From: Protaetiibacter intestinalis | Lineage (GTDB): Bacteria > Actinomycetota > Actinomycetes > Actinomycetales > Microbacteriaceae | Reading direction: 5' to 3' | Length of the DNA: 64,000 bases | Assembly (NCBI RefSeq): GCF_003627075.1 | Contig: NZ_CP032630.1 | Coordinates: 992,001 to 1,056,000, forward strand | Shown here: positions 1 through 64,000 of the stretch, in pieces | Layout: every line of letters begins with the position of its first letter | Position numbering within the stretch: the stretch's first letter is position 1 | Made by a program: the position numbers and the translations under genes | The notes under the pieces: generated by a model | Database searches by the model: none | Told to the model about the DNA's origin: nothing | Seen by the model: the letters and a program-made list of their open reading frames with translations, nothing else

Positions 1-1168
1 CGTCGTCGACGACGCCACCCACCGGCCCACCGGCATCGGCGAGTTCGACCGCGTGCTCGGCGGCGGGCTCGTGCCGGGCGCCGCGGTGCTCGTCTCGGGT
101 GAGCCGGGGGTCGGCAAGTCGACGCTGCTGCTCGAGGTGGCGGCCCGCGCCGCCCGCCGCGGCACGCGCGTGCTCTACGTCTCGGGCGAGGAGTCGGCCG
201 GTCAGGTGCGGCTGCGCGCCGAGCGCACGGGCGCCCTCGACGACGAGCTCTACCTCGCCTCCGAGACCGACCTCGCCACCGTGCTCGGCCACGTCGACGC
301 CGTGCGACCCGGCCTGCTCGTCGTCGACTCGGTGCAGACGATCGCCTCCGCCCTGTCGGATGGCGCCCCCGGTCAGCCCGCGCAGGTGCGCGAGGTGGCG
401 GGCACCCTCATCCGCGTCGCGAAGGAGCGCTCGATCCCGCTGCTGCTCGTCGGTCACGTCACGAAAGACGGAACGATCGCCGGCCCCCGGGTGCTCGAGC
501 ACCTCGTCGACGTCGTGCTGAGCTTCGACGGCGACCGCCAGACGGCGCTGCGTTTCGTGCGCGCCCTCAAGAACCGCTTCGGCCCCACCGACGAGGCGGG
601 CTGCTTCGAGATGACGGGCGATGGCATCGCCGAAGTGCCCGACCCGTCGGGCCTCTTCCTCTCGCGCACCCGCACCCCCGTGCCGGGCACCTGCGTCACG
701 GTCACGCTCGAGGGGCGCCGGGCGCTCCCGGTCGAGGTGCAGGCGCTCGTCGTCGACACGAGCGCCCCCAACCCGCGCCGCATCGTGAGCGGCGTCGACG
801 GCGCGCGCGTCGCCATGCTGCTCGCGGTGCTCGAGAAGCGCTGCCGCATCAGGCTCTCCGACAAGGAGGTCTACGTCTCGACGGTGGGCGGCATCCGCCT
901 CGCCGAGCCCGGCTCCGACCTCGCGATCGCGCTCGCGATCGCCTCCGCGGCGAAGGACCGCCCGTTGCCGCGCACCCTCGCGGCGATCGGCGAGATCAGT
1001 CTCGCGGGCGAGGTGCGCGCCGTCGCGGGCGGCCGGCAACGGGTCTCCGAGGCCACCCGGCTCGGCTACACGACGATCGTCGATGCGGAGGCGGGCTCGA
1101 TCCAGACCGCCGAGTCGCTCGCCTTCTCGGCGCGCGTCCTCGAGCGGGTCGACGCCCCCGCGTTCTGA
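1..1168 (+). CDS. radA: DNA repair protein RadA/Sms, 3' part (5' end outside window)
   Basis: RadA is a RecA-like ATPase that promotes branch migration during homologous recombination. The reading frame is open from base 2, so the N-terminal zinc finger lies outside the window and 388 residues are visible. The Walker A motif GEPGVGKST is at about visible residue 33, and the RadA signature KNRFG is at about 190. The remainder, rich in charged and small residues (for example STVGGIRLAEPGSDLA and AIGEISLAGEVRAV), is the Lon-protease-like C-terminal domain typical of RadA. The gene ends at a TGA 20 bp before the convergent surface-protein gene. The identification is firm; only the start is missing. 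Confidence 0.95.
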   Translation, partial: VVDDATHRPTGIGEFDRVLGGGLVPGAAVLVSGEPGVGKSTLLLEVAARAARRGTRVLYVSGEESAGQVRLRAERTGALDDELYLASETDLATVLGHVDAVRPGLLVVDSVQTIASALSDGAPGQPAQVREVAGTLIRVAKERSIPLLLVGHVTKDGTIAGPRVLEHLVDVVLSFDGDRQTALRFVRALKNRFGPTDEAGCFEMTGDGIAEVPDPSGLFLSRTRTPVPGTCVTVTLEGRRALPVEVQALVVDTSAPNPRRIVSGVDGARVAMLLAVLEKRCRIRLSDKEVYVSTVGGIRLAEPGSDLAIALAIASAAKDRPLPRTLAAIGEISLAGEVRAVAGGRQRVSEATRLGYTTIVDAEAGSIQTAESLAFSARVLERVDAPAF

Positions 1169-1187
1169 CGCGGCCCTCCGGCCCCGC

Positions 1188-3431
1188 TCAGGCGAGGCGC
1201 CGGCGCACCACGAGCAGCAGCACGACACCGCCCGCGACCGCGAAGGCGCCCGCGAGGGTCCACGGCAGCGGGTCGACGCCGGTCGCGGCGATCTCGGCCT
1301 CGGTCTTCACGAGCGTGTTGTCGATCACGACCTCCACGGTCGTGCCCGGCGTGATCGTGAACTCGGCGTCGTAGCTCGCGAGGGCGACCGCCGGTCCGCC
1401 GTCGACCGACACCGTCGTGACCGTCGTCGCGCGCACGTCATCCGCGGCGCCGGTCTCCGGCTCGGTGATCCGGCACACGGTGCCGTGCATCACGGTGTAC
1501 GCCTGCTCGGTCTCGGACTCGCCGACGGGCACGCTGAACTCGAACAGGTCGCTGCCGTTCGGCCAGTCCGGCTCGGTGCAGGAGAGCTGCAGCTGCGCCT
1601 CGCCCGGCCGCAGCCCCGTGTCGGAGGTCGTCAGCTTCCGCACCGTGAGGTCGGATGCCGGAACCCACTCGTTCGTGAACGCGCAGTCCGCCTGCGAGTC
1701 GTCGGTCGTGAGCTCGACGACGACGGATGCGGCGAGGCGGTCCATCGACACCTGGTTCACCCCGCAGTCGATGTCGAGCACGTGCCAGTGGCCCTCGGTC
1801 GACCACGCGGGCAGCAGCTCCTGGATCTGGAAGTACGACGCCGGGTCGACGACGATGCCCGTCATCGGGTCGCTCGTCGAGTCGACGACGGCCTCCACCG
1901 GGGTGCCCTCCGCCGTCGTGGTCGCGCTCGCCGAGTAGCGGCCCTGCGTGACGACGGCACCGTCGGCATCGAGGCTGTCGATCGCGTAGGGGAAGGCGCC
2001 GACGCCGCCGACGGTGGTCTTGGTGATCGTGATCGACCCCGCCGGGGTGAACTTGTTGAGCCACAGGCACTGGGCGGCGCCCTCGTCCGGTACCTCGACG
2101 TCGACGCTGCGGAAGTTGCCGTCGCTCTGCACGGCCTCGGTGAGATCCTCCTCGCCGCACGTGGCCGAGACAAGCTCCCAGCTGCCGGCGGGGGTCGGGG
2201 CGGGAAGCTCTTCGGTCACGGTGTAGGTGCCGGCGGCGATGCCGATGTCGGTCGCGACCTCGACGGCGGTGCCGGGCTCGGTCACCTCCGCCAGGTCGGA
2301 TCGGGAGAAGCCCCCCGGGCCGGTGATCGTGAACGGGAAGTCGCCGACGCCGCCGGTGGTCTCCTTCCAGAGCGAGCCGTCGCCGAGGTGCACCCGGCTG
2401 TTGGTGTAGGTGCACACGACGTTCGACTCCGACGCGAGATAGATGCTCGTGACGCCGTCCACCGTCGTGACGGTGCTGCCGTCGAGCTCGCACACCGGGG
2501 GCCCGGGGTCGTTCCAGCCTTCCGGTACCACCTCCGAGACCTCCCACGCGGGATCGCCGTCGCCGACCGCACCGCGCACGAAGGTCACCGAGGCGGGCGA
2601 GCCCGCGTTCGGCGTCAGCGTGAAGTCGTTGACGCCGTCGCCGTTGGAGTCCTGGTAGGAGAGGTTGCCGTCGAAGCGGAAGGAGACGGGGCCCGCCTCG
2701 CCGTCCGCGAGCTCCTTGCGGATGGTGATGGTTCCCGGGTCGGGCGGCGGCTGCACCGCGTAGTAGTAGCAGAACACGTGCCGCTGGTGCAGGGGGTAGG
2801 TCACGAACTCGACGTTGTCGCCGTTGACGGCGTCCTGTGCGCAACGCAGCGCGGCGAAGCCGTAGCTGGTCTGCTGGTTGTTGAGCGGGGCGCTGGGCGT
2901 GCCGCCCTGCACCCAGATCTGACGACCCAACTGCACGTGAGCGGCCTGCGTGGCGTCCAGCTCGATGGTCGTGGCGCCGGCGATGGTGTCCCCGGTCGGC
3001 TGGCCCGACGAGTCGAGCAGAGCGGTGGAGGCCTGGGTGACGATCGAGGTGCCGTACGCCCCCGTGACGGTGCTCAGACTGAGCGGGTTGGTGGCCGGGC
3101 CGAGCATCCCCGTCCCCATCGTGAGCGTCCAGTTCGCGAGGGGCTCGCAGTCGGGCGAGCCGGCGGCCTCGGCGTCGGGGGTGACGATGCCGTTGCTCGC
3201 GTAGTCGGAGTCGGGGCCCAGGTCGCGCAACGACTCCATGATGTTGTTGCGCGCCTTGTTGGCCATCACGTCGCTGTACTCGTCGCAGACCCGCGCCACG
3301 AAGGTGATGTAGAGGCCGCTGCCGTCGGCGAGCGGCTCGATCTGGGCGGCCGCGGGGATCGTCGGCAGCACGGCGAGCGTCACCGCCGCCGTGCCTGCGG
3401 TCGCGACGCGAAGCGCACGCCCGAATGCCAT
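1188..3431 (-). CDS. secreted surface protein with four prealbumin-like (DUF5979/SpaA-type) repeats and C-terminal anchor
   Basis: The 747-residue product has a signal peptide (about residues 1-30, ending AAAQ). An N-terminal domain of about 200 residues follows, with several Cys and the segment GFAALRCAQDAVNGDNVE. Four repeats of roughly 110-125 residues come next (about 233-345, 351-461, 464-588, 594-709). Each starts with a strand such as ITIRK, ITITK or LTVRK; the first three end in a Cys plus TN-like motif (CTYTNS, CLWLNK, CAFTNE) and the last in VIDNTL. The tail is IAATG (about 714-718), a membrane segment and RRR, which resembles an LAxTG sorting signal of class E sortases. Repeats of this type form stiff stalks in Gram-positive adhesins. 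A role as a wall-anchored stalk or adhesin is inferred; the ligand is unknown and no sortase is present in the window. Confidence 0.75.
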   Translation of the reverse strand: MAFGRALRVATAGTAAVTLAVLPTIPAAAQIEPLADGSGLYITFVARVCDEYSDVMANKARNNIMESLRDLGPDSDYASNGIVTPDAEAAGSPDCEPLANWTLTMGTGMLGPATNPLSLSTVTGAYGTSIVTQASTALLDSSGQPTGDTIAGATTIELDATQAAHVQLGRQIWVQGGTPSAPLNNQQTSYGFAALRCAQDAVNGDNVEFVTYPLHQRHVFCYYYAVQPPPDPGTITIRKELADGEAGPVSFRFDGNLSYQDSNGDGVNDFTLTPNAGSPASVTFVRGAVGDGDPAWEVSEVVPEGWNDPGPPVCELDGSTVTTVDGVTSIYLASESNVVCTYTNSRVHLGDGSLWKETTGGVGDFPFTITGPGGFSRSDLAEVTEPGTAVEVATDIGIAAGTYTVTEELPAPTPAGSWELVSATCGEEDLTEAVQSDGNFRSVDVEVPDEGAAQCLWLNKFTPAGSITITKTTVGGVGAFPYAIDSLDADGAVVTQGRYSASATTTAEGTPVEAVVDSTSDPMTGIVVDPASYFQIQELLPAWSTEGHWHVLDIDCGVNQVSMDRLAASVVVELTTDDSQADCAFTNEWVPASDLTVRKLTTSDTGLRPGEAQLQLSCTEPDWPNGSDLFEFSVPVGESETEQAYTVMHGTVCRITEPETGAADDVRATTVTTVSVDGGPAVALASYDAEFTITPGTTVEVVIDNTLVKTEAEIAATGVDPLPWTLAGAFAVAGGVVLLLVVRRRLA

Positions 3432-3457
3432 CGACCAACCCCCGCTCTGTGGTGCGC

Positions 3458-5272
3458 TCAGCCTACGGCGTGGGCGTCTCGAGAGCCATCTTCACTTTCG
3501 GCGAGGGTGGCCGTGACGCCCTCGCCCTCGGGCTCCTCCGGAACGTCGTCGAGCTCGCGACCGCGCACCGCCGCCCACAGCGCGAGCAGCAGACCGGATG
3601 CCACGAGCGGGTCGCCGTAGGCCTGCCCGCCGAACTCGGCCAGGTCGCCGAGCGACACGGCGGCATCCGGATCGCGGGCGAGCGCGAGGAAGGCGAGCAC
3701 GGTGATGCCGAACACCGCGTTCGCGAGCACGAGCTGCACGCGCGCGGGGCGCGGGTAGGCGCGGGAGTCCTCGTTCGCCGCCTTGTAGCCGGTGAGGAAC
3801 GACCAGACGAAGCCGAACAGCACGACCGCGCCGCCCGCGAAGCCCAGCAGGAACGCGATCGGGTCGGTCACGATGTCGCGGTAGGCGAAGAGCGCCGACA
3901 TGAGCAGGGCGATGAGCACGGAGGTGGCGCGCGCCGGGGTGAGCGCGCGCCGCACGAGCGACACCACGAGCACGCCGAGGGCGAGCACCGCGCCGAGGAT
4001 CGCGAGCGCGTCGCCTCCCCACAGCAGCGGGAAGCGGAACAGCGCCGCGGCCGAGATGAGTGCGCCCGCGATGCCGACCGCCGCCATGAGCTCGGGGAGC
4101 GTGCGCCGACCGCGGCGGGCCTGCACGACGGCGAGCGCGATGAGCACGAGCGCGCCGACGCCGCGCACGATGAACAGCGGGATGGTGTCGGTCACCGCAC
4201 CCGCGACCCACACGAGGAACGTCGGTACCTCCGCGGGGGCGCCGTAGCCGAGCGCCACCTGGGCGAGCACGATGAGCGGCGTCGCGAAGATCGTGGTGGT
4301 GGTGAACGCCGCGACGACGAGCGCGAGTGCGTCGATGTGGTCGGTCATCCCCTGCGCGGTCGGCTCGCCGCGGCCGGGACGCAGGCGCGCGAGCACCACC
4401 CAGGCGCCCGCGATGAGGCCGAGCAGCAGCGCGGAGCCGAGGAGCGGGCGCACCGCCTCGGCATCCGCGAAGAGGGCGCCCGCGCCGAGCACCACATCCA
4501 CCGTGCGCCACACGGCGACGAGACCGAGCACGATGTAGACGGCCGTCGAACCGATGACGCCGCGCACCACCTTCGCGGCCCACAGCGCCGACGACACCGT
4601 CACGCTCGCCACGGCGGCACCGGCGGCGAGGCCGGCGGGCACCGCGAGCTGCCCGAGGGTCGAGAGGGTGAGGCTCAGCAGCAGCGGAACGAAGTCGAAC
4701 CCGGCCGCCCGGTTGACCGAGGTGAGCACCGCGGCGGTCACGATGAGCGGGCCCCAGACGAGCACGACGATCACCACGAAGTCCCACCAGCGGTAGCCGC
4801 GCCCGCCGCGCAGCGCGACGAACACGACGAGCCCGATGCAGGCCACGATCGTCAGGATGCGGGCCACCGGGATGTCCTCCTGGTCGGGCACCGAGATGAA
4901 CAGCATGATCGCGACGACGAAACCCGTCATGACCCAGCGCAGCCACGCCCGCGCGTGCAGGGCACCGGATGCGGCGAGGCTCGTCGAGAGGGCGGTGAGC
5001 GCGAGCACGATCCAGACGAGTGCGCGCGGCAGGGTGAGCAGCACCGTGCCCGACTGCGCGGCGAGCGGCACCCACTCGCGCAGCGGACCCGAGAACAGCA
5101 CGAGCAGCGCCGCCACGACGTAGCCGACGAGGCCGACCGTGACGAGCGGACGCAGCCCGAGCGGCCAGTCCACGTCGCGCAGCCGCCCCTCGTGCACGGG
5201 CGCGAGGATCACCCGGTGCAGGAACTCGTACCCGGCCTGCCGGGCAACGCGCAGCACGGGACGCCGCGTCAT
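3458..5272 (-). CDS. uncharacterised polytopic membrane protein (604 aa)
   Basis: I do not recognise a family. After a basic N-terminus (MTRRPVLRVARQAGYEF) the protein is almost entirely hydrophobic, with roughly 14-16 predicted membrane segments separated by short Arg-rich loops. The C-terminus is acidic (about DDVPEEPEGEGV) and probably cytoplasmic. The ATG overlaps the TGA of the upstream beta-propeller gene (ATGA), so the two are translationally coupled and probably act together. No transporter or enzyme motif is visible. It could be a transport or export component, or a scaffold for the extracytoplasmic propeller. Confidence 0.7.
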   Translation of the reverse strand: MTRRPVLRVARQAGYEFLHRVILAPVHEGRLRDVDWPLGLRPLVTVGLVGYVVAALLVLFSGPLREWVPLAAQSGTVLLTLPRALVWIVLALTALSTSLAASGALHARAWLRWVMTGFVVAIMLFISVPDQEDIPVARILTIVACIGLVVFVALRGGRGYRWWDFVVIVVLVWGPLIVTAAVLTSVNRAAGFDFVPLLLSLTLSTLGQLAVPAGLAAGAAVASVTVSSALWAAKVVRGVIGSTAVYIVLGLVAVWRTVDVVLGAGALFADAEAVRPLLGSALLLGLIAGAWVVLARLRPGRGEPTAQGMTDHIDALALVVAAFTTTTIFATPLIVLAQVALGYGAPAEVPTFLVWVAGAVTDTIPLFIVRGVGALVLIALAVVQARRGRRTLPELMAAVGIAGALISAAALFRFPLLWGGDALAILGAVLALGVLVVSLVRRALTPARATSVLIALLMSALFAYRDIVTDPIAFLLGFAGGAVVLFGFVWSFLTGYKAANEDSRAYPRPARVQLVLANAVFGITVLAFLALARDPDAAVSLGDLAEFGGQAYGDPLVASGLLLALWAAVRGRELDDVPEEPEGEGVTATLAESEDGSRDAHAVG

Positions 5273-7080
5273 CCGCCCACCTCCATGCCGGTCGTGTTCG
5301 ACTGCAGCACCCGGATGCCGTGCGGCATCGGCATGACGACGCGCGAGACCCCGATCGACGCCTCGCCGAGCTCGACCTCGCCGAGCACCTCGCCGTCGGG
5401 GGTACGCACCTCGAGGCCGGAGAGGCCCACGAGCACGAAGCGCTCCCCGTCGCCGAAGAGCCCCTCGGTCGCATCGCTCGACCACAGCATCGTGCCGTCG
5501 CCGTCGACCGCCCACGCGGCGGCCGACTCGTCGCTCTGCGCGACGACGACGCCCGACATCACGAGCAGCTGCCGGCCGACGCCGCGGTGCTCGGAGTCCC
5601 AGCGCACCGCGCCGTTCGCGGGGTCGAGGGCCCACACATCCGCCCCGGAGCTCTGCACGACGACGACGCCCTCGCCTGCCGCGACGAGCTCGGCGCCGTC
5701 GTACCGGGTGCGCCAGCGCTCGGAGCCGTCGGCGAGGGAGTGGGCGATGACGGTACCCCCGCGGTCGACGACGACGACGATCCCGTCGCCCACCGCGGGC
5801 GGCGCCTCGACGTCGGTGCGCAGCGCCGTCGACCAGAGCGTCTCGCCCGTCGCGAGGTCGAGCCGCCGCAGCGTGCCGTCGAGGCTCACCGCGAGGATGT
5901 CGCCGTCGGGTCCCGCGGTCGGCGGCGACAGCACGACGTCCGGGAACTCGACCGCCCACAGCCGCGCGCCGCGCCCGTCGTAGGCGAGCAGCCGACGCTG
6001 GGAGGTGGACACGAGCGTCACCTCGCCGATCGCCGAGAGGGCGAGCAGGTCGCCGCCGGGCGAGGCCTTCCAGGTGCGCGTCGCGGTCGTGCCGTCGACC
6101 GTGTAGGCGACGAGCCGGGCGCCGATCGCCGAGACGAGCGTGCCGTCGGAGGTCGTGGCGGCGAGGCCGTCGAAGGGCATGCCCTGCGGCGAATCGCCGA
6201 ACGCGGGGTCGGAGATGACGAAGGAGAGCTCGCGCGAACGCCAGTCGGCGGCATCCGCCCAGTCGGGCGGTGCCGGCTCGGTCACGAGCCCGGCCGCACC
6301 GAGGCCGCCGGCGGGGAGTTCGACGCTCGAGTAGTCCACGGGGTCGCCGTTCACGGTGCCGACGTCGCGGATCGCGCCGCGGCCGGGGCACCAGGTGATC
6401 GTCTCGGTGATCGCGAGCAGCACCTCTCCCGAGCTCGCCTCGGAGTAGCGGGTGTCGGTCGTCGCGAGGAGGCAGCCGGCGTCGCCCGCGGCGACCTCCC
6501 CCGACACCGTGTAGCCGAGCGCTCCGGAGGGCACGGCCGAACCGGAGCCCGTCCAGTGGGCGCCCGGGGCGGCATCCGCGGGCAGCATGACGAGCGCCGG
6601 CGAGAAGGCGAAGCCGATCTGCCCGCCCGTGACGCTCAGCATCGAGACGCCCGCGTCGCCCAGCAGGTAGAGCGTCGAGGTCGGGACGTCGTCGGGGTCG
6701 TCGATCGGGGTGATCGTCTCGCGCCAGAGCTGCATGTTCCGCAGCGCCGCCTCGGGGTACTCGCCGAAGAAGCCCGCGGCCGCGCTCGCGGGCAGTTCGA
6801 GCAGCAGGCCCGGTCCTGTGCCGCGCGCGTGCTCGTGCACGGCCCGCGTGCCGTCGGCCGCCGTCGTGAGCGTGGCCGCACCGTCGGCCGGCACGTACCG
6901 TGCGGCGCGCCCGCCGTCGCTCGGCGGGGCCACGAGATCGGATGCCGCGAGCCCCGCGGTGCCGGCCGCCACGACGCCGACGATGGTCGTCCACACGAGG
7001 GCGCGCCGGAGCGTCGAAGGGGCTCGCCGATCCGCGGTCTGCTCCTGAGGTTCCGCGGCGACGGTGGTGGTTTCGGACAT
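5269..7080 (-). CDS. membrane-anchored PQQ-like beta-propeller protein (603 aa)
   Basis: The start is the ATG at 7080 (MSETTTVAAEPQE); the open frame upstream of it has no supporting features. A short cytoplasmic tail is followed by one membrane segment (about residues 30-52, ALVWTTIVGVVAAGTAG). The rest is an exported domain whose C-terminal two thirds contain repeated blades such as LDLATGETLWSTAL, HSLADGSERWRTRYD and LDPANGAVRWDSEH, the W-containing repeats of PQQ-like or BamB-like propellers. Quinoprotein catalytic residues are not evident, so it is more likely a binding or scaffold domain than an alcohol dehydrogenase. It is coupled by a 4-bp overlap to the polytopic membrane protein downstream. 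The function is unknown. Confidence 0.75.
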   Translation of the reverse strand: MSETTTVAAEPQEQTADRRAPSTLRRALVWTTIVGVVAAGTAGLAASDLVAPPSDGGRAARYVPADGAATLTTAADGTRAVHEHARGTGPGLLLELPASAAAGFFGEYPEAALRNMQLWRETITPIDDPDDVPTSTLYLLGDAGVSMLSVTGGQIGFAFSPALVMLPADAAPGAHWTGSGSAVPSGALGYTVSGEVAAGDAGCLLATTDTRYSEASSGEVLLAITETITWCPGRGAIRDVGTVNGDPVDYSSVELPAGGLGAAGLVTEPAPPDWADAADWRSRELSFVISDPAFGDSPQGMPFDGLAATTSDGTLVSAIGARLVAYTVDGTTATRTWKASPGGDLLALSAIGEVTLVSTSQRRLLAYDGRGARLWAVEFPDVVLSPPTAGPDGDILAVSLDGTLRRLDLATGETLWSTALRTDVEAPPAVGDGIVVVVDRGGTVIAHSLADGSERWRTRYDGAELVAAGEGVVVVQSSGADVWALDPANGAVRWDSEHRGVGRQLLVMSGVVVAQSDESAAAWAVDGDGTMLWSSDATEGLFGDGERFVLVGLSGLEVRTPDGEVLGEVELGEASIGVSRVVMPMPHGIRVLQSNTTGMEVGG

Positions 7081-7138
7081 CGGGCTCCCGGGCTGGCTCG
7101 ACGCTACCGCACCGGGGCGCCCGCGGCACCGTGTCGCG

Positions 7139-7750
7139 TCAGTAGAGCAGGAAGGCCACGTCGTCGGCCGACTCGGCGTCGCCGAGCGACACCGACAGGC
7201 GGTAGGTCGCCCCGCCGGCGACGACCGGGTCGCGGTCCGAGTTGCAGGTCTCGGGCGAGGACCGCGTGCGGTCCCAGGCGAACGGGGTCGTCGTGAGCTC
7301 GACGCCCGGCTGCAGCACCTGCTCCATCGGCGTGGCGTCCGTCTGGCAGTCGGCCGAGTTCCAGATCGGGTCGGAGCCGCTGACGATCGAGTAGAGCTGC
7401 GCATCCGTGCCGACGTTGAAGGTGCACGGCGAGGTGCCGGAGTTGACGATCGTCATCGAGATCATCGGGTTCTCGCCCGCCTGGTACTCGGTCCGGTCGG
7501 TCACCGGGGTGAGGGTGATCTGCGCGGGATCGCACGCGGTCGATCCGTCGGCGGCGGGGGTGTCCGCGTCGGTCGGCTCGCCGCTCGGCGACTGCGTGCC
7601 ACCGGGGCCCTTCGTGTCGTCGGCTGCCGACCCGGGCCGCACGATGAGCAGCACGATCACGACGACGACCGCGAGCAGCGCGAGCCCCACGACGACCCGC
7701 CGACGCCGGTACACCGACGCGGGAAGTCGTCCGGGCTGTTGGCTCGACAT
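7139..7750 (-). CDS. membrane-anchored extracytoplasmic protein (203 aa), unknown function
   Basis: The chosen start is the ATG at 7750 (MSSQQPGRLP), after which an Arg-rich stretch and one hydrophobic segment (about residues 20-40) form an uncleaved signal anchor. A Ser/Thr/Asp/Pro-rich linker leads to a C-terminal domain of about 130 residues that looks like a beta sandwich. It contains four Cys (SPCTF, SADCQ, PETCN, TACDP) that could form two disulphides outside the cell. The pattern NPMISMTIVNSG resembles DUF4232/BsuPI-type Ig-like domains, but I cannot assign a family with certainty. It is in the same orientation as the propeller gene, 58 bp upstream of it. Confidence 0.65.
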   Translation of the reverse strand: MSSQQPGRLPASVYRRRRVVVGLALLAVVVVIVLLIVRPGSAADDTKGPGGTQSPSGEPTDADTPAADGSTACDPAQITLTPVTDRTEYQAGENPMISMTIVNSGTSPCTFNVGTDAQLYSIVSGSDPIWNSADCQTDATPMEQVLQPGVELTTTPFAWDRTRSSPETCNSDRDPVVAGGATYRLSVSLGDAESADDVAFLLY

Positions 7751-7881
7751 GCCGCCAGGGTAGGCCGGGAAGCGCGCGGAGGCGGTGCGCGTGCACGGCG
7801 TGTGCCGGATGGGCGGGACTCTCGGCGGATTCTTAGGGTGCGCCGTGAGTTCGCCCAACCCGGCCCCGCATCCTCGACGGC

Positions 7882-8238
7882 ATGACAGACTCCACGGCCC
7901 CCGCGGCCGAGACGCCCACCGAGGCGCCGGCCGAGACCCCCGCCGTCGACGAGACGGCATCCGCCCCCGCATCCGCCGAGCCGGCGAAGCCCGCCCGACG
8001 CTGGAAGACCCTCACCCTCGCGATCACCGCGATCGTCGCCCTCGTGCTGGGCCTCGGCGTCGGCGGCGTGAGCGGATGGGCGATCGCCAACGCGCAGCGC
8101 CCCGGCTTCGGCAACGGGCAGTTCCCGGGCGGCGGCTTCCCGAACGACGGGCAGATGCCGGACTTCGGCGACGGCCAGGGCCCGGGCAACGGCGACATGC
8201 CCCAGCCGGGCGACGGCTCGGGCTCCGGCAACTCCTGA
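7882..8238 (+). CDS. small membrane protein with Gly/Pro-rich outer tail (118 aa)
   Basis: The protein has an acidic, Ala/Pro/Glu-rich N-terminal part (about residues 1-38), a positive patch (KPARRWK) and one membrane segment (about 44-68). A low-complexity tail rich in Gly, Asn, Pro and Phe follows (for example FGNGQFPGGGFPNDGQMPDF). The orientation rule predicts the Gly-rich tail outside. No family is recognised. It stands alone, divergent from the 203-aa protein gene and convergent with the acetyltransferase gene. A potential -10 TTAGGG lies about 40 bp upstream. Confidence 0.6.
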   Translation: MTDSTAPAAETPTEAPAETPAVDETASAPASAEPAKPARRWKTLTLAITAIVALVLGLGVGGVSGWAIANAQRPGFGNGQFPGGGFPNDGQMPDFGDGQGPGNGDMPQPGDGSGSGNS

Positions 8239-8250
8239 GCCGGCCGCGCC

Positions 8251-8757
8251 CTACAGCTGCTTCAGCATCCGGGTGTTGCCGAGGGTGTTCTGCTTGACGC
8301 GGGCGAGGTCGAGGAACTCGGCCACGCCGTCGTCGGGTGAGCGTACGAGCTCCGCGTAGACCTCGGGGTCGACCACCCGCTCGCCGATCGGCTCGAAGCC
8401 GTGCCCGCCGAAGAACTCGGTCTCGAAGGTCAGGCAGAACAGGCGGCTGAGCCCCAGCTCGCGCGCGTCCTGTTCGAGCTGCTCGAGGATGGCGTGTCCC
8501 ACGCCGTGCTTGAGCCACGCGCCGGCCACCGCGATCGTGCGGATCTCGCCGAGGTCCTCCCAGATGACGTGCAGCGCACCGCAGCCGATGAGCTCGCCGC
8601 CCGCGGTCTCCGCGACCCGGAACTCCTGGATGTCCTCGAACAGGGTCACCCGTTCCTTGCCGAGCAGGATGCGTCGCTCGACGTACGGCTCGATGAGCCC
8701 GAGCATGCCCCGGACGTCGGCGGTGCGCGCGCGGCGCACCCGGAATCCACTGCTCAC
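8251..8757 (-). CDS. amino-acid N-acetyltransferase (N-acetylglutamate synthase-like GNAT)
   Basis: The 168-residue product is a single GNAT domain that transfers acetyl from acetyl-CoA. It has the acetyl-CoA binding region at about residues 75-95 (IRTIAVAGAWLKHGVGHAI) and the pattern FCLTFETEFFGGHGF seen in stand-alone N-acetylglutamate synthases of actinobacteria, which start arginine synthesis. The start is a GTG at 8757. The name rests on overall resemblance to the short NAGS family. Other arginine genes are not in the window, so substrate specificity is inferred. Confidence 0.75.
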   Translation of the reverse strand: MSSGFRVRRARTADVRGMLGLIEPYVERRILLGKERVTLFEDIQEFRVAETAGGELIGCGALHVIWEDLGEIRTIAVAGAWLKHGVGHAILEQLEQDARELGLSRLFCLTFETEFFGGHGFEPIGERVVDPEVYAELVRSPDDGVAEFLDLARVKQNTLGNTRMLKQL

Positions 8758-8778
8758 CCGCTCACCCTAGCGAGCCGG

Positions 8779-8817
8779 GCTCGCGGCCGCGGGACGCCTC
8801 TCCCCGCGGCCGCGAGC
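8779..8817 (-). terminator. hairpin terminator of the galactanase gene
   Basis: Perfect 15-bp inverted repeat (arms 8779-8793 and 8803-8817, GCTCGCGGCCGCGGG and its complement) with a 9-nt loop, immediately after the GH53 stop codon at 8820. No clear U-tract follows, which is common in high-GC actinobacteria. Confidence 0.7.
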
Positions 8818-8819
8818 TC

Positions 8820-11402
8820 TCAGGCCGCCGCGCGTCGGCGTCCCCAGGCGAAGGCCGCCGCACCGCCGAGCACGAGCACGGCACCGAGTGCCGCGAGCAC
8901 CCGGATGACCGTCTCGTCGGCGCCGGTGTCGCCCAGGGCGAGCACCCGCAGCTCCGCCTCGGCGAGCAGCGCTCCCGAGCCGTCGCGCACCTGGATGTGG
9001 TGCAGGCCCGCCTCGAGGTCGGCCGGGATGGTCACGGTGGCCGAGGCCGTCCCGGCGACGACGGATGCCGTGGCGAGAGCGCGGTAGGTGCTCGCGACGC
9101 CGATCTCGATGCTGCCCTCCTCGAGCCCCGAGACGGTGACGTGCAGCGTGCCACCGGGGGTCACGGTGCCGGCACCGAGGGTGATGACCGGCGCGTCGAC
9201 GGGCCCCTCCGAGGGCTCGCCACTCGGCTCCCCCGAGGGCTCCCCGCTCGGCGCGAGCGCGAGACCGTCGAGCGCGGCCCGCAGCAGAGCGACCACGGCG
9301 TCCACGTCGTCCTGGTCTCCGCTGCCGGCGAGCACCACCTGCGCGCTCGCGACCGCGTCGTCGAGCCCGCCGAGCGAGCCCTCCGTGTAGAGCGCGCGGT
9401 CGACGCCGTCGGCCTCGTCGAGCAGCTCCTCGAGCGCGCCCGTGTCGAGCGCGGCATCCGGGATGTACCGCACGAGCCGCAGGTCGTCGAGCGTGCCCCA
9501 GGCCCCGCCGGTCGCGGAGATGTAGGCGCCGACCGTGACCGTGCCGTCGTCGCCCACCGTGAGCGGGGGCGTCGTGAAGGTGCGGTAGTCGCGCCAGCCG
9601 TAGAGCCACATCCAGGTGTCGGCGGAGTCGTCGTCCGTGTACGCCCACAGGGTGAGCGTGTCGCTGTCGCCGAGCGCGCCGCCCTGCGCGGTCGCCTGCA
9701 GCGTGTACTCGCCCGCGGGCACGCCCGTCACCGTCTGCTGCAGCTGGATCGTGAACGCGGACGCGGCCCAGAAGTCGAGCGCCTTCGTGCCCTCGTTCGT
9801 GTTCGACGTCGTCGTGATGCTCGCGGCACCGCTCGGGTTCGTGGCGAGCGACCACATGCTCGTGTCGGCGTCCTCGAAGCCGTGGTTCACGACGTAGTTC
9901 GCCTGCAGCACCGTGACGGTCGCCGTGATGGCCTCGCCGGAGGCGATCGTGCCGGGGATCGAGTAGACGCCCGGTCCGCGGATCCAGTCGACCGCGTCGC
10001 TCCACGCGACCGCCGGATGCTCGGTCGAGCCGTCGTTGTAGCCGACCTCGATCGTCGCGGGGAGCGCGATCGGCGAGCCGTCGTAGACGGTGAGGGCGAC
10101 CGTCTCGATCGAGGTCGCGACGCGCTCGGTGACGGCACCCGTGCGGGCGTAGCGGAAGGTCTGCAGCGACTCGAGCGGGTGACCCGTGAAGTCGAACAGC
10201 GCCTGGTTGTCCCACGAGGAGCCGCCGTAGTAGACGCCCGCATCGACGGGGTCGTAGCTTCCCGCGTAGCTCGAGGCCCATCCGGAGCCGTACTGCTCCC
10301 ACTTCTGCTGGTTGGCGGCGAGCTGGTCGGGCGTGCCGACCGGGATCCACGCGGGCTCCCAGTAGAAGACGCCGAGGCCCGCGTCGCCGACGGCGGCGAC
10401 GGCCGCCATGACGTCGTGGATGAGGTCGGCCTGCCCCTGCACGGTGGCCGGGTAGTCGCCGCTGAAGTTCCCGGCGTTGACCGAGTTCTGCCATCCGTCG
10501 CCGTCGTCGAAGGTGTACACGTACGAGGTCTCGGCGACCATGACCTTCTTGTCGTAGCTGTCGGCGATCGTGCTCAGCACCGAGGTGAGGTTCTCGGGGC
10601 TGCCGTGCCAGAAGTTGTAGTACGAGCTCGCGAACACGTCGTAGTCGACGTCGTGCGCGGCGAGCTGGGCGGCGTAGCCCGTGTAGCGGTTGGGCGTCTC
10701 GGGGTTGGTGAAGTGCAGGGCCACGAGCGCGTCGGGGAACACCTCGCGCACGGCGGCGCTGCCCGCGCTGAACATGGCGGCCTTGCCGTCCCAGTCGGCG
10801 ACGCCCGCGATCGTGTTGTTGGTCTCGTTGCCGATCTGCACCATGCCGACGTCGACGCCCGCATCCGCGAATGCGTCGAGGCTCGCCTCGGTGTACGCGC
10901 CGAGCGCGGTCACGAGCTGTTCGGTCGTGTAGCCCTCCCAGGCCTTCGGCACGTGCTGCTTGGCGGGGTCGGCCCAGAAGTCGGAGTAGTGGAAGTCGAC
11001 GAGCACCCGCATGCCGTGCGCGGTGGCGCGTTCGCCGATCTCGACGGCGCGGGCGAGGTCGGTGGTGCCGCCGCCGTAGCCGTTGCCCTCGGCGTCGTAG
11101 GGGTCGTCCCACACGCGCACGCGCACGTAGTTGATGTCGGCGTCCTCGAGCACATCGAAGAGGTCGGCCTGGTGGCCCTCGGTGTCGTAGTAGACGACCC
11201 CGCTCTCCTCCTCCGACAGGATGCTCGAGACGTCGACCCCGTTGATGAAGTCGTCCCCGAGCCCGTCGATCCTGTCGACGAAGATGCCGGCCTCGACCGG
11301 CCCGTCGGCGGCCGCGATGGCGCTCGGGATGCCGACCAGGGCGAGCGCGACGGCGGTGACCGCGCCGATCCCCAGTCCGGTGCGGATGCTGTGTGCGTGC
11401 AC
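8820..11402 (-). CDS. secreted arabinogalactan endo-beta-1,4-galactanase (GH53), modular, with C-terminal anchor
   Basis: The 860-residue enzyme starts at a GTG and has a signal peptide (about 1-31). A GH53 catalytic domain spans about 48-405. The acid/base is Glu193 in QIGNETN and the nucleophile Glu291 in MVAETSY. GH53 enzymes cut beta-1,4-galactan side chains of pectin to galacto-oligosaccharides. After it come a bacterial Ig-like domain (about 430-500), a carbohydrate-binding-like module (from NYVVNHGFEDAD, about 505-650), a FIVAR-like helical segment, a repeated SGEP linker and an Ig-like stretch. The tail is LGDTG, a membrane segment and RRR, a degenerate sorting signal, so the enzyme probably stays on the cell surface. 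Two palindromes upstream suggest LacI-type control together with the beta-galactosidase module at 26.6-33.8 kb. Confidence 0.92.
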   Translation of the reverse strand: MHAHSIRTGLGIGAVTAVALALVGIPSAIAAADGPVEAGIFVDRIDGLGDDFINGVDVSSILSEEESGVVYYDTEGHQADLFDVLEDADINYVRVRVWDDPYDAEGNGYGGGTTDLARAVEIGERATAHGMRVLVDFHYSDFWADPAKQHVPKAWEGYTTEQLVTALGAYTEASLDAFADAGVDVGMVQIGNETNNTIAGVADWDGKAAMFSAGSAAVREVFPDALVALHFTNPETPNRYTGYAAQLAAHDVDYDVFASSYYNFWHGSPENLTSVLSTIADSYDKKVMVAETSYVYTFDDGDGWQNSVNAGNFSGDYPATVQGQADLIHDVMAAVAAVGDAGLGVFYWEPAWIPVGTPDQLAANQQKWEQYGSGWASSYAGSYDPVDAGVYYGGSSWDNQALFDFTGHPLESLQTFRYARTGAVTERVATSIETVALTVYDGSPIALPATIEVGYNDGSTEHPAVAWSDAVDWIRGPGVYSIPGTIASGEAITATVTVLQANYVVNHGFEDADTSMWSLATNPSGAASITTTSNTNEGTKALDFWAASAFTIQLQQTVTGVPAGEYTLQATAQGGALGDSDTLTLWAYTDDDSADTWMWLYGWRDYRTFTTPPLTVGDDGTVTVGAYISATGGAWGTLDDLRLVRYIPDAALDTGALEELLDEADGVDRALYTEGSLGGLDDAVASAQVVLAGSGDQDDVDAVVALLRAALDGLALAPSGEPSGEPSGEPSEGPVDAPVITLGAGTVTPGGTLHVTVSGLEEGSIEIGVASTYRALATASVVAGTASATVTIPADLEAGLHHIQVRDGSGALLAEAELRVLALGDTGADETVIRVLAALGAVLVLGGAAAFAWGRRRAAA

Positions 11403-11446
11403 TGCTGTGTGCCTCTCTGCGCGGTCGCCTCTGACCGCCTCGGGTG

Positions 11447-11462
11447 CTGTGACCGGTCCCAG
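11447..11462. promoter_or_regulatory. candidate LacI-family operator 1 of the galactanase gene
   Basis: CTGTGACCGGTCCCAG is an imperfect palindrome with a central CCGG, 45 bp upstream of the GTG start. It matches the second palindrome (11474-11489) at 14 of 16 positions. Palindromes with a central CG step are the usual targets of LacI-family repressors. Confidence 0.55.
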
Positions 11463-11473
11463 CCACGAGGCGA

Positions 11474-11489
11474 CTGTAACCGGTCACAG
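11474..11489. promoter_or_regulatory. candidate LacI-family operator 2 of the galactanase gene
   Basis: CTGTAACCGGTCACAG differs from its own complement at only 2 of 16 positions. Its centre is 27 bp from that of operator 1. The pair probably forms one control region in front of the GH53 gene. Confidence 0.6.
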
Positions 11490-11559
11490 TCCGGCGCGTC
11501 AACGTGCGGGCACGAGGACGGCGGCGACGAGGTCGCTCACCCCATCTGCGAGATCCCGC

Positions 11560-12807
11560 TCAGGAGGTGCGGCGCGTGCGGCGGCGGTACCCGACCAGGG
11601 CTGCGCCGGCAGCCCCCAGCGCGACCGCGACGGCACCGAGCGGCCACAGCTGCGGCGCACCGGAGTCGGCGAGCGTCTCGGAAGGCGCGGGCTCCGCCGG
11701 CGGGACGACCACCGGGGCGGCCCGCAGCCAGTGCAGCAGCACACCCGACGCGCCGCCCTCCGCGATGTACTCGACCGAGTACACCTGCCCGTTGGAGGTG
11801 AACTCGTCGCCGTCGGCGAGCGCGGTGCCGTCGGGGGCCGCGAACTGGCCGGTGAACGAGACGTCGGACCCGAGGATGCGCACGAACTGTCCGGGGGTCG
11901 GCGTTCCGGCGAGACGCACGTCGAGCCGGGTCGCGCCGACCGTGATCGCCTGGCCGCTCCCGTAGACGTAGTCGGAGTCGTTCGTCGGCGCATCCCAGTC
12001 GACCTGGAACGTGCCGCCCGTCCACGTCGACGTCCCCCACAGCTCGACCATGCCGATCCCCGCGCCCGACGAGGGGCCGGGGCTCACCACGCCGGTGCCC
12101 ACGAGGTTGAGCTCGTGCACGACGGCCGCACCGGAGGCGGTGCCGCCGGTGAAGGTGCCGCCCGTCACCGCGAAGTCCTTGCCGCCCAGGTTCGGGGTGC
12201 CGACGACGGCGAGCTCACCCGCCGCCACGAGCAGCCCCCGCGGCTGGCCGGCGCACGTGCCAACCCCGCCACCGCCTCCGAGCAGCTGCAGCACGCCCGT
12301 GCCCTGCTTCTCGATGCAGCCGGTGCCGCCCGCGTCGAGGTTGCCGGCCGCCTCGACGGTCATCGTGCCGTCCACGGTCAGCCGCAGGAAGGTGCTGGGA
12401 TCGCTGCCGACCGCCGAGGGCAGCTGCAGCGTCGAACCCGACTCGACGAACCAGGCCTGCGATCCGACCGACGTCAGCTGAGGCTCGATGCGGGCGGTCG
12501 ACCCGCCGGACACCTCGATGCCGCCGCTCAGGGTGATCGCCCCGCCGCCGTTCGCGACCTCGTGCGTCGTCGGGAACAGGAACCAGCCGAAGCCGAGGTC
12601 GCCGAGGTCGTAGGTCGAGCGCGGACCGCCGTCGAAGGTCACGTCATCGCCCGCGATCGGCACCCCGCCCGTCCAGGTGGCCGTCGACCACCAGGAGTCG
12701 CCCGCCTGCGTCCAGGTGCGAGTGGCCGCGAACGCGGGCTGTGCGACCACGAGGGTCAGGACGGCCGCGCCGCCGACGGCGAGCGCGAGGGAAGGACGCA
12801 GGCGCAT
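11560..12807 (-). CDS. secreted protein with beta-solenoid-like repeats and sorting-like tail (415 aa)
   Basis: The protein has a signal peptide (about 1-28, ending AFAAT) and a long Gly/Thr/Ser-rich region. Repeated motifs such as TWTQAGDSWWSTATWTGG, TFTGGTASGA and TWTGGTFQVDW are like the passenger repeats of autotransporter-type or polymorphic beta-helix proteins. A PP-rich linker (VVVPPAEPAPSE), the motif LADSG, a membrane helix and RRRTRR form the C-terminus, which looks like a degenerate LAxTG sorting signal. No catalytic motif is visible. It is the third such surface protein in 12 kb; its role is unknown. Confidence 0.65.
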   Translation of the reverse strand: MRLRPSLALAVGGAAVLTLVVAQPAFAATRTWTQAGDSWWSTATWTGGVPIAGDDVTFDGGPRSTYDLGDLGFGWFLFPTTHEVANGGGAITLSGGIEVSGGSTARIEPQLTSVGSQAWFVESGSTLQLPSAVGSDPSTFLRLTVDGTMTVEAAGNLDAGGTGCIEKQGTGVLQLLGGGGGVGTCAGQPRGLLVAAGELAVVGTPNLGGKDFAVTGGTFTGGTASGAAVVHELNLVGTGVVSPGPSSGAGIGMVELWGTSTWTGGTFQVDWDAPTNDSDYVYGSGQAITVGATRLDVRLAGTPTPGQFVRILGSDVSFTGQFAAPDGTALADGDEFTSNGQVYSVEYIAEGGASGVLLHWLRAAPVVVPPAEPAPSETLADSGAPQLWPLGAVAVALGAAGAALVGYRRRTRRTS

Positions 12808-12919
12808 GGCAGCTCCGTTCGGGTGGGCGTCGCGCGCGAGCGCGATTTCGGGCGCGTCCAGCGTAGGGGTCGCGGGACCCGGGAGGAATGGGGGGATGCG
12901 CTTATCCCGCGCAACGGCG

Positions 12920-12948
12920 ACGGGGCGGGAGCACCGCTCCCGCCCCGT
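12920..12948 (-). terminator. terminator of clpC
   Basis: Perfect 13-bp stem (ACGGGGCGGGAGC, 12920-12932, and complement 12936-12948) with a 3-nt loop, 19 bp after the clpC stop codon. Confidence 0.8.
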
Positions 12949-12966
12949 GTGCGCTTCCGTGTCCGC

Positions 12967-15474
12967 TCAGTCGGTCGGCTCGTCCGCCTCGATCACGCCG
13001 GATGCGGCACCGACGCCCGCCGGCAGCTCGCGGCCCGGCTGGCGACCCGTCGTGAAGACGAACTCCCCGTCGACCAGGTCGACGTGCACGTGATCGCCCG
13101 CGTCGAGGCGGCCGTGCAGGATCTCCTCGGAGAGCCTGTCCTCGATCTCGTGCTGCACCGCGCGGCGCAGCGGCCGGGCGCCGAGGGTCGGCTCCCAGCC
13201 GAGCTCGATCAGGCGGACCTTCGCGGCATCCGTGATCTCGATCGTCATGTCGCGGTCGAGCAGACGCTCCGAGAGGCGCTTGACGAACAGCTCGACGATC
13301 TGACGCAGCTCGTCCTGCGAGAGCTGCGGGAACACGATCGTCTCGTCGACGCGGTTCAGGAACTCCGGCTTGAAGTGCTTCTTGAGCTCCTCGACCACCT
13401 TCGCCCGCATCGCCCGGTACGAGTTCTCGGCGTTGCCCTCGATCGTGAAGCCGACCGGGCCACCCGTGATGTCCTTCGTGCCGAGGTTGGTCGTCATGAT
13501 GATGACGGTGTTCTTGAAGTCGACGACGCGACCCTGACCATCCGTCAGACGACCCTCCTCGAGGATCTGCAGCAGCGAGTTGAAGATGTCGGGGTGCGCC
13601 TTCTCGATCTCGTCGAAGAGCACCACGCTGAACGGCTTGCGGCGCACCTTCTCGGTGAGCTGGCCGCCCTCCTCGAAGCCGACGAAGCCGGGAGGGGCGC
13701 CGAACAGCCGCGACACGGTGTGCTTCTCGCCGTACTCGCTCATGTCGAGCGAGATCAGGGCACCCTCGTCGTCGAACAGGAACTCCGCGAGCGCCTTGGC
13801 GAGCTCGGTCTTGCCGACGCCCGTCGGGCCGGCGAAGATGAACGACCCCGAGGGGCGCTTCGGGTCCTTGAGGCCGGCGCGCGTGCGACGGATGGTCTTG
13901 GCGAGCACCGAGATGGCCTCCTCCTGACCGATGACCCGCTGGTGCAGGGCCTGCTCCATGAAGATGAGCCGAGCCGACTCCTCCTCGGTGAGCTTGAACA
14001 CCGGGATGCCGGTGGCGGCCGCGAGCACCTCCGCGATGACGCCCTCGTCGACGGTGCCGGATGCGGCCACGTCGCCCGAACGCCACTGCTTCTCGAGGCG
14101 CAGGCGCTCGCCGAGCAGCTTCTTCTCCTCGTCGCGCTTGAGGGCGGCGAGCTCGAAGTCCTGGTCCTCGATGGCGCCCTCCTTCTCGGCGCGCACCGCG
14201 GCGATGCGCTCGTCGAACTCGCGCAGCTCGGGCGGGGCCGAGAGGATGCTGAGGCGCAGACGCGCGCCCGCCTCGTCGATCAGGTCGATGGCCTTGTCGG
14301 GCAGGAAGCGGTCCTGCACGTAGCGGTCGGCGAGGTTCGCGGCGGCGACGATCGCGCCGTCCGTGATCGACACCTTGTGGAAGGCCTCGTACTTGTCGCG
14401 CAGGCCCTTGAGGATGTTGATCGTCATGGGCAGCGAGGGCTCGGCCACCTGCACCGGCTGGAAGCGGCGCTCGAGCGCGGCATCCTTCTCGAAGTGCTTG
14501 CGGTACTCGTCGAGCGTCGTCGCGCCGATGGTCTGCAGCTCGCCGCGGGCGAGCAGCGGCTTCAGGATGTTGGCCGCGTCGATCGCGCCCTCGGCGGCAC
14601 CCGCGCCGACGAGGGTGTGGATCTCGTCGATGAAGGTGATGATGTCGCCGCGCGTGCGGATCTCCTTGGTGACCTTCTTGAGGCGCTCCTCGAAGTCGCC
14701 GCGGTAGCGCGAGCCGGCGATCAGGCTGCCGAGGTCGAGCGTGTAGAGCTGCTTGTCGCGCAGGGTCTCGGGCACCTCGCCGCGCACGATCGCCTGGGCG
14801 AGGCCCTCGACGACGGCGGTCTTGCCGACGCCGGGCTCGCCGATCAGCACGGGGTTGTTCTTGGAGCGGCGGGAGAGGATCTGCATGACCCGCTCCATCT
14901 CCTTCTCGCGCCCGATGACGGGGTCGAGCTTGCCCTCGCGGGCGGCCTGGGTGAGGTTGCGGCCGAACTGGTCGAGGATCTGGCTGCCCTTGTCGGGGCT
15001 CGCCTCCTGCGCACCGGTGGCGACCTGCTCCTTGCCCTGGTATCCGGACAGCAGCTGGATGACCTGCTGGCGCACGCGGTTGAGGTCGGCGCCGAGCTTC
15101 ACGAGCACCTGGGCCGCGACGCCCTCGCCCTCGCGGATGAGGCCGAGCAGGATGTGCTCGGTGCCGATGTAGCTGTGGCCGAGCTGCAGCGCCTCGCGCA
15201 GGCTCAGCTCGAGCACCTTCTTGGCGCGCGGGGTGAAGGGGATGTGGCCGGTCGGCTGCTGCTGACCCTGGCCGATGATGTCCTGCACCTGCTCGCGCAC
15301 GGCATCCAGCGAGATGCCCAGCGACTCGAGCGCCTTCGCGGCGACGCCCTCACCCTCGTGGATGAGGCCGAGCAGGATGTGCTCGGTGCCGATGTAGTTG
15401 TGGTTGAGCATCTTCGCCTCTTCCTGGGCGAGGACGACCACCCGGCGGGCTCGGTCGGTAAAGCGCTCGAACAT
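12967..15474 (-). CDS. clpC: ATP-dependent Clp protease ATPase subunit ClpC
   Basis: ClpC is the AAA+ unfoldase that feeds proteins to ClpP. The start is the ATG at 15474 ([12 protein letters not shown]), preceded by GAGGAG, giving 835 residues. Two Clp N-repeats lie at about 1-145. The first AAA+ module has Walker A GEPGVGKT (about 212-219) and Walker B FIDEIH (about 281). A UVR-like coiled coil is at about 415-450. The second module has GPTGVGKT (about 549-556). A VGF loop for ClpP docking is present ([10 protein letters not shown]). No ctsR or mcsAB genes adjoin it, as expected in actinobacteria, where ClgR controls clpC; a candidate ClgR site lies upstream. Confidence 0.97.
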
Positions 15475-15554
15475 CTCGATCTCCTCACACCGCGGATGCG
15501 GGTACCGCGGCGATACATCGAGGGTAACGAGCACCCCGCGTGCCGCATGCCCCT

Positions 15555-15571
15555 GTTCGCCGTGGGCGCAT
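15555..15571. promoter_or_regulatory. candidate ClgR box upstream of clpC
   Basis: GTTCGCCGTGGGCGCAT carries the CGC-N5-GCG core of actinobacterial ClgR sites, with a good left half (GTTCGC) and a weaker right half. It lies about 81 bp upstream of the clpC start. ClgR is the known activator of clpC and clpP in actinobacteria; the site itself is inferred. Confidence 0.4.
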
Positions 15572-15587
15572 CGCTCGGGAGAGGGTC

Positions 15588-15631
15588 TTGCGCGACTTAT
15601 CGTTTGTCGATAACTTAACGACATTCGATAA
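15588..15631 (+). promoter_or_regulatory. promoter and palindromic operator of the DUF2975/XRE operon
   Basis: A -35 TTGCGC (15588-15593), 17-bp spacer and -10 TAACTT (15611-15616) precede the operon. TTATCG (15597-15602) and CGATAA (15608-15613) form an inverted repeat across the spacer and -10. A third copy, CGATAA, is at 15626-15631. The regulator encoded by the third gene of this operon is the obvious candidate to bind here. Confidence 0.6.
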
Positions 15632-15646
15632 GAAGGGAGCTCCGCC

Positions 15647-16258
15647 ATGGAGACCACCTCGGCACCGGCGGAGGTGAGCCGCGTGGACCGCGTCGCGATC
15701 TGGCTCATCCTCGCCATCGGCGCACTCGGCGGCGGCTTCATCGCCGGTCTCGGCTTCGTCACGGCCGTCTTCCGCATCCTCGACCCCGCGCGCTACCCCG
15801 TGAGCCTGCTCGCCGACGTGCCCGTCGACGGCGGTCCGGGCATCGTGCAGGTGCACGGCGACAGCATCGTCGTGAACGCGGACGGCCTCGCCCCCGGCAC
15901 CGTCTGGGCGCTCGCGGCCGGCGACTTCTTCGAGGCGCTCACGATCGCGCTCGTCACCGCGAGCTTCGCCTACGTGCTGTGGCGGGTCGCGCAGCGCCGG
16001 CCGTTCCACCGCACGGTGCAGGCCGCCGCCCTCGTGGCCGGATTCTCGCTCGCCCTCGGCGGCATCCTCTCGCAGGGCATCGGCGGGCTCGGGCAGATGA
16101 TGGCCGCGACCGACCTCGAACCGACGCTCGGCGACATCGTCATGCCGGGCTTCCTCTTCACCCCGACGCCCTTCGTGGTCGGTTTCGGCGTCATGGCGCT
16201 CGCCTACGTGTTCCGCACCGGCACGCGGCTGCAGCGCGAGACGGAGGGCCTCGTCTGA
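15647..16258 (+). CDS. DUF2975-like membrane protein (203 aa)
   Basis: The ATG follows AAGGGAG by 7 nt. The protein has four predicted membrane helices (about 18-42, 85-105, 118-140, 165-190) with an extracytoplasmic loop after the first helix (about 45-80). This topology, and a partner XRE regulator of the YozG type in the same operon, match DUF2975 loci known in Gram-positive bacteria. Its stop codon overlaps the start of the next gene (TGATG). The biochemical role of DUF2975 proteins is not known. Confidence 0.65.
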   Translation: METTSAPAEVSRVDRVAIWLILAIGALGGGFIAGLGFVTAVFRILDPARYPVSLLADVPVDGGPGIVQVHGDSIVVNADGLAPGTVWALAAGDFFEALTIALVTASFAYVLWRVAQRRPFHRTVQAAALVAGFSLALGGILSQGIGGLGQMMAATDLEPTLGDIVMPGFLFTPTPFVVGFGVMALAYVFRTGTRLQRETEGLV

Positions 16259-17043
16259 TGTCGAACGCGTTCTCCCCCGTGCTGTGGATCGTGGCGCTCG
16301 TCGCGCTGCTCGTCGTCGTCGGCGGCATCGTCCTCGTGTCGCTCGCGTTCCGCCCCGCGGTCGCGACCCGACTGCTGCCGGTGATCCGGATCGGCGCCCG
16401 CCTCATCGCCGTCGCCGTCGGCATCCTCTGGGTCGTGGCGACCCTGCAGGTGCTGTTCTCGGACACGGTCACCGTGACGATCCCCGTCGAGCCGCTGCCG
16501 CTCGACGCCTCCCCCGACGGCGTCGTCTTCACCGACGGCCCGACCGCGACGATCGTCTCCGGCGGGCTCGACCGGATGACCGCCGAGGTCACGGGTCTCA
16601 CCCTCGGCACCCGCGTCACCCTCGCGCTCGGCATCCTGTTCATGGCCGGCATGACGGTCGTGCTCGCCCACGTCGTCGCGCGGCTCGCCGCCGCGATCCG
16701 CGCGGGACAGCCGTTCCGCCGCGACGTGCCGCGCGCGTTCCTCGTCGCCGCACTGGCGGTGTTCATCGGGGGCGGGCTCGGCAGCCTCGCCGGCCAGCTC
16801 GGCGGCTGGCTCGCGAGCCGGGAGGTGCTGCAGGTGTGGGGCTGGAACTACAGCGGGCCGCTGTCGCCCGACTCGCTCACCGACTTCGGATGGCCGGATG
16901 CGGCGTCCCTCCGCCTCGACTTCGACTCCTGGCCGCTGTTCATCGGCTTCGCCCTCGCGGCGGTCGGAGTGGCGTTCCACGCCGGGGCCGTGCTGGCCGA
17001 ACGCGCCGCCGTGGCGGAGCGGGAGCTCGAGGGGCTCGTCTGA
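16258..17043 (+). CDS. second DUF2975-like membrane protein (261 aa)
   Basis: It starts at the ATG overlapping the previous stop codon. Helices lie at about 8-30, 42-62, 115-140, 160-182 and 225-250, with an extracytoplasmic loop after the second helix (VTVTIPVEPLPLDASPDG). It shares the layout, and endings such as AERELEGLV versus QRETEGLV, with the upstream protein, so the two are probably paralogues. The TGA overlaps the ATG of the XRE gene. Function unknown; a membrane complex with its neighbour is inferred. Confidence 0.65.
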   Translation: MSNAFSPVLWIVALVALLVVVGGIVLVSLAFRPAVATRLLPVIRIGARLIAVAVGILWVVATLQVLFSDTVTVTIPVEPLPLDASPDGVVFTDGPTATIVSGGLDRMTAEVTGLTLGTRVTLALGILFMAGMTVVLAHVVARLAAAIRAGQPFRRDVPRAFLVAALAVFIGGGLGSLAGQLGGWLASREVLQVWGWNYSGPLSPDSLTDFGWPDAASLRLDFDSWPLFIGFALAAVGVAFHAGAVLAERAAVAERELEGLV

Positions 17044-17270
17044 TGGCGCCGGCCGAACCCGACGACGAGGGCCGCATCCACTGCCGGCTCGACGAGCTGC
17101 TCGAGGAGCGGGGGATGACGCTGACACGGCTGTCGGAGCTGGTGGGGGTGAGCCTCGTGAACCTCTCGGTGCTCAAGAACGACCGGGCCCGCGCCATCCG
17201 CTTCTCGACCCTGACCGCGATCTGCGACGCCCTCGACTGCCAGCCCGGCGACCTGCTCAGTCTGCGCTGA
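17043..17270 (+). CDS. small XRE-family transcriptional regulator (YozG-like, 75 aa)
   Basis: The protein is little more than one Cro/CI-type helix-turn-helix: LTRLSELVGVSLVNLSVLKN is the HTH (about 27-46), and the ending CDALDCQPGDLLSL is the hallmark of the HTH_26/YozG group. It is coupled to the two membrane genes (TGATG overlap). It probably regulates this operon through the TTATCG/CGATAA repeats at 15597-15631. The start is chosen from the overlap; the frame upstream is the out-of-frame shadow of the preceding gene. Confidence 0.85.
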   Translation: MAPAEPDDEGRIHCRLDELLEERGMTLTRLSELVGVSLVNLSVLKNDRARAIRFSTLTAICDALDCQPGDLLSLR

Positions 17271-17273
17271 CCG

Positions 17274-18323
17274 TCACGGGGTGCAGTAGCCGGGGATGAA
17301 GCCGGCGCGGGGGATGCCCGCGTCGGCGAGGGCGGAGGCCAGCTCGGCGTCGTCGGGGCCGGAGGTGGGCGTGCCGTCGGTGCAGTCGGTGCGGGTGACG
17401 ACCCCGCCGCCGTCCCGCCCCATCACATTCACGACGAGCACCCCGTCGACGGCGGCGGATGCCTCGCGCACGAGCGCGGCGAACTCGCGCCAGTGGGCCG
17501 CATCCTGAGGCGCATCCGCCACCGTCAGGAGGAGGCCGATCACGACGGTGTCGTCGGCCTCGGAATGGTGGTACCCGAACCAGACCGATTCGTCCGGCAT
17601 CTCGGGAACCGTCTCGTCGCCCGGGAGCGCGTTGGGCGGCAGCGGGATCGACGTGTCGCCGACGAGGGCGAGCACGGCGTCGGGCGGCAGGCCGTCGGTG
17701 AAGCTGAGCCCCGGCAGCAGCCACTGCGTCCCGCGCTCGGGCGCCGCGTCGAGGGCCGCGCGCACGGCGGTCGCGTTCGCGACGAAGGCGCGCGTCGTGG
17801 CGGTGTCCCCGCGGTCGATCGCGCCGACCACCCGCGACCACGCGGGCGCGGCGCGGATGAGGCTGAACTGGAGGCCGGGCCCGATCGCCTCCCCCAGGCG
17901 AGCCGCGAGCTCCACGTCGGGCGCGGGCGCGGCATCCGCGTCCGCGGGGTAGTCGACGTGGAGCACCTCCGACCGCTGCACGACCGCGAGCTCGACCTCG
18001 TCGAGGTCGCCGGTCGCCGCCGTCATGATCGTGTCGGCGACGGCGCGCCACTGCCCGACCGAGGCGTCCGCGTCCATCCGCACCGTGAGGTCGGCCGAGT
18101 ACGGTGCGAAGCCCAGCCGCGAGTCCGCGCTCGCGTCCTCCACGCCGTCGAGCTCGCGCACACCCGACACGAGCGAGTCCATCCGGTCGAGCAGCTCCTG
18201 GCCGTGGCTGAGGTCGTCGACCGCCTGCCGATACTGGTCGACGAAGCCGCACCCGGTCAGCAGCAGACCGAGCGCGGCGACCGCCGCGAGGGCCCCCGCG
18301 ACCCGTCCTCGACGCATCCTCAC
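17274..18323 (-). CDS. predicted lipoprotein, unknown function (349 aa)
   Basis: MRMRRGRVAGALAAVAALGL leads to the lipobox LLTGC (Cys about 25), so the protein should be lipid-anchored outside the membrane. The mature part is acidic, alternates alpha and beta segments and contains two Cys near the end (TRTDCTD, PGYCTP) that may form a disulphide. No known domain is recognised. An alternative start two codons later changes nothing. It is convergent with the XRE gene (3 bp apart). Confidence 0.65.
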   Translation of the reverse strand: MRMRRGRVAGALAAVAALGLLLTGCGFVDQYRQAVDDLSHGQELLDRMDSLVSGVRELDGVEDASADSRLGFAPYSADLTVRMDADASVGQWRAVADTIMTAATGDLDEVELAVVQRSEVLHVDYPADADAAPAPDVELAARLGEAIGPGLQFSLIRAAPAWSRVVGAIDRGDTATTRAFVANATAVRAALDAAPERGTQWLLPGLSFTDGLPPDAVLALVGDTSIPLPPNALPGDETVPEMPDESVWFGYHHSEADDTVVIGLLLTVADAPQDAAHWREFAALVREASAAVDGVLVVNVMGRDGGGVVTRTDCTDGTPTSGPDDAELASALADAGIPRAGFIPGYCTP

Positions 18324-18383
18324 CCCTGCGACGCTACCGAGGACGCCGCCGACGGGAACGCCCCCGTTCGGGCGCCCGCGGGC

Positions 18384-19967
18384 TCAGTGCTGCTGGCCGT
18401 CGAGCGAGACGGTGCGCAGATCGAGGCGCCGCAGCACCGCGTTGACGGCCTCCGGGTCGACGCCGCGCTCGGCGCGCATGCTCAGCACCTCGCGCCGCGC
18501 CGCAGCGAGCGCCTCCCGCAGCATCGCCTCGATCGCATGCACCTGGGCGCGCTGCTTCGCCTCGTACGTCTCGTCGACGACGTCGTCGTCGTGCTCGAGC
18601 AGCGAATGCAGGCCGCTGATGCGGCGGCGGGCCCGCTCGACGAGCTCGGGGTCGAGCTCGGCGATGTGGGCCGAGGACTGGATGGCGGTCGCCGCCGCCC
18701 GCTCGGCGCGCAGGGCGATCTGACGCTCCTCGCTCTCGACGAGCACGTGGTCGTCCTCCGGCTTCAGGATGCGCATGAGGGCCGGAAGCGTGAGCCCCGG
18801 GATGACGAGGGTCACGAAGAGCACCGCGCAGGCCGTCGCGAGCATGAAGTTGCGGCCCGGCACCGCGGTCGGGAGCGCGAGTGCGAGCGCGAGGGTCGCG
18901 AGGCCGCGCATCCCGCACCAGGTGACGAGCACGATGTCCTTGAGCCGCGACGTCGCGCTCGACCGGCGGACGTCGGCCACGCCCTCGACGCGCCTGCCGC
19001 CGCCGAGCAGCGCCCCGACCCACAGCAGCCGCACGAGCACGACCACGACGCAGATGGCGAGGATCGCCGGGATCCAGCCGAACAGGTTCGCGCCCTCGTC
19101 CTCGATGACGTAGCGCATCTCGATGCCGACGAGACCGAACGCGACACCCGTCGTGATCAGCTCGACCACCTCCCAGAAGGAGGCGCGGGTGAGCCGCTCC
19201 TGCGAGTCCTGCGGGCGGTCGCGGCGCACGAGCTCGACGGCGGTCACGACGACCGCGACGACGCCCGAGAAGTGCAGCTGCTCGGCGAGCATGAACACCG
19301 CGTACGGACCGACCAGGGTGATGGCGGTGCGGGCGACCCGGTTCGGCACGATGTGGTTGATCGCACCGACGAGCCACGCCATGAGGAAGCCGAGGATGAC
19401 GGCGCCCGCCGCACCCGCGAGGAACGCCGGCACGAGGCTCCAGCCGACCTCGCCGCCGGAGAGCGCCGCCGACACCGCGGTCTGGAAGATGACGATGGCC
19501 ATCGCGTCGTTGAAGAGGCCCTCGGTCTGCAGCATCGTCATGAGCCGGCGCGGCATCCGCACCTTGCCGGCCACCGCCTCCACCGCGACCGGGTCGGGCG
19601 GGGCGACGATCGCGCCGAGCGCGATGGCGGCCGGGAACGACAGCACCGGCATGAGGTACCAGGCGACACCCGCGACGGCGAGGGCGGTGAGGGCGACGAG
19701 CAGCACCGCCATGAGCACGAGCGTCTTCCACCGCAGCCGGAACACGCCCCACGAGCTGCGCTGCGCGACCGCGAACAGCAGCGGCGGCAGGAACAGCGGC
19801 AGGATCAGGTCCGGTTCGATGTGCAGCTCGGGCATGAACGGCAGCCAGGCGGCGGCCGCGGCGGCGATGAGCACGAGCACCGGATACGGGAGCCGGATGC
19901 GCTCGCCGATCCCCGCGAGCAGCACCGTGCCGAACATCAGGGCGATGAGCAGCACGACGAATTCCAT
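18384..19967 (-). CDS. CPA1-type Na+/H+ antiporter
   Basis: The start is the ATG at 19967 (MEFVVLLIALMFG), preceded by a TAGGGT -10 that leaves almost no leader. The 527-residue product has about 12 membrane helices with the CPA1 signatures APPDPVAVEAV and GLFNDAMAIVIF (the ND motif). A hydrophilic C-terminal tail of about 115 residues, rich in Arg, Glu and His, probably has a cytoplasmic regulatory role. It exchanges monovalent cations for protons across the cell membrane. It is divergent from the pirin gene across a long palindrome. Confidence 0.88.
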   Translation of the reverse strand: MEFVVLLIALMFGTVLLAGIGERIRLPYPVLVLIAAAAAAWLPFMPELHIEPDLILPLFLPPLLFAVAQRSSWGVFRLRWKTLVLMAVLLVALTALAVAGVAWYLMPVLSFPAAIALGAIVAPPDPVAVEAVAGKVRMPRRLMTMLQTEGLFNDAMAIVIFQTAVSAALSGGEVGWSLVPAFLAGAAGAVILGFLMAWLVGAINHIVPNRVARTAITLVGPYAVFMLAEQLHFSGVVAVVVTAVELVRRDRPQDSQERLTRASFWEVVELITTGVAFGLVGIEMRYVIEDEGANLFGWIPAILAICVVVVLVRLLWVGALLGGGRRVEGVADVRRSSATSRLKDIVLVTWCGMRGLATLALALALPTAVPGRNFMLATACAVLFVTLVIPGLTLPALMRILKPEDDHVLVESEERQIALRAERAAATAIQSSAHIAELDPELVERARRRISGLHSLLEHDDDVVDETYEAKQRAQVHAIEAMLREALAAARREVLSMRAERGVDPEAVNAVLRRLDLRTVSLDGQQH

Positions 19968-19977
19968 CTCGTCCCCC

Positions 19978-19983
19978 ACCCTA
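19978..19983 (-). promoter_or_regulatory. -10 of the antiporter gene (near-leaderless)
   Basis: TAGGGT on the minus strand, 10 bp before the ATG, so the transcript would start within a few bases of the start codon. Its -35 region falls inside the palindrome at 19996-20042. Confidence 0.5.
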
Positions 19984-19995
19984 TCTGCGCTGAGT

Positions 19996-20042
19996 GGTCG
20001 GTTTCTGGCCCCAAACCGATGGTTTGGGGCCAGAAACCGACC
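19996..20042. repeat. long palindrome centred between divergent promoters
   Basis: Perfect 22-bp inverted repeat (arms 19996-20017 and 20021-20042) with a 3-nt loop GAT. Each arm contains GGTTTCTGGCCCCAAACC, itself a partial palindrome. The centre (20019) lies within about 2 bp of the midpoint between the two divergent -10 elements, and the arms cover both -35 regions. Confidence 0.9.
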
Positions 20043-20058
20043 GGTCAGGGCGGGGGCG

Positions 20059-20064
20059 TAGGGT
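20059..20064 (+). promoter_or_regulatory. -10 of the pirin gene (leaderless)
   Basis: TAGGGT ends 6 bp before the ATG at 20071, which places the transcription start at the start codon, a common arrangement in actinobacteria. No ribosome binding site is visible. Confidence 0.5.
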
Positions 20065-20070
20065 CTCGGC

Positions 20071-21063
20071 ATGAGCAACCTCGAGCGGGATCCGCAGGAG
20101 CTCGTCTGCGTCGTGGACCCGGAGGCGGATGCGGGCACCGTCGAGGTGCTCGAGCCGCGGGAGGTGCCGCTCGGCGGACCGCGCGCGCTCATGGTGCGCC
20201 GCACCCTGCCGCAGCGCAGGCGCTCGCTCGTCGGCGCCTGGTGCTTCGTCGACTCCTACGGCCCCACCCCGGCCCCGCGCGCCGGCGTCATGGACACGCC
20301 CCCGCATCCGCACACCGGGCTGCAGACGGTGAGCTGGCTCTACGAGGGCCAGATCGAGCACCGCGACTCCACGGGCGCGCACCAGCTCATCGACCCGGGC
20401 GCCGTGAACCTCATGACGGCCGGGCGCGGCATCCAGCACTCCGAGGTGTCGACGACGGCGGCGGCCACCCTGCACGGCGTGCAGCTGTGGACGGCGCTGC
20501 CCGACGCCTCACGCGGGGTCGCCCCGTTCTTCGAGCACCACGTGGCCGAGCTCGCGACGGTCGGCGAGGGCACGCTGCGGGTGTTCGTGGGCTCGTGGCT
20601 CGGCATCACCTCGCCCGTCACCGCCTACACCCCGCTCGTCGCGGCCGAACTCGCGCTGCCGGCCGGGGCATCCGTCGTGCTGCCCGCCGACCCGGGCTTC
20701 GAGTACGGCCTCGTCGTCGACCACGAGCCCGCGCGGCTGAACGGCACGACGGTGCCCGCCCACCACCTCGGGGTCGTCGGCACGGGCACGGATGCGCTGC
20801 GCATCGAGACGTTCGACGGCCCGCTGCGGGTGCTCGTCATCGGCGGCACCCCGCTCGAGGAGCCGATCGTCATGTGGTGGAACTTCGTGGGCCGCAGCCA
20901 CGACGAGATCGTGGCGTTCCGCGGCGCGTGGCAGCACGAGGTGATCGCGGATGCCGACCCCGCCGGCCGCTTCGGCCGCGTCGCGGGCTACGACGGCCCG
21001 CCCCTCCCGGCCCCCGAGCTCCCGAACGTGCGTCTGCGCCCCCGCGAGTCCGCATCCGGCTGA
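20071..21063 (+). CDS. pirin family protein
   Basis: The 330-residue protein has two cupin domains. The N-terminal metal-binding cupin carries PHPHTGLQTVSWLYEG and GAVNLMTAGRGIQHSE (about 75-125), which supply the His and Glu ligands of pirins. The second cupin follows pirin spacing (VIGGTPLEEPIVMWWNFVGR). Pirins are Fe-dependent cupin proteins, some with quercetinase activity and others acting as redox sensors. Which applies here cannot be told. The short leaderless promoter and the divergent antiporter gene suggest joint control. Confidence 0.88.
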   Translation: MSNLERDPQELVCVVDPEADAGTVEVLEPREVPLGGPRALMVRRTLPQRRRSLVGAWCFVDSYGPTPAPRAGVMDTPPHPHTGLQTVSWLYEGQIEHRDSTGAHQLIDPGAVNLMTAGRGIQHSEVSTTAAATLHGVQLWTALPDASRGVAPFFEHHVAELATVGEGTLRVFVGSWLGITSPVTAYTPLVAAELALPAGASVVLPADPGFEYGLVVDHEPARLNGTTVPAHHLGVVGTGTDALRIETFDGPLRVLVIGGTPLEEPIVMWWNFVGRSHDEIVAFRGAWQHEVIADADPAGRFGRVAGYDGPPLPAPELPNVRLRPRESASG

Positions 21064-21065
21064 GT

Positions 21066-21257
21066 TCAGCCCTCGTCGGCGCCGGACCCCTTCGCGGCCG
21101 CGCGGCGGGCGCGCTCCTGCGCCTCCATGTCGGCGTAGACCTTCCGCTCGGTGCGGTCGGCGCGGATGATCGCGCGGAGGATGAACCAGAACACGAGACC
21201 CAGCGCGATGGTGGGGACGAGGGAGAAGATCGCGTTTCCCCAGAAGTCGGTGGGCAT
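21066..21257 (-). CDS. small membrane protein (63 aa)
   Basis: One hydrophobic segment (about 9-30, FSLVPTIALGLVFWFILRAI) is followed by a charged helix (RADRTERKVYADMEAQERARRAA). The layout is that of the short one-helix proteins often found just after lysS in Microbacteriaceae. It is the last gene of the PH-panC-lysS operon and convergent with pirin (2-bp gap). Function unknown. Confidence 0.65.
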   Translation of the reverse strand: MPTDFWGNAIFSLVPTIALGLVFWFILRAIIRADRTERKVYADMEAQERARRAAAKGSGADEG

Positions 21258-21280
21258 GCCCGAATCCTACGTTCCCGGGC

Positions 21281-21373
21281 TCAGCGCGGGCTGAGCACGA
21301 CGACGAGCACGACGATCACGAGGATGAGGACGAGTCCGCCGTACATGACGAGCCGCGAGGTGCGACGATCCAT
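21281..21373 (-). CDS. tiny membrane protein (30 aa)
   Basis: ATG at 21373 encodes [14 protein letters not shown] followed by a single Val/Ile/Leu-rich helix, ending VVVLSPR. It lies 2 bp after the stop of the next tiny gene and in line with it, which supports it as a real co-translated gene. Function unknown. Confidence 0.5.
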
Positions 21374-21375
21374 GC

Positions 21376-21507
21376 TCAGCCCTTCGCGACGATCCCGACG
21401 ATGCCCGTGATGATCAGGTAGAGCCCCACGCCCGCCACCACGATCCACAGGATGATGCGGTTCGTGGAGATCTTGGGGGGTTCCTCCCCGGGCAGACGGT
21501 CGGGCAT
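21376..21507 (-). CDS. tiny membrane protein (43 aa) downstream of lysS
   Basis: ATG at 21507 encodes [18 protein letters not shown] and then one helix (about 18-38, [20 protein letters not shown]), ending VAKG. It follows lysS by 9 bp. It has the cytoplasmic Pro-rich N-terminus and single helix typical of small membrane proteins encoded beside lysS in related genomes. Function unknown. Confidence 0.6.
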
Positions 21508-21516
21508 GTCTCGAAC

Positions 21517-23016
21517 CTACTTCACGAGGGGGAAGAGGATCGTCTCGCGGATGCCGAGGCCGGTGATCGCCATGAGCAGTCGGTCGATGCCCATGCCCAT
21601 GCCGCCCATGGGCGGCATGCCGTGCTCCATCGCCCGCAGGAACTCCTCGTCGAGGCGCATGGCCTCGTCGTCGCCGCGGTCGGCGAGCTTCGCCTGCTCG
21701 ATGAAGCGCTCGCGCTGGATGACGGGGTCGACGAGTTCGGAGTAGCCGGTGGCGAGCTCGAAGCCGCGCACGTAGAGGTCCCACTTCTCGACGATGCCGG
21801 GGGCGCCCGGCTTGTCGCGCACGAGCGGCGAGGTGTCGACGGGGAAGTCCATGACGAAGGTGGGGTGCTCGAGCTCGCCCTTCACGAAGTGCTCCCACAG
21901 CTCCTCGACGTACTTGCCGTGGGTGGGCAGCTTCACCTCGACGCCCTCGCGGGCGGCGAGCGCGGCGAGCTCGGCGAGCGGGGTCTCGGGGGTGATGCGG
22001 ATGCCGCTCCGCTCCGAGAGCGACTCGTACATCGACAGGCGGGCCCAGTCGCCGCCGAGGTCGAACTCGGTGCCGTCCGCCCAGGTGACGACGTGCGATC
22101 CGGATACCGCCACGGCCGCGTTCTGGATGAGCTCCTGGGTGAGGTCGGCGATCGTGTGGTAGTCGCCGTAGGCCTGGTACGCCTCGAGCATCGCGAACTC
22201 GGGGCTGTGGGTGGAGTCGGCCCCCTCGTTGCGGAAGTTGCGGTTGATCTCGAAGACGCGGTCGATGCCGCCGACGGCGGCGCGCTTGAGGAACAGCTCG
22301 GGCGCGATGCGCAGGAACAGCTCGGTGTCGAAGGCGTTCGAGTGCGTGACGAAGGGGCGCGCCGCGGCTCCTCCGTGCATCGTCTGCAGCATGGGCGTCT
22401 CGACCTCGAGGAAGTCGTGGGAGGCGAAGGTGGCCCGCAGCGACGCGACCGCCTTCGCACGCGCGACGACGGTGTTCCGCGCCTGCTCGCGCACGATGAG
22501 GTCGAGGTAGCGCTGACGCACCCGGGTCTCCTCGGAGAGCTCCGAGTGCAGGTTCGGCAGCGGGAGGATCGCCTTCGCCGCGATCCTCCACTCCTTGGCC
22601 AGGATCGAGAGCTCGCCGCGGCGGGACGAGATCACCTCGCCGCGCACGAACAGGTGGTCGCCGAGGTCGACGAGCTCCTTCCAGCGCTGCAGGGACTCCT
22701 CGCCCACCTCGGCGAGCGACACCATGGCCTGGATGCGGGAGCCGTCGCCCGACTGCAGCGCCGCGAAGCAGAGCTTGCCGGTGTTGCGCAGGTGCACGAC
22801 GCGGCCGGCGACCCCGACCTCGACGCCCGTGGCGGCATCCGCCTCGAGCTCGCCGTACCGCGCGCGCAGCTCGGGGATGGTGGCGGTGATCGGCAGTCGA
22901 ACCGGGTAGGCCTCGTCGCCCTCGGCGAGGAGGCGCTCGCGCTTGGCGAGCCGCACGGCCTTCTGCTCGGCGATCTCCTCGCCGGTCAGTTCGAGGGGGG
23001 TGTTCTGCTCGGTCAC
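21517..23016 (-). CDS. lysS: lysyl-tRNA synthetase, class II
   Basis: The enzyme charges tRNA-Lys. It starts at a GTG ([10 protein letters not shown]) and has 499 residues, the usual length. The anticodon-binding OB fold is at about 60-165 ([19 protein letters not shown]). Class II motif 2 is in [20 protein letters not shown] and motif 3 in [15 protein letters not shown] near the end. It is 8 bp downstream of panC and belongs to the same operon, a conserved actinobacterial pairing. Confidence 0.97.
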
Positions 23017-23024
23017 GGGGGTGC

Positions 23025-23873
23025 TCAGTTCAGGTAGAGGTCGTCGTTGTCGATGAGGCGGGCGGGCCCGACCTGCGCGGCGATGAGCACGCGCGCGGGG
23101 CCGCGGTAGTCGTCGGGCACCGACTGGAAGGTGCGCGGGTCGACCACTTTAAGGTAGTCGACCGCCACGAGCTCCTCCCCCATGAGCACCGACTGGGCGG
23201 CCGCGATGACGGCGTCGATGCCCCGGTCGCCCGCGGATGCCGCCGCCTCGAGCGCGCGGTGCAGCACGGGGGCGGCCCGGCGCTCCTCGGCCGAGAGGTA
23301 GCGGTTGCGACTCGAGAGGGCGAGGCCGTCCGCCTCGCGCACCGTCTCGACGGGCACGATCCTCGTCGCGATGTCGAGGTCCTTGACCATGCGCTGCACG
23401 AGCCAGAGCTGCTGGGCGTCCTTCTGCCCGAAGAGCGCGAACGCGGGGCGCACGATGCCGAGCAGTTTCGCGACGACGGTCAGCATCCCGTCGAAGTGCC
23501 CGGGCCGGCTGCGGCCCTCGTAGAGCTCGCCGACGGTGCCGCCGCGCACCGTGATGCGGGGCTTGCCGTCCGGGTACATCTCGGCGACGTCGGGCGCGAA
23601 CACGTACGCGACGCCGTGGCCCTCGAGCGCGGCGAGGTCGGCCTCGAGGTCGCGCGGGTAGCGTTCGAGGTCCTCCTCGGGACCGAACTGCAGGGGGTTC
23701 ACGAAGATCGACACGACGACCGTGTCGGCGAGGGATGCGGCCTCGTCGACGAGCGCGAGGTGCCCCGCGTGCAGGGCGCCCATCGTCGGCACGAGCGCCG
23801 TGCGCCGCCCGTCGAGCAGGGTGCGCAACTCGGCGATCGTGGTCACGACGGCGGGCTGGGTCACGGTTGACAA
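23025..23873 (-). CDS. panC: pantothenate synthetase (pantoate-beta-alanine ligase)
   Basis: PanC joins pantoate and beta-alanine with ATP, the last step of vitamin B5 synthesis. The HIGH-like motif [31 protein letters not shown] and the KMSKS-like region [13 protein letters not shown] are all present. The start is uncertain: a TTG at 23873 ([10 protein letters not shown]), 2 bp after the preceding gene, is used here, and a GTG at 23864 is the alternative. Neither has a clear ribosome binding site, which fits translational coupling. panB and panD are not in the window. Confidence 0.93.
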
Positions 23874-23875
23874 GG

Positions 23876-24553
23876 CTACTGCGCGAGCGCGTTCTCGACG
23901 GCCGAGCGGATGAGGGGGCCGAGCAGGCGGGTCGGCTCGTCGACGCCCGCCTCCCGCAGCTCGCGCACGAAGCCGGCCACGGCATCCGCCGCGAAGGAGC
24001 GCGCCGAGGCGATCACGGCACCGTACGCGGCGCGGTCGGCCTCCGCCACGACGACCGGTTCGGCGCCGAGCTCCACGACGAGCGCCTGGGCGATCGGCAG
24101 CACGGGCGCGGGCGCGGTGACAGCGCACCAGCACTCCTGCAGGCGTGCGAGGTCGATGCTCGTGCCGGTGAACGCCATCGCCGGGTGGATGGCGAGCGGG
24201 ATGGCGCCCGCGGCGAGCGCGGGCTGCAGCACGGCCGTGCCGTGGCCGGGCGCGGTGTGCACGACGAGCTGGCCCGGCTGCCACGCGCCGACGGCGGCGA
24301 GCCCGGCCACGAGGTCCGGGAGCTCTTCGTCGGGCACGGCGAGCAGCACGAGCTCGCTGCGCTCGACGAGCTCGGGGACGGTGAGCACGGGCACGCCGGG
24401 CAGCAGCGCGTCGACGCGGTCGCGCCCCCCGTCGGAGACCGTGGCGACGCCGACGATCGCGTGGCCGGCTCCGCCGAGCGCGGCGCCCAGCACGGGCCCC
24501 ACCCGGCCGCCGCCGATCACCCCGACGCCGAGGCGCCCGTCGCGGCTCGTCAC
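23876..24553 (-). CDS. Rossmann-fold DUF2520 protein
   Basis: An N-terminal NAD(P)-binding motif GVGVIGGGRVGPVLG (about 8-22) is followed by the DUF2520 region with HTAPGHGTAVLQPALAAGAIPLAIHPAMAF. The family resembles 6-phosphogluconate dehydrogenase/ketopantoate-reductase-like proteins and is regularly encoded just upstream of panC in actinobacteria. A role in pantoate formation has been suggested from this context but is not shown. The GTG start overlaps the PH-gene stop (GTGA). Confidence 0.8.
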   Translation of the reverse strand: MTSRDGRLGVGVIGGGRVGPVLGAALGGAGHAIVGVATVSDGGRDRVDALLPGVPVLTVPELVERSELVLLAVPDEELPDLVAGLAAVGAWQPGQLVVHTAPGHGTAVLQPALAAGAIPLAIHPAMAFTGTSIDLARLQECWCAVTAPAPVLPIAQALVVELGAEPVVVAEADRAAYGAVIASARSFAADAVAGFVRELREAGVDEPTRLLGPLIRSAVENALAQ

Positions 24554-26094
24554 GCGGTGCCCCAGCGGTGGCTGCGGTCGGCGCGGATCGCCACGACGCC
24601 CGCCGCCGACACCTCGCGGAACAGTTCCGCCGCGTCGGCGACGTCGAGCGCCCCGATCGAGGCGCCGACCGGCCCCGTCACCGTGTGCACGCGCACCTTG
24701 GCCAGCCGCAGGGCGCGCTCGAGCGGCCCCTGGTGCGCCGCGACGCTCTGGGTGCGCGCGGTCGGCACGACGGTGAGCGAGCGCCAGATCGCTCCGCGGC
24801 GCAGGATCACGGCATCCGGATGCAGCAGGAAGCCGTTGCGCCGCCACGAGAACCAGCGCAGCAGGGCGCCGCGGCGGGGCGAGGTCGTGAAGCCGTCGTC
24901 CGGTCGCGCCTTCGCGAGGCCGCCCTCGATGAGCTCGCGGGTGCCGTCGCCGACGAGCTCCGGCAGCACGAGCTCGAGCACGCGCAGCACGTCGGCGCGC
25001 GAGCCGATCGGCAGGATCGTGGTGCTCTGCTGGCCGGCAGCACCGCTCGCGCTCGAGTGCGAGGCGAGGTTGATGCGCACGGTCCACCAGTCGAAGGGGC
25101 GCCAGAGCAGCTCCTGCGTGATCTGCACGGCGTGGATGCGGCCCGGCGGCAGGGTCTCGTTGCTCGTGGAGAGCAGCCCGAAGCCGACGCGCACCCCGTG
25201 CGGGGTCGCGGCGATCGAGTAGCGCAACGACTTGACGACGCGGTTCACGAGGAACGAGCCGTAGCCGAACACGATCGGGAGGAGCGCGAAGATCAGGTAC
25301 GGGCCCGCGTCGGTGCGCGGGATCACGACGATGAAGGCCACGGCGATCGCGAGCATGATGAACGTCATGGCGCTCAGCATCGTCGAGCCGACGAGCCGCC
25401 CGGCGCTCATCTTCACGACCGACTCGGGCGGGGCGATCGAGGGGTCGAGCTCGGGCGCGGTGAACTCGGCGATGCGCGCCCGGGCCACCTCGGCGAGCGC
25501 GGGTGCGCCGGCCTCGCCGACCGCCTCGCCCGCCGCATCCCCCGCCGCCGCGGCGCGCTTGGCCTCCTGGATGCCGGAGGCGCGCTGCAGGATCTCGACC
25601 CGCAGCCCGTCGGCGTTCGCGCCGCCGAGGTAGGCGAGCTGCATGTTGGCGTCGGCCCCCGCCGCGCTGATCTCGAGCCGGGCCGCGCCGAAGATGCGCG
25701 CGAACAGCGGGCGCGCGATGTTGATGCCCTGGATGCGGTCGAGCCGCGCCTGCCGGTGCGAGCGGAACACGACCCCCGAGCGCACCTCGACGAGCTCGTC
25801 GGTGACGCGGAAGGTGTGCATACGCCACGACAGCCAGAACAGGGCGATGATGAGCAGCAGCACCCCGAGCGTCACGAGCAGCCCGATCACGAGGTAGCGC
25901 TCGAGGATGATCGTGATCGGGTCCTCGGTGCAGAACTCCTCGGGGCAGTCGAATCCGGGTACCAGCAGCTCGAAGATCCGCTCGCGCAGGTTCGCGATGA
26001 CGGCGCCGAGGATCGCGATGAACACGATCCCGCCGCGCAGCAGCGGGGTCGCCGGATGCAGGCGGTGCCATTCGCCGTCGGCGAGCTGCGTCAC
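24550..26094 (-). CDS. PH-domain membrane protein, YdbT-like (514 aa)
   Basis: It starts at the GTG (MTQLADGEWHRLHP) overlapping the stop of the 169-aa PH gene. It has four membrane helices in two pairs (about 20-40 and 68-92, then about 215-240 and 243-262). Bacterial PH (bPH2) segments follow each pair, for example RVTDELVEVRSGVVFRSHRQ, ATPHGVRVGFGLLSTSNETL and LHPDAVILRRGAIWRSLTVV. The family is tied to cell-envelope functions, but no activity is established. The pair of a short and a long PH protein before DUF2520-panC is conserved. Confidence 0.82.
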   Translation of the reverse strand: MTQLADGEWHRLHPATPLLRGGIVFIAILGAVIANLRERIFELLVPGFDCPEEFCTEDPITIILERYLVIGLLVTLGVLLLIIALFWLSWRMHTFRVTDELVEVRSGVVFRSHRQARLDRIQGINIARPLFARIFGAARLEISAAGADANMQLAYLGGANADGLRVEILQRASGIQEAKRAAAAGDAAGEAVGEAGAPALAEVARARIAEFTAPELDPSIAPPESVVKMSAGRLVGSTMLSAMTFIMLAIAVAFIVVIPRTDAGPYLIFALLPIVFGYGSFLVNRVVKSLRYSIAATPHGVRVGFGLLSTSNETLPPGRIHAVQITQELLWRPFDWWTVRINLASHSSASGAAGQQSTTILPIGSRADVLRVLELVLPELVGDGTRELIEGGLAKARPDDGFTTSPRRGALLRWFSWRRNGFLLHPDAVILRRGAIWRSLTVVPTARTQSVAAHQGPLERALRLAKVRVHTVTGPVGASIGALDVADAAELFREVSAAGVVAIRADRSHRWGTA

Positions 26095-26600
26095 AGCCCC
26101 GCCCGACGCGTCTCGGCGACCGCCACGAGGTGGTCGCGCAGCTCCTCGGCCTCGGCGAACGGCAGACCCGGGATGGTGACCCCGGATGCCGCGGCCGCCG
26201 TCACGAGCTTGAGCTCGGCGAGTCCGACCGCCCGGGCGAGCGGTCCGCGGTTGATGTCGACGAGCTGCATCCGCCCGAACGGCACGGCGACGAAGCGCTG
26301 GAACATGATGCCCGTGCGGAACAGCAGGTCGTCCTCGCGCAGCCGGTAGCCGATCGCGCGCACCCGGCGCGGGGTGAGGGCGAGCATGACGATGCCGAAG
26401 ACGCCGACCGCGATGGGCGCGGCCCACCACCACGCGCCCCAGCCGAGCAGCCAGGCCGGCAGGCTCGAGGCGGCCGTGAACAGCACGCCCGTGACGAAGG
26501 TGCCCACGAGGTCCACGACGAGGTACTTGGGCGACACCCGCCGCCAGTCGCCCGGCACGGGGTCGAGTCGTCCGGATGGGGCGGGGGCGTCGTCGGTCAC
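26091..26600 (-). CDS. PH-domain membrane protein, YdbS-like (169 aa)
   Basis: A GTG start and a charged N-terminus are followed by two helices (about 28-50 and 55-75). One bPH2 domain comes next, with GYRLREDDLLFRTGIMFQRF and VPFGRMQLVDINRGPLARAV, the signature of the YdbS family. It is the first gene of the operon leading to lysS. In related genomes DUF3180 would directly precede it; here the galactoside module lies between. Confidence 0.82.
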   Translation of the reverse strand: MTDDAPAPSGRLDPVPGDWRRVSPKYLVVDLVGTFVTGVLFTAASSLPAWLLGWGAWWWAAPIAVGVFGIVMLALTPRRVRAIGYRLREDDLLFRTGIMFQRFVAVPFGRMQLVDINRGPLARAVGLAELKLVTAAAASGVTIPGLPFAEAEELRDHLVAVAETRRAGL

Positions 26601-26618
26601 GCCCTCACGCTACCCGGG

Positions 26619-27635
26619 TCAGCGCGGGCGCGGGGCCGCGACCGACTCGCGCACCACGAGCCGCGTCGGCAGCAGCACGCGCTGCGGCGGGGCGCCGTCG
26701 AGCGATTCGCTCGCCACCCGCAGCACCTCGCGGCCGAGCAGGTCCCAGTCCTGCGCGATCGTGGTGAGCGGCGGACTGAAGTCGACCGCCTCCTCGATGT
26801 CGTCGAAGCCGACCACCGAGACGTCCTCGGGGATGCGCAGGCCCTCCTCGCCGAGGGCGCGGTAGGCGCCGAGCGCCATCTGGTCGTTCGCCGAGAAGAT
26901 CGCGGTGGGCAGCTCCTCGCGCGGCGTCGTCTCGATGAGCCGGCGCATCGCGAGGTAGCCGGAGTGGGCCGACCAGTCGCCCTGCAGGGGCTCGGGCACG
27001 GGGCGCCCGCGCTCGCGCAGCATCCGCTCCCAGGTCTCCTGGCGGCGGGCGGCGAAGAACGAGCCGGGAGCACCCGCGATGTGGTGCACCGTGTGGTGGC
27101 CCGCCTCGAGCAGGTGGGAGACGGCGGCCTCGCTGCCGCCGATCTGGTCGGAGTCCATCGCCGAGACGTCGGGGTTCGACTGCGGGCCGATGAGGATCGC
27201 GTGCATGCCGGGCGGCACCTGCATCGGGGTGTCGAACTCGAGCTGCGAGGTGAGGATCGACACGATCACATCGACCGCCATCTCCTCGAGGCGCGTGAAC
27301 GCGCCGCTCGTGGCGAGGCCGGTCGCGGCGGCGATCGGCATGAGGGTCGTCGCGTAGCCGTTCAGGGCCGCGTACTCGGACACCGCCTCGACGGTGCGCC
27401 GGGTGCCCACCGCGTGCAGGCCCTGGTAGACGATGCCGATCGTCTTGTAGCTGCCGCGGCGCATCGCCCGGGCGGCGAGGTTCGGCCGGTAGCCGAGCTC
27501 CCGCATGACGGTCAGCACGCGATCCCGCGTCGCATCGTTGACGTTGGGTTCGCCGTTGGCCACGCGCGACACCGTCTGCAGGGACATCCCCGAGACCCGG
27601 GCGACGTCCCGCATCGAAGGACGCCGCGTCTCCAT
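26619..27635 (-). CDS. LacI-family transcriptional regulator
   Basis: The start is the ATG at 27635 (METRRPSMRDVARVSG), one base after the beta-galactosidase stop. The N-terminal HTH (about 8-27, MRDVARVSGMSLQTVSRVAN) and hinge (YRPNLAARAMRRG) are followed by a periplasmic-binding-protein-like sugar domain with GFDDIEEAVDFSPPLTTIAQ. It has 338 residues, standard for the family. As the last gene of the transporter/beta-galactosidase operon it very probably represses that operon, and possibly the GH53 gene, with a galactoside as inducer. Confidence 0.9.
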   Translation of the reverse strand: METRRPSMRDVARVSGMSLQTVSRVANGEPNVNDATRDRVLTVMRELGYRPNLAARAMRRGSYKTIGIVYQGLHAVGTRRTVEAVSEYAALNGYATTLMPIAAATGLATSGAFTRLEEMAVDVIVSILTSQLEFDTPMQVPPGMHAILIGPQSNPDVSAMDSDQIGGSEAAVSHLLEAGHHTVHHIAGAPGSFFAARRQETWERMLRERGRPVPEPLQGDWSAHSGYLAMRRLIETTPREELPTAIFSANDQMALGAYRALGEEGLRIPEDVSVVGFDDIEEAVDFSPPLTTIAQDWDLLGREVLRVASESLDGAPPQRVLLPTRLVVRESVAAPRPR

Positions 27636-27636
27636 G

Positions 27637-30600
27637 TCAGACCCCCGTGAATCCGAACCGGAAGCGGAGGGTGCCCGTCCGCGGCAGCCGGTACTCGGGC
27701 AGTGTACGCGCACCCCAGGAGTCGTCACCACCGACACCCCGCCGCATGAGCGCCGGGCGCAGCACCGTGCGCACGCTCGGGGGGAGCTCGTTCGGATGCC
27801 GCGCCGCCTCGATCTCGTCGGGCGTCCACGGCAGCGCCGAGAACTCCATGCCGCCCTCGGCATCCAGTCGCAGACCGGTGCCGCGCGCGTCGGTGACCTC
27901 CGCCCAGCGCACCCCCGTGCGGCTGCCCGCCTCCTGCGGGTTCAGGTACGGGGTGAGCGCCTCGGCGACCGGCACCTCGTGCACGCCGAGGCGCGCCCCC
28001 TCGCGGCGGTCGACGTAGCACTCCTCGGGTCCGTCGCCGTACCAGCGCCAGCGGTCGAGCTCGGGGCGCGTGCCGAGCAGCACGCCGAACTCGGGCAGCT
28101 CGGGCAGTGCGTCGGAGAGCTCCATCGTCTGGGTCACCTCGACGCGCCCCGCGGCGTCCACCCGGTACGCGAGCTCGCACACCGTCGCCGGCTGCACGGG
28201 CAGCGGGTAGCGGTACACGACGCGCACCGAGCCGTCGTCGAGCTGCGTCACCTCGGGGTCGCGCGAGTCGGGGCTCACCCGCAGGTACCGGCTCGCGATG
28301 AGCCAGGCGCCGTCCTCGGCGGGGCCGCCCCAGCCGCGCTCGTTGGAGGTGGGCGCGTGCCAGAAGTTGGGGCGCACCACCCCGGTGAGCAGTTCGCGGC
28401 CGCCGTCGGCGGCGTCGCCGAAGCGGTACGAGCCGAGACCGCCGTGCAGTCGCGAGAACAGCGCGTGGAAGCGCTCCCCGTGCACGCCCGTGTTGTGGAT
28501 GCCGTGCACGAGTCGCAGGGGCGCGGCGCCGACGGATGCGGGCGGGGCCCAGGCGCCGAAGACGCCCTGCCCCCACGCGACCTCGTGGCCGGCATCCGCC
28601 CACGCGGTTCCCTCGCGCAGGCGGAACGACACGTGCACGACGTACTCGCCGGGCTCCGCGGGCACCGTGACCGGCAGCGGGTACTCGGCCGAGCCGCCGG
28701 GTGCCGCATCCGTCTCGACCGTCGCGCTCGCGAGCACCTCGCCCTCGCGCGCGAGCGTCACGACGCACGCGTAGGCCGAGCTCGCGGTCGCGAGCAGCCG
28801 GTTCTCGACCGTGAACGCTGTGCGCCCGACCGTCACCTGCAGCCCCTGGTAGAGCTTCGCGACCTCCTGCACCTTGGGGCTCGGGCTGTGGTCGGCGAAG
28901 AAGATGCCGTTGCCGCAGAAGTCGCCGTCGTGCGGCGCCTCGCCGAAGTCGCCGCCGTAGCCGAGGAACTCGCGGCCGTGCGGGTCGACGAGCGGCAGCG
29001 CCTGGTCGGAGAAGTCCCAGATGAAGCCGCCCTGGAAGCGCGGCTCCCGGTAGGCGAGCTCGAGGTAGCCCTGCACGCCGCCGAAGGAGTTGCCCATGGC
29101 GTGCGCGTACTCGCACAGGATGAACGGCTTGCCGGGATGCGCGGCGAGGTACGGCTCGATGTCGCGCACCGGCGTGTACATCCGGCTCAGCACGTCGGTC
29201 GTGTCGGGGTGGCGCGGGTCCCAGTCGACGCCCTCGTAGTGCACGGGGCGGCTGTCGTTCGCACGGAACCAGTCGGCGACGTCGCGGATGCCGGTGCCGC
29301 CGTACGACTCGTTGCCGCAGGACCAGATCACGACGCTCGGGTGGTTCTTGTCGCGCTCGAGCACGTTCGCGGCGCGGTCGAGCAGGGCGGGCTTCCACTC
29401 GGGCCGGTCGCCGGGGAACGCCTCCTCGACGCCGGCGCCGAGGTAGCGCAGGCGATCCCACATGCCGTGGGTCTCGAGGTTCATCTCGTCGATCACGAGG
29501 AAGCCGTAGCGGTCGGCGAGCTCGTAGAAGAAGGAGTTGTTCGGGTAGTGGCTCGTGCGGATCGCGTTGACGTTGATGCGCTTGAGCACCTGCAGGTCGG
29601 CCTCGGTCTGCTCGCGCGTCATGACGCGTCCCTGCAGCCCGAACTCGTGCCGGTTCACGCCGTGGAACACGACGCGGCGGCCGTTCAGCCGCAGGAGGCC
29701 GTCCTCGATCGCGAAGCGGCGGATGCCGACCGCCTGCGGCACGACCTCGGTCACGGTGCCCGCGGCATCCCGCACCTCGACGAGCAGTTCGTAGAGCGCG
29801 GGCGACTCGGGGCTCCACAGCCGTGGCGACTCGACGCGCACGGCGAGCACGCCGTCGCCCGCGTCGTGCAGCTCGCCGACGCCCTCGAGGCGCGCGCTCA
29901 CGGTGCCTTCGCCCTGCAACGCGACCTCGAGGCGCACCTCGGCGCTCGCGAGGTCGTCGGCGAGCGTCGTCGTCACCCGGAGGTCCTCCGCGTGCACGGC
30001 GGGGCGCCGGCGCAGCACGACGTCGCGGAACAGCCCCGAGAAGCGGAACATGTCCTGGTCCTCGAGCCACGACCCGGAGCTCCACTTGATCACCTGGGCG
30101 GCGATGACGTTCACGCCGGGCACGAGGGCCTCGGTGATGTCGAACTCGGAGGGGGTGAAGCTGTCGGTCGCGTAGCCGATCCAGCGGCCGTTGACCCACA
30201 CCGAGACGGCGCTCTCGGCGCCCTCGAAGACGACCGACACGGTCTCGCCCTCGGCGGGCGCCGCCTCGAGCGCGAAGTCGCGGCGGTAGGAGGCCACCGG
30301 GTTGAACCCGGTCGGCACCTGCCCCGGCTCGAGCTGCTCCCAGCCGTCCCAGGGGTACTGCACGTTCGTGTACTGGGCGCGGTCGTAGCCCTCCAGCTGG
30401 ATGTGCGCGGGCACCGGGATCTCGTCCCAGCCGGAGACGTCGAAGCCCGGGTCCTCGAAGCCGGGCACGACCTCCGCGGGGTTCGGCGCGTAGTGGAACC
30501 GCCACGTGCCGCCGAGCGACTGCTCGAACACGCTGCGTCCGGATGCCGCCTCGGCGGCATCCCGGAACCAGCGGTGGTCGGAGTGGGCGGGCAGCCGGTT

Positions 30601-30648
30601 CTCGGAGACGTAGCCCGGATCGGCCACCCGGTCGAGCTCGGGCCTCAC
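27637..30648 (-). CDS. beta-galactosidase, GH2 (LacZ type, 1003 aa)
   Basis: The sugar-binding, Ig-like and TIM-barrel domains are in LacZ order, and a beta-galactosidase small-chain region lies at the C-terminus (for example SNERGWGG and RVVYRYPLPVQPA). The acid/base is Glu447 in WSCGNESYGG and the nucleophile Glu513 in LCEYAHAMGNS. There is no signal peptide, so it acts in the cytosol on imported galacto-oligosaccharides or lactose. The start overlaps the permease stop by 4 bp. Confidence 0.95.
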   Translation of the reverse strand: MRPELDRVADPGYVSENRLPAHSDHRWFRDAAEAASGRSVFEQSLGGTWRFHYAPNPAEVVPGFEDPGFDVSGWDEIPVPAHIQLEGYDRAQYTNVQYPWDGWEQLEPGQVPTGFNPVASYRRDFALEAAPAEGETVSVVFEGAESAVSVWVNGRWIGYATDSFTPSEFDITEALVPGVNVIAAQVIKWSSGSWLEDQDMFRFSGLFRDVVLRRRPAVHAEDLRVTTTLADDLASAEVRLEVALQGEGTVSARLEGVGELHDAGDGVLAVRVESPRLWSPESPALYELLVEVRDAAGTVTEVVPQAVGIRRFAIEDGLLRLNGRRVVFHGVNRHEFGLQGRVMTREQTEADLQVLKRINVNAIRTSHYPNNSFFYELADRYGFLVIDEMNLETHGMWDRLRYLGAGVEEAFPGDRPEWKPALLDRAANVLERDKNHPSVVIWSCGNESYGGTGIRDVADWFRANDSRPVHYEGVDWDPRHPDTTDVLSRMYTPVRDIEPYLAAHPGKPFILCEYAHAMGNSFGGVQGYLELAYREPRFQGGFIWDFSDQALPLVDPHGREFLGYGGDFGEAPHDGDFCGNGIFFADHSPSPKVQEVAKLYQGLQVTVGRTAFTVENRLLATASSAYACVVTLAREGEVLASATVETDAAPGGSAEYPLPVTVPAEPGEYVVHVSFRLREGTAWADAGHEVAWGQGVFGAWAPPASVGAAPLRLVHGIHNTGVHGERFHALFSRLHGGLGSYRFGDAADGGRELLTGVVRPNFWHAPTSNERGWGGPAEDGAWLIASRYLRVSPDSRDPEVTQLDDGSVRVVYRYPLPVQPATVCELAYRVDAAGRVEVTQTMELSDALPELPEFGVLLGTRPELDRWRWYGDGPEECYVDRREGARLGVHEVPVAEALTPYLNPQEAGSRTGVRWAEVTDARGTGLRLDAEGGMEFSALPWTPDEIEAARHPNELPPSVRTVLRPALMRRGVGGDDSWGARTLPEYRLPRTGTLRFRFGFTGV

Positions 30649-31463
30649 TTGACCGCCCCCGTGATGCCGTTGGCGAAGGAGCGCTGCAGCAGCAGGAACA
30701 CGACCACCGTCGGCAGCGAGGCGAGCAGCACCGCGAGCATGAGCACGCCGTAGTCGGTGACGTAACCCGCGCTCAGGTTGACGATGAGCATCGGCATCGT
30801 CTGCACCTCGTTCTTGATGAGGATGACGCGCGGCCAGAGGTAGTTGTTCCAGGCCGTCATGAAGGTGATGACGCCCGCCGCCGCGAAGGTCGCCCGCATG
30901 GTGGGGATGTAGATGCGCGCGTAGATCGAGAACTCGTTGAGGCCGTCGACCCGCGCCGCCTCGAGGATCTCGGTCGGGAAGGCGCGCGAGGATTGCCGGA
31001 ACAGCAGGATCAGCAGGGGCGTCGAGATCGCCGGGATGATGACGGCGAAGATCGAGTTGACGAGCCCCAGCTTCGCGAACACCTGGAACAGCGGGATCAT
31101 CGTCGCCGCGAACGGGATCATCATGGCGAGCAGCAGCACGCCCATGAGCACGTCCTTGCCGCGCGAGTGGTACACCTCGAAGCCGTAGCCGGCGATCGAG
31201 CAGATGATGAGCGCGAGCACGGTGGTGCCGAGCGCGATCGCGGCCGAGCTGCCCATCGCGCGCAGCACATCCTGCGCCTGGAACAGGTGGGCGAAGTTGG
31301 TGAACAGCTCGCCGCCCGGCAGCAGGCGCGAGCTCAGCACGTCCTGGCTGGTGTTCGTCGAGGAGACGACCATGAAGTACAGCGGGAACAGGGAGAAGAT
31401 CGTCCAGATCCCGAGGAAGAGGTAGCCGGGCACATCCCGGAGCTTCTTAATCACGCTTGTCAC
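30645..31463 (-). CDS. sugar ABC transporter permease, LacG/MalG type
   Basis: The 272-residue product has six helices and the EAA loop EILEAARVDGLNEFSIYARI, which contacts the ATPase. It starts inside the end of the first permease gene (17-bp overlap). No ATP-binding subunit is encoded in the operon. The transporter would use a shared MsmK/UgpC-type ATPase encoded elsewhere, as is usual for CUT1 systems in actinobacteria. Confidence 0.92.
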   Translation of the reverse strand: MTSVIKKLRDVPGYLFLGIWTIFSLFPLYFMVVSSTNTSQDVLSSRLLPGGELFTNFAHLFQAQDVLRAMGSSAAIALGTTVLALIICSIAGYGFEVYHSRGKDVLMGVLLLAMMIPFAATMIPLFQVFAKLGLVNSIFAVIIPAISTPLLILLFRQSSRAFPTEILEAARVDGLNEFSIYARIYIPTMRATFAAAGVITFMTAWNNYLWPRVILIKNEVQTMPMLIVNLSAGYVTDYGVLMLAVLLASLPTVVVFLLLQRSFANGITGAVK

Positions 31464-32391
31464 CGATCCTCAGCTGGATGAAGGCGAGCACGGCGACGAG
31501 GATCAGGATCACGTAGGACAGAGCCGCGCCGTAGCCGAAGTTGGGGTTGCGCTGGAACGACACCTCGTAGAGGTAGTGCGACATCGACATGGATGCGTAG
31601 GCGGGGCCGCCGCGCGTGAGGGCCCACGACTCGTCGAAGAGCTGCAGGGTGCCGTTGGTCGACATGATCGCGGTGAGCAGGATGATGGGCCGCAGCTGCG
31701 GCACCGTCACCCGCCAGAACACCTGGAAGCTGTTGGCGCCGTCCATGCGCGCGGCCTCGATCGTGGAACGGTCGATGTTCTGCAGGCCCGCGAGGAAGAA
31801 GATCATGTTGAAGCCGGTCCAGCGCCACAGCAGGCCGATGATGAGCACGGCCCGGGCGGTGTCGGCCTCGCCGAGCCAGTTGACGGGCGCGACGCCGAAG
31901 ACGCCGAGGAAGTCGTTGACGAAGCCGTCGGTCGCGAACATCGTGCGGAAGACGAGCGAGTAGGCGACGAGCGACACGGCGCACGGCAGGAAGATGGCGG
32001 TGCGCCAGAAGGTGCGGCCGCGCAGCCGCGGATTGTTGAGCAGGTTGGCCAGGACGAGCGCGAGCCCCAGCATGATCGGCACCTGGATGATCAGGTAGAT
32101 GAAGGTGTTGCCGAGCGTCTGCTTGAAGATCTCGTCGCCGAGGAGCCGCTGGTAGTTGTACCAGAGAGGGTCGGCCCAATCGAGGCGCGTGCCGCGGCCG
32201 GTCTGCAGCGACAGGATGAACGCCTGGATCATCGGCAGGAAGCTCACGAGCACGATGAGCAGCGCGGCCGGCAGCAGGAACGCCCAGCCGGTCAGGTTGT
32301 GGCGGCGGTCGGTTCCGAGCCGCCTGCGGTCGCGGGGGCTCCCACCCCGCGCGGATTCTGCCCTCTTGGGCGTCGCGGTCAGCGCACTCAC
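31447..32391 (-). CDS. sugar ABC transporter permease, LacF/MalF type
   Basis: A GTG start with GAGAAGGAG 7 nt upstream gives 314 residues. A basic cytoplasmic N-terminus (about 1-33) leads to six helices and the EAA loop STIEAARMDGANSFQVFWRV. It pairs with the second permease and the lipoprotein upstream as a CUT1-family importer. It is separated from the binding-protein gene by 140 bp that contain a strong hairpin. Confidence 0.92.
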   Translation of the reverse strand: MSALTATPKRAESARGGSPRDRRRLGTDRRHNLTGWAFLLPAALLIVLVSFLPMIQAFILSLQTGRGTRLDWADPLWYNYQRLLGDEIFKQTLGNTFIYLIIQVPIMLGLALVLANLLNNPRLRGRTFWRTAIFLPCAVSLVAYSLVFRTMFATDGFVNDFLGVFGVAPVNWLGEADTARAVLIIGLLWRWTGFNMIFFLAGLQNIDRSTIEAARMDGANSFQVFWRVTVPQLRPIILLTAIMSTNGTLQLFDESWALTRGGPAYASMSMSHYLYEVSFQRNPNFGYGAALSYVILILVAVLAFIQLRIGDKRD

Positions 32392-32489
32392 GTGGCACTC
32401 CTTCTCTGTGGCGTCGGCAGTAGGGCGGCCCGCCGACCTCTATCGGGCGGCGAAGCCACCCGATCTCGCAAGGTCCTCTGGCGGAACCG

Positions 32490-32526
32490 GTGGTCCGGTG
32501 GGTGGCCCCGCCACCCACCGGACCAC
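32490..32526 (-). terminator. strong intra-operon hairpin between binding-protein and permease genes
   Basis: Perfect 16-bp stem (32490-32505 and 32511-32526, left arm GTGGTCCGGTGGGTGG) with a 5-nt loop, starting 6 bp after the binding-protein stop codon. It would act as a partial terminator or 3' stabiliser, making more binding protein than permease. Confidence 0.75.
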
Positions 32527-32531
32527 TCGGA

Positions 32532-33833
32532 TTACCCCATGGCGAACTCGACCGTGGACTGCGCCTCGTCGAGCGCCGTCTTCATGTCGGCGCCGCCGAT
32601 GATCTTCGTGATCGCCGCGCTCACCGCATCCCGGGCCTCGTAGTAGTACACGCCCGTGTTGTTGCTCGGCACGCTGGCGCCGAACCGCACGACGTCGGCG
32701 TAGATCGCCTGGCCGCCGAAGAACTCCACCGGCTGCGAGTAGACGTCGCTGTCACCGGCGGGGATCCAGTTCGCGACCGCACCAGAGGAGGGCAGGATCG
32801 TGTCGAACAGCTCGGTGGAGCCGGCGAAGGTCGACGCGAGGAAGTCCTGCGCGAGCTCGACGTTGGCGTTCGAGCTGACCGCCCACGAGGAGCCGCCGTT
32901 GGCCGAGTAGTTGGTGGCACCGGACACGCCGTCGAGCTTGGGCAGGTTGGTGACCGCCCACTTGCCGGACTGGTCTTCCGCGGTCTGGATGGATCCGGAG
33001 ATCCACACGCCGTTGATGGTGCCGGCGACCGAGCCGTTCACGAAGCTGCCGACGTACTCGTCCCACGAGTTGACCTCGGTGAAGACGCCCGCGTCGACGA
33101 GCTGGATGTAGGTGTCGATCGACTTCTCGAGCGCCTCGTTGCCGGAGATGGTCGGCTTGCCGTCCGCGTCGAAGAGGCTCGCGCCGGCCGACTGCAGCAT
33201 CATCATGATCTGGTCGGACGATCCGGCCTGGCCCGAGAGCAGCGGCTTGCCGGTCTTGGCGAGCACGTCCTCCGCCTGGGCGAGGAAGGTGTCCCACGTG
33301 ATGTCGGTGAAGTCGTCGATCGTGTAGCCGGCCTCGCCGATCACGTCGGTGCGCAGCGCCTGGATGGCGGTGCCCGAGTCGAACGGCAGCCCGTAGTTGA
33401 CGCCGTCGACGGTCGAGTAGGCGTTCACCGCGTCGGGGAACTCGGAGAAGTCGACGTCCGAGTCGCTGAAGTCGCTGAACAGGTCGGGGTAGTTGATGAC
33501 GTTCTTCTGGAACGCGTTGTTCTGCACGAGGAAGATGTCGGGCAGCTCGCCGTACTCCTGCGACTGCGCGAGGGTCGTGAGCTTGGTCTGCAGGTCGTCC
33601 CACGGCGTCTCGACGATGTCGAGCTTGAAGTCGGGGTGGTCCTGCTGGTAGATCTTCTCGGCCTCCTGCATCGCGTAGATGTTGAAGGCCGGGTCCCAGG
33701 CCCAGACGGTGAGGGTGTTGTCGTCGGCGGAGTCTCCTCCGCCGCCGCCGTTGTCGCTCGAGCAGCCGCTCATGATGAGGGCGACCGGCAGCGTCATCGC
33801 GACGACTGCGGCGAACTTCGTTGTGCGCTTCAA
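32532..33833 (-). CDS. sugar-binding lipoprotein of ABC transporter
   Basis: The start is a TTG at 33833 (MKRTTKFAAV) with AAGGA 7 nt upstream; a nearby ATG is out of frame and stops after two codons. The signal peptide ends at the lipobox LIMSGC (Cys24), followed by a Gly/Asp linker. The mature part is a family 1 extracellular solute-binding protein (LTVWAWDPAFNIYAMQEAEK). It would capture galacto-oligosaccharides for the two permeases. Substrate is inferred from the adjacent beta-galactosidase. Confidence 0.92.
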   Translation of the reverse strand: MKRTTKFAAVVAMTLPVALIMSGCSSDNGGGGGDSADDNTLTVWAWDPAFNIYAMQEAEKIYQQDHPDFKLDIVETPWDDLQTKLTTLAQSQEYGELPDIFLVQNNAFQKNVINYPDLFSDFSDSDVDFSEFPDAVNAYSTVDGVNYGLPFDSGTAIQALRTDVIGEAGYTIDDFTDITWDTFLAQAEDVLAKTGKPLLSGQAGSSDQIMMMLQSAGASLFDADGKPTISGNEALEKSIDTYIQLVDAGVFTEVNSWDEYVGSFVNGSVAGTINGVWISGSIQTAEDQSGKWAVTNLPKLDGVSGATNYSANGGSSWAVSSNANVELAQDFLASTFAGSTELFDTILPSSGAVANWIPAGDSDVYSQPVEFFGGQAIYADVVRFGASVPSNNTGVYYYEARDAVSAAITKIIGGADMKTALDEAQSTVEFAMG

Positions 33834-33933
33834 GACATTGTCCTTCCTTGGCGGGTGAGGAATGCCTTCCGGACGCTTCGCTGCGTCTGCGCTGTGTACT
33901 CGTCCTTGAGCATCGCCTCGGGGATGTGTTGCG

Positions 33934-33963
33934 ATGGTGACGTTAACATGTGAACGTCACCAT
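33934..33963. promoter_or_regulatory. candidate LacI-family operator of the galactoside operon
   Basis: An 11-bp inverted repeat (ATGGTGACGTT at 33934-33944 and its complement at 33953-33963) flanks AACATGTG. Read as two sites, ATGTGAACGTCACCA and ATGTTAACGTCACCA agree at 14 of 15 positions. It is about 100 bp upstream of the binding-protein start, where the operon promoter must lie. Confidence 0.65.
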
Positions 33964-34006
33964 TTGCAACGCATCAATGAAACTCCCTGGTCAGGGGCGT
34001 GTTCGC

Positions 34007-34486
34007 TCAGGCGTGGGCGCCGGTCGAGGTCTTGTCCTCGTCGTCCGGCGGAACGGCGCACCAGCCCTCCGCGACGAGCCCCGCGGTGAGCAGCAGCACC
34101 GACGCCACCACCATCGCGACGCCCGCCCAGACGGTGCCGACGGCGCTCACCGGACGGATGAGCAGCTCGATCACGAGGCCCACCGCGGCGCCGCCGAGCA
34201 GGGCGCCCGCGACCGCCGAGGCCTTCGCGATGAGCAGCACCCGGGTCGCGTAGAACGGGTCGACGCGCCGCTTGGCGGCATCCGTCCCGGCACCCCGCGT
34301 CGCACGGCGCACCGGCAGCGCGAGCACCACGACGATGACCGCGATGAGCACGAGGGTCACCGAGAGCGTCACCTGCGGCACGATCTTCGAGAGCCCGACG
34401 CTCGCCAGCCCCAGCTGCAGCAGCACGGCGCCGATCGCGCTCGCGAGCACGAGCACCACGAGCAGCCCGGGGCGCGTGCGGGTCAC
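34007..34486 (-). CDS. DUF3180 membrane protein
   Basis: The GTG start overlaps the folK stop (GTGA), giving 159 residues with four predicted helices in two pairs (about 7-25 and 32-55, then about 82-105 and 112-140). DUF3180 proteins are regularly found after folK in actinobacteria; their function is unknown. It is the last gene of the tilS-to-folK operon. Confidence 0.85.
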   Translation of the reverse strand: MTRTRPGLLVVLVLASAIGAVLLQLGLASVGLSKIVPQVTLSVTLVLIAVIVVVLALPVRRATRGAGTDAAKRRVDPFYATRVLLIAKASAVAGALLGGAAVGLVIELLIRPVSAVGTVWAGVAMVVASVLLLTAGLVAEGWCAVPPDDEDKTSTGAHA

Positions 34487-34968
34487 GACACGCCCCCGAG
34501 TCCGGCCAGCAGCCGGTCGACGCGACCGCGGCCCGGGATCGTCGCGAGCGGGTCGACGACGAGCCACGGGCGCAGCACGAAGTCGCGCTCGTGGGCGCGC
34601 GGATGCGGCAGGGTCAGCCGCGGATCGTCCTGCTCGAGCTCGCCGAAGGAGATGAGGTCGAGGTCGAGCGTGCGATCGCCCCAGCGCTCGGCGCGGGTGC
34701 GGCCGTGGGCATCCTCGAGGGCGGCGAGCACGGCGAAGAGCTCGGCGGCGTCGAGCGTCGTGCGCACGAGCGCGACCGTGTTGAGGTAGGCGGGCGCGTC
34801 GAGGTCGACCCCGTACGGGCGCACGGCCGGGGTCTCGATGGTCGGCGCGATCGCGACGAGCTCGACCCCCTCCGTCGCGGCGAGCTCGGCCGCGGCCGCC
34901 TCGATCGTCGCGGCGCGATCGCCCAGGTTCGCGCCGAACGCCACCACGGCGGCCGTGCCGGCGCTCAC
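34483..34968 (-). CDS. folK: 2-amino-4-hydroxy-6-hydroxymethyldihydropteridine pyrophosphokinase
   Basis: HPPK transfers pyrophosphate from ATP to the pterin before dihydropteroate synthase acts. FGANLGDR (about 10-17), the catalytic segment RWGDRTLDLDLISFG (about 95-110) and LPHPRAHERDFVL are all present. It has 161 residues, the usual size. The GTG start overlaps the folB stop by 4 bp. Confidence 0.95.
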   Translation of the reverse strand: MSAGTAAVVAFGANLGDRAATIEAAAAELAATEGVELVAIAPTIETPAVRPYGVDLDAPAYLNTVALVRTTLDAAELFAVLAALEDAHGRTRAERWGDRTLDLDLISFGELEQDDPRLTLPHPRAHERDFVLRPWLVVDPLATIPGRGRVDRLLAGLGGVS

Positions 34969-35333
34969 GCGCGGCTCCGGCGGATCGTGACGCTCACATC
35001 CGCGAAGGGCACCGTGATCGGCGCGCTCGGCTTGTGCACGGTGACGGTCGTGGCATCCACGACCGGGTACGACAGGGCGATCTGCGCGACACGCTCGGCG
35101 ACCGTCTCGATGAGGTCGACAGGGTCCGACTCGACCGCCTTCACGACGCGCGCGGCGAGCTCGCCGTAGTGCACCGTGGCCGTCAGGTCGTCGCCCGCGG
35201 CGGCCGCGGCGAGCGACAGCTGGAGCACGACGTCGACGATGAACAGCTGGCCCTCGACCCGCTCCTCGGGCAGCACGCCGTGGTAGCCGATCGCCCGCAG
35301 TCCGGTGAGGGCGATCTCGTCACGAGCGGTCAA
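34965..35333 (-). CDS. folB: dihydroneopterin aldolase
   Basis: FolB converts dihydroneopterin to the hydroxymethyl pterin used by FolK. The conserved GYHGVLPEERVEGQLF lies at about 15-30. The chosen start is a TTG at 35333 (MTARDEIALTG), which overlaps folP by 14 bp; no ATG or GTG lies in frame at a fitting place. It has 122 residues, normal for the family. Confidence 0.93.
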   Translation of the reverse strand: MTARDEIALTGLRAIGYHGVLPEERVEGQLFIVDVVLQLSLAAAAAGDDLTATVHYGELAARVVKAVESDPVDLIETVAERVAQIALSYPVVDATTVTVHKPSAPITVPFADVSVTIRRSRA

Positions 35334-36120
35334 CGCGACCCCCCGACTCCCAGTGCTCCCACACGTCGAGCGCGAGCCGCGTCGCGGCGACGTCGTGCAC
35401 GCGCACACCCCACGCGCCCGAGCGCGCGGCGAGGGCGCTGATGGTGGCGGTCGGCGCATCGCGCTTGCCGAGCGGCGCGTTCGCCGGCAGCAGGCGCCCG
35501 ATGAACCGCTTGCGGGACGCCCCGACGAGCACCGGGGCGAGCGGCGTCAGCTCGTCGAGGCGGCGCAGCAGCTCCCAGTTGTGCTCGGCCGTCTTCGCGA
35601 AGCCGAGGCCCGGATCGATGACGATCTTCTCCTGCGGCACCCCGATCACCACGAGCTCGGCGACGCGGGCGCGCAGCTCGGTGCGCACCTCCGAGACGAC
35701 GTCGATGTACGAGGGCTCGACATCCACCCCGCCGCGCCAGTGCATGACGACGAAGTGCACGCCCGACTCGGCCGCCGCGTACGCCATGTGCGGGTCGTAG
35801 AGCCCGCCCGAGACGTCGTTGATCATCGTGGCGCCGGCCGCGACCGCGGCACGCGCCGTCTCGGCGTTGCGGGTGTCGATCGACACCGGGATGCCCGCGT
35901 CGGTGAGCGCCCGCACGACCGGGATGACGCGCGCCTGCTCCTCGGCGGGATCGATCGCGACCGCACCGGGGCGGGTCGACTCGCCGCCCACGTCGATCCA
36001 GCGGGCGCCCGCCTCGTGCATCCTCGCGGCGTGCCGCACGGCGTCGTCGAGCTTCTCCCACCGCCCGCCGTCGCTGAACGAGTCGGGGGTGACGTTGAGG
36101 ATGCCGAGGATCTCGGTCAC
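35320..36120 (-). CDS. folP: dihydropteroate synthase
   Basis: FolP condenses the pterin pyrophosphate with p-aminobenzoate. ILGILNVTPDSFSDGG (about 4-19), WIDVGGESTRPGA and INDVSGGLYD are the family motifs of the TIM barrel, and RKRFIGRLL is the phosphate-binding loop near the end. The GTG start overlaps the folE stop by 4 bp (GTGA). It has 266 residues. Confidence 0.96.
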   Translation of the reverse strand: MTEILGILNVTPDSFSDGGRWEKLDDAVRHAARMHEAGARWIDVGGESTRPGAVAIDPAEEQARVIPVVRALTDAGIPVSIDTRNAETARAAVAAGATMINDVSGGLYDPHMAYAAAESGVHFVVMHWRGGVDVEPSYIDVVSEVRTELRARVAELVVIGVPQEKIVIDPGLGFAKTAEHNWELLRRLDELTPLAPVLVGASRKRFIGRLLPANAPLGKRDAPTATISALAARSGAWGVRVHDVAATRLALDVWEHWESGGRVDRS

Positions 36121-36704
36121 GCCGACCCCCCGCCGCCGGCGCCGATGAGGGCGAGCACGCCCGCCTGCGCACCCGGGTCGGCGAGGGCACCGCGCCCCGC
36201 GACGGTGACCGTCGTCGAGTCGGCCTGCCGGGTGCCGCGCGCCGTCACGCAGCCGTGCCGGGCATCCATCACGACGAGCACGCCGCGCGGCTCGAGACCG
36301 CGCTCGAGGGTGTCGGCGATCTGGTCGGTGAGGCGCTCCTGCAACTGCGGGCGCGAGCTCAGCGTCTCGACCACGCGGGCGAGCTTGCCGAGACCCACGA
36401 TGCGGCCGGCCGGCAGGTACGCGAGGTGCGCGACCCCCGTGAACGGCAGCAGGTGGTGCTCGCACGTCGAGCGGAACGCGATGTCGCGCACGAGCACCAG
36501 CTCGCCGACCGCGTCGCCCGCCGTGAACTCGGCGGCATCCGCGAGGTGCACGAGCGGATCCTCGTCGACGCCCGCGAACAGCTCGGCGTACGACTCGGCG
36601 ATGCGTCGCGGGGTCGCCACGAGACCCGGCCGCGCCGGATCCTCGCCGATCGCGTGCAGCAATTCGACGACGGCCGCCTCGATGCGTCCCGAGTCGATCG
36701 ACAC
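36117..36704 (-). CDS. folE: GTP cyclohydrolase I
   Basis: FolE makes dihydroneopterin triphosphate from GTP, the entry step to folate. Zinc ligands are in STCEHHLLPF and in ARHGCVTARG. The C-terminus ends in a short Gly/Ala tail after the region LTDQIADTLERGLEPRGVLV. It has 195 residues, starts at GTG and follows the ftsH stop by 6 bp. Confidence 0.95.
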   Translation of the reverse strand: MSIDSGRIEAAVVELLHAIGEDPARPGLVATPRRIAESYAELFAGVDEDPLVHLADAAEFTAGDAVGELVLVRDIAFRSTCEHHLLPFTGVAHLAYLPAGRIVGLGKLARVVETLSSRPQLQERLTDQIADTLERGLEPRGVLVVMDARHGCVTARGTRQADSTTVTVAGRGALADPGAQAGVLALIGAGGGGSA

Positions 36705-36710
36705 GGTCGC

Positions 36711-38735
36711 CTACGCGGGCGCGATGCCGGGGGTCTGGCGGGGGCGCGGCGCGCGCTTCGGCTTCGTCGGCGGCTCCGAGTCGACCCCGGCATCCACCGC
36801 ACCCTCGTCCACCGGCGCCGAGGCGGCGATGTCGATCGGGGGCAGGTCGCTGATCGGCCGCGACTCGCTCGAGAGCCACTGCGGGCGCTCGGGGAGCTTG
36901 CGCACATCCGCGAAGATGTCGGCCAGCTGGTTGTGGTCGAGCGTCTCCTTCTCGATGAGCTCGCGCGCGAGCCGGTCGAGGATGTCGCGGTTCTCGGTGA
37001 GCACCTGGTACGCCTCGTCGTGCGCCTGCTCGATGAGGAGGCGCACCTCGTCGTCGACCTTCTCGGCGAGCTCCTCGGAGTAGTCGCGCTGGTGGCCCAT
37101 GTCGCGGCCGAGGAACACCTCGCCCTGCGACTGGCCGAGCTTGACCGCGCCGATGTTCGAGCTCATGCCGTACTCGGTGACCATCTTGCGGGCTGTCGCG
37201 GTGGCCTTCTCGATGTCGTTCGAGGCACCCGTCGTGGGGTCGTGGAAGACGATCTCCTCGGCGACGCGGCCGCCCATCGCGTAGGTGAGCTGGTCGAGCA
37301 GCTCGTTGCGGGTGACCGAGTACTTGTCCTCGAGCGGCAGCACCATCGTGTAGCCGAGGGCCCGGCCGCGCGGCAGGATGGTGACCTTCGTCACCGGGTC
37401 GGTGTGCCGCATCGCCGCCGCCGCGAGCGCGTGACCGCCCTCGTGGTAGGCCGTGATGAGCTTCTCCTTGTCCTTCATGACGCGCGTGCGGCGCTGCGGA
37501 CCGGCCATCACGCGGTCGACGGCCTCGTCGAGCGCACGGTTGTCGATGAGCTGCGCGTTGCTGCGGGCCGTGAGGAGGGCGGCCTCGTTGAGCACGTTGG
37601 CGAGGTCGGCGCCCGTGAAGCCCGGGGTCTTGCGCGCGAGCACGGCCAGGTCGACGTTCTTCGACATCGGCTTGCCCTTGGCGTGCGTCTCGAGGATCTT
37701 CTCGCGGCCCTTCAGGTCGGGCGCGTCGACGCCGATCTGGCGGTCGAAGCGGCCCGGGCGCAGCAGCGCCGGGTCGAGGATGTCGGGACGGTTGGTGGCC
37801 GCGATGAGGATGACGTTCGTCTTCACGTCGAAGCCGTCCATCTCGACGAGCAGCTGGTTGAGGGTCTGCTCGCGCTCGTCGTGACCGCCGCCGAGACCCG
37901 CACCACGGTGCCGGCCGACCGCGTCGATCTCGTCGACGAAGATGATGGCCGGCGCGTTCTGCTTGGCCTGGTCGAACAGGTCGCGCACGCGGCTCGCGCC
38001 GACGCCCACGAACATCTCCACGAAGTCCGAACCGGAGATCGAGTAGAACGGCACGCCCGCCTCGCCCGCGACCGCGCGTGCGAGCAGCGTCTTGCCGGTG
38101 CCGGGAGGGCCGTACAGCAGCACGCCCTTCGGGATGCGCGCACCGACGGCCTGGAACTTCGCCGGGTCCTTGAGGAAGTCCTTGATCTCCTCGAGCTCCT
38201 CGACCGCCTCGTCGGCGCCCGCGACATCCGCGAAGGTCACCTTGGGGCTCTCCTTCGAGACGAGCTTCGCGCGCGACTTGCCGAACTGCATGACGCGGTT
38301 GCCGCCGCCCTGCATCGAGCTGAACAGGAACCAGAAGATCACGCCGATGAGCAGGAACGGGATGAGGATGCCGAGCAGGCTCGTGAACCAGTTGGTCTGC
38401 GGAACCTCGTCGTCGAACGTCACGTCCTTGGCCGCGTTGATGGCGGCGATCACCTCGTCACCGCGCGGGGTGACGTAGTAGAACTGCACCGAGGTGCCCT
38501 TGTCGACCTTGTCGTCGGTGACGAACGCCTTCGAGAGGGTGAGGTCGACGCGCTGCTCGCCGTCGACCACCTTGACCGACTCGACCGTCGAGCCGCCGAG
38601 CAGCTCGAGGCCCTGCTGCGTGGTGATCTGCTTGAACCCGCCGGCCGCGGTCAGCAGGTTGAAACCCACCACCAGGATGATCGCGCCCAGCACGATGTAG
38701 ATGAGCGGGCCGCGGAAGATGCGCTTGAAGTCCAT
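36711..38735 (-). CDS. ftsH: ATP-dependent zinc metalloprotease FtsH
   Basis: FtsH is a membrane-bound AAA+ protease for quality control. Two helices (about 8-30 and 117-138) flank an extracytoplasmic domain. Walker A GPPGTGKT is at 209-216, Walker B IIFVDEID at about 264, and the second region of homology is [18 protein letters not shown]. The zinc site HEGGH is at 431-435. The C-terminal tail is Pro/Lys-rich. It has 674 residues. It stands between hpt and folE in the standard actinobacterial order. Confidence 0.97.
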
Positions 38736-38834
38736 GTGAGGCGGGCTCGCGCCCGCTCCTTTCCTCGAAAGACGTGCCCCTCAGGCTACCGCCCGCCCGC
38801 TTGACGCCGCCTCCACGTTCGCCCAAGGCGGAGG

Positions 38835-38910
38835 GGTCAAACGCTGCAGCGCTTTGCCCTCCGCTACGGCGATCGCTGCCGCCACCGGCCCAACGCTGCA
38901 GCGTTTGACC
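38835..38910. repeat. inverted repeat at the end of hpt
   Basis: Perfect 17-bp arms (38835-38851, GGTCAAACGCTGCAGCG, and 38894-38910) around a 42-nt loop. The right arm lies within the perfect palindrome AACGCTGCAGCGTT. It begins 2 bp after the hpt stop codon and may serve as its terminator. Confidence 0.85.
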
Positions 38911-38912
38911 GA

Positions 38913-39464
38913 TCAGCTGTACACGTGGGGGGCGAGGATGCCGACGGCGCGCAGGTTGCGGTAGCGCTCGGCGTAGTCGAGGCCGTAGCCGACGACGAAG
39001 TGGTTGGGGATCTCGAAGCCGACGTACTTCACGTCGACGTCGACCTTGGCGGCCTCGGGCTTGCGCAGCAGGGCGCAGATCTCGACGGATGCGGCACCCC
39101 GGCTCTCGAGGTTCTCGCGCAGCCAGGAGAGGGTGAGGCCCGAGTCGATGATGTCCTCGACGATGAGCACGTCGCGGTCGGTGAGGTCGGTGTCGAGGTC
39201 CTTGAGGATGCGCACGACGCCCGACGACTGGGTGCCGGCCCCGTAGGAGCTCACCGCCATCCAGTCCATCTGCACGTGGCGGCGCAGTTCGCGCGAGAGG
39301 TCGGCCATGACCATCACCGCGCCCTTCAGCACGCCCACGACGAGCAGCTCGCGCCCCTCGTAGTCGCGCTCGATCTCGCGGCACAGCTCGGCGATCCGCT
39401 GGTGGATGTCGGCCTCGCTGAGCAGCACCTCGGTCAGGTCACCCTGGATCTCGGCCGGCTCCAT
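38913..39464 (-). CDS. hpt: hypoxanthine phosphoribosyltransferase
   Basis: Hpt salvages hypoxanthine and guanine with PRPP. The PRPP loop LIVEDIIDSGLTL is at about 100-112, and KGAVMVMADL, YGAGTQSSG and VGYGLDYAERYRNL complete the family pattern. It has 183 residues with an ATG start (MEPAEIQGDL). It lies between tilS and ftsH, bracketed by two inverted repeats. Confidence 0.96.
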   Translation of the reverse strand: MEPAEIQGDLTEVLLSEADIHQRIAELCREIERDYEGRELLVVGVLKGAVMVMADLSRELRRHVQMDWMAVSSYGAGTQSSGVVRILKDLDTDLTDRDVLIVEDIIDSGLTLSWLRENLESRGAASVEICALLRKPEAAKVDVDVKYVGFEIPNHFVVGYGLDYAERYRNLRAVGILAPHVYS

Positions 39465-39491
39465 GGCTTCAGCCTACTTCCGTGCGGCGGT

Positions 39492-39543
39492 GCGGTTTCG
39501 GCCGGATGGCGGGCGCGCGCGGATGCCATCCGGCCGAAACCGC
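39492..39543. repeat. inverted repeat between tilS and hpt
   Basis: Perfect 19-bp arms (39492-39510, GCGGTTTCGGCCGGATGGC, and 39525-39543) with a 14-nt loop, 10 bp beyond the tilS stop codon. The arm shares CGGTTTC followed by GGCC with the palindrome at 19996-20042. Confidence 0.88.
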
Positions 39544-39553
39544 GCCACGCGCA

Positions 39554-40648
39554 TCATCCGGCGGCGGAGAAGACCAGGAGCGGGCCCTCGCGGCGGGCGG
39601 TGAGGCCCGGCAGGTCGATGGGCCCCTGGCCGTGCCAGTCGGTCACGAGCCGCGCCACCTCGAGCGTGTGGGCGCGCGTGAGCGACACCCCGAACTCGGC
39701 GAGCACGACGTAGCGGATGACGCGCTGCCGCAGCGCAGCCGGGTTCGCGGCGAGCGCGGCGACCGCGACGGCGACCCCGGCCTCCGCGGGCTCGCAGATG
39801 TCCTCGATGAACTCCTCGATCTGGTGCGCGAAGGCCTCGCCGTCCTCGCGGGCCTGCTCGGCGGTGCGGGCGAGCGCCTCGGCGACGCCCGGCCCGAGCT
39901 CCGCCTCGAGCACCGGCAGCACGCGCTCGCGCACCCGCACGCGCGCGTACGACGTGTCGGTGTTGTGCGGGTCGTCCCACGGCTCGAGCCCCTCGTCGAG
40001 GCACGCCTGCCGGGTCGCCGCGCGGCGGATGCCGAGCAGCGGGCGGCGCAACAGGCCGGCATCCGCCGTCATGCCCATGAGGCTCCCCCCGCCGCTCCCG
40101 CGGGCGAGGCCCAGCAGCACCGTCTCGGCCTGGTCGTCGAGGGTGTGCGCGGTCATCGCGAGGCGGGCGCCCGTCTCGCGCACGGCGTCGAAGATCGCGG
40201 CGTAGCGCGCATCCCGCGCCGCCGCCTCCAGGCCGCCCCCGCCGCCCACCTCGACGCGCGTCACGACGACCGGGTCGAGGCCGAGCGCGCGGGCCTGCTC
40301 CGCGGCGCGCGCGGCCACCGCATCCGAGCCCTCCTGCAGCCCGTGGTCGACCACCACCGCCCCCGCGCGGATGCCGGCGCGCGGCGCCTCGAAGGCGGTC
40401 GCCGCCGCGAGCGCGAGCGAGTCCGCCCCGCCCGAGAGCGCCACCAGCACGAGCGGTGATGTCGAAAATGCAGGAGATTCGCCCGCCGACGCGCCCGCTG
40501 CTCCGCGGATACCGCGGGGCGCTGCAGAATCTCCTGCATTTTCGACATGGTTCGGGGACGCCGCGAGGTCGGCGAGCGACTCGCGCACGGCGCGGCGGAT
40601 GTCGGCGCGGGCGGGCGTCAGACGCGGACGCGGGGAGTCGGAGGCCAT
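39554..40648 (-). CDS. tilS: tRNA(Ile)-lysidine synthase carrying an in-frame palindromic insertion
   Basis: TilS converts C34 of the minor isoleucine tRNA to lysidine using ATP. The PP-loop SGGADS is at 72-77, with [15 protein letters not shown] and [18 protein letters not shown] following. The usual N-terminal helix is at about 16-31 ([16 protein letters not shown]). Between helix and PP-loop lie about 30 extra residues (34-64, Ala/Gly/Pro/Ser-rich), encoded exactly by the 90-bp inverted-repeat element at 40459-40548. The start codon follows a leaderless-type TAACGT. The enzyme should still fold, since the insert precedes the first core strand. Confidence 0.93.
40459..40548. repeat. 90-bp palindromic element inside tilS
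   Basis: Perfect 22-bp arms (40459-40480 and 40527-40548; the inner part of the arm is AAAATGCAGGAGATTC) enclose 46 nt that contain a second small hairpin (CCGCGG, 3 nt, CCGCGG). The length is a multiple of three and the element keeps the tilS frame open. The arm shares CAGGAGATT with the repeats at 56171-56320. Confidence 0.92.
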
Positions 40649-40651
40649 CGG

Positions 40652-40661
40652 CTAACGTTAG
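40652..40661. promoter_or_regulatory. shared palindromic -10 of divergent tilS and ppa
   Basis: CTAACGTTAG is a perfect palindrome that offers TAACGT on both strands. For tilS it ends 6 bp before the ATG (leaderless). For ppa it leaves a leader of about 25 nt with AGGAG. Confidence 0.5.
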
Positions 40662-40690
40662 ACCGACATCCGCGCCCTACAGGAGACACC

Positions 40691-41179
40691 ATGGCCGAGT
40701 ACCCCGCCGTCATCGAGATCCCGAAGGGGAGCCGCAACAAGTACGAGGTCGACCACGAGACCGGGCGCGTCTTCCTCGACCGCGTGCTCTTCACGGGCTT
40801 CGTCTACCCCACCGACTACGGCTACTTCGAGGGCACCCTCGGCCTCGACGGCGACCCGGTCGACGTGCTCGTGCTGCTCGAGTACCCGCTGTTCCCGGGC
40901 GTCGGCGTGAAGGTGCGTCCCGTGGGCGTGTTCAACATGACCGACGACGGCGGCTCCGACGCGAAGGTCATCGCCGTGCCCGCCAAGGACCCGCGCTGGG
41001 TGCACATCCAGGACGTCGACGACATCCCGGAGTACACCCGCAAGGAGATCGAGCACTTCTTCGAGCACTACAAGGACCTCGAGCCCGGCAAGTGGGTCAA
41101 GACCGAGGGCTGGGGCAACGCGGCCGACGCCGAGGCGATCGTGCAGGCCGGCATCGTGGCCTACGTGCCGACCCACTGA
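40691..41179 (+). CDS. ppa: inorganic pyrophosphatase
   Basis: This enzyme hydrolyses pyrophosphate from biosynthetic reactions. It is a family I enzyme of 162 residues: [16 protein letters not shown] and the metal-binding motif [11 protein letters not shown] (about 55-65) are present, with KDPRW and the C-terminal helix [13 protein letters not shown]. The ATG has AGGAG 7 nt upstream. It is divergent from tilS. Confidence 0.97.
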
Positions 41180-41180
41180 G

Positions 41181-42488
41181 TCAGCCGGTCGGGCGCCCCA
41201 CATAGGGCACGAGGTCCGAGGTGCGCACCTTAACGATGCGCACCCGCACGCTCGGGTTCGGGGCCTCGATCATCATGCCGTCGCCCAGGTAGATGGTGAC
41301 GTGGTACTTGCGGGCGACGGATGCCGATCCGCCGTCCGAGTAGAAGATGAGGTCGCCGGGCTGGGCCTGGCTGTATGGCACGAGGCGCCCCTGCCGGGCC
41401 ATGTAGTTGTACTGGTCGGTCGAGCTGTGGGTGCCGATGTAGACGCCGACGGATGCGTAGGCCGCCTTGGTGAGGCCCGAGCAGTCCCACACGTCGGGGC
41501 CCATGCCGCCGAGCACGTAGCGCTCGCCGAGCTGCGCCTTCGCGTAGTCAATCGCACCCGCGACGGCGGACGCGACCGGCACGGGGGCCGAGCCGCCGGA
41601 GGAGCCTCCGGACGAACCGCCGGATCCGCCCGAACCCCCCGCCGCCGCTGCGGCAGCTGCCGCCGCTGCTGCGGCCGCCGCGGCCTGGGCGGCCGCCTCC
41701 GCGGCGACCCCCTCCGCATACTGCTGCTCGAGCGTCGCCGTGGTGCCCTTGAGGCTCGCGAGCTGCGCGTAGAGCACCTCGCGGTTGGCGGCCTGCTCCT
41801 GCGCCTGCGCCTCCACCTGGGCGGCCGCCTGCTCGGCATCCGCCTGCGCCTGGTCGGCGGCGGCGGCGCGGGTTCGGCGCTCCTCCTCGGCGACGGTGGC
41901 CTCGTCGGTCAGCGACGAGACGGTCCGCTTGTCGAAGAGCGCCTTCTCGACGAGCGCCGTCGACGACTCGGTGAGCTTCGACATCGTGCCGAGCCGCGAG
42001 AGCAGCCGGTCGGCATCCGCCTGCGAGGAGAACGCGAGCATCGCGCTCGTGTCCTCTCCGCCGCTGCGGGCGAGGCGGGCGACGAGGCTCGCGGCGAGTG
42101 CCGCGGACGAGTCGGCGCGCTCCTGCGCGGCGGCGAGCTGTTCGGCGAGGCGGGCGGTCTTGGCCTCGGCCGCCTCGAGGTCGGACTGGGCGATGAGGGC
42201 ATCCTCGGCCTTCTCCATCGCCACCTTGGCGAGGGCGTCGGCCTGCGCCTGCAGCTCGTTCACGATCTGCTCGATCTTGGCGACCTCGGCCTTCTTGGCG
42301 GCCTCGTTCTGCTTCGCCGCCTGCACCTCGGCCCAGGTCGGGTAGTCCACGCGCGGCGCCGCGACGGCCGGCATCCCGCCCGTCGCGGTCAGCGCGAAGG
42401 CCGCGGCGATCGACACGGCGGCCTTGCCGGCCTGCCCCGCCGTGCTCCGGCGGGGGGTCGGCTTCGAGCCGGCTGCCCGGTCAGCCAA
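41181..42488 (-). CDS. secreted NlpC/P60 peptidoglycan hydrolase with coiled coil
   Basis: The start is a TTG at 42488 (MADRAAGSKP) with GGGGGA upstream; it overlaps the M23 gene by 8 bp. Signal peptide about 20-45. A long coiled coil rich in Ala, Glu and Gln (about 55-265) is followed by a poly-Ala then Gly/Ser linker and a C-terminal NlpC/P60 domain (about 310-435). The catalytic Cys is in VWDCSGLTK and the His in RKYHVTIYLG. It resembles RipA-type endopeptidases that cut the peptide stems to separate daughter cells. Its N-terminal 40 mature residues resemble those of the neighbouring M23 protein. Confidence 0.9.
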   Translation of the reverse strand: MADRAAGSKPTPRRSTAGQAGKAAVSIAAAFALTATGGMPAVAAPRVDYPTWAEVQAAKQNEAAKKAEVAKIEQIVNELQAQADALAKVAMEKAEDALIAQSDLEAAEAKTARLAEQLAAAQERADSSAALAASLVARLARSGGEDTSAMLAFSSQADADRLLSRLGTMSKLTESSTALVEKALFDKRTVSSLTDEATVAEEERRTRAAAADQAQADAEQAAAQVEAQAQEQAANREVLYAQLASLKGTTATLEQQYAEGVAAEAAAQAAAAAAAAAAAAAAAGGSGGSGGSSGGSSGGSAPVPVASAVAGAIDYAKAQLGERYVLGGMGPDVWDCSGLTKAAYASVGVYIGTHSSTDQYNYMARQGRLVPYSQAQPGDLIFYSDGGSASVARKYHVTIYLGDGMMIEAPNPSVRVRIVKVRTSDLVPYVGRPTG

Positions 42489-43701
42489 GGGTGATCCCCC
42501 GATCGCGCATGAACGGCACCGGGTTGGTCGTCTTGCCGTTGATGCGGGTGATGAAGTGCAGGTGGCAGCCGGTCGACTGGCCGGTGGTGCCGACCTTGGC
42601 GATCAGCTGGCCGGGTCCGACGGTCTGCCCGACGCTCACGCCGATCCCGCCGCTCACGATGTGCGCGTAGCCCGTGTCGGTGCCGTCGCCGTGGTCGATC
42701 TCGATGTAGTTGCCCCACGTGCCGAGCCATCCGGCGTAGACGACGGTGCCCGCGTGCGCGGCGTAGATGGGCGCGTTGCAGGCGGCGCCGAGGTCGACGC
42801 CGGTGTGCAGGATGTACGCCCCGGTCACCGGGTTCACGCGCATGCCGTAGTTGCTGCGGATGACGCCGGCCGACGGCCGCGCCCAACCCTGGGCGCTCAC
42901 CTCGCCCGCGGCACCGGAGCCCCACTGCTGGCGGATGCCTTCCAGGTAGTCGGCCTCGGTCACCTCGCGCTTGTCGGTGAGGTAGGCGACGAGCGCCTCG
43001 GCCTTCGCCTTGGCCTCCTGCAGCTCGTCGTACTTCTGCTGCGCCACCACCTGGGCCTGTTGCGCGACGAGGAACTTGGCCTCGGCGTCGTTCTTCAGCT
43101 CGTCGAGCTTCGCCTCGGCGACGGCGGCCTGGTCGGCGAGCGCCTTCGCGGTGTTCTGCAGCTGCACGGCCTTCTCGTAGACGGCGTCGGTGCGCTCGGT
43201 GATCTTCTGCATCGCCCCGATGCGGTAGAGGTAGCCTTCGGCACCTCCCGTGTCGCCGAGCAGCTCGACGGTCGAATCGGTGCTGCCCTGCTTGGCGAGA
43301 CTCGCGATGAGCTGGGCGGAGTCGCGCTGGGCCTGGTCGGCCTCCGCCTGTGCGGCAGCCTGCTGCTCCTGCACCTTCTGGGTGACGATCACCTGCTCGT
43401 CGTAGGCCTGCTGGGCGACGGCGTACTCGGCGCCGCGCGCCTCCGCCTCGGCCTGCGTGCGGTCGACCTCGACCTGGGCGGCGGTGATGGCGGCGTTGAG
43501 GCTCGCGAGCTGCGTCTTCGCGGCGGCCTCGTCGCGTTTGGCGGCCTGCACGTCGGACCAGCTGGGGAAGTCGGCGGGGGCTGCCACCGAGGAGGTGGCA
43601 CCCAGGGTGGCCACGAGCACCGCGGATGCGGTGGCTGCGGCGAGCGCGGTGACCCGCGTCCGCCCGCGCGCGCGCCCGGCCTTTCGACCTCGGTGGTTCA
43701 T
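42481..43701 (-). CDS. secreted M23 (LytM) peptidase with coiled coil
   Basis: Signal peptide about 15-40, coiled coil about 50-260, then a LytM domain with HTGVDLGAACNAPIYAAHAG and GCHLHFITR, which hold the zinc ligands. It has 406 residues. It is either an active peptidoglycan endopeptidase or an amidase activator of the EnvC type; the His-x-His and the HxxxD-type motif are present, so activity is likely. It is transcribed first, with the NlpC/P60 gene overlapping its end. Confidence 0.9.
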   Translation of the reverse strand: MNHRGRKAGRARGRTRVTALAAATASAVLVATLGATSSVAAPADFPSWSDVQAAKRDEAAAKTQLASLNAAITAAQVEVDRTQAEAEARGAEYAVAQQAYDEQVIVTQKVQEQQAAAQAEADQAQRDSAQLIASLAKQGSTDSTVELLGDTGGAEGYLYRIGAMQKITERTDAVYEKAVQLQNTAKALADQAAVAEAKLDELKNDAEAKFLVAQQAQVVAQQKYDELQEAKAKAEALVAYLTDKREVTEADYLEGIRQQWGSGAAGEVSAQGWARPSAGVIRSNYGMRVNPVTGAYILHTGVDLGAACNAPIYAAHAGTVVYAGWLGTWGNYIEIDHGDGTDTGYAHIVSGGIGVSVGQTVGPGQLIAKVGTTGQSTGCHLHFITRINGKTTNPVPFMRDRGITLG

Positions 43702-43850
43702 GTCTCCCCGATCCCCGTGACGGCCACCCCGACCCTTATGTCACATGAGCAACATCCATCACAGTAGCAACAGGCATCCGCACTGACCAGGAGCGCGGGC
43801 CATCCCCAAGCTTCAAGCATGGGTCGAACTTTCCGGGCGCGGCGCGCCCT

Positions 43851-43920
43851 CTCCGCGAAAGTACGTACTTTTGGGCTCCGCGGCGGCGCGTCGGGCCCAA
43901 AAGTACGTACTCTCACGGAG
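43851..43920. repeat. inverted repeat upstream of tRNA-Glu
   Basis: 26-bp arms (43851-43876 and 43895-43920) with two mismatches, of which the inner 17 bp (AGTACGTACTTTTGGGC) are perfect. The loop is 18 nt. Each arm carries the palindrome AGTACGTACT. Confidence 0.88.
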
Positions 43921-43967
43921 TGGCGGCACGGCTGCCGGGCCGATTCGCGTTAAGGGCGGATGCCACG

Positions 43968-43973
43968 TATGCT
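43968..43973 (+). promoter_or_regulatory. candidate -10 of the tRNA operon
   Basis: TATGCT, 32 bp before the 5' end of tRNA-Glu. No convincing -35 is seen. Confidence 0.35.
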
Positions 43974-44005
43974 TGACCCTCGGTTGCTGTGCGGTCCGCC
44001 GTCAC

Positions 44006-44078
44006 GGCCCCATCGTTTAGTGGCCTAGGACACCGCCCTTTCACGGCGGCAGCACGGGTTCGAATCCCGTTGGGGTCA
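44006..44078 (+). tRNA. tRNA-Glu (anticodon TTC)
   Basis: Full cloverleaf: acceptor GGCCCCA pairs with TGGGGTC (one G-U), the anticodon loop CTTTCAC gives TTC, and the T arm is ACGGG-TTCGAAT-CCCGT. CCA is encoded (44079-44081). Confidence 0.95.
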
Positions 44079-44102
44079 CCAACCGAACAACTCAATACGC
44101 AA

Positions 44103-44176
44103 GGCCCTGTAGCGCAGTTGGTTAGCGTGCCGCCCTGTCACGGCGGAGGTCGCGGGTTCAAGTCCCGTCAGGGTCG
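44103..44176 (+). tRNA. tRNA-Asp (anticodon GTC)
   Basis: Acceptor GGCCCTG pairs with CAGGGTC, the anticodon stem and loop CCGCCCTGTCACGGCGG gives GTC, and the T arm is GCGGG-TTCAAGT-CCCGT. It is 21 bp after tRNA-Glu; no CCA is encoded. Confidence 0.95.
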
Positions 44177-44183
44177 CTGGTCG

Positions 44184-44209
44184 AGAGCCTTTCCGAAAGG
44201 GGAGGCTCT
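44184..44209 (+). terminator. hairpin after tRNA-Asp
   Basis: AGAGCCT (44184-44190) pairs with AGGCTCT (44203-44209), extended inside by CC/GG, followed by TT. It is a weak terminator or processing hairpin between tRNA-Asp and tRNA-Phe. Confidence 0.55.
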
Positions 44210-44234
44210 TGCACAATCAGCGGGCGACCGCTGA

Positions 44235-44307
44235 GGCTCTGTAGCTCAGTTGGTAGAGCGCACGACTGAAAATCGTGAGGTCACGGGATCGACGCCCGTC
44301 GGAGCCA
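44235..44307 (+). tRNA. tRNA-Phe (anticodon GAA)
   Basis: Acceptor GGCTCTG pairs with CGGAGCC, the D arm contains AGCTCAGTTGGTAGAGC, and the anticodon loop ACTGAAAATC gives GAA. The T loop reads GATCGAC rather than the common TTCGAAT form; pairing is otherwise complete. Confidence 0.95.
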
Positions 44308-44313
44308 CTCTCG

Positions 44314-44337
44314 AAGCCCCCCGCCCCGCGGGGGCTT
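44314..44337. terminator. terminator between tRNA-Phe and tatB
   Basis: AAGCCCCC (44314-44321) pairs with GGGGGCTT (44330-44337), and TT follows. It can serve both the tRNA cluster and the convergent tat operon. Confidence 0.75.
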
Positions 44338-44389
44338 TCGTCATCCGCGGGGCGTGAGGTGCGGCGGGCGACCCCTGACGCGCAGGGCC

Positions 44390-44764
44390 TCACGGCCCGA
44401 AGAGCCGCGTGGGGTGGCCGGAGGAACCGGCGGTGCGAGAGCTCGGCCTCGCCAGCACGCGGGCGGGCTCGGATGCCGGGGGCGCGGGATCGGGTGCGAC
44501 GTCGGCCGCGGCATCCGGGGAGCCCTCGAGCGCCTCCCGCACGATGCGGCGCGGGTCGTAGCGGCGCGGGTCGAGCGCCTCCCAGTCGGCGCGGGTCATG
44601 CCCGCCTCCTCCTCCAGGCGCGTGCGCGAGCTCTCGACGAAGCCCCGCAGCCCGCGGATGAGATCACCCGCCCGCTGCGCGAGCACCGGCAGGCGCTCCG
44701 GCCCCAGCAGGAACGCGGCGATGATCGCCACCAGCACGAACTTCTCGAGCGACAGACCGAACAC
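44390..44764 (-). CDS. tatB: Sec-independent protein translocase TatB
   Basis: GTG at 44764 (MFGLSLEKFVLV), 1 bp after the tatC stop, gives 124 residues. An N-terminal helix (LVAIIAAFLLGPERLPVLAQ) with the GPERLP hinge is followed by an amphipathic helix (RAGDLIRGLRGF) and a charged, Pro-rich tail, the TatB layout. TatB and TatC form the receptor for folded proteins with twin-arginine signals. Confidence 0.88.
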   Translation of the reverse strand: MFGLSLEKFVLVAIIAAFLLGPERLPVLAQRAGDLIRGLRGFVESSRTRLEEEAGMTRADWEALDPRRYDPRRIVREALEGSPDAAADVAPDPAPPASEPARVLARPSSRTAGSSGHPTRLFGP

Positions 44765-44765
44765 G

Positions 44766-45563
44766 TCACACCCCCGATCCGGCGCCGACCGCGACCGGCA
44801 CCACGTCATCCGTCAGCGCACGCCGTGCCACGCGACGGTCGTGCAACCAGGTCACGAGCAGCGCCGCGGCGAACAGCACCGCCATCGGCACCGCGACGAG
44901 GAACATCGACAGCACGTCGGCGGCCGGCGTCACGAGCGCGCTGAACACGACGATCGCGACGACGCTGTAGCGCCAGCTGCGCGCGATCGACCGCGCCGAC
45001 AGCAGGCCCATGAGGTTCAGCACCACGAGGAACACCGGCAGCACGAACGCCACCCCCGTCGCGAGCACGAGCTTCGCCACGAAGTCGACGTAGTCGGAGG
45101 CCTGCAGCAGCGTGCTGTCGTCGCTCGAGGCGAAACCGGCGAGCAGCTCGACGACGTGCGGGAAGATCAGGAAGCCCGTGACGCATCCGCCGAGGAACAG
45201 CGGCACGGCCGCCCCGAGGAAGCCGAACACGTAGCGCTTCTCGCGCCGGCTCAGCCCCGGCGCCAGGAAGGCGAGCAGCTGGAAGAGCCACACGGGGCTC
45301 GAGAGCACGATGCCGGCGACGACCGCGATCTTGACCCGCAGGTCGAAGGCGCCCGTCACGCTGTCGTAGTTGAGGCTCGCGTTGCGCGACTCGGCGAGCT
45401 GCTCGATCGGCGCGCGCAGCAGCTCGAGGATGGGCTCCGCGAGCAGGAACCCGGCGACCGCGCCGACGAGCAGCGCGACCGCCGACCAGGCCGTCCGCCG
45501 ACGCGCCTCCCGCAGATGCGCGCCGAGCGGCATCCGGGGCGCCTCGGCGGCGGCCGTGGTCAT
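44766..45563 (-). CDS. tatC: Sec-independent protein translocase TatC
   Basis: ATG at 45563 overlaps the tatA stop by 4 bp. It has 265 residues and six helices. The conserved N-terminal MPLGAHLREARRR and the loops SSPVWLFQLLAFLAPGLSRREKRY and VFSALVTPAADVLSMF are TatC signatures. It is the core receptor of the Tat system. Confidence 0.96.
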   Translation of the reverse strand: MTTAAAEAPRMPLGAHLREARRRTAWSAVALLVGAVAGFLLAEPILELLRAPIEQLAESRNASLNYDSVTGAFDLRVKIAVVAGIVLSSPVWLFQLLAFLAPGLSRREKRYVFGFLGAAVPLFLGGCVTGFLIFPHVVELLAGFASSDDSTLLQASDYVDFVAKLVLATGVAFVLPVFLVVLNLMGLLSARSIARSWRYSVVAIVVFSALVTPAADVLSMFLVAVPMAVLFAAALLVTWLHDRRVARRALTDDVVPVAVGAGSGV

Positions 45564-45745
45564 GACGCCCGGTCCGCGGTCGCCGGTGCCGTCGGCGCCG
45601 GCTCGGTGTCGGCCGCCTCGGTCTTGAGGATGCGCACCGACTGGCCCACGCTGCGGGCGAGCGCCGGCAGCTTCGCGGCGCCGAAGATCAGCAGCACGAT
45701 CGCGAGCACGATGAGGGCGTGCCACCCGGTCAGGTTCTGGAACAT
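45560..45745 (-). CDS. tatA: Sec-independent protein translocase TatA
   Basis: The 61-residue protein has a single helix (about 8-22), the FGAAKLPALARSVGQSVRIL hinge and amphipathic helix, and a short Thr/Pro/Ala tail. It forms the Tat pore. It lies 26 bp after the dioxygenase-family gene and overlaps tatC. Confidence 0.94.
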   Translation of the reverse strand: MFQNLTGWHALIVLAIVLLIFGAAKLPALARSVGQSVRILKTEAADTEPAPTAPATADRAS

Positions 45746-45771
45746 GGTCGTCTCACTTTCCGTTCAGGGGA

Positions 45772-46770
45772 TCAGTTGCTCGGGGGTTCGCCGGGGCCGC
45801 CCTGGCCGCCGCCCGACGGCGGTTCGCCGCCCTGGCCGCCACCCATGCCGCCGCCGCCCGAACCGCCGCGGTCGGCCGCCGTGGTCGTGTCGACCCCGAC
45901 CGCGAGCGAGCCCACGTAGCCGCTGTCGACGTCGCCCGAGATGGTGACCACCTGCAGGCTCCAGTCGCCCTCCGCGAAGATGTCGTCGTCCGAGATCTGG
46001 GTGCCGACGCCCGCGAGGTTCTCGGCCGAGCCCGCGTAGGCGTCGAGCGCATACACGTCGCCGAGCATCTCCGGCGGGAACGCCAGCTGCGAGGTCGCGA
46101 TCGCGTTCGTCACGTCGGTGGCGGATGCCGCATCCGGGTAGATCTCGAAGTGGATGTGGGTCCAGCGCCCCGTGTAGCAGCCGGGCACGATCGTCTGGAA
46201 CGTCAACTGCCCGTTCGCGTCGGCCACCTGGATGCCGCGCAGGTAGGTCTCGTCCTCGACGCCCTCCGAGTACATCGAGTACAGGCCCTGCGCGTCGCAC
46301 TGCCACGCGTAGAGGGCGACGCCCTCGAAGGGCACGTCGTTCACCATGTCGGTCACGGTGAAGGTGAGCGACAGCGGCACGCCCTCCACGGCGCTGCCGC
46401 CGTCGAGGCTCGTCGTGATGTCGCTGCGCACGATGCCCGACTCCTCGAGCACGTTGAGGCCGTTGGTACCGTCGGCCGGGTAGGGGCCGTTCGTCTCCTC
46501 CGGGATCTCGCCGTCGCTCGTCGTGGTCGTCGTCGTGCCGCCCCCGGATGCGGTGTCACCGCTCGAGGTGGTGCCGGCCGGCGTGCACGCCGCGAGCGCC
46601 ACGGCGCTCGCCCCGATGACGCCGACGCCCAGCAGGCCGCGTCGCGTGATGAGCGTGCGCATGTCGAACGGAGCGCCCTGGTCGACGACCTCGTCGTCTG
46701 CCCGGTCGAGGAGTCGGCCCTCGTAGCGGGGGCCCTCCGGGGTGTTCTCGGGTTCGGGGATTCTGCTCAC
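45772..46770 (-). CDS. Tat-exported lipoprotein of the intradiol ring-cleavage dioxygenase family
   Basis: The GTG at 46770 (MSRIPEPENTPEG) has GAGGAG upstream. A 42-residue N-extension precedes the twin-arginine motif TRRGLLGVG (Arg43-Arg44) and a lipobox LAAC (Cys62). The dioxygenase fold follows with NGPYPADG, and the iron ligands are in GRWTHIHFEIYP. Intradiol dioxygenases cut catechols using Fe(III). Exported members are known, but their substrates are not. The tail is Gly/Pro-rich. It is the first gene of the tat operon. A start at the internal ATG (46662) is possible, but the acidic extension (DDEVVDQGAPFDM) looks conserved in relatives. Confidence 0.85.
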   Translation of the reverse strand: MSRIPEPENTPEGPRYEGRLLDRADDEVVDQGAPFDMRTLITRRGLLGVGVIGASAVALAACTPAGTTSSGDTASGGGTTTTTTSDGEIPEETNGPYPADGTNGLNVLEESGIVRSDITTSLDGGSAVEGVPLSLTFTVTDMVNDVPFEGVALYAWQCDAQGLYSMYSEGVEDETYLRGIQVADANGQLTFQTIVPGCYTGRWTHIHFEIYPDAASATDVTNAIATSQLAFPPEMLGDVYALDAYAGSAENLAGVGTQISDDDIFAEGDWSLQVVTISGDVDSGYVGSLAVGVDTTTAADRGGSGGGGMGGGQGGEPPSGGGQGGPGEPPSN

Positions 46771-46967
46771 CGTCGTCTCCTCTCGTGTCGGTGTGCAGCC
46801 ACCATCCCGGGCGGCCCTGGGCCGAAGCCCTGCCGCGGATATGCAGCACCTTGGAGAGGTTCGGAGGGAGCTGGGAGCCCCCGCCCCGGAGCCCCGTCGA
46901 GCAGATGATCGGCGTCGAAGTTGCCGATAAGGGAGATGGCGGCGGAGGCGACGGACATGGTGGCCGC

Positions 46968-47684
46968 GTGAACTGGCCCTCGCGTCGACCGGACGCCCCG
47001 CCCTACATACGCGAACTGATCGTTCAGGAGTATGTGTCTCTACGGAACGAATCACTCTCCGCGAAACAGAATCAGCAGACGATCCTGCAGTGGACGCTCG
47101 CAACGGTGGGCATTCTCATCGCGGCGTCCGTCGCGGCGGCCGCCGCGCTCAAGGATCTTGACGAACCAGGCCGCATGGGCATCAACGTCGCCGCCTTCGC
47201 CCTCTTGGGAATGATTACGCCGGTGGTCGTCGCGTGCGCGTTCGGGATCTGGTTGGGTGAACTGTTCCGTATGGAACGCGCAGGCCACTTTCTCCGAGAG
47301 CGAGAGCTGGCGTGGAGTCGTGGACGGGCGGCAAGCGCTGATCCGAGCGATCCCACCAATTCGGACATCCTCCTCTGGGAGAGCCTGCTGGCCGCTCCCG
47401 TTGACACGGGGGCGTATGCGAAGAACCGCTTGGGAGGCATGGCGAGCATCGCCCTCTTCGCCGCCTTGGCTGGCGCCGCGCTTGCCGCGGGGATCGTCAT
47501 CGCGATCGGACCGGGAGGCATGCTGGGCCACATCGCCGACCAGGCCGCGCAGGGTTGGGTCCATGGAGCGATATGGGCATGGGCAGGCGTTTTCGTGCTC
47601 GTGAACCTTCTTGTCTTCGTTCCGCCCGTTCGAAGCCTCGGAGGCGGGCGGCTACCGGAGAAGAACCGACTGGCCCGTGCCTAG
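46968..47684 (+). CDS. membrane protein of unknown function (238 aa) in a foreign-looking island
   Basis: The chosen start is a GTG (MNWPSRRPDAPPYIREL); the same frame is open further upstream to 46785, so the start is uncertain. Four helices are predicted (about 40-62, 72-95, 152-178, 190-215), with a cytoplasmic segment after the second (RMERAGHFLRERELAWSRGR). No family is recognised. GC content and codon use are lower and more even than in the neighbours, and the word GGATGC is missing. It overlaps the glycosyltransferase gene by 8 bp. Confidence 0.6.
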   Translation: MNWPSRRPDAPPYIRELIVQEYVSLRNESLSAKQNQQTILQWTLATVGILIAASVAAAAALKDLDEPGRMGINVAAFALLGMITPVVVACAFGIWLGELFRMERAGHFLRERELAWSRGRAASADPSDPTNSDILLWESLLAAPVDTGAYAKNRLGGMASIALFAALAGAALAAGIVIAIGPGGMLGHIADQAAQGWVHGAIWAWAGVFVLVNLLVFVPPVRSLGGGRLPEKNRLARA

Positions 47685-48441
47685 CCTCCCCGCAGCAACG
47701 ATCGTCATGCCGTGTCTCAACGAGATCCAGGCACTGCACTGGCTGCTCCCGCGCATTCCATCCGGCCTCGACGTCATCGTCGTGGACAACGGCTCGTGCG
47801 ACGGCTCCGCAGACTACGCCCGATCGCGCGGCGTCCATGTCATCGAACACCGCGAGCCCCGCGAAGCCGGTCGATGTGTTGAACTCGGCGTGTCCGCGGC
47901 CCTCACCGACGTCGTGTGCGTGATGGACTGCGATGGCACGATCGACCCGTGCGACATCATCCCGCTGATTCAGCAGATCACGCTCGACCGCGTGGATTTC
48001 GTCGTCGGCGCACGACTCGTGGGGCCCTCCGGACGCCGTAGAGGGCCGCTCCTGACCAGTCGCATCCGCGACAGCTGGGCACGTCGAGCAACGCCGGGAT
48101 GGTTCTTCCCCGACCTTGGTTCAGTTCGCGCTTTTAGAAGATCGGCACTGTACTCCGCCGGCCGATCATTCCACCCGCAGTTCGCGTGGAACCTAGACAT
48201 CACGCTCTACGCCGCCGAACAGCTCCCACGCGCGCGCCTCGGATGGATCGCGGTCCCGTACCGGGATCGACTCGGCCGCTCGAAGATCGCAGGGAGCTTC
48301 TTCGGTCGCCCACGTGCGGCCAGGCAACATGCCCTACTGCTGGCCTCGATCTCCTGGACACGGTTCGCCGGCCGGGTGGTCCGGACTCGGGCCCGCCGGC
48401 CGGGATGGGCTGCGCATGGGGCGACGTCCTCGGGTTGGTGA
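47677..48441 (+). CDS. family 2 glycosyltransferase
   Basis: GTG at 47677 (MPSLPAATIVMPCLNE) gives 254 residues. The GT-A fold is shown by TIVMPCLNEIQALHWLLPRI, IVVDNGSCDGSADYARSRG and the acidic motif VVCVMDCDGTIDPCDI, which resembles dolichyl/polyprenyl-phosphate sugar synthases. There are no C-terminal helices, so it is a soluble or peripheral enzyme. It would pass a sugar to a lipid or surface acceptor, perhaps with the membrane protein encoded just before. Rare codons such as AGA appear (near 48136), in line with transfer. Confidence 0.82.
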   Translation: MPSLPAATIVMPCLNEIQALHWLLPRIPSGLDVIVVDNGSCDGSADYARSRGVHVIEHREPREAGRCVELGVSAALTDVVCVMDCDGTIDPCDIIPLIQQITLDRVDFVVGARLVGPSGRRRGPLLTSRIRDSWARRATPGWFFPDLGSVRAFRRSALYSAGRSFHPQFAWNLDITLYAAEQLPRARLGWIAVPYRDRLGRSKIAGSFFGRPRAARQHALLLASISWTRFAGRVVRTRARRPGWAAHGATSSGW

Positions 48442-48456
48442 TACCAACCCGCCCCG

Positions 48457-49350
48457 CTACTGCGGGGGTACGGGGGCGCCGGGCTCGCCGGCGGGCTCGC
48501 CCGCCGCGGGGGCCTGCGGAACCGGGGGCACCTCGGCGACGGGTGCCTGCGGCACGGGCGGCACCTCGGCGACCGGCGCCTGCTGCACGGGCGCGTAGCC
48601 CGGCGGGATCGGCTGGTACTGCACCGGCTGCTGCACGTACTGCACGGGCGCACCGTAGCCGGCGGCCGGCGCCTGCACGGCGGGTGCCGGCGACTTCGGC
48701 TCGAAGGCGCGCACGACGAGCGGGATGACGAGCGAGACCACCGCGACGAGCGCCGCCGCGCCCGCGGCACGCCACCACCAGTCCGGCCACTCGGGCGCCG
48801 GGAAGGCCGAGGGGATCGCCAGGATGAGCGCGACGACCCAGACGAACAGGATCGTGACCATGCTCGAGTACCGGGTGGCCTTCGACTTCGCGCGCGAGAC
48901 GAAGTAGAGGCCGTAGAGCTGGGTGACGAGCAGCGCGACGCGCAGCAGCACGATCACGGCGATCAGCCGACCGGTCTGCTCGATCCACACCCCCGGGTCG
49001 GCGGTGTTCTCGGGCTGCAGCCAGCCGTTCCAGATCTTCAGCAGACCCACCGCGACGATCACGACGTTGACGATGGTGGATGCCGCCAGGTACCACTTGT
49101 TCGGACCGTGCGCGGCGTAGGCGTCGAGCACGACCGCACCCGCGAAGGCGGCGACGAGGAAGAGCGTGAACCACGCCCGCCCGGCCACGTTGGCCTGGTC
49201 GCCGATGATGATGAAGTAGCCGCCGAGCAGCGCCGCGGCGAGCAGCGTGCCGATCGTCAGGTACAGCGACAGGGTCGCGGCGCGCGAGCGGCGCTCCGGG
49301 GCGGCGGCCTCGGCTTCTGCGGGGGTAGTGGGTTCCGGCGTGGTGGTCAC
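48457..49350 (-). CDS. membrane protein with Pro-rich repeat tail (297 aa)
   Basis: The cytoplasmic N-terminus is Glu/Pro-rich. Six helices follow between about 25 and 215 (for example LSLYLTIGTLLAAALLGGYF and ATRYSSMVTILFVWVVALIL). The C-terminal 80 residues are Pro/Gln/Val-rich with an 11-residue repeat (QAPVAEVPPVP, twice). No family is recognised. It is convergent with the glycosyltransferase gene. Confidence 0.65.
   Translation of the reverse strand: MTTTPEPTTPAEAEAAAPERRSRAATLSLYLTIGTLLAAALLGGYFIIIGDQANVAGRAWFTLFLVAAFAGAVVLDAYAAHGPNKWYLAASTIVNVVIVAVGLLKIWNGWLQPENTADPGVWIEQTGRLIAVIVLLRVALLVTQLYGLYFVSRAKSKATRYSSMVTILFVWVVALILAIPSAFPAPEWPDWWWRAAGAAALVAVVSLVIPLVVRAFEPKSPAPAVQAPAAGYGAPVQYVQQPVQYQPIPPGYAPVQQAPVAEVPPVPQAPVAEVPPVPQAPAAGEPAGEPGAPVPPQ
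48512..48594. repeat. 33-bp tandem repeat in coding sequence
   Basis: Two full units (48512-48544, 48545-48577) and a partial third, each beginning GCCTGC and containing GGCACCTCGGCGAC, encode the APVAEVPPVPQ repeat. Confidence 0.8.
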
Positions 49351-49436
49351 GGAGTCTCCTTCGACGGGCGTTTCAGCGATTGTGTCAGACTCCCCCGAAT
49401 CGAGCAGGACTCATCCACGGGGAGTCCTCCCCGGGC

Positions 49437-49442
49437 TAACGT
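49437..49442 (+). promoter_or_regulatory. -10 of the 181-aa protein gene (leaderless)
   Basis: TAACGT ends 7 bp before the ATG at 49450, which favours that ATG over the GTG at 49441 that lies inside this element. Confidence 0.45.
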
Positions 49443-49449
49443 GACGTCG

Positions 49450-49995
49450 ATGCCCTTCCGCCGTCCCGACCGTCGCATCCGCCGCGTCAGCCTCGCCGAC
49501 CGCGTCGCGGATGCGATGCTCGTCGCGCGCGCGGGCGTGCGGCAGCAGGTGAAGAACGTCGTCATCCTGCGGGCGCTGCGCGACGGCGCCGACTTCGACG
49601 AGGGCTGGTACGCGGATGCCGTGCGCACCGAACTGGAGGCGGTCGCCGCGGAGACGGAGGCGGATGCCGCCCGTGTCACCCGCGAACTCGACTTCGCGCG
49701 CGGCAGGCACCTGCGCGCCGCGACCGCCCGCGACTTCGTCGACCGCGACGTGCCCACCCTGAAGCTGCGGCGCAAGGTGCTGCGCGCGCTCGCCGTCGAG
49801 CTGCGCGCGCTCGCCGCCGACGACGAGGCCGTCGCATCCCTCATCGTCGAGGCGCGGGCGGGCGCCCTCGACGAGATCGCGGCGACCGCCGCCGCCATCC
49901 CGGGCCGCGGGCGCACGAAGCCGCTCAAGGGCCTCGCCCGCTCGCGCGCCCTCCAGTCGCTGCGCGAGGAGCTGCGCGACTACCTCGACGACTGA
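49450..49995 (+). CDS. conserved hypothetical protein (181 aa)
   Basis: A soluble, mostly helical, Arg/Ala/Glu-rich protein that starts MPFRRPDRRIRRVSLADR. It contains VKNVVILRALRDGADFDEGW and ends LQSLREELRDYLDD. Its composition suggests a nucleic-acid or protein binding helical bundle, but no family is recognised. It overlaps the end of the convergent acyl-CoA oxidase gene by 16 bp. Confidence 0.6.
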   Translation: MPFRRPDRRIRRVSLADRVADAMLVARAGVRQQVKNVVILRALRDGADFDEGWYADAVRTELEAVAAETEADAARVTRELDFARGRHLRAATARDFVDRDVPTLKLRRKVLRALAVELRALAADDEAVASLIVEARAGALDEIAATAAAIPGRGRTKPLKGLARSRALQSLREELRDYLDD

Positions 49996-52100
49996 GGCCG
50001 CTCCTTCTTCGCGGAGCGCAGCGACTTCTCGTCGACGGGCGCCTCGCCCGACTCGCGCAGCGCCGCATAGTAGGCGCGCGCCTCGTCCTGTCGCAGCTGC
50101 TCGCCGCCCGAGGCGAGCGGCGCCCGCACGAGCTCGGGGGTGAGGCCGAACGCCGCCACGAGCTCGACGGCGTGCGCACGGATGCGCGGCAGCAGCCGGT
50201 CGTCGATGTACGCCGTGATGGCCTCCGCGCGCTGCCCCGAGAGGCGGCCGTGGGTGAGGTACCAGGCGGCGTCCTTCTCGATGAGGCCGAGCCCGAACAG
50301 GTCGCGCAGCCACGTCATGACCTGCTTGGTGTCGCCCTCCGGCACCCCGGCGAGCGCCCGCGTGAACGCCTCCCACTGCAGCAGCTCGCCGTGGGCGCGC
50401 GCCGTCAGGATGAGGTCGTTCTGGTAGCGGTTGAACAGCGCCGCCGCGTCCGCGGGCGACAGCTTGGATGCCGGGCGCAGCTTGCCGGCGAGCTCGGCAA
50501 CCGCGGTGTGCACGCGGTCGGTGAGCAGCTGACGCTGCGAGGCCTCGTCGCGCACGAAGCCCACCGAGCGGGCGCGCGAGCCGAAGTCGGCGATCGCCTG
50601 GCCGAGCTGACGCAGGCCCGTCCGGTTGACGGTCGCCTCCCCCACCTGGCCGGCGACGTACTGCGCCATCGCCCCGGCATCCGCGTTCTTGAACTTGCGG
50701 GCGTAGTCGGTGAGCAGGCGCTTGGCGACGAGCTGCAGCAGCACGTTGTTGTCGCCCTCGAAAGTCGCGTAGATGTCCAGGTCGGCGCGCAGCTGGGTGA
50801 GGCGGTTCTCGGCCATGAAGCCGGCGCCGCCGCAGGCCTCGCGGGCCTCCTGCAGGATCTCGAGGCCCGCCCACGTCGACAGCGGCTTGAGGGCGGCGGC
50901 GATCGTCTCGAGGTCCTCGCGGGTGGCAGGGGTGTCCTCGACGCCGGAGAACACGCGGTCGAAGATGTCGAGGAACTCCTCGTGCGCGAACGACATCGCG
51001 TAGGTCTGCGCGAGGCGCGGCAGCAGCCGGCGCTGGTGGCGCTGGTAGTCGAGCAGCACCTCCTCGTCGGAGGTGCCCGCGGTGAACTGGCGACGCTGGC
51101 TGCCGTAGGTGATGGCGATGTGCAGCGCGGCCTTCGCGGCGAGGGTCGAGGCGCCGTCGAGCGACACCCGGCCCTGCACGAGCGTGCCGAGCATCGTGAA
51201 GAAGCGGCGGCCGGGGCTCTCGATGGGCGAGCTGTAGTCGCCGTGCTCGTCGACGCTGCCGTAGCGGTTGAGCAGGTTGGTGCGGGGCACCCGCACGTGG
51301 TCGAAGGCGAGCTTGCCGTTGTCGATGCCGTTGAGGCCGCCCTTGAGGCCGTCGTCCTCGCTCGAGACGCCGGGGAGCAGCGCCCCGGATGCGTCGCGGA
51401 TGGGCACGTAGATCGCGTGCACCCCGTAGTTGACGCCCTTCGTGATGAGCTGCGCGAACACCACGGCCGCGCGCCCGTGCAGGGCCGCGTTGCCGAGGAA
51501 CTCCTTCCACGCGGCGCGGAACGGGGTGTCGATCACCCACTCGTCGGTGGCCTCGTCGTAGGTGGCGGTCGTGGCGACCGAGGCGACATCCGATCCGTGC
51601 CCGATCTCGGTCATCGCGAACGCGCCCGGCACGGCGAGACTCAGCGCATCCGGCAGGAACTTCTCGTGGTGCTCCTCGGTGCCGAGGTGCAGGATCGCGG
51701 CCGCGAACAGGCCCCACTGCACGCCCGACTTGATCTGCAGCGAGGGGTCGGCCAGCACGAGCTCCTCGAAGGCGGCGATGTTGCCGCCGTGGTCGTCCCG
51801 GCCGCCGAGGCTCTTCGGGAAGGCGCGGTGCACGGCGTCCTCCTCGACGAGGCGGTGCAGCTGGCCGAGCACGCGGGCGCGGTGCTCCTGGTAGCTCAGG
51901 TTGCCGACGAACTGGAACTCCTCGCGCGAGACGAGCGCGCGGGAGGCCTTGCGGTCCTCGGCCCAGCGGCCGAGCAGGTACTCGCCGAGCCAGGCGACGT
52001 CGACCTCGAGCGCGGCGGATGCGGTGGCCGCATCGCGCGGCGTCGACACCTCGTCGGGGAGTTCGGCGGTCGTGTCGGGGCCGGTCTCTGTGCGCGTCAT
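49980..52100 (-). CDS. acyl-CoA dehydrogenase/oxidase family enzyme (706 aa)
   Basis: This FAD enzyme oxidises acyl-CoA at C2-C3. FAMTEIGHGSDVASVAT (about 165-180) is the flavin/substrate region, and VSLDGASTLAAKAALHIAIT and LEILQEAREACGGAGFMAENR (about 410-430) are family motifs. Length and domain order (N-terminal alpha, beta, then two alpha domains) match acyl-CoA oxidases rather than the 380-residue dehydrogenases. Electrons would go to oxygen or an unidentified acceptor. No other beta-oxidation gene adjoins it. Confidence 0.85.
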   Translation of the reverse strand: MTRTETGPDTTAELPDEVSTPRDAATASAALEVDVAWLGEYLLGRWAEDRKASRALVSREEFQFVGNLSYQEHRARVLGQLHRLVEEDAVHRAFPKSLGGRDDHGGNIAAFEELVLADPSLQIKSGVQWGLFAAAILHLGTEEHHEKFLPDALSLAVPGAFAMTEIGHGSDVASVATTATYDEATDEWVIDTPFRAAWKEFLGNAALHGRAAVVFAQLITKGVNYGVHAIYVPIRDASGALLPGVSSEDDGLKGGLNGIDNGKLAFDHVRVPRTNLLNRYGSVDEHGDYSSPIESPGRRFFTMLGTLVQGRVSLDGASTLAAKAALHIAITYGSQRRQFTAGTSDEEVLLDYQRHQRRLLPRLAQTYAMSFAHEEFLDIFDRVFSGVEDTPATREDLETIAAALKPLSTWAGLEILQEAREACGGAGFMAENRLTQLRADLDIYATFEGDNNVLLQLVAKRLLTDYARKFKNADAGAMAQYVAGQVGEATVNRTGLRQLGQAIADFGSRARSVGFVRDEASQRQLLTDRVHTAVAELAGKLRPASKLSPADAAALFNRYQNDLILTARAHGELLQWEAFTRALAGVPEGDTKQVMTWLRDLFGLGLIEKDAAWYLTHGRLSGQRAEAITAYIDDRLLPRIRAHAVELVAAFGLTPELVRAPLASGGEQLRQDEARAYYAALRESGEAPVDEKSLRSAKKERPQSSR

Positions 52101-52186
52101 GGCGTCCTCCGTGCGGGGATCGAGGGGATGACCTCACGGTAGATCCGGTGTCCGAGGGTGTCTAACCTCTCGTCCGGCGGGCACCA

Positions 52187-52310
52187 AACGGCGGCCTGAG
52201 CCGTCGGCCGCCGTTGTCGGAATCCGCCAAACGATCACAGATTTCGTTTGGGAGGATGACACGCCGGCCGACGGACGGCCCGGCCGGCGATCACGGCGTG
52301 TCGTCCTCCC
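52187..52310. repeat. cluster of three hairpins between metallopeptidase and acyl-CoA oxidase genes
   Basis: AACGGCGGC/GCCGCCGTT (52187-52195, 52207-52215), CCAAACGA/TCGTTTGG (52227-52234, 52244-52251) and 17-bp arms (52250-52266, GGGAGGATGACACGCCG, and 52294-52310, one wobble mismatch). The last sits 5 bp beyond the metallopeptidase stop codon and probably includes its terminator. Confidence 0.75.
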
Positions 52311-52314
52311 GAAG

Positions 52315-53181
52315 CTAGAGCCGCGAGCCCGGGATCGAGAAGGTGTCGCACGCCTGCGGGCCCTTCGTGCGCCCCACCTCGAACCAGCGCTGCCGCTGCT
52401 CGCTCGAGCCGTGCGTCCAGGTCTCGGGGTTCACCTGACCCTGCGTGGTCTCCTGGATGCGGTCGTCGCCGATCGCCTGCGCCGTCGCGAGCGCCTCGGC
52501 GAGCTGGTCGTCGGTGATCGGGTCGAGGTAGCGGTTGCCCTGGTCGTCGACCGTGTCCTCGGCCGCACCGACCCAGGCCCCCGCGTAGCAGTCGGCCTGC
52601 AGCTCGAGCCGCACGCCATCCGAGTCGGGGCCGGTGGCCGAGGTGTCGAGGCCGTCCATCTGCCCGACGATGTTCTGGATGTGGTGCCCCCACTCGTGCG
52701 CGACGACGTACAGCTGGGCGAGTGGGGCGCTGCTGCCGCCCAGGCTCGTGAGCTCGTCGAAGAAGCCGGTGTCGAGGTAGATGGTCTCGTCGGGCGGGCA
52801 GTAGAACGGGCCGACCGCGCTCGACGCGCTCCCGCATCCGGTGTTCACCGAGCCGGTGAACAGCACGAAGTCGGCGGGACTGCGGTAGCCCTCCACCTGG
52901 CTCGCCCAGTAGTCGTCGAGCGAGGCGTAGGCGCCCTGCATGCGGCAGTCGACCGACTCGTTCGCCTCCTCGCCGCTCGTGCACCCGACCGCGGTGTCCT
53001 CGCCGCCCGAGCCCCCGCCGCCGACGCCCTCGACGAGGCCGGTGAGATCCGGGCCGCCGGCGAGCGCCACGATGAGCACCACGATGCCGATGAGCCCGCC
53101 CCCGCCACCGAGCGCGATGCCGGTCTTCGCGCGGCGGCTGACGCGACCCTTGCTGATGTCCGCGTCGTCGTTGAACGTCAT
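52315..53181 (-). CDS. neutral zinc metallopeptidase (YpfJ family)
   Basis: The 288-residue protein has a short cytoplasmic N-terminus (MTFNDDADISKGRVSRR), one membrane helix (about 23-43) and an extracytoplasmic peptidase domain. The zinc-binding HEXXH is VAHEWGHHIQN. The family motifs TGFFDEL, LELQADCYAGAW and SSEQRQRWFEVG are present. Its substrates are unknown. It belongs to the putative neutral zinc metallopeptidase family (PF04228 type). Confidence 0.92.
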   Translation of the reverse strand: MTFNDDADISKGRVSRRAKTGIALGGGGGLIGIVVLIVALAGGPDLTGLVEGVGGGGSGGEDTAVGCTSGEEANESVDCRMQGAYASLDDYWASQVEGYRSPADFVLFTGSVNTGCGSASSAVGPFYCPPDETIYLDTGFFDELTSLGGSSAPLAQLYVVAHEWGHHIQNIVGQMDGLDTSATGPDSDGVRLELQADCYAGAWVGAAEDTVDDQGNRYLDPITDDQLAEALATAQAIGDDRIQETTQGQVNPETWTHGSSEQRQRWFEVGRTKGPQACDTFSIPGSRL

Positions 53182-53219
53182 GCGACGACGCTAGTCCCGC
53201 CGACGCGAAAGGGCGACGG

Positions 53220-53924
53220 TCAGCGGCGCTCCGGGTGCAGGATGCGGCCGACCCGCTCGCGCACGGTCGCGGGCGGCGGCTCGTTGTAGACGCCCGCCAC
53301 CTCCTGGCCCGACATGCGCTGGATCGCGGCCATCACGGCATCCGTCGCCTCGCGGCGGGCACGGCCCGAACTCGCGGGGCCGTAGACGGAGAGGTCGAGC
53401 GGCTCGCCGAAGCGCACCGTCACGCGGGCGAAGCGGATGGGGCCCTTGCCGCCCGGCTGCATGTCGTCGGTGCCGACGAGGGCCACCGGCACGACCGGCA
53501 CCCCCGCGGTGAGGGCCAGCCAGGCGACGCCCGTGCGCCCGCGGTAGAGGCGGCCGTCGCGCGAGCGGGTGCCCTCCGGGTAGATCGAGAACGCCTCGCC
53601 CGCCTCGAGCACCCGCAGACCGGCATCCAGCGCGTCCTGCGCGGCCGAGCCCGCGCCGCGCTCCACCGGCACCGCGCCGACGCCGCGGAAGAAGCCGCGC
53701 TGCAGTCGGCCCTTCGCGCCGCGTCCGGTGAAGTAGCTCGACTTCGCCATGAACGACACCGAGCGCCGCGCGACGAGCGTGATGACGATACTGTCGATGA
53801 ACGCGAGGTGGTTGCTCGCCAGCAGCACGCCGCCCCGCCGGGGAACGTTGCGCCGACCGATCACCCGCGGCCGGAACACGAGACGCGCGAGCGGCGACAG
53901 CAGCAGACGGCTGAGGAAGCGCAT
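53220..53924 (-). CDS. 1-acyl-glycerol-3-phosphate acyltransferase (PlsC family)
   Basis: The start is the ATG at 53924 (MRFLSRLLLSPL), preceded by a G-rich ribosome binding site; the frame upstream is probably not translated. The catalytic HX4D is NHLAFID (about 45-51), and the substrate motif is YPEGTRSRDG (about 115-124). PVVPVALVGT and RVTVRFGEPL complete the family. It makes phosphatidic acid at the membrane. It has 234 residues. Confidence 0.9.
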   Translation of the reverse strand: MRFLSRLLLSPLARLVFRPRVIGRRNVPRRGGVLLASNHLAFIDSIVITLVARRSVSFMAKSSYFTGRGAKGRLQRGFFRGVGAVPVERGAGSAAQDALDAGLRVLEAGEAFSIYPEGTRSRDGRLYRGRTGVAWLALTAGVPVVPVALVGTDDMQPGGKGPIRFARVTVRFGEPLDLSVYGPASSGRARREATDAVMAAIQRMSGQEVAGVYNEPPPATVRERVGRILHPERR

Positions 53925-54016
53925 CCCCCCACCCTCGCACCCGCGCATTCCGCGCGAGGTATGACGAGGGGAGCGCTCCCCGACCTCTCCCCTGGGCACA
54001 CGAGAAGCCCTCACCC

Positions 54017-54022
54017 TAGACT
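54017..54022 (+). promoter_or_regulatory. -10 of the NfeD/SPFH operon (leaderless)
   Basis: TAGACT ends 6 bp before the ATG at 54029, placing the transcript start at or next to the start codon. Confidence 0.5.
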
Positions 54023-54028
54023 CAGGGC

Positions 54029-54505
54029 ATGCTCCCCTTCCTCATCGTCGGCGGAATCGGACTCGTCCTCGTGCTGATCTCGCTCGTCTTCGACGAGATC
54101 CTCGACTTCCTCGACGGGGCACTGTCGGGCACCGCGGTGGGCAGCGCCCTCGTCGTGTTCGGAGCCTCGGGCGCGATCGCCGTCTCGAACGGGCTGCCCG
54201 AGTGGTCGGCCTACCTCATCTCTGCCGTCGTCGGCATCGTCGTGCTGGTCGGCGTGCAGCTGCTCATCCGCAGTCTGCGCCGCAGCGAAGACGGCACGCC
54301 GTCGTCTCCCGTCGGGCTCTACGGCGTCACCCGCTCGACCGTCACCACCACCTCGGGCGAGGTGAGCCTCGACGGGCCGCACGAGATCGAGACGCGGCTC
54401 GCGTTCGCCGACGAGACGATCCCGCGCGACACCCGCATCCGCGTGATCGAGCTGCAGGGCGCCCGCGTGCGCGTCGAGCGCGCCACCCCGGCGCCCGAGA
54501 ACTGA
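54029..54505 (+). CDS. NfeD-like membrane protein, partner of SPFH protein
   Basis: Helices are predicted at about 3-22, 35-53 and 60-80, then an OB-fold domain (about 92-152, GLYGVTRSTVTTTSGEVSLD). This is the short NfeD form without a protease domain (158 residues). Such proteins are encoded beside flotillin-like SPFH genes and are thought to help assemble them in the membrane. The SPFH gene starts 34 bp downstream. Confidence 0.82.
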   Translation: MLPFLIVGGIGLVLVLISLVFDEILDFLDGALSGTAVGSALVVFGASGAIAVSNGLPEWSAYLISAVVGIVVLVGVQLLIRSLRRSEDGTPSSPVGLYGVTRSTVTTTSGEVSLDGPHEIETRLAFADETIPRDTRIRVIELQGARVRVERATPAPEN

Positions 54506-54539
54506 ACCACCCGCACACCACCCCGAAAGGCACGCTCCC

Positions 54540-56051
54540 GTGAACTTCATCTCCGAGAACGTCACCGTCTTCGCCGTGATCGCGCTCATCATCGTCGCGC
54601 TCGCGATCTTCGGCTTCATCGCCGGACGCATCAAGCGGGTTCCGCCGAACTCGGCCATGGTCGTCGTCGGCCGCGGCGCCGGCGGCAAGGTGGCCGAGCC
54701 GGATGCCGGCCAGCGGGTCGTGATCGGCGGTCGCGTGTTCATCTGGCCGATCCTGCAGCAGGGCTTCCTCGTGTCGCTCGAGCAGCGTCAGATCGGCATC
54801 GCGGTGGAGGGCGTCGACAAGAACTTCATCAAGCTCGCCATCCAGGCATCCGTCAACTTCAAGGTCTCGGGCACCGCCGAGGGCGTGCGCCGCGCCGCCC
54901 AGCGCTTCCTCTCGCAGCAGAACTCGCTCACGCAGATCATCCAGCAGTCGCTCGAGGGGTCGCTGCGCTCGATCATCGGCAACATGCCGATCCAGGAGAT
55001 CATCTCCAACCGCAACGCGCTGTCGGAGGCCGTGGTCGAGGCGACGAAGGCCGACCTCGCCGAGCAGGGTCTGCAGGTCGACCTGCTCAACATCTCCGAC
55101 ATCTCCACACCCGGCACGAGCTACCTCGCCGACCTCGGTCGCGCCGAGGCCGCCCTCGCCCGCCAGAACGCGGAGGTCAAGGAGGCCGAGACGCAGCGCG
55201 CGGCCGAGTTCGCCCGCATCGAGGCCGCCGAGCAGATCGCCGAGCGTCAGAAGGCGCTCTCGCTCAAGCAGGCCGCCATCAAGGCGGAGACCGACCGCGC
55301 CAACGCCGAGGCGAACGCCGCCGGCCAGCTCGCCACCGCCGAGCAGGACAAGATCGTCGCCGTACAGCAGCGCGACGCGCTCGCCGAGCAGGCCCGGGTG
55401 GAGCAGGAGCGCCTCGACATCTCGGTGCGCAAGCCCGCCGAGGCCGCGGCTTACGCGACCGTGCAGGCGGCCACCGCCGAGCGCGACGCCGCCAACGCGG
55501 CGACCGAGGCGGATGCGTTCAAGCGCACCAAGATCGCCGAGGCGAACAAGGTGGCCGCGGTGCAGGACGCCCAGGCCGCCGCCGAGGCGGTGCGGCTCGC
55601 CGGTGTCGCCGAGCGCGACAAGCAGGTGGCGCTCGCCGAAGGTATCAAGGCCGAGGGCGAGGCGAAGGCCGCGGCCGTCGCCGCCGAGGGTCTCGCCGAG
55701 GCGAAGGCGATCGACGCCAAGGCCGAGGCGCTCAAGAAGTACGGCGAGGCCGCCCTCGCGCAGGAGATCATCGGCCGCCTGCCGGAGATCACCCGCGCCG
55801 TGTCGGAGCCGCTGTCGAAGATCGGCAACCTCACCGTCATCTCGAACGAGGGCGCATCCGCCGTCACCAAGACGGTCACGGATGTGGCCTCCGAGATCCC
55901 CGCGGTCGTGAAGAACCTCACCGGGCTCGACCTCTCGGCGCTGCTCGGCGGCGCCGCGGGTGCCGCGCTCGGCGGCTCCGACCTCGCCGCCACGGCGAAG
56001 CGGGCCGCCGCGAAGGCCCCGAAGCCGACGGACGCACCGCCCGCGGTCTGA
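54540..56051 (+). CDS. SPFH/flotillin-like membrane scaffold protein
   Basis: The GTG start (MNFISENVTV) follows CCCCGAAAGG. One N-terminal helix (about 8-28) leads to a band-7/SPFH domain (about 40-210; SLEQRQIGIAVEGVDKNFIK). A long Ala/Glu-rich coiled coil follows (about 205-400, with repeated AEAN, AERD and EAKA segments) and a C-terminal region (LPEITRAVSEPLSKIGNLTV) typical of flotillins. It has 503 residues. Flotillins gather membrane proteins into fluid-state domains. Confidence 0.93.
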   Translation: MNFISENVTVFAVIALIIVALAIFGFIAGRIKRVPPNSAMVVVGRGAGGKVAEPDAGQRVVIGGRVFIWPILQQGFLVSLEQRQIGIAVEGVDKNFIKLAIQASVNFKVSGTAEGVRRAAQRFLSQQNSLTQIIQQSLEGSLRSIIGNMPIQEIISNRNALSEAVVEATKADLAEQGLQVDLLNISDISTPGTSYLADLGRAEAALARQNAEVKEAETQRAAEFARIEAAEQIAERQKALSLKQAAIKAETDRANAEANAAGQLATAEQDKIVAVQQRDALAEQARVEQERLDISVRKPAEAAAYATVQAATAERDAANAATEADAFKRTKIAEANKVAAVQDAQAAAEAVRLAGVAERDKQVALAEGIKAEGEAKAAAVAAEGLAEAKAIDAKAEALKKYGEAALAQEIIGRLPEITRAVSEPLSKIGNLTVISNEGASAVTKTVTDVASEIPAVVKNLTGLDLSALLGGAAGAALGGSDLAATAKRAAAKAPKPTDAPPAV

Positions 56052-56064
56052 CGCACTCCCGCCC

Positions 56065-56095
56065 GACGGCGCCGGTCCTGTGGGCCGGCGCCGTC
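56065..56095 (+). terminator. terminator of the SPFH gene
   Basis: 11-bp stem GACGGCGCCGG (56065-56075) and its complement (56085-56095); the loop can close further to 3 nt. It begins 13 bp after the SPFH stop codon. Confidence 0.75.
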
Positions 56096-56169
56096 GTCAT
56101 CCCCGCGCCGTCGTCGTCCCGGCGCCGTCGTCGTCCCCGCGCCATCGTCGTCCCCGCGCCCGTCGTTCT
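56085..56169. repeat. 17-bp tandem repeat (about five units)
   Basis: Units begin at 56085, 56101, 56118, 56135 and 56152 and follow the pattern CCCCGCGCCGTCGTCGT with one to three changes each. Confidence 0.85.
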
Positions 56170-56170
56170 T

Positions 56171-56320
56171 CGCAACTCAGGAGACTTCGCACGTTTCGGC
56201 GCATCCGCAGCTCCCCCGCCCCGATCTCCTGAGTTACGGAAACCGCGGTTCTCGCAACTCAGGAGATTGCACGGGTGCGGCGCCGATTCCCGACGGAAGC
56301 GCCGGATCTCCTGAGTTGCG
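56171..56320. repeat. two tandem inverted repeats of the word CGCAACTCAGGAGAT
   Basis: Copies lie at 56171-56184 (forward), 56225-56238 (reverse, one mismatch), 56253-56267 (forward) and 56306-56320 (reverse, perfect). The forward-to-reverse spacing is 53-54 bp in both pairs. Confidence 0.92.
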
Positions 56321-56518
56321 GAAACGCTTCGGGCTTTGTTCCGGGGATGGCTGCGGGTGCTCCGCCGGCGGGACGAGTTGCACCTTCGGCGGGGGCATTC
56401 GCTGGCGCGGGCGGCGGGGCGGTCGCCCGGCGGGAGAGGTTTCCCCCGCCGCGCGACGACTTCTCCATCCGATCGGCGCAACACCGCGAGTGATGGCGTC
56501 CCGACCGCACGGGCGCGC

Positions 56519-58435
56519 TCAGAAGTCGAGGGGCGGGGCGTCGTCGTCGGTGAGGGGTGGGTAGTCGTCGTCCGGGGCCGCAGGAGTGGGGGCGGATGCG
56601 GGGGCGGATGCCACGGCCGGCGCGGGCGCGGGGGGCTCGTCGCCCGCGACGAGGGCGAGCACCGCGGCGCCGTAGGCCTCGAGCTTCTTCTCACCGACGC
56701 CCGAGACGGTGCCGAGCTCGGCGAGGCTCGCGGGCTCGGTGAGGGCGATGCCGCGCAGCGTCGCGTCGCCGAAGACGATGTAGGCAGGCACGCCCTGCGC
56801 GCGAGCGACGTCGGCACGCCACGCCCGCAGGCGCTCGAAGAGCGGCTGCGCCGCCTCGGGCAGCTCGGCGCCCGCGCTGCGCTTCTTCTGCTTGGCGACC
56901 CGTTCCGGCTCGCGCCGCAGCGACACCGTGCGCGATCCGTCGAGCACGGATGCCGAGGCCTCGGTGATCACGAGCGTGCCGTAGCCGTCGGTGTTGACGG
57001 CGAGCAGCCCCTGCGCGAGCAGCTGCCGCACCACCCCGCGCCACTCCTGCTCGCCGAGCTCGCCGCCGATGCCGTAGGTGCGCAGCTCGTCGTGCCGCTG
57101 CTGACGGATGCGCTCGGTGTCGCGCCCGAGCAGGATGTCGATGAGGTGCCCGGCGCCGAAGCGCTGGTTGCGCTCGCGCTGCAGGCGCACGATCGTCGAC
57201 AGCAGCTTCTGGGCCGGCACCGTGCCGTCCCACGCCTCGGGCGGCGCGAGGCAGGTGTCGCAGTTGCCGCACGGCTCGGAGGCCTGCCCGAAGTAGTTCA
57301 GCAGCTGCACCCGGCGGCACTCGACCGTCTCGCAGAGGGCGAGCATGGCGTCCAGGTGCTGGGATGCGCGCCGCTTGTAGGCGGCGTCGCCCTCCGACTC
57401 CTGGATCATGCGCCGCTGCTGCACGACGTCCTGCAGGCCGTAGGCGAGCCACGCCGTCGACGGCAGGCCGTCGCGGCCCGCACGCCCCGTCTCCTGGTAG
57501 TAGCCCTCGACCGACTTCGGCAGGTCGAGGTGGGCGACGAAGCGCACGTCCGGCTTGTCGATGCCCATGCCGAAGGCGATCGTGGCGACCATGACGATGC
57601 CGTCCTCGCGCAGGAACCGCGCCTGGTTGCGGGCGCGCACCCCCGCATCCAGCCCCGCGTGGTACGGCAGCGCCGGGATGCCCTCGGCCACGAGAGCATC
57701 GGCCGTCTTCTCGACGGAGGCGCGCGAGAGGCAGTAGACGATGCCCGCATCGCCCGGATGCTCGGTGCGGATGAGCTGCAGCAGCTGCGCGAGCGGCTGG
57801 TTCTTGGGCTCGATGCGGTACTGGATGTTGGGGCGGTCGAAGCTCGACACGAACTGCTGCGCGCCCTGCAGTTCGAGCCGTTCGACGATCTCGTGACGGG
57901 TGGCGGCGGTGGCCGTGGCGGTGAGGGCGATACGCGGCACGGTGGGCCAGCGCTCGTGCAGCACCGAGAGGCCGAGGTAGTCGGGGCGGAAGTCGTGCCC
58001 CCACTGGGAGACGCAGTGCGCCTCGTCGATCGCGAACAGGGCGATCGGGGCGCGGTCGAACAGCTCGCGCGCGCTCTCGAGCTTCAGCCGCTCGGGCGCG
58101 AGGTAGAGCAGGTCGAGCTCGCCCGCGAGCAGCTCCTGCTCGACGAGCCGTCGCTCGTCGGGGTTCTGCGTGGAGTTGAGGAACGCCGCCCGCACCCCGA
58201 GCGCGGCGAGCGCATCGACCTGGTCCTGCATGAGGGCGATGAGGGGCGAGATGACGACGCCCGTGCCCTGCCGCACGAGGGCGGGGATCTGGTAGCACAG
58301 CGACTTGCCGCCGCCCGTGGGCATGAGCACGACCGCGTCGCCGCCGCCCACCACCCGGTCGATGATGGCGCCCTGGTCGCCGCGGAATCCGGCGTAGCCG
58401 AAGACGCGGTGGAGGACCTCGAGGGGGGCGGGCAT
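56519..58435 (-). CDS. recQ: ATP-dependent DNA helicase RecQ
   Basis: RecQ unwinds DNA 3' to 5' in recombination and repair. The N-terminal motif 0 is [10 protein letters not shown], Walker [10 protein letters not shown] (about 38-46), and motif [21 protein letters not shown]. The RecQ-Ct zinc Cys are in [12 protein letters not shown] and EPCGNCDTC. The winged helix and a C-terminal HRDC domain (about 520-600) are present, followed by a Pro/Ala/Asp tail. It has 638 residues. Confidence 0.96.
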
Positions 58436-58576
58436 GCGCCTACCGTACCCGGCGGCTCGGACGTCGACCGGATCGGGGACGCCGCCTGTGGATCGCCGCG
58501 CCGCGGGCGTGAAAGCGCGTTCACCCCCGCACGGGTGCCCCCCCTTCGGGGTCGTCGCGCACGTCGGATTGAATCG

Positions 58577-58657
58577 TTACCTTCGTCTTCAAGGTAAACC
58601 GGATATCTGGGGGGAATCCGGAGCGGGGGATCGCCGTCGGGGGGCGGCGACCCCCGC
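58577..58657 (-). ncRNA. candidate structured RNA with two C6 hairpin loops (6C-RNA-like)
   Basis: On the minus strand, a long hairpin (58623-58657, stem 7+5 bp) has the loop CCCCCCGA, and a second hairpin (58599-58621, CCGGAT/ATCCGG) has a loop with CCCCCC. A third stem follows, TTACCTT/AAGGTAA (58577-58597). Two hairpins whose loops each hold at least six C define the actinobacterial 6C RNA. No clear promoter is visible, and the plus strand would fold equally well, so this is a candidate only. Confidence 0.4.
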
Positions 58658-58703
58658 ACCTTCATGTGGACCCCAGAAACCCCACGCGGTGCACGGCCGC
58701 GCA

Positions 58704-58742
58704 GCGGCCCGCAGGCACCAGTGGGATGGACCTGCGGGCCGC
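58704..58742 (-). terminator. terminator of the nuclease/nucleotidase gene
   Basis: Perfect 12-bp arms (GCGGCCCGCAGG, 58704-58715, and 58731-58742) with a 15-nt loop, 21 bp after the stop codon. Confidence 0.65.
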
Positions 58743-58763
58743 TTCACGCATCCGGCGACCGGG

Positions 58764-61700
58764 CTACAGCACGATCACCGGCGACGGCCAGCTGAGCGAC
58801 GGGTCGAAGCCCTCGCCGTGGAACTGCGCCGACAGCAGGTGGATGCCGCGCTTCAGCTTGCCGAGGTTGACGGTCACCTTGCCGTGGTCCGCCTCGGTGA
58901 GCTGCACGGTCGCGACCGTCTTGAGGCCGTCGCGGATGACGAGCTCGCCCACCGCGGGCGACCCGTCGGCCGTGCGCACCGTGACGGTGTACTTCACCGG
59001 CGAGCCCCACACGATCAACGGCGCGGAGCCGCTCGTGCGGGTGGCGACCGGCTCGGCCGGCTCGGTGGCCGCGGCCACGTCGATCGGCAGCGTCACCTCG
59101 GTGCCGCCCGGACCGGAGATCGTGAGCGTCTGGGCGCCCTCGACCCCCTCCGGGACGGTGAAGGTCACGGTGGCGGTGCCCTGCTCGTCCGTCGTGTCGA
59201 CGATCTGCAGTGCGATGGCGCCCGTGCCGAGCACCTCGCCGCCGAGGCTCACGGTGGCATCGCCCGAGGTGGCACCTCCCGCGCTGAACAGCAGCGACGA
59301 GAACTCGGCCGTCACCTGCTCGCCCGCCTGGTAGGCGGTGCCGTCGGCGGGGGCCGTGAGCGTCGCGCCCACGGCGCGCTGCTCGGTGGGCGGGGCGACC
59401 GGCGAGTGCTCGCCGATGTAGGCGACGAAGGCGTCGAGGTCGATGCGCCCCGAGTCGGCCTTGTTCGCACCCTCGGCGAAGGCGCCGAAGTTGTCGCCGC
59501 CGGCGGCGAGGAACGAGTTCGTCACCACCTTGACCACCTGGTCGTCGGTCACCGGCTCGCCGTTCAGCGTGATCGCCGTGATGTGCGATCCCGCCGCCGC
59601 GGCCGGGTCGTAGACGTACTCGAGCCCCTGCGACAGCCCGAGCTTCAGGAACGGACGCGCCGCCCCGGCCGGCTGCCACTGCTGCTCGAGCACGGCCTTC
59701 AGCTGCGCCCCCGTGAGGTCGAGCGTCACGAGCGTGTTGGCGAACGGCTGGATGAGCGCCGCCTCCGCGTAGGTGACGTTGCCGTCCGGGTCGTCCTCGC
59801 CCGTGCCCGCGTACACCAGGTCGGCGCGGATGCCGCCCGGGTTCATGAGCGCGGCCTCGGTTCCGAGGTCGCTGGTCGCCTCGAGCTGCGCGTCGGCGAT
59901 GAGGTTGCCGATCATCGACTCGCCGCCGCGGTTCTCGGAGCCGTCGGACTGCACGGCGCGCCGGATGTCCTGCGTGATCGTGCCGAGCGAGACGCCGCCG
60001 AGCTCCTTCGCGACCTCCACGGCATCCGCGACGATCTGCGCGACGGCCGGGTCGGGCGCGAATGCGCCGATCAGGTTGAGGTTCTCGGTCTCGATCGAGA
60101 GGGCCTCCGTCTCGGGGTCGTAGACGATCGTCGAGTGCCCGTACATCGCCCCGTACTGGCCGGAGGAGATGACCGGACGCGTGCGGTCGGTGCCGGGGAT
60201 CGGCACGTCGAAGTCGTACGCGAGGTGCGTGTGACCGGAGATGATCATGTCGACGTCGGGGTCGACCCCGTTCACGATGCGGCCGAAGTTGGAGTCGTCG
60301 GTCGCGCTCGAGATGTCGGTGGTCGCGGCGCCCTCGTGCACGAGCAGCACCAGGATGTCGGCCTCGCCGTTGGAGTCGTCGCCGTCGCTGAGCTGCTCGG
60401 CGACCCGGTTCACCTCGGGCACGACCTCCTTGACCTCGAGGCTCGCGATGCCCGCGGGGCTCACGAGCTCGGTGAGGTCCTCGGTGACGGCGCCGATGAA
60501 GCCGATCCGCACGCCGTCGAACTCGCGCACCTCGTACTCCTGGTAGGCGGGTTCGCCCGTCGCGCGGTCGTAGAGGTTCGCGGCGAGGTACGGCCAGTCC
60601 GCGTGCTCGAGGATGCGGTCGTCGACATCCGCGCGCCCCTGGTCGAACTCGTGGTTGCCGAAGGAGCTCGCGTCGAGCCCGATCTCGTTGAACGCGTCGA
60701 TCGTGGGCTCGTCGTGCTGGATGAACGAGGTGAAGGTGGAGGCGCCGATGAGGTCGCCCGCGCCCACGAACAGGGTGTTCGGGTTGGCCGCCTCGTAGGA
60801 GTCGACCATGCCGCCGAGCACCGCCGCCCCCGCGGTCGTCGAGGAGGCCTCGAGCCGGCCGTGGAAGTCGTTGATGCTCAGCAGGTCGATCGTGACCGGC
60901 GGCTTGACGGCGCTCACCCCGACCACGACCGGGTCGTGGTCGCTCGAGCGGTACGGGCTCGTGCCGTCGGTGGCGCCGTAGGCGTAGCCGCGGTCGCTCC
61001 ACTCGGCCGAGTTGATGCCCCACACCCCGACGCCCGTGACCGAGCTCGCGAGCGAGCCGCTGACGAAGGCGTGGTCGAGCGAGCCCAGCTCGCCGTTGTA
61101 GCTGTAGGTGTACTGGCCCTGCGCCTTCGTCGGCACGAGGTCGACGAAGCCGGCGTCGGTGAGCGCCTGGGCCGGGTCCTCCTGGCCGTAGGCGTTGAAG
61201 TCGCCGAGCAGGATGACGTCGGAGCTCTTGGCCGGGTCGGCGGCGATGCCGGCGACGAAGTCGACGAGGCGCTCCGCCTGCGCCGTGCGCTCGGCGTTGA
61301 AGAAGCCCTGGCCGTCGGCCGGCTCGGGGGCGGTGTTGCCGCTCGGCGGGCTCTTCGACTTGAGGTGGTTCGCCACGACGGTCACCAGCCGGCCGTCGCC
61401 GATGTCGAAGGTCTGGGCGACCGGCTTGCGCGCGATGTCCCACACGGCGTCCGCGTCGGCGAAGCTGTCGCCGACGGGCGTCACGACCGACGGCTTGAAG
61501 ATGATCGCGGTCGTGATGACGTCGTTGCCGTCGCCGTTCGCGGCGTCGGGCGTGGGGATGTAGTCCCAGGTACCGGCGCCGGCCGCGTCGTTGAGCCCCG
61601 CGACGAGGTCGCCGAGCGCCTCGTCGGCGGTCTCGCCGAGCACGGCGGAGTTCTCGATCTCCTCGAGCGCCACGACATCCGCGCCGAGCCCGTTGATCGC

Positions 61701-62756
61701 GGCGACGATCTTCGCCTTCTGCTTCGCGAACTGCTCGGGGCCGGATGCGCCGCGCGCGTCGCCGCCGAAGGTCGTGAAGTAGTTGAAGACGTTGAAGGAG
61801 CCGAACTGCACGTCGCCGCCGACCTCGGGGGCCGTCGCGGGGCGCGGGTTGAGGGTCTCGAAGCTGGGCTTGTACTCGGCCGGGCTGGCATCGGTGAGCG
61901 GCGTCTGCGGCTGCAGGCGCCAGTTGTCGAAGCCGTAGCCGAGGATCATCGTGTTGGTCGGCGGCACGAAGCGGTCGCCGTTGCGGACGACCGTGTCGGC
62001 CGTGAAGTACGGCTGGTCCCCCGCATGCGCGCTGTTGTCGACGCGGATCGAGTAGCCGTCGTCGACGATGAGACGCCGGGCCAGGTTCGACGCGGCGATC
62101 GCGTTCGCGGCGTCGCCCGCATCCGTCGTCTCGGTCGACTTGACGAGCTCGCCGCCGGCCGAGAGCCAGAGCGAGCCGAAGTTGTACAGCTCGTGGCTGG
62201 ATGCCAGGCGGTAGTCGCCGGTCGGCTGCACGAGCATGCCCTCCAAGGCCTCGCGCGCGTCGCCGACGACGGTGTCGGGCAGCGGCGTGGCCGCGGGCAG
62301 GCCCGCGCCCGCCTCGACGACCTCGTATGCGGATGCGGAGGTCGCGGTGAGCTGGGTCTGGCCGCCGTACTCGCCCGCGGTGCCGGTGACCTTCACGAGG
62401 TCGCCGACCGCCACGGCGGGGTTCAGCTGGTTGAAGTAGACGAAGATGCCGTCGGATGCGCCGGGGGTGGCGTCGGTGTCTCCCCCGGATCCGGCGCTCT
62501 GCAGGTAGAGCCCGCGGTAGCCGGATGCGGCGTTGTAGTAGCCCGTGACGACGCCTTCGACGGTGACCGTCTGGCCGCCGAGCGGGGTGGTCGCGCCGGT
62601 GCCCTGCACCTCGGCGATCGTGTGGGTGGTGTCGGCCGCGAGCGCGGGGGTCGCGTTCAGCGTGGCGAGCCCGAGGGCGGCGACGGCGGCCGCGGCGACG
62701 GCGGTGAGACGGCGCCGGGCGGGGCGCGACGGATCGAGGGTTTCTGGAGTTGTCAT
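58764..62756 (-). CDS. secreted ExeM/NucH-type nuclease fused to 5'-nucleotidase (1330 aa)
   Basis: The start is the ATG at 62756 (MTTPETLDPSRPARRR). The signal peptide is about 1-41 (ending ALAADTT). Domains in order are: an OB-like region (TIAEVQGTGATTPLGGQTVT, about 45-180), an endonuclease/exonuclease/phosphatase domain (about 310-590; LEEIENSAVL, LLGDFNAYGQED, SSDHDPVVV), a metallophosphatase (from about 618; SINDFHGRLEAS, GNHEFDQG, SGHTHLAYD), a 5'-nucleotidase C-terminal domain (about 920-1090) and two Ig-like segments. No anchor is visible, so it is released. It would degrade extracellular DNA and then strip phosphate from nucleotides, which supplies phosphate and nucleosides. Confidence 0.92.
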   Translation of the reverse strand: MTTPETLDPSRPARRRLTAVAAAAVAALGLATLNATPALAADTTHTIAEVQGTGATTPLGGQTVTVEGVVTGYYNAASGYRGLYLQSAGSGGDTDATPGASDGIFVYFNQLNPAVAVGDLVKVTGTAGEYGGQTQLTATSASAYEVVEAGAGLPAATPLPDTVVGDAREALEGMLVQPTGDYRLASSHELYNFGSLWLSAGGELVKSTETTDAGDAANAIAASNLARRLIVDDGYSIRVDNSAHAGDQPYFTADTVVRNGDRFVPPTNTMILGYGFDNWRLQPQTPLTDASPAEYKPSFETLNPRPATAPEVGGDVQFGSFNVFNYFTTFGGDARGASGPEQFAKQKAKIVAAINGLGADVVALEEIENSAVLGETADEALGDLVAGLNDAAGAGTWDYIPTPDAANGDGNDVITTAIIFKPSVVTPVGDSFADADAVWDIARKPVAQTFDIGDGRLVTVVANHLKSKSPPSGNTAPEPADGQGFFNAERTAQAERLVDFVAGIAADPAKSSDVILLGDFNAYGQEDPAQALTDAGFVDLVPTKAQGQYTYSYNGELGSLDHAFVSGSLASSVTGVGVWGINSAEWSDRGYAYGATDGTSPYRSSDHDPVVVGVSAVKPPVTIDLLSINDFHGRLEASSTTAGAAVLGGMVDSYEAANPNTLFVGAGDLIGASTFTSFIQHDEPTIDAFNEIGLDASSFGNHEFDQGRADVDDRILEHADWPYLAANLYDRATGEPAYQEYEVREFDGVRIGFIGAVTEDLTELVSPAGIASLEVKEVVPEVNRVAEQLSDGDDSNGEADILVLLVHEGAATTDISSATDDSNFGRIVNGVDPDVDMIISGHTHLAYDFDVPIPGTDRTRPVISSGQYGAMYGHSTIVYDPETEALSIETENLNLIGAFAPDPAVAQIVADAVEVAKELGGVSLGTITQDIRRAVQSDGSENRGGESMIGNLIADAQLEATSDLGTEAALMNPGGIRADLVYAGTGEDDPDGNVTYAEAALIQPFANTLVTLDLTGAQLKAVLEQQWQPAGAARPFLKLGLSQGLEYVYDPAAAAGSHITAITLNGEPVTDDQVVKVVTNSFLAAGGDNFGAFAEGANKADSGRIDLDAFVAYIGEHSPVAPPTEQRAVGATLTAPADGTAYQAGEQVTAEFSSLLFSAGGATSGDATVSLGGEVLGTGAIALQIVDTTDEQGTATVTFTVPEGVEGAQTLTISGPGGTEVTLPIDVAAATEPAEPVATRTSGSAPLIVWGSPVKYTVTVRTADGSPAVGELVIRDGLKTVATVQLTEADHGKVTVNLGKLKRGIHLLSAQFHGEGFDPSLSWPSPVIVL

Positions 62757-62955
62757 GACGCGCGGTGCTCCGTTGTTCGAAGGGGACAGCGTTGGTCGGG
62801 TTACCCCCCGGTTGGGGGCCACCCCCTTGCCTACCCTCCGCCCCCGACGCCGCGCAACCCTTCGCGCATCCGCGTCATCGGGCGTTCATCCGGCGCTCAT
62901 CTGCGCAGTGCGTCGCACGGCGGAGATCAGGGTCATCCCCGATGTCCCCGGGATT

Positions 62956-62970
62956 GCATACCGGGTATGC
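62956..62970. promoter_or_regulatory. candidate PadR operator and promoter of the padR-ABC operon
   Basis: GCATACCGGGTATGC is a perfect 7-bp inverted repeat around one base. It directly precedes a -10 TATACT (62972-62977) and follows TTGCAT (62954-62959). A palindrome across the core promoter just upstream of a padR gene is the usual place of its autoregulatory site. Confidence 0.6.
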
Positions 62971-63008
62971 ATATACTCGTGATGCATCCGCGATGACGAG
63001 GGAGTGAC

Positions 63009-63605
63009 ATGAGCGTGCGACAGGGCCTGCTGGCCGTGCTCGAACTGGGGCCGAACTACGGCTACCAGTTGCGGGCCGAGTTCGAGCAGCGCACGGGCGG
63101 CACCTGGCCGCTCAACATCGGGCAGGTCTACACGACCCTCGACCGGCTCGAACGCGACGGCCTCGTACGTCGCGGCGCGAGCACCGAGGAGGGACAGCTG
63201 CTCTACGAGATCACGGACGCCGGCCGCGCGGCGACCGCCGACTGGCTCGGGCATCCGGTGACCCGCGAGCGCGCGAGCCGCGACGAGCTCGCCATCAAGC
63301 TCGCGCTCGCGGTCACCCTGCCGGGGGTCGACATCCCGGCGCTCATCCAGACCCAGCGCACCGCGACGCTCGGCGCGCTGCAGGACCTCACGCGCCTCAA
63401 GCGCGAGGACTCCGGCGACCTCGCCTGGGAGCTCGTGCTCGAGTCGATGATCTTCCAGCTCGAGGCCGAGGTGCGCTGGCTCGACCACTCGGAGGCCCGC
63501 CTGGCCCGCGAAGCGCGCACGTCTCGCACCCCCCGTCGGTCGAGTAGCCCGCACAGCGGGCGTATCGAGACCACCGCCGCTGCCGAGACCGAGACCACCC
63601 GATGA
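63009..63605 (+). CDS. PadR-family transcriptional regulator
   Basis: The winged-helix N-terminus (MSVRQGLLAVLELGPNYGYQ, then PLNIGQVYTTLDRLERDGLV, about 35-55) is typical of PadR. The C-terminal helical dimerisation domain (about 95-165) ends near RLAREAR. The last 30 residues (TPRRSSSPHSGRIETT and on) are unlike PadR proteins and are encoded partly by an inverted repeat. The stop overlaps the ABC ATPase start (ATGA). It probably represses this operon until an inducer such as a peptide, drug or envelope stress signal is present. Confidence 0.9.
   Translation: MSVRQGLLAVLELGPNYGYQLRAEFEQRTGGTWPLNIGQVYTTLDRLERDGLVRRGASTEEGQLLYEITDAGRAATADWLGHPVTRERASRDELAIKLALAVTLPGVDIPALIQTQRTATLGALQDLTRLKREDSGDLAWELVLESMIFQLEAEVRWLDHSEARLAREARTSRTPRRSSSPHSGRIETTAAAETETTR
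63538..63572. repeat. inverted repeat inside the 3' end of the padR gene
   Basis: GGTCGAGTAGCCCGC (63538-63552), 3 nt, GCGGGCGTATCGAGACC (63556-63572). On the minus strand this reads GGTCTCGATACGCCCGC, a word I recognise as frequent in Microbacteriaceae genomes. Arms pair with a 2-base bulge. Confidence 0.75.
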
Positions 63606-64000
63606 CCACCACCCCGCTCCTCCGCCTCGACGGCGTCTCCGTGCAGTACGGCTCGGGTCCCACCGCCGTCACCGCCCTCTCCGGCGTCGACCTCGAGGTG
63701 CACCGCGGCGAGCTCGTGGCCGTCATGGGTGCATCCGGATCCGGCAAGTCCACCCTGCTGACGGTCGCGGGCGGCCTCGTGAAGCCCACCTCGGGCGAGG
63801 TGATCGTCGACGGGCAGTGGCTCAGCAGCCTGAGCGCCGGCCAGCTCGCGACCCTGCGCCGCCGCCACCTCGGCTTCGTCTTCCAGGACTACAACCTGGT
63901 GCCCGCGCTCACCGCGATCGAGAACGTCGCGCTGCCGCTCGAGCTCGACGGCTGGAAGGCCTCGAAGGCGCGCCGCGCCGCCCGCGACGCGCTCTCCACG
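63602..64000 (+). CDS. ABC transporter ATP-binding protein, 5' part (cut by window end)
   Basis: The first 133 residues are visible. Walker A GASGSGKST is at about 43-51 and the Q-loop FVFQDYNLVPALTAIENVAL at about 93-112. Wording such as LTVAGGLVKPTSGEVIVDG matches the MacB/LolD (FtsE-like) group, which works with an FtsX-type permease in export or envelope stress. The signature motif, Walker B and permease lie beyond the window. Confidence 0.9.
   Translation, partial: MTTTPLLRLDGVSVQYGSGPTAVTALSGVDLEVHRGELVAVMGASGSGKSTLLTVAGGLVKPTSGEVIVDGQWLSSLSAGQLATLRRRHLGFVFQDYNLVPALTAIENVALPLELDGWKASKARRAARDALST

Follow-up and report, generated by a model that had tools for sequence, protein, structure and literature searches.

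BIMEs are mosaics of REPs in alternating orientation. As far as the accessible parts of the respective reports go, a REPIN is an inverted REP doublet that forms a hairpin and has a diverse interior (PMC8049555), and REPs are also described within genes, as dimers with spacers of similar length and, in the case of CGTC REPs, without a dedicated transposase (PMC3733652). Rickettsia palindromic elements (RPEs) are described in the same measure as palindromes of ~150 bp translated in frame within unrelated genes, 44 in all (PMC10969869), and in the mitochondria of Nematomorpha perfect inverted repeats are reported whose arms encode conserved parts of proteins (PMC6649704). A literature search at the level of titles and abstract openings, with few subscription journals covered, returned no description in Microbacteriaceae of units such as the one presented here.

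The DNA analysed (hereafter the window) is a stretch of 64,000 nucleotides of Protaetiibacter intestinalis, whose closed genome comprises 3,097,107 bp. It encodes a TilS protein whose TIGR02432 match covers residues 67-245 and whose nearest named relatives by similarity belong to Homoserinibacter gongjuensis (80%) and Homoserinibacter sp. GY 40078 (70%). The initial annotation had reported, inside tilS, a 90-bp in-frame unit with perfect 22-bp arms, and its coordinates, arms and frame proved exact:

39554..40648, minus strand: tilS, tRNA lysidine(34) synthetase of 364 aa, the host gene (open reading frame; NCBIfam TIGR02432, E 9.9e-39)
40459..40548, no strand: class G palindromic unit of 90 bp, TilS residues 34-64 (sequence, family members)
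40459..40480, plus strand: first arm ATGTCGAAAATGCAGGAGATTC, subtype TGTCGA (sequence)
40481..40526, no strand: interior of the unit, which varies among copies and species (copy and species comparisons)
40527..40548, minus strand: second arm, which repeats the first exactly in inverted orientation (sequence)
40466..40541, no strand: 76-bp core AAATGCAGGAGA-52-TCTCCTGCATTT (genome scans for pairs)

The arms, of 22 nt each and 46 nt apart, are 100% complementary. A chance hairpin was ruled out on three counts: (i) perfect inverted repeats of at least 16 bp within 120 bp occur several times in the window and in none of 50 first-order Markov copies, (ii) the 14-mer AATGCAGGAGATTC has two matches in the window at up to two mismatches, for 0.07 expected, and (iii) half-sites AAATGCAGGAGA with at most one mismatch number 43 in the genome of P. 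intestinalis and 0 in the reversed control.

Other palindromes were also noticed in the window and around tilS. Perfect inverted repeats whose arms measure 17-22 bp and whose spans are 37-52 lie at 19996-20042, 32490-32526, 39492-39543 and 43860-43911, and a palindrome with arms GGTCAAACGCTGCAGCG and a span of 76 is located at 38835-38910, between ftsH and the gene upstream. In H. gongjuensis a palindrome (CAAACGCTGCAGCG, span 70) is likewise found near tilS. Other Microbacteriaceae have perfect palindromes near tilS (arms 24-34 bp, spans 63-69), in a set of 80 tilS loci for which the Markov control yielded six repeats of at least 13 bp in total:

L031, 3998-4063
L080, 4057-4121
L081, 2358-2421
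L090, 4003-4065
L099, 2315-2383

When the 90 bp of the tilS unit were searched by BLAST against the same genome, 70 matches were obtained, many of them corresponding to the two arms or to the whole of other units. The family to which it belongs, class G, is defined by arms AAATGCAGGAGA / TCTCCTGCATTT, an outer distance of 76-77 bp and unrelated interiors; 23 units were resolved in the scan of the fetched stretches of this genome, and a 24th, with shorter arms, in yeiH brings the family to at least 24 copies. The identical 15 perfect pairs were recovered when any gap of 44-74 was permitted, all gaps being 52 or 53, and among the perfect genus pairs listed the core measures 75-77 bp. Two arm subtypes exist, TGTCGA-AAATGCAGGAGA, found for instance in tilS, tlyA and yeiH, and one that is mostly CTCCAG-AAATGCAGGAGA or a sequence near it, and the units at 124844 and 924194 are hybrids of the two. 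The proposal of a mobile or copied family was thus borne out in its repeated-family part, since inverted arm pairs occur genome-wide. The tilS arm had also been said to share sequence with repeats 16 kb away; on this point the result differs, as those repeats, at 56173-56318, form a separate class S:

56173..56236, no strand: class S unit, arms CAACTCAGGAGA / TCTCCTGAGTTA, outer distance 64 (sequence scan)
56255..56318, no strand: second class S unit, arms CAACTCAGGAGA / TCTCCTGAGTTG, outer distance 64, starting 82 bp after the first

In all, three class S pairs were seen over 532 kb of sequence from the genus, including the two of this tandem. It sits between the genes at 54540-56051 and 56519-58435, which we take to encode an SPFH-like protein and a RecQ-like helicase, respectively.

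Within the genus, perfect class G pairs are present in eight of nine genomes (G000 to G008: 15, 7, 16, 12, 12, 2, 10, 0 and 1). At the family level the strict pattern was matched, patchily, in 15 of 299 sampled genomes, which belong to 9 of 85 genera, the places given for each genome being the first ones only. A wider spread across the order was rejected, as pairs occur in 1 of 248 genomes, that of P. intestinalis itself. No phage contig matched the strict pattern, and phage-borne units were discarded as well: a looser pattern matched five contigs of 31-40% GC whose arms are mismatched to each other, which was read as chance. A neighbouring gene is shared with a unit of another genome by 19 of 23 P. 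intestinalis units (intact-arm units plus four degenerate ones, the yeiH unit being left out), where a shared locus means neighbour proteins of >55% identity within 900 bp, irrespective of site alignment; two such loci are common to P. intestinalis and to G045, a genome of another genus. According to our own open reading frame heuristic, 10 of the 83 genus units lie in tilS, tlyA or smc, 3 are unplaced and the remaining 70 occupy convergent (37), tandem (25) or divergent (8) intergenic gaps, against 55, 113 and 34 of the 202 adjacent gene pairs at the same loci.

The intragenic units fall into two kinds. A single joined query served to compare tilS, tlyA and smc across the nine genus genomes. 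In tilS and smc, extra linker residues accompany the pair. The tilS pair is present in six of the nine genomes, with one core change in G002 and a drifted sequence in G004; no recognisable pair is found in tilS of G005, G007 and G008. The expectation of about 30 extra residues held: the stretch from PRLTP to SGGADS has 70 residues in P. intestinalis and 40, 38 and 40 in these three congeners, whose tilS therefore lacks 30-32 linker residues. In smc, G001 and G002 have class G pairs, and so do G004, with one change, and G006, with one change per arm; smc of P. intestinalis carries a class S pair, so the candidate reading of its arms as drifted but still paired was dropped. No pair was found in smc of G003, G005, G007 and G008, where the stretch has 72-82 residues versus 88-127 elsewhere. 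Neither an exact empty site nor a target site duplication could be demonstrated at the nucleotide level, because the linker DNA and the flanks of the short forms have diverged. Losses may also account for the short forms, as the tlyA arms of G008, a short-form genome, look eroded. In other genera, tilS linkers carry other palindromes, namely CCTTCCGAAATGACGGAGATCCGG in Rhodoglobus, TGTCTGCCGGATTCGGAGA in Agromyces salentinus and CGTCGGAAACTCAGGAGA in a Microbacteriaceae MAG (66 of 80 loci parsed, 14 dropped).

In tlyA and yeiH, the arms lie over native codons. The length of the tlyA stretch is 81 residues in each of the nine genus genomes, whether arms are present or not: the cores are perfect in G000, G001, G002, G004 and G006, the left core has two changes in G003, the arms look eroded in G008, and no recognisable arms are found in G005 and G007. 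Conserved native sequence forms the interior, and the left arm can be aligned gap-free with the PEIA.DPRV codons found in other genera. Outside the genus the stretch has 76 residues at 24 of the 26 loci parsed out of 27, and 75 and 79 at the other two (one of the 30 loci of the survey was unparsed and left out); the right-arm stretch is thus 5 residues longer in the genus, and an old insertion is possible there. In G047, outside the genus, tlyA bears a different perfect pair (TCGGAAATTCAGGG, outer distance 106) whose left arm lies over the same native codons; together with the palindromes in tilS linkers of other genera, this marks both genes as recurrent hosts. The yeiH gene product belongs to PF03601, and its arm peptides flank the conserved segment TP.ALVTLFGT. 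Among the 47 of 120 best homologues that fitted the motif (73 were unparsed and left out), all of equal length, both arm peptides occur in 25, neither in 17, the left alone in 4 and the right alone in 1; the arm DNA was seen in P. intestinalis only. Judging from these homologues, the yeiH pair can be there or be missing without insertion. Since in tlyA and yeiH the pair exists without any change of length, the unit consists of two arms and the distance between them. Insertion of the palindrome as a whole, the initial annotation's view, suits tilS and smc, whose linkers are shorter in relatives lacking the pair, and fails in tlyA and yeiH, where arms at an equal distance overlie native codons without indel; the interiors, moreover, are near background. 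The comparison then made with Rickettsia holds for the translated extra residues of tilS and for nothing beyond that gene.

The conservation of the unit was compared with that of its surroundings. In G000, G001, G003 and G006, the 12-nt tilS arm cores are identical in all six species pairs; identity is 74-83% over the 300 nt that start at the PP-loop and 46-62% over the interior, which has 52 nt throughout. All 10 tilS arm codons end in A or T in each of these four genomes, versus 2-11% of the other codons; in the six arm-bearing tlyA genes this holds for 4-5 of the 6 codons of the right arm, versus 5-18% in the rest, and the left arm is only mildly unusual (2-4 of 8). The identical cores and the A/T-ending arm codons of tilS indicate that what is conserved is DNA and not peptide; as far as codon comparison goes, protein constraint alone does not yield the arm codon pattern of tilS and tlyA. 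Interiors of the same genus genome score on average 8.07 (496 pairs) versus 7.42 for shuffled ones (n = 2500), and the best same-genome pair reaches 18.0 versus 17.0, so that a slight likeness among some of them is possible. Among 68 orthologous interior pairs, only the ten from tlyA stand out. A weak motif, CCCCG..CGGGG, was detected in the interiors of 55 units of 76 bp (70.2 bits versus 59.4 for the best of 20 shuffles); as it is weak and off-centre, the idea of a symmetric interior centre was discarded.

The reading that we favour, to which we give an even chance, is that the palindrome in tilS belongs to a set of dispersed bipartite sites, each read by a putative factor that would need both the arm sequence and the distance. 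Such a site would consist of two inverted arms of ~12-22 bp with core edges 76-77 bp apart, the interior sequence mattering little in the genus; the factor would read the pair, and the arms would be kept at the DNA level for that reading. The architecture would be that of a REPIN-like doublet and the genus population would be old and mostly inherited in place, the pair bringing extra translated linker residues in tilS and smc and being written over native codons in tlyA and yeiH. The factor, the joint reading of both arms and the beneficiary are what we infer. The factor would probably have been lost in G005, G007 and G008; the scarcity of pairs in these three congeners and the eroded tlyA arms of G008 suggest that arms would decay once it is gone. 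The similar interiors of G045, the arrays of G138, the gain of length in tilS and smc, which insertion would also produce, the mild codon bias of the tlyA left arm, the view of the yeiH arm DNA in a single genome and the patchy distribution speak against a bipartite site.

How new sites would arise is a separate matter, and here writing in place is conceivable but improbable. A resident near-match, for instance the native PEIA.DPRV codons of tlyA, would become the first arm, and an inverted copy would be laid at a fixed distance over the sequence that happens to lie at that place, whether coding or non-coding, leaving native DNA as the interior; a protein with a ~76-bp ruler would be the writer or the reader. 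This would explain at once the unrelated interiors, the rigid distance and the overprinting without indels.

Among the known systems, the likeness to REPINs is the closest one to weigh: the units have two inverted conserved arms and a diverse interior, and they are dispersed, long inherited and mainly intergenic. They differ in their single rigid distance and in arms that overlie native codons without indel. An active selfish replicator of REPIN or BIME type, in which the doublet would be copied as a single-stranded hairpin by a putative transposase, the ends being conserved because the enzyme requires them and the copies in genes being tolerated passengers, is possible and clearly less probable than the bipartite site. 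The REPIN definition, as given in the accessible part of PMC8049555, is matched by the doublet with its diverse interior, and the excess of convergent gaps noted above shows a preference for gene ends. Further points come from other genera. In G138, class C units (arms AAATCAAGGAGA, with a strongly conserved interior containing GATC..GTGTGACTC) alternate with class G units in 11 of the 12 fetched stretches that contain at least two units, with gaps of mostly 27-29 and 37-39 bp:

G138, stretches L284-L291, L293, L294 and L297: alternating arrays

A stretch outside the array analysis, L296, apparently has two successive class G units. The alternation of two classes recalls BIMEs; the alternating items here, however, are whole palindromic pairs, and the genus of P. 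intestinalis has short tandems at most. In G045, the arms are AAATG[CA]AGGAGA, the interior is class C-like and the interiors resemble each other (55 pairs, mean 14.2 versus 7.0 for shuffled ones). In G138 and G045 together, the two arms of a unit covary, with 52 double changes versus 23.2 in shuffled controls and 5 in the best slid control. Against such a replicator, the genus interiors show no recent copies and the indel-free overprinting of tlyA and yeiH is unlike unit copying. In addition, Y1_Tnp (PF01797), the RAYT domain, was found in none of the nine genus genomes and none of ten other unit-bearing genomes, versus 5 of 14 control genomes, so that a RAYT-driven REPIN was rejected for all 19. 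No GTAG/CGTC tag was seen on inspection of the consensus arms of classes G, S and C; candidate stem-loops CAGAA-N10-TTCTG or CCAAA-N10-TTTGG can be read by eye in many arms. The bipartite site may serve the host or be a resting REPIN-like replicator, an option which the signs of copying in G045 and G138 keep alive.

It is quite unlikely that the units act as RNA, a transcribed hairpin of ~20 bp ending or protecting transcripts or being bound as such. Many copies have perfectly pairing arms, most lie at gene ends, and the arm-arm covariation of G138 and G045 agrees with pairing; in the genus alignment A2, however, the arm core is invariant and covariation is weak (44 versus 33.4, a value reached by 19 of 500 shuffles), and the units in tilS, tlyA and yeiH would have to act inside the message. 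A known structured RNA was rejected too, as a search of six unit loci against Rfam at E up to 1 matched none of the units and returned only tRNA and 5S rRNA elsewhere in these loci. Less probable still is a purely mutational origin, in which template switching between short inverted repeats would keep perfecting the arms with no reader involved. Homogenisation of arms without indels is a known outcome of this process, according to the accessible parts of PMC8604942 and PMC7202029, and tilS of G004, with paired arms in a drifted sequence, would suit it; one arm sequence and one distance throughout a genome are left unexplained. Least probable of all is that a resident insertion sequence sharing the ends of the unit mobilises it as a MITE or RPE-like element, since its terminal inverted repeats (the MITE-like trait), its 90 bp in frame in tilS and the shorter linkers where it is absent are set against unrelated interiors, a yeiH overprinted without change of length and, in the scan at up to one mismatch, a single half-site outside any 76-77-bp pair, so that no insertion sequence with these ends is visible in this genome.

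Two resemblances can be delimited further. Like an RPE, the tilS unit is palindromic and translated in frame; by the accessible description of RPEs (PMC10969869), the present units differ in having 76-90 bp, in occupying few genes and in being present in tlyA and yeiH without insertion. Whereas the Nematomorpha palindromes are coding inverted repeats of mitochondria, here one consensus pair with one distance recurs across a bacterial genome.

For the genus, these results mean that TilS, TlyA, a YeiH-family transporter and SMC are encoded by genes in which a DNA signal is superimposed on the protein code, with a genus-wide span, and that the tilS arms use codons ending in A/T, which the rest of the gene avoids. 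As a single genus contains species with 7-16 and species with 0-2 perfect pairs, the hunt for the factor becomes a direct comparison of gene content. With REPIN-like doublets present and RAYT absent, what keeps or copies them becomes the question.
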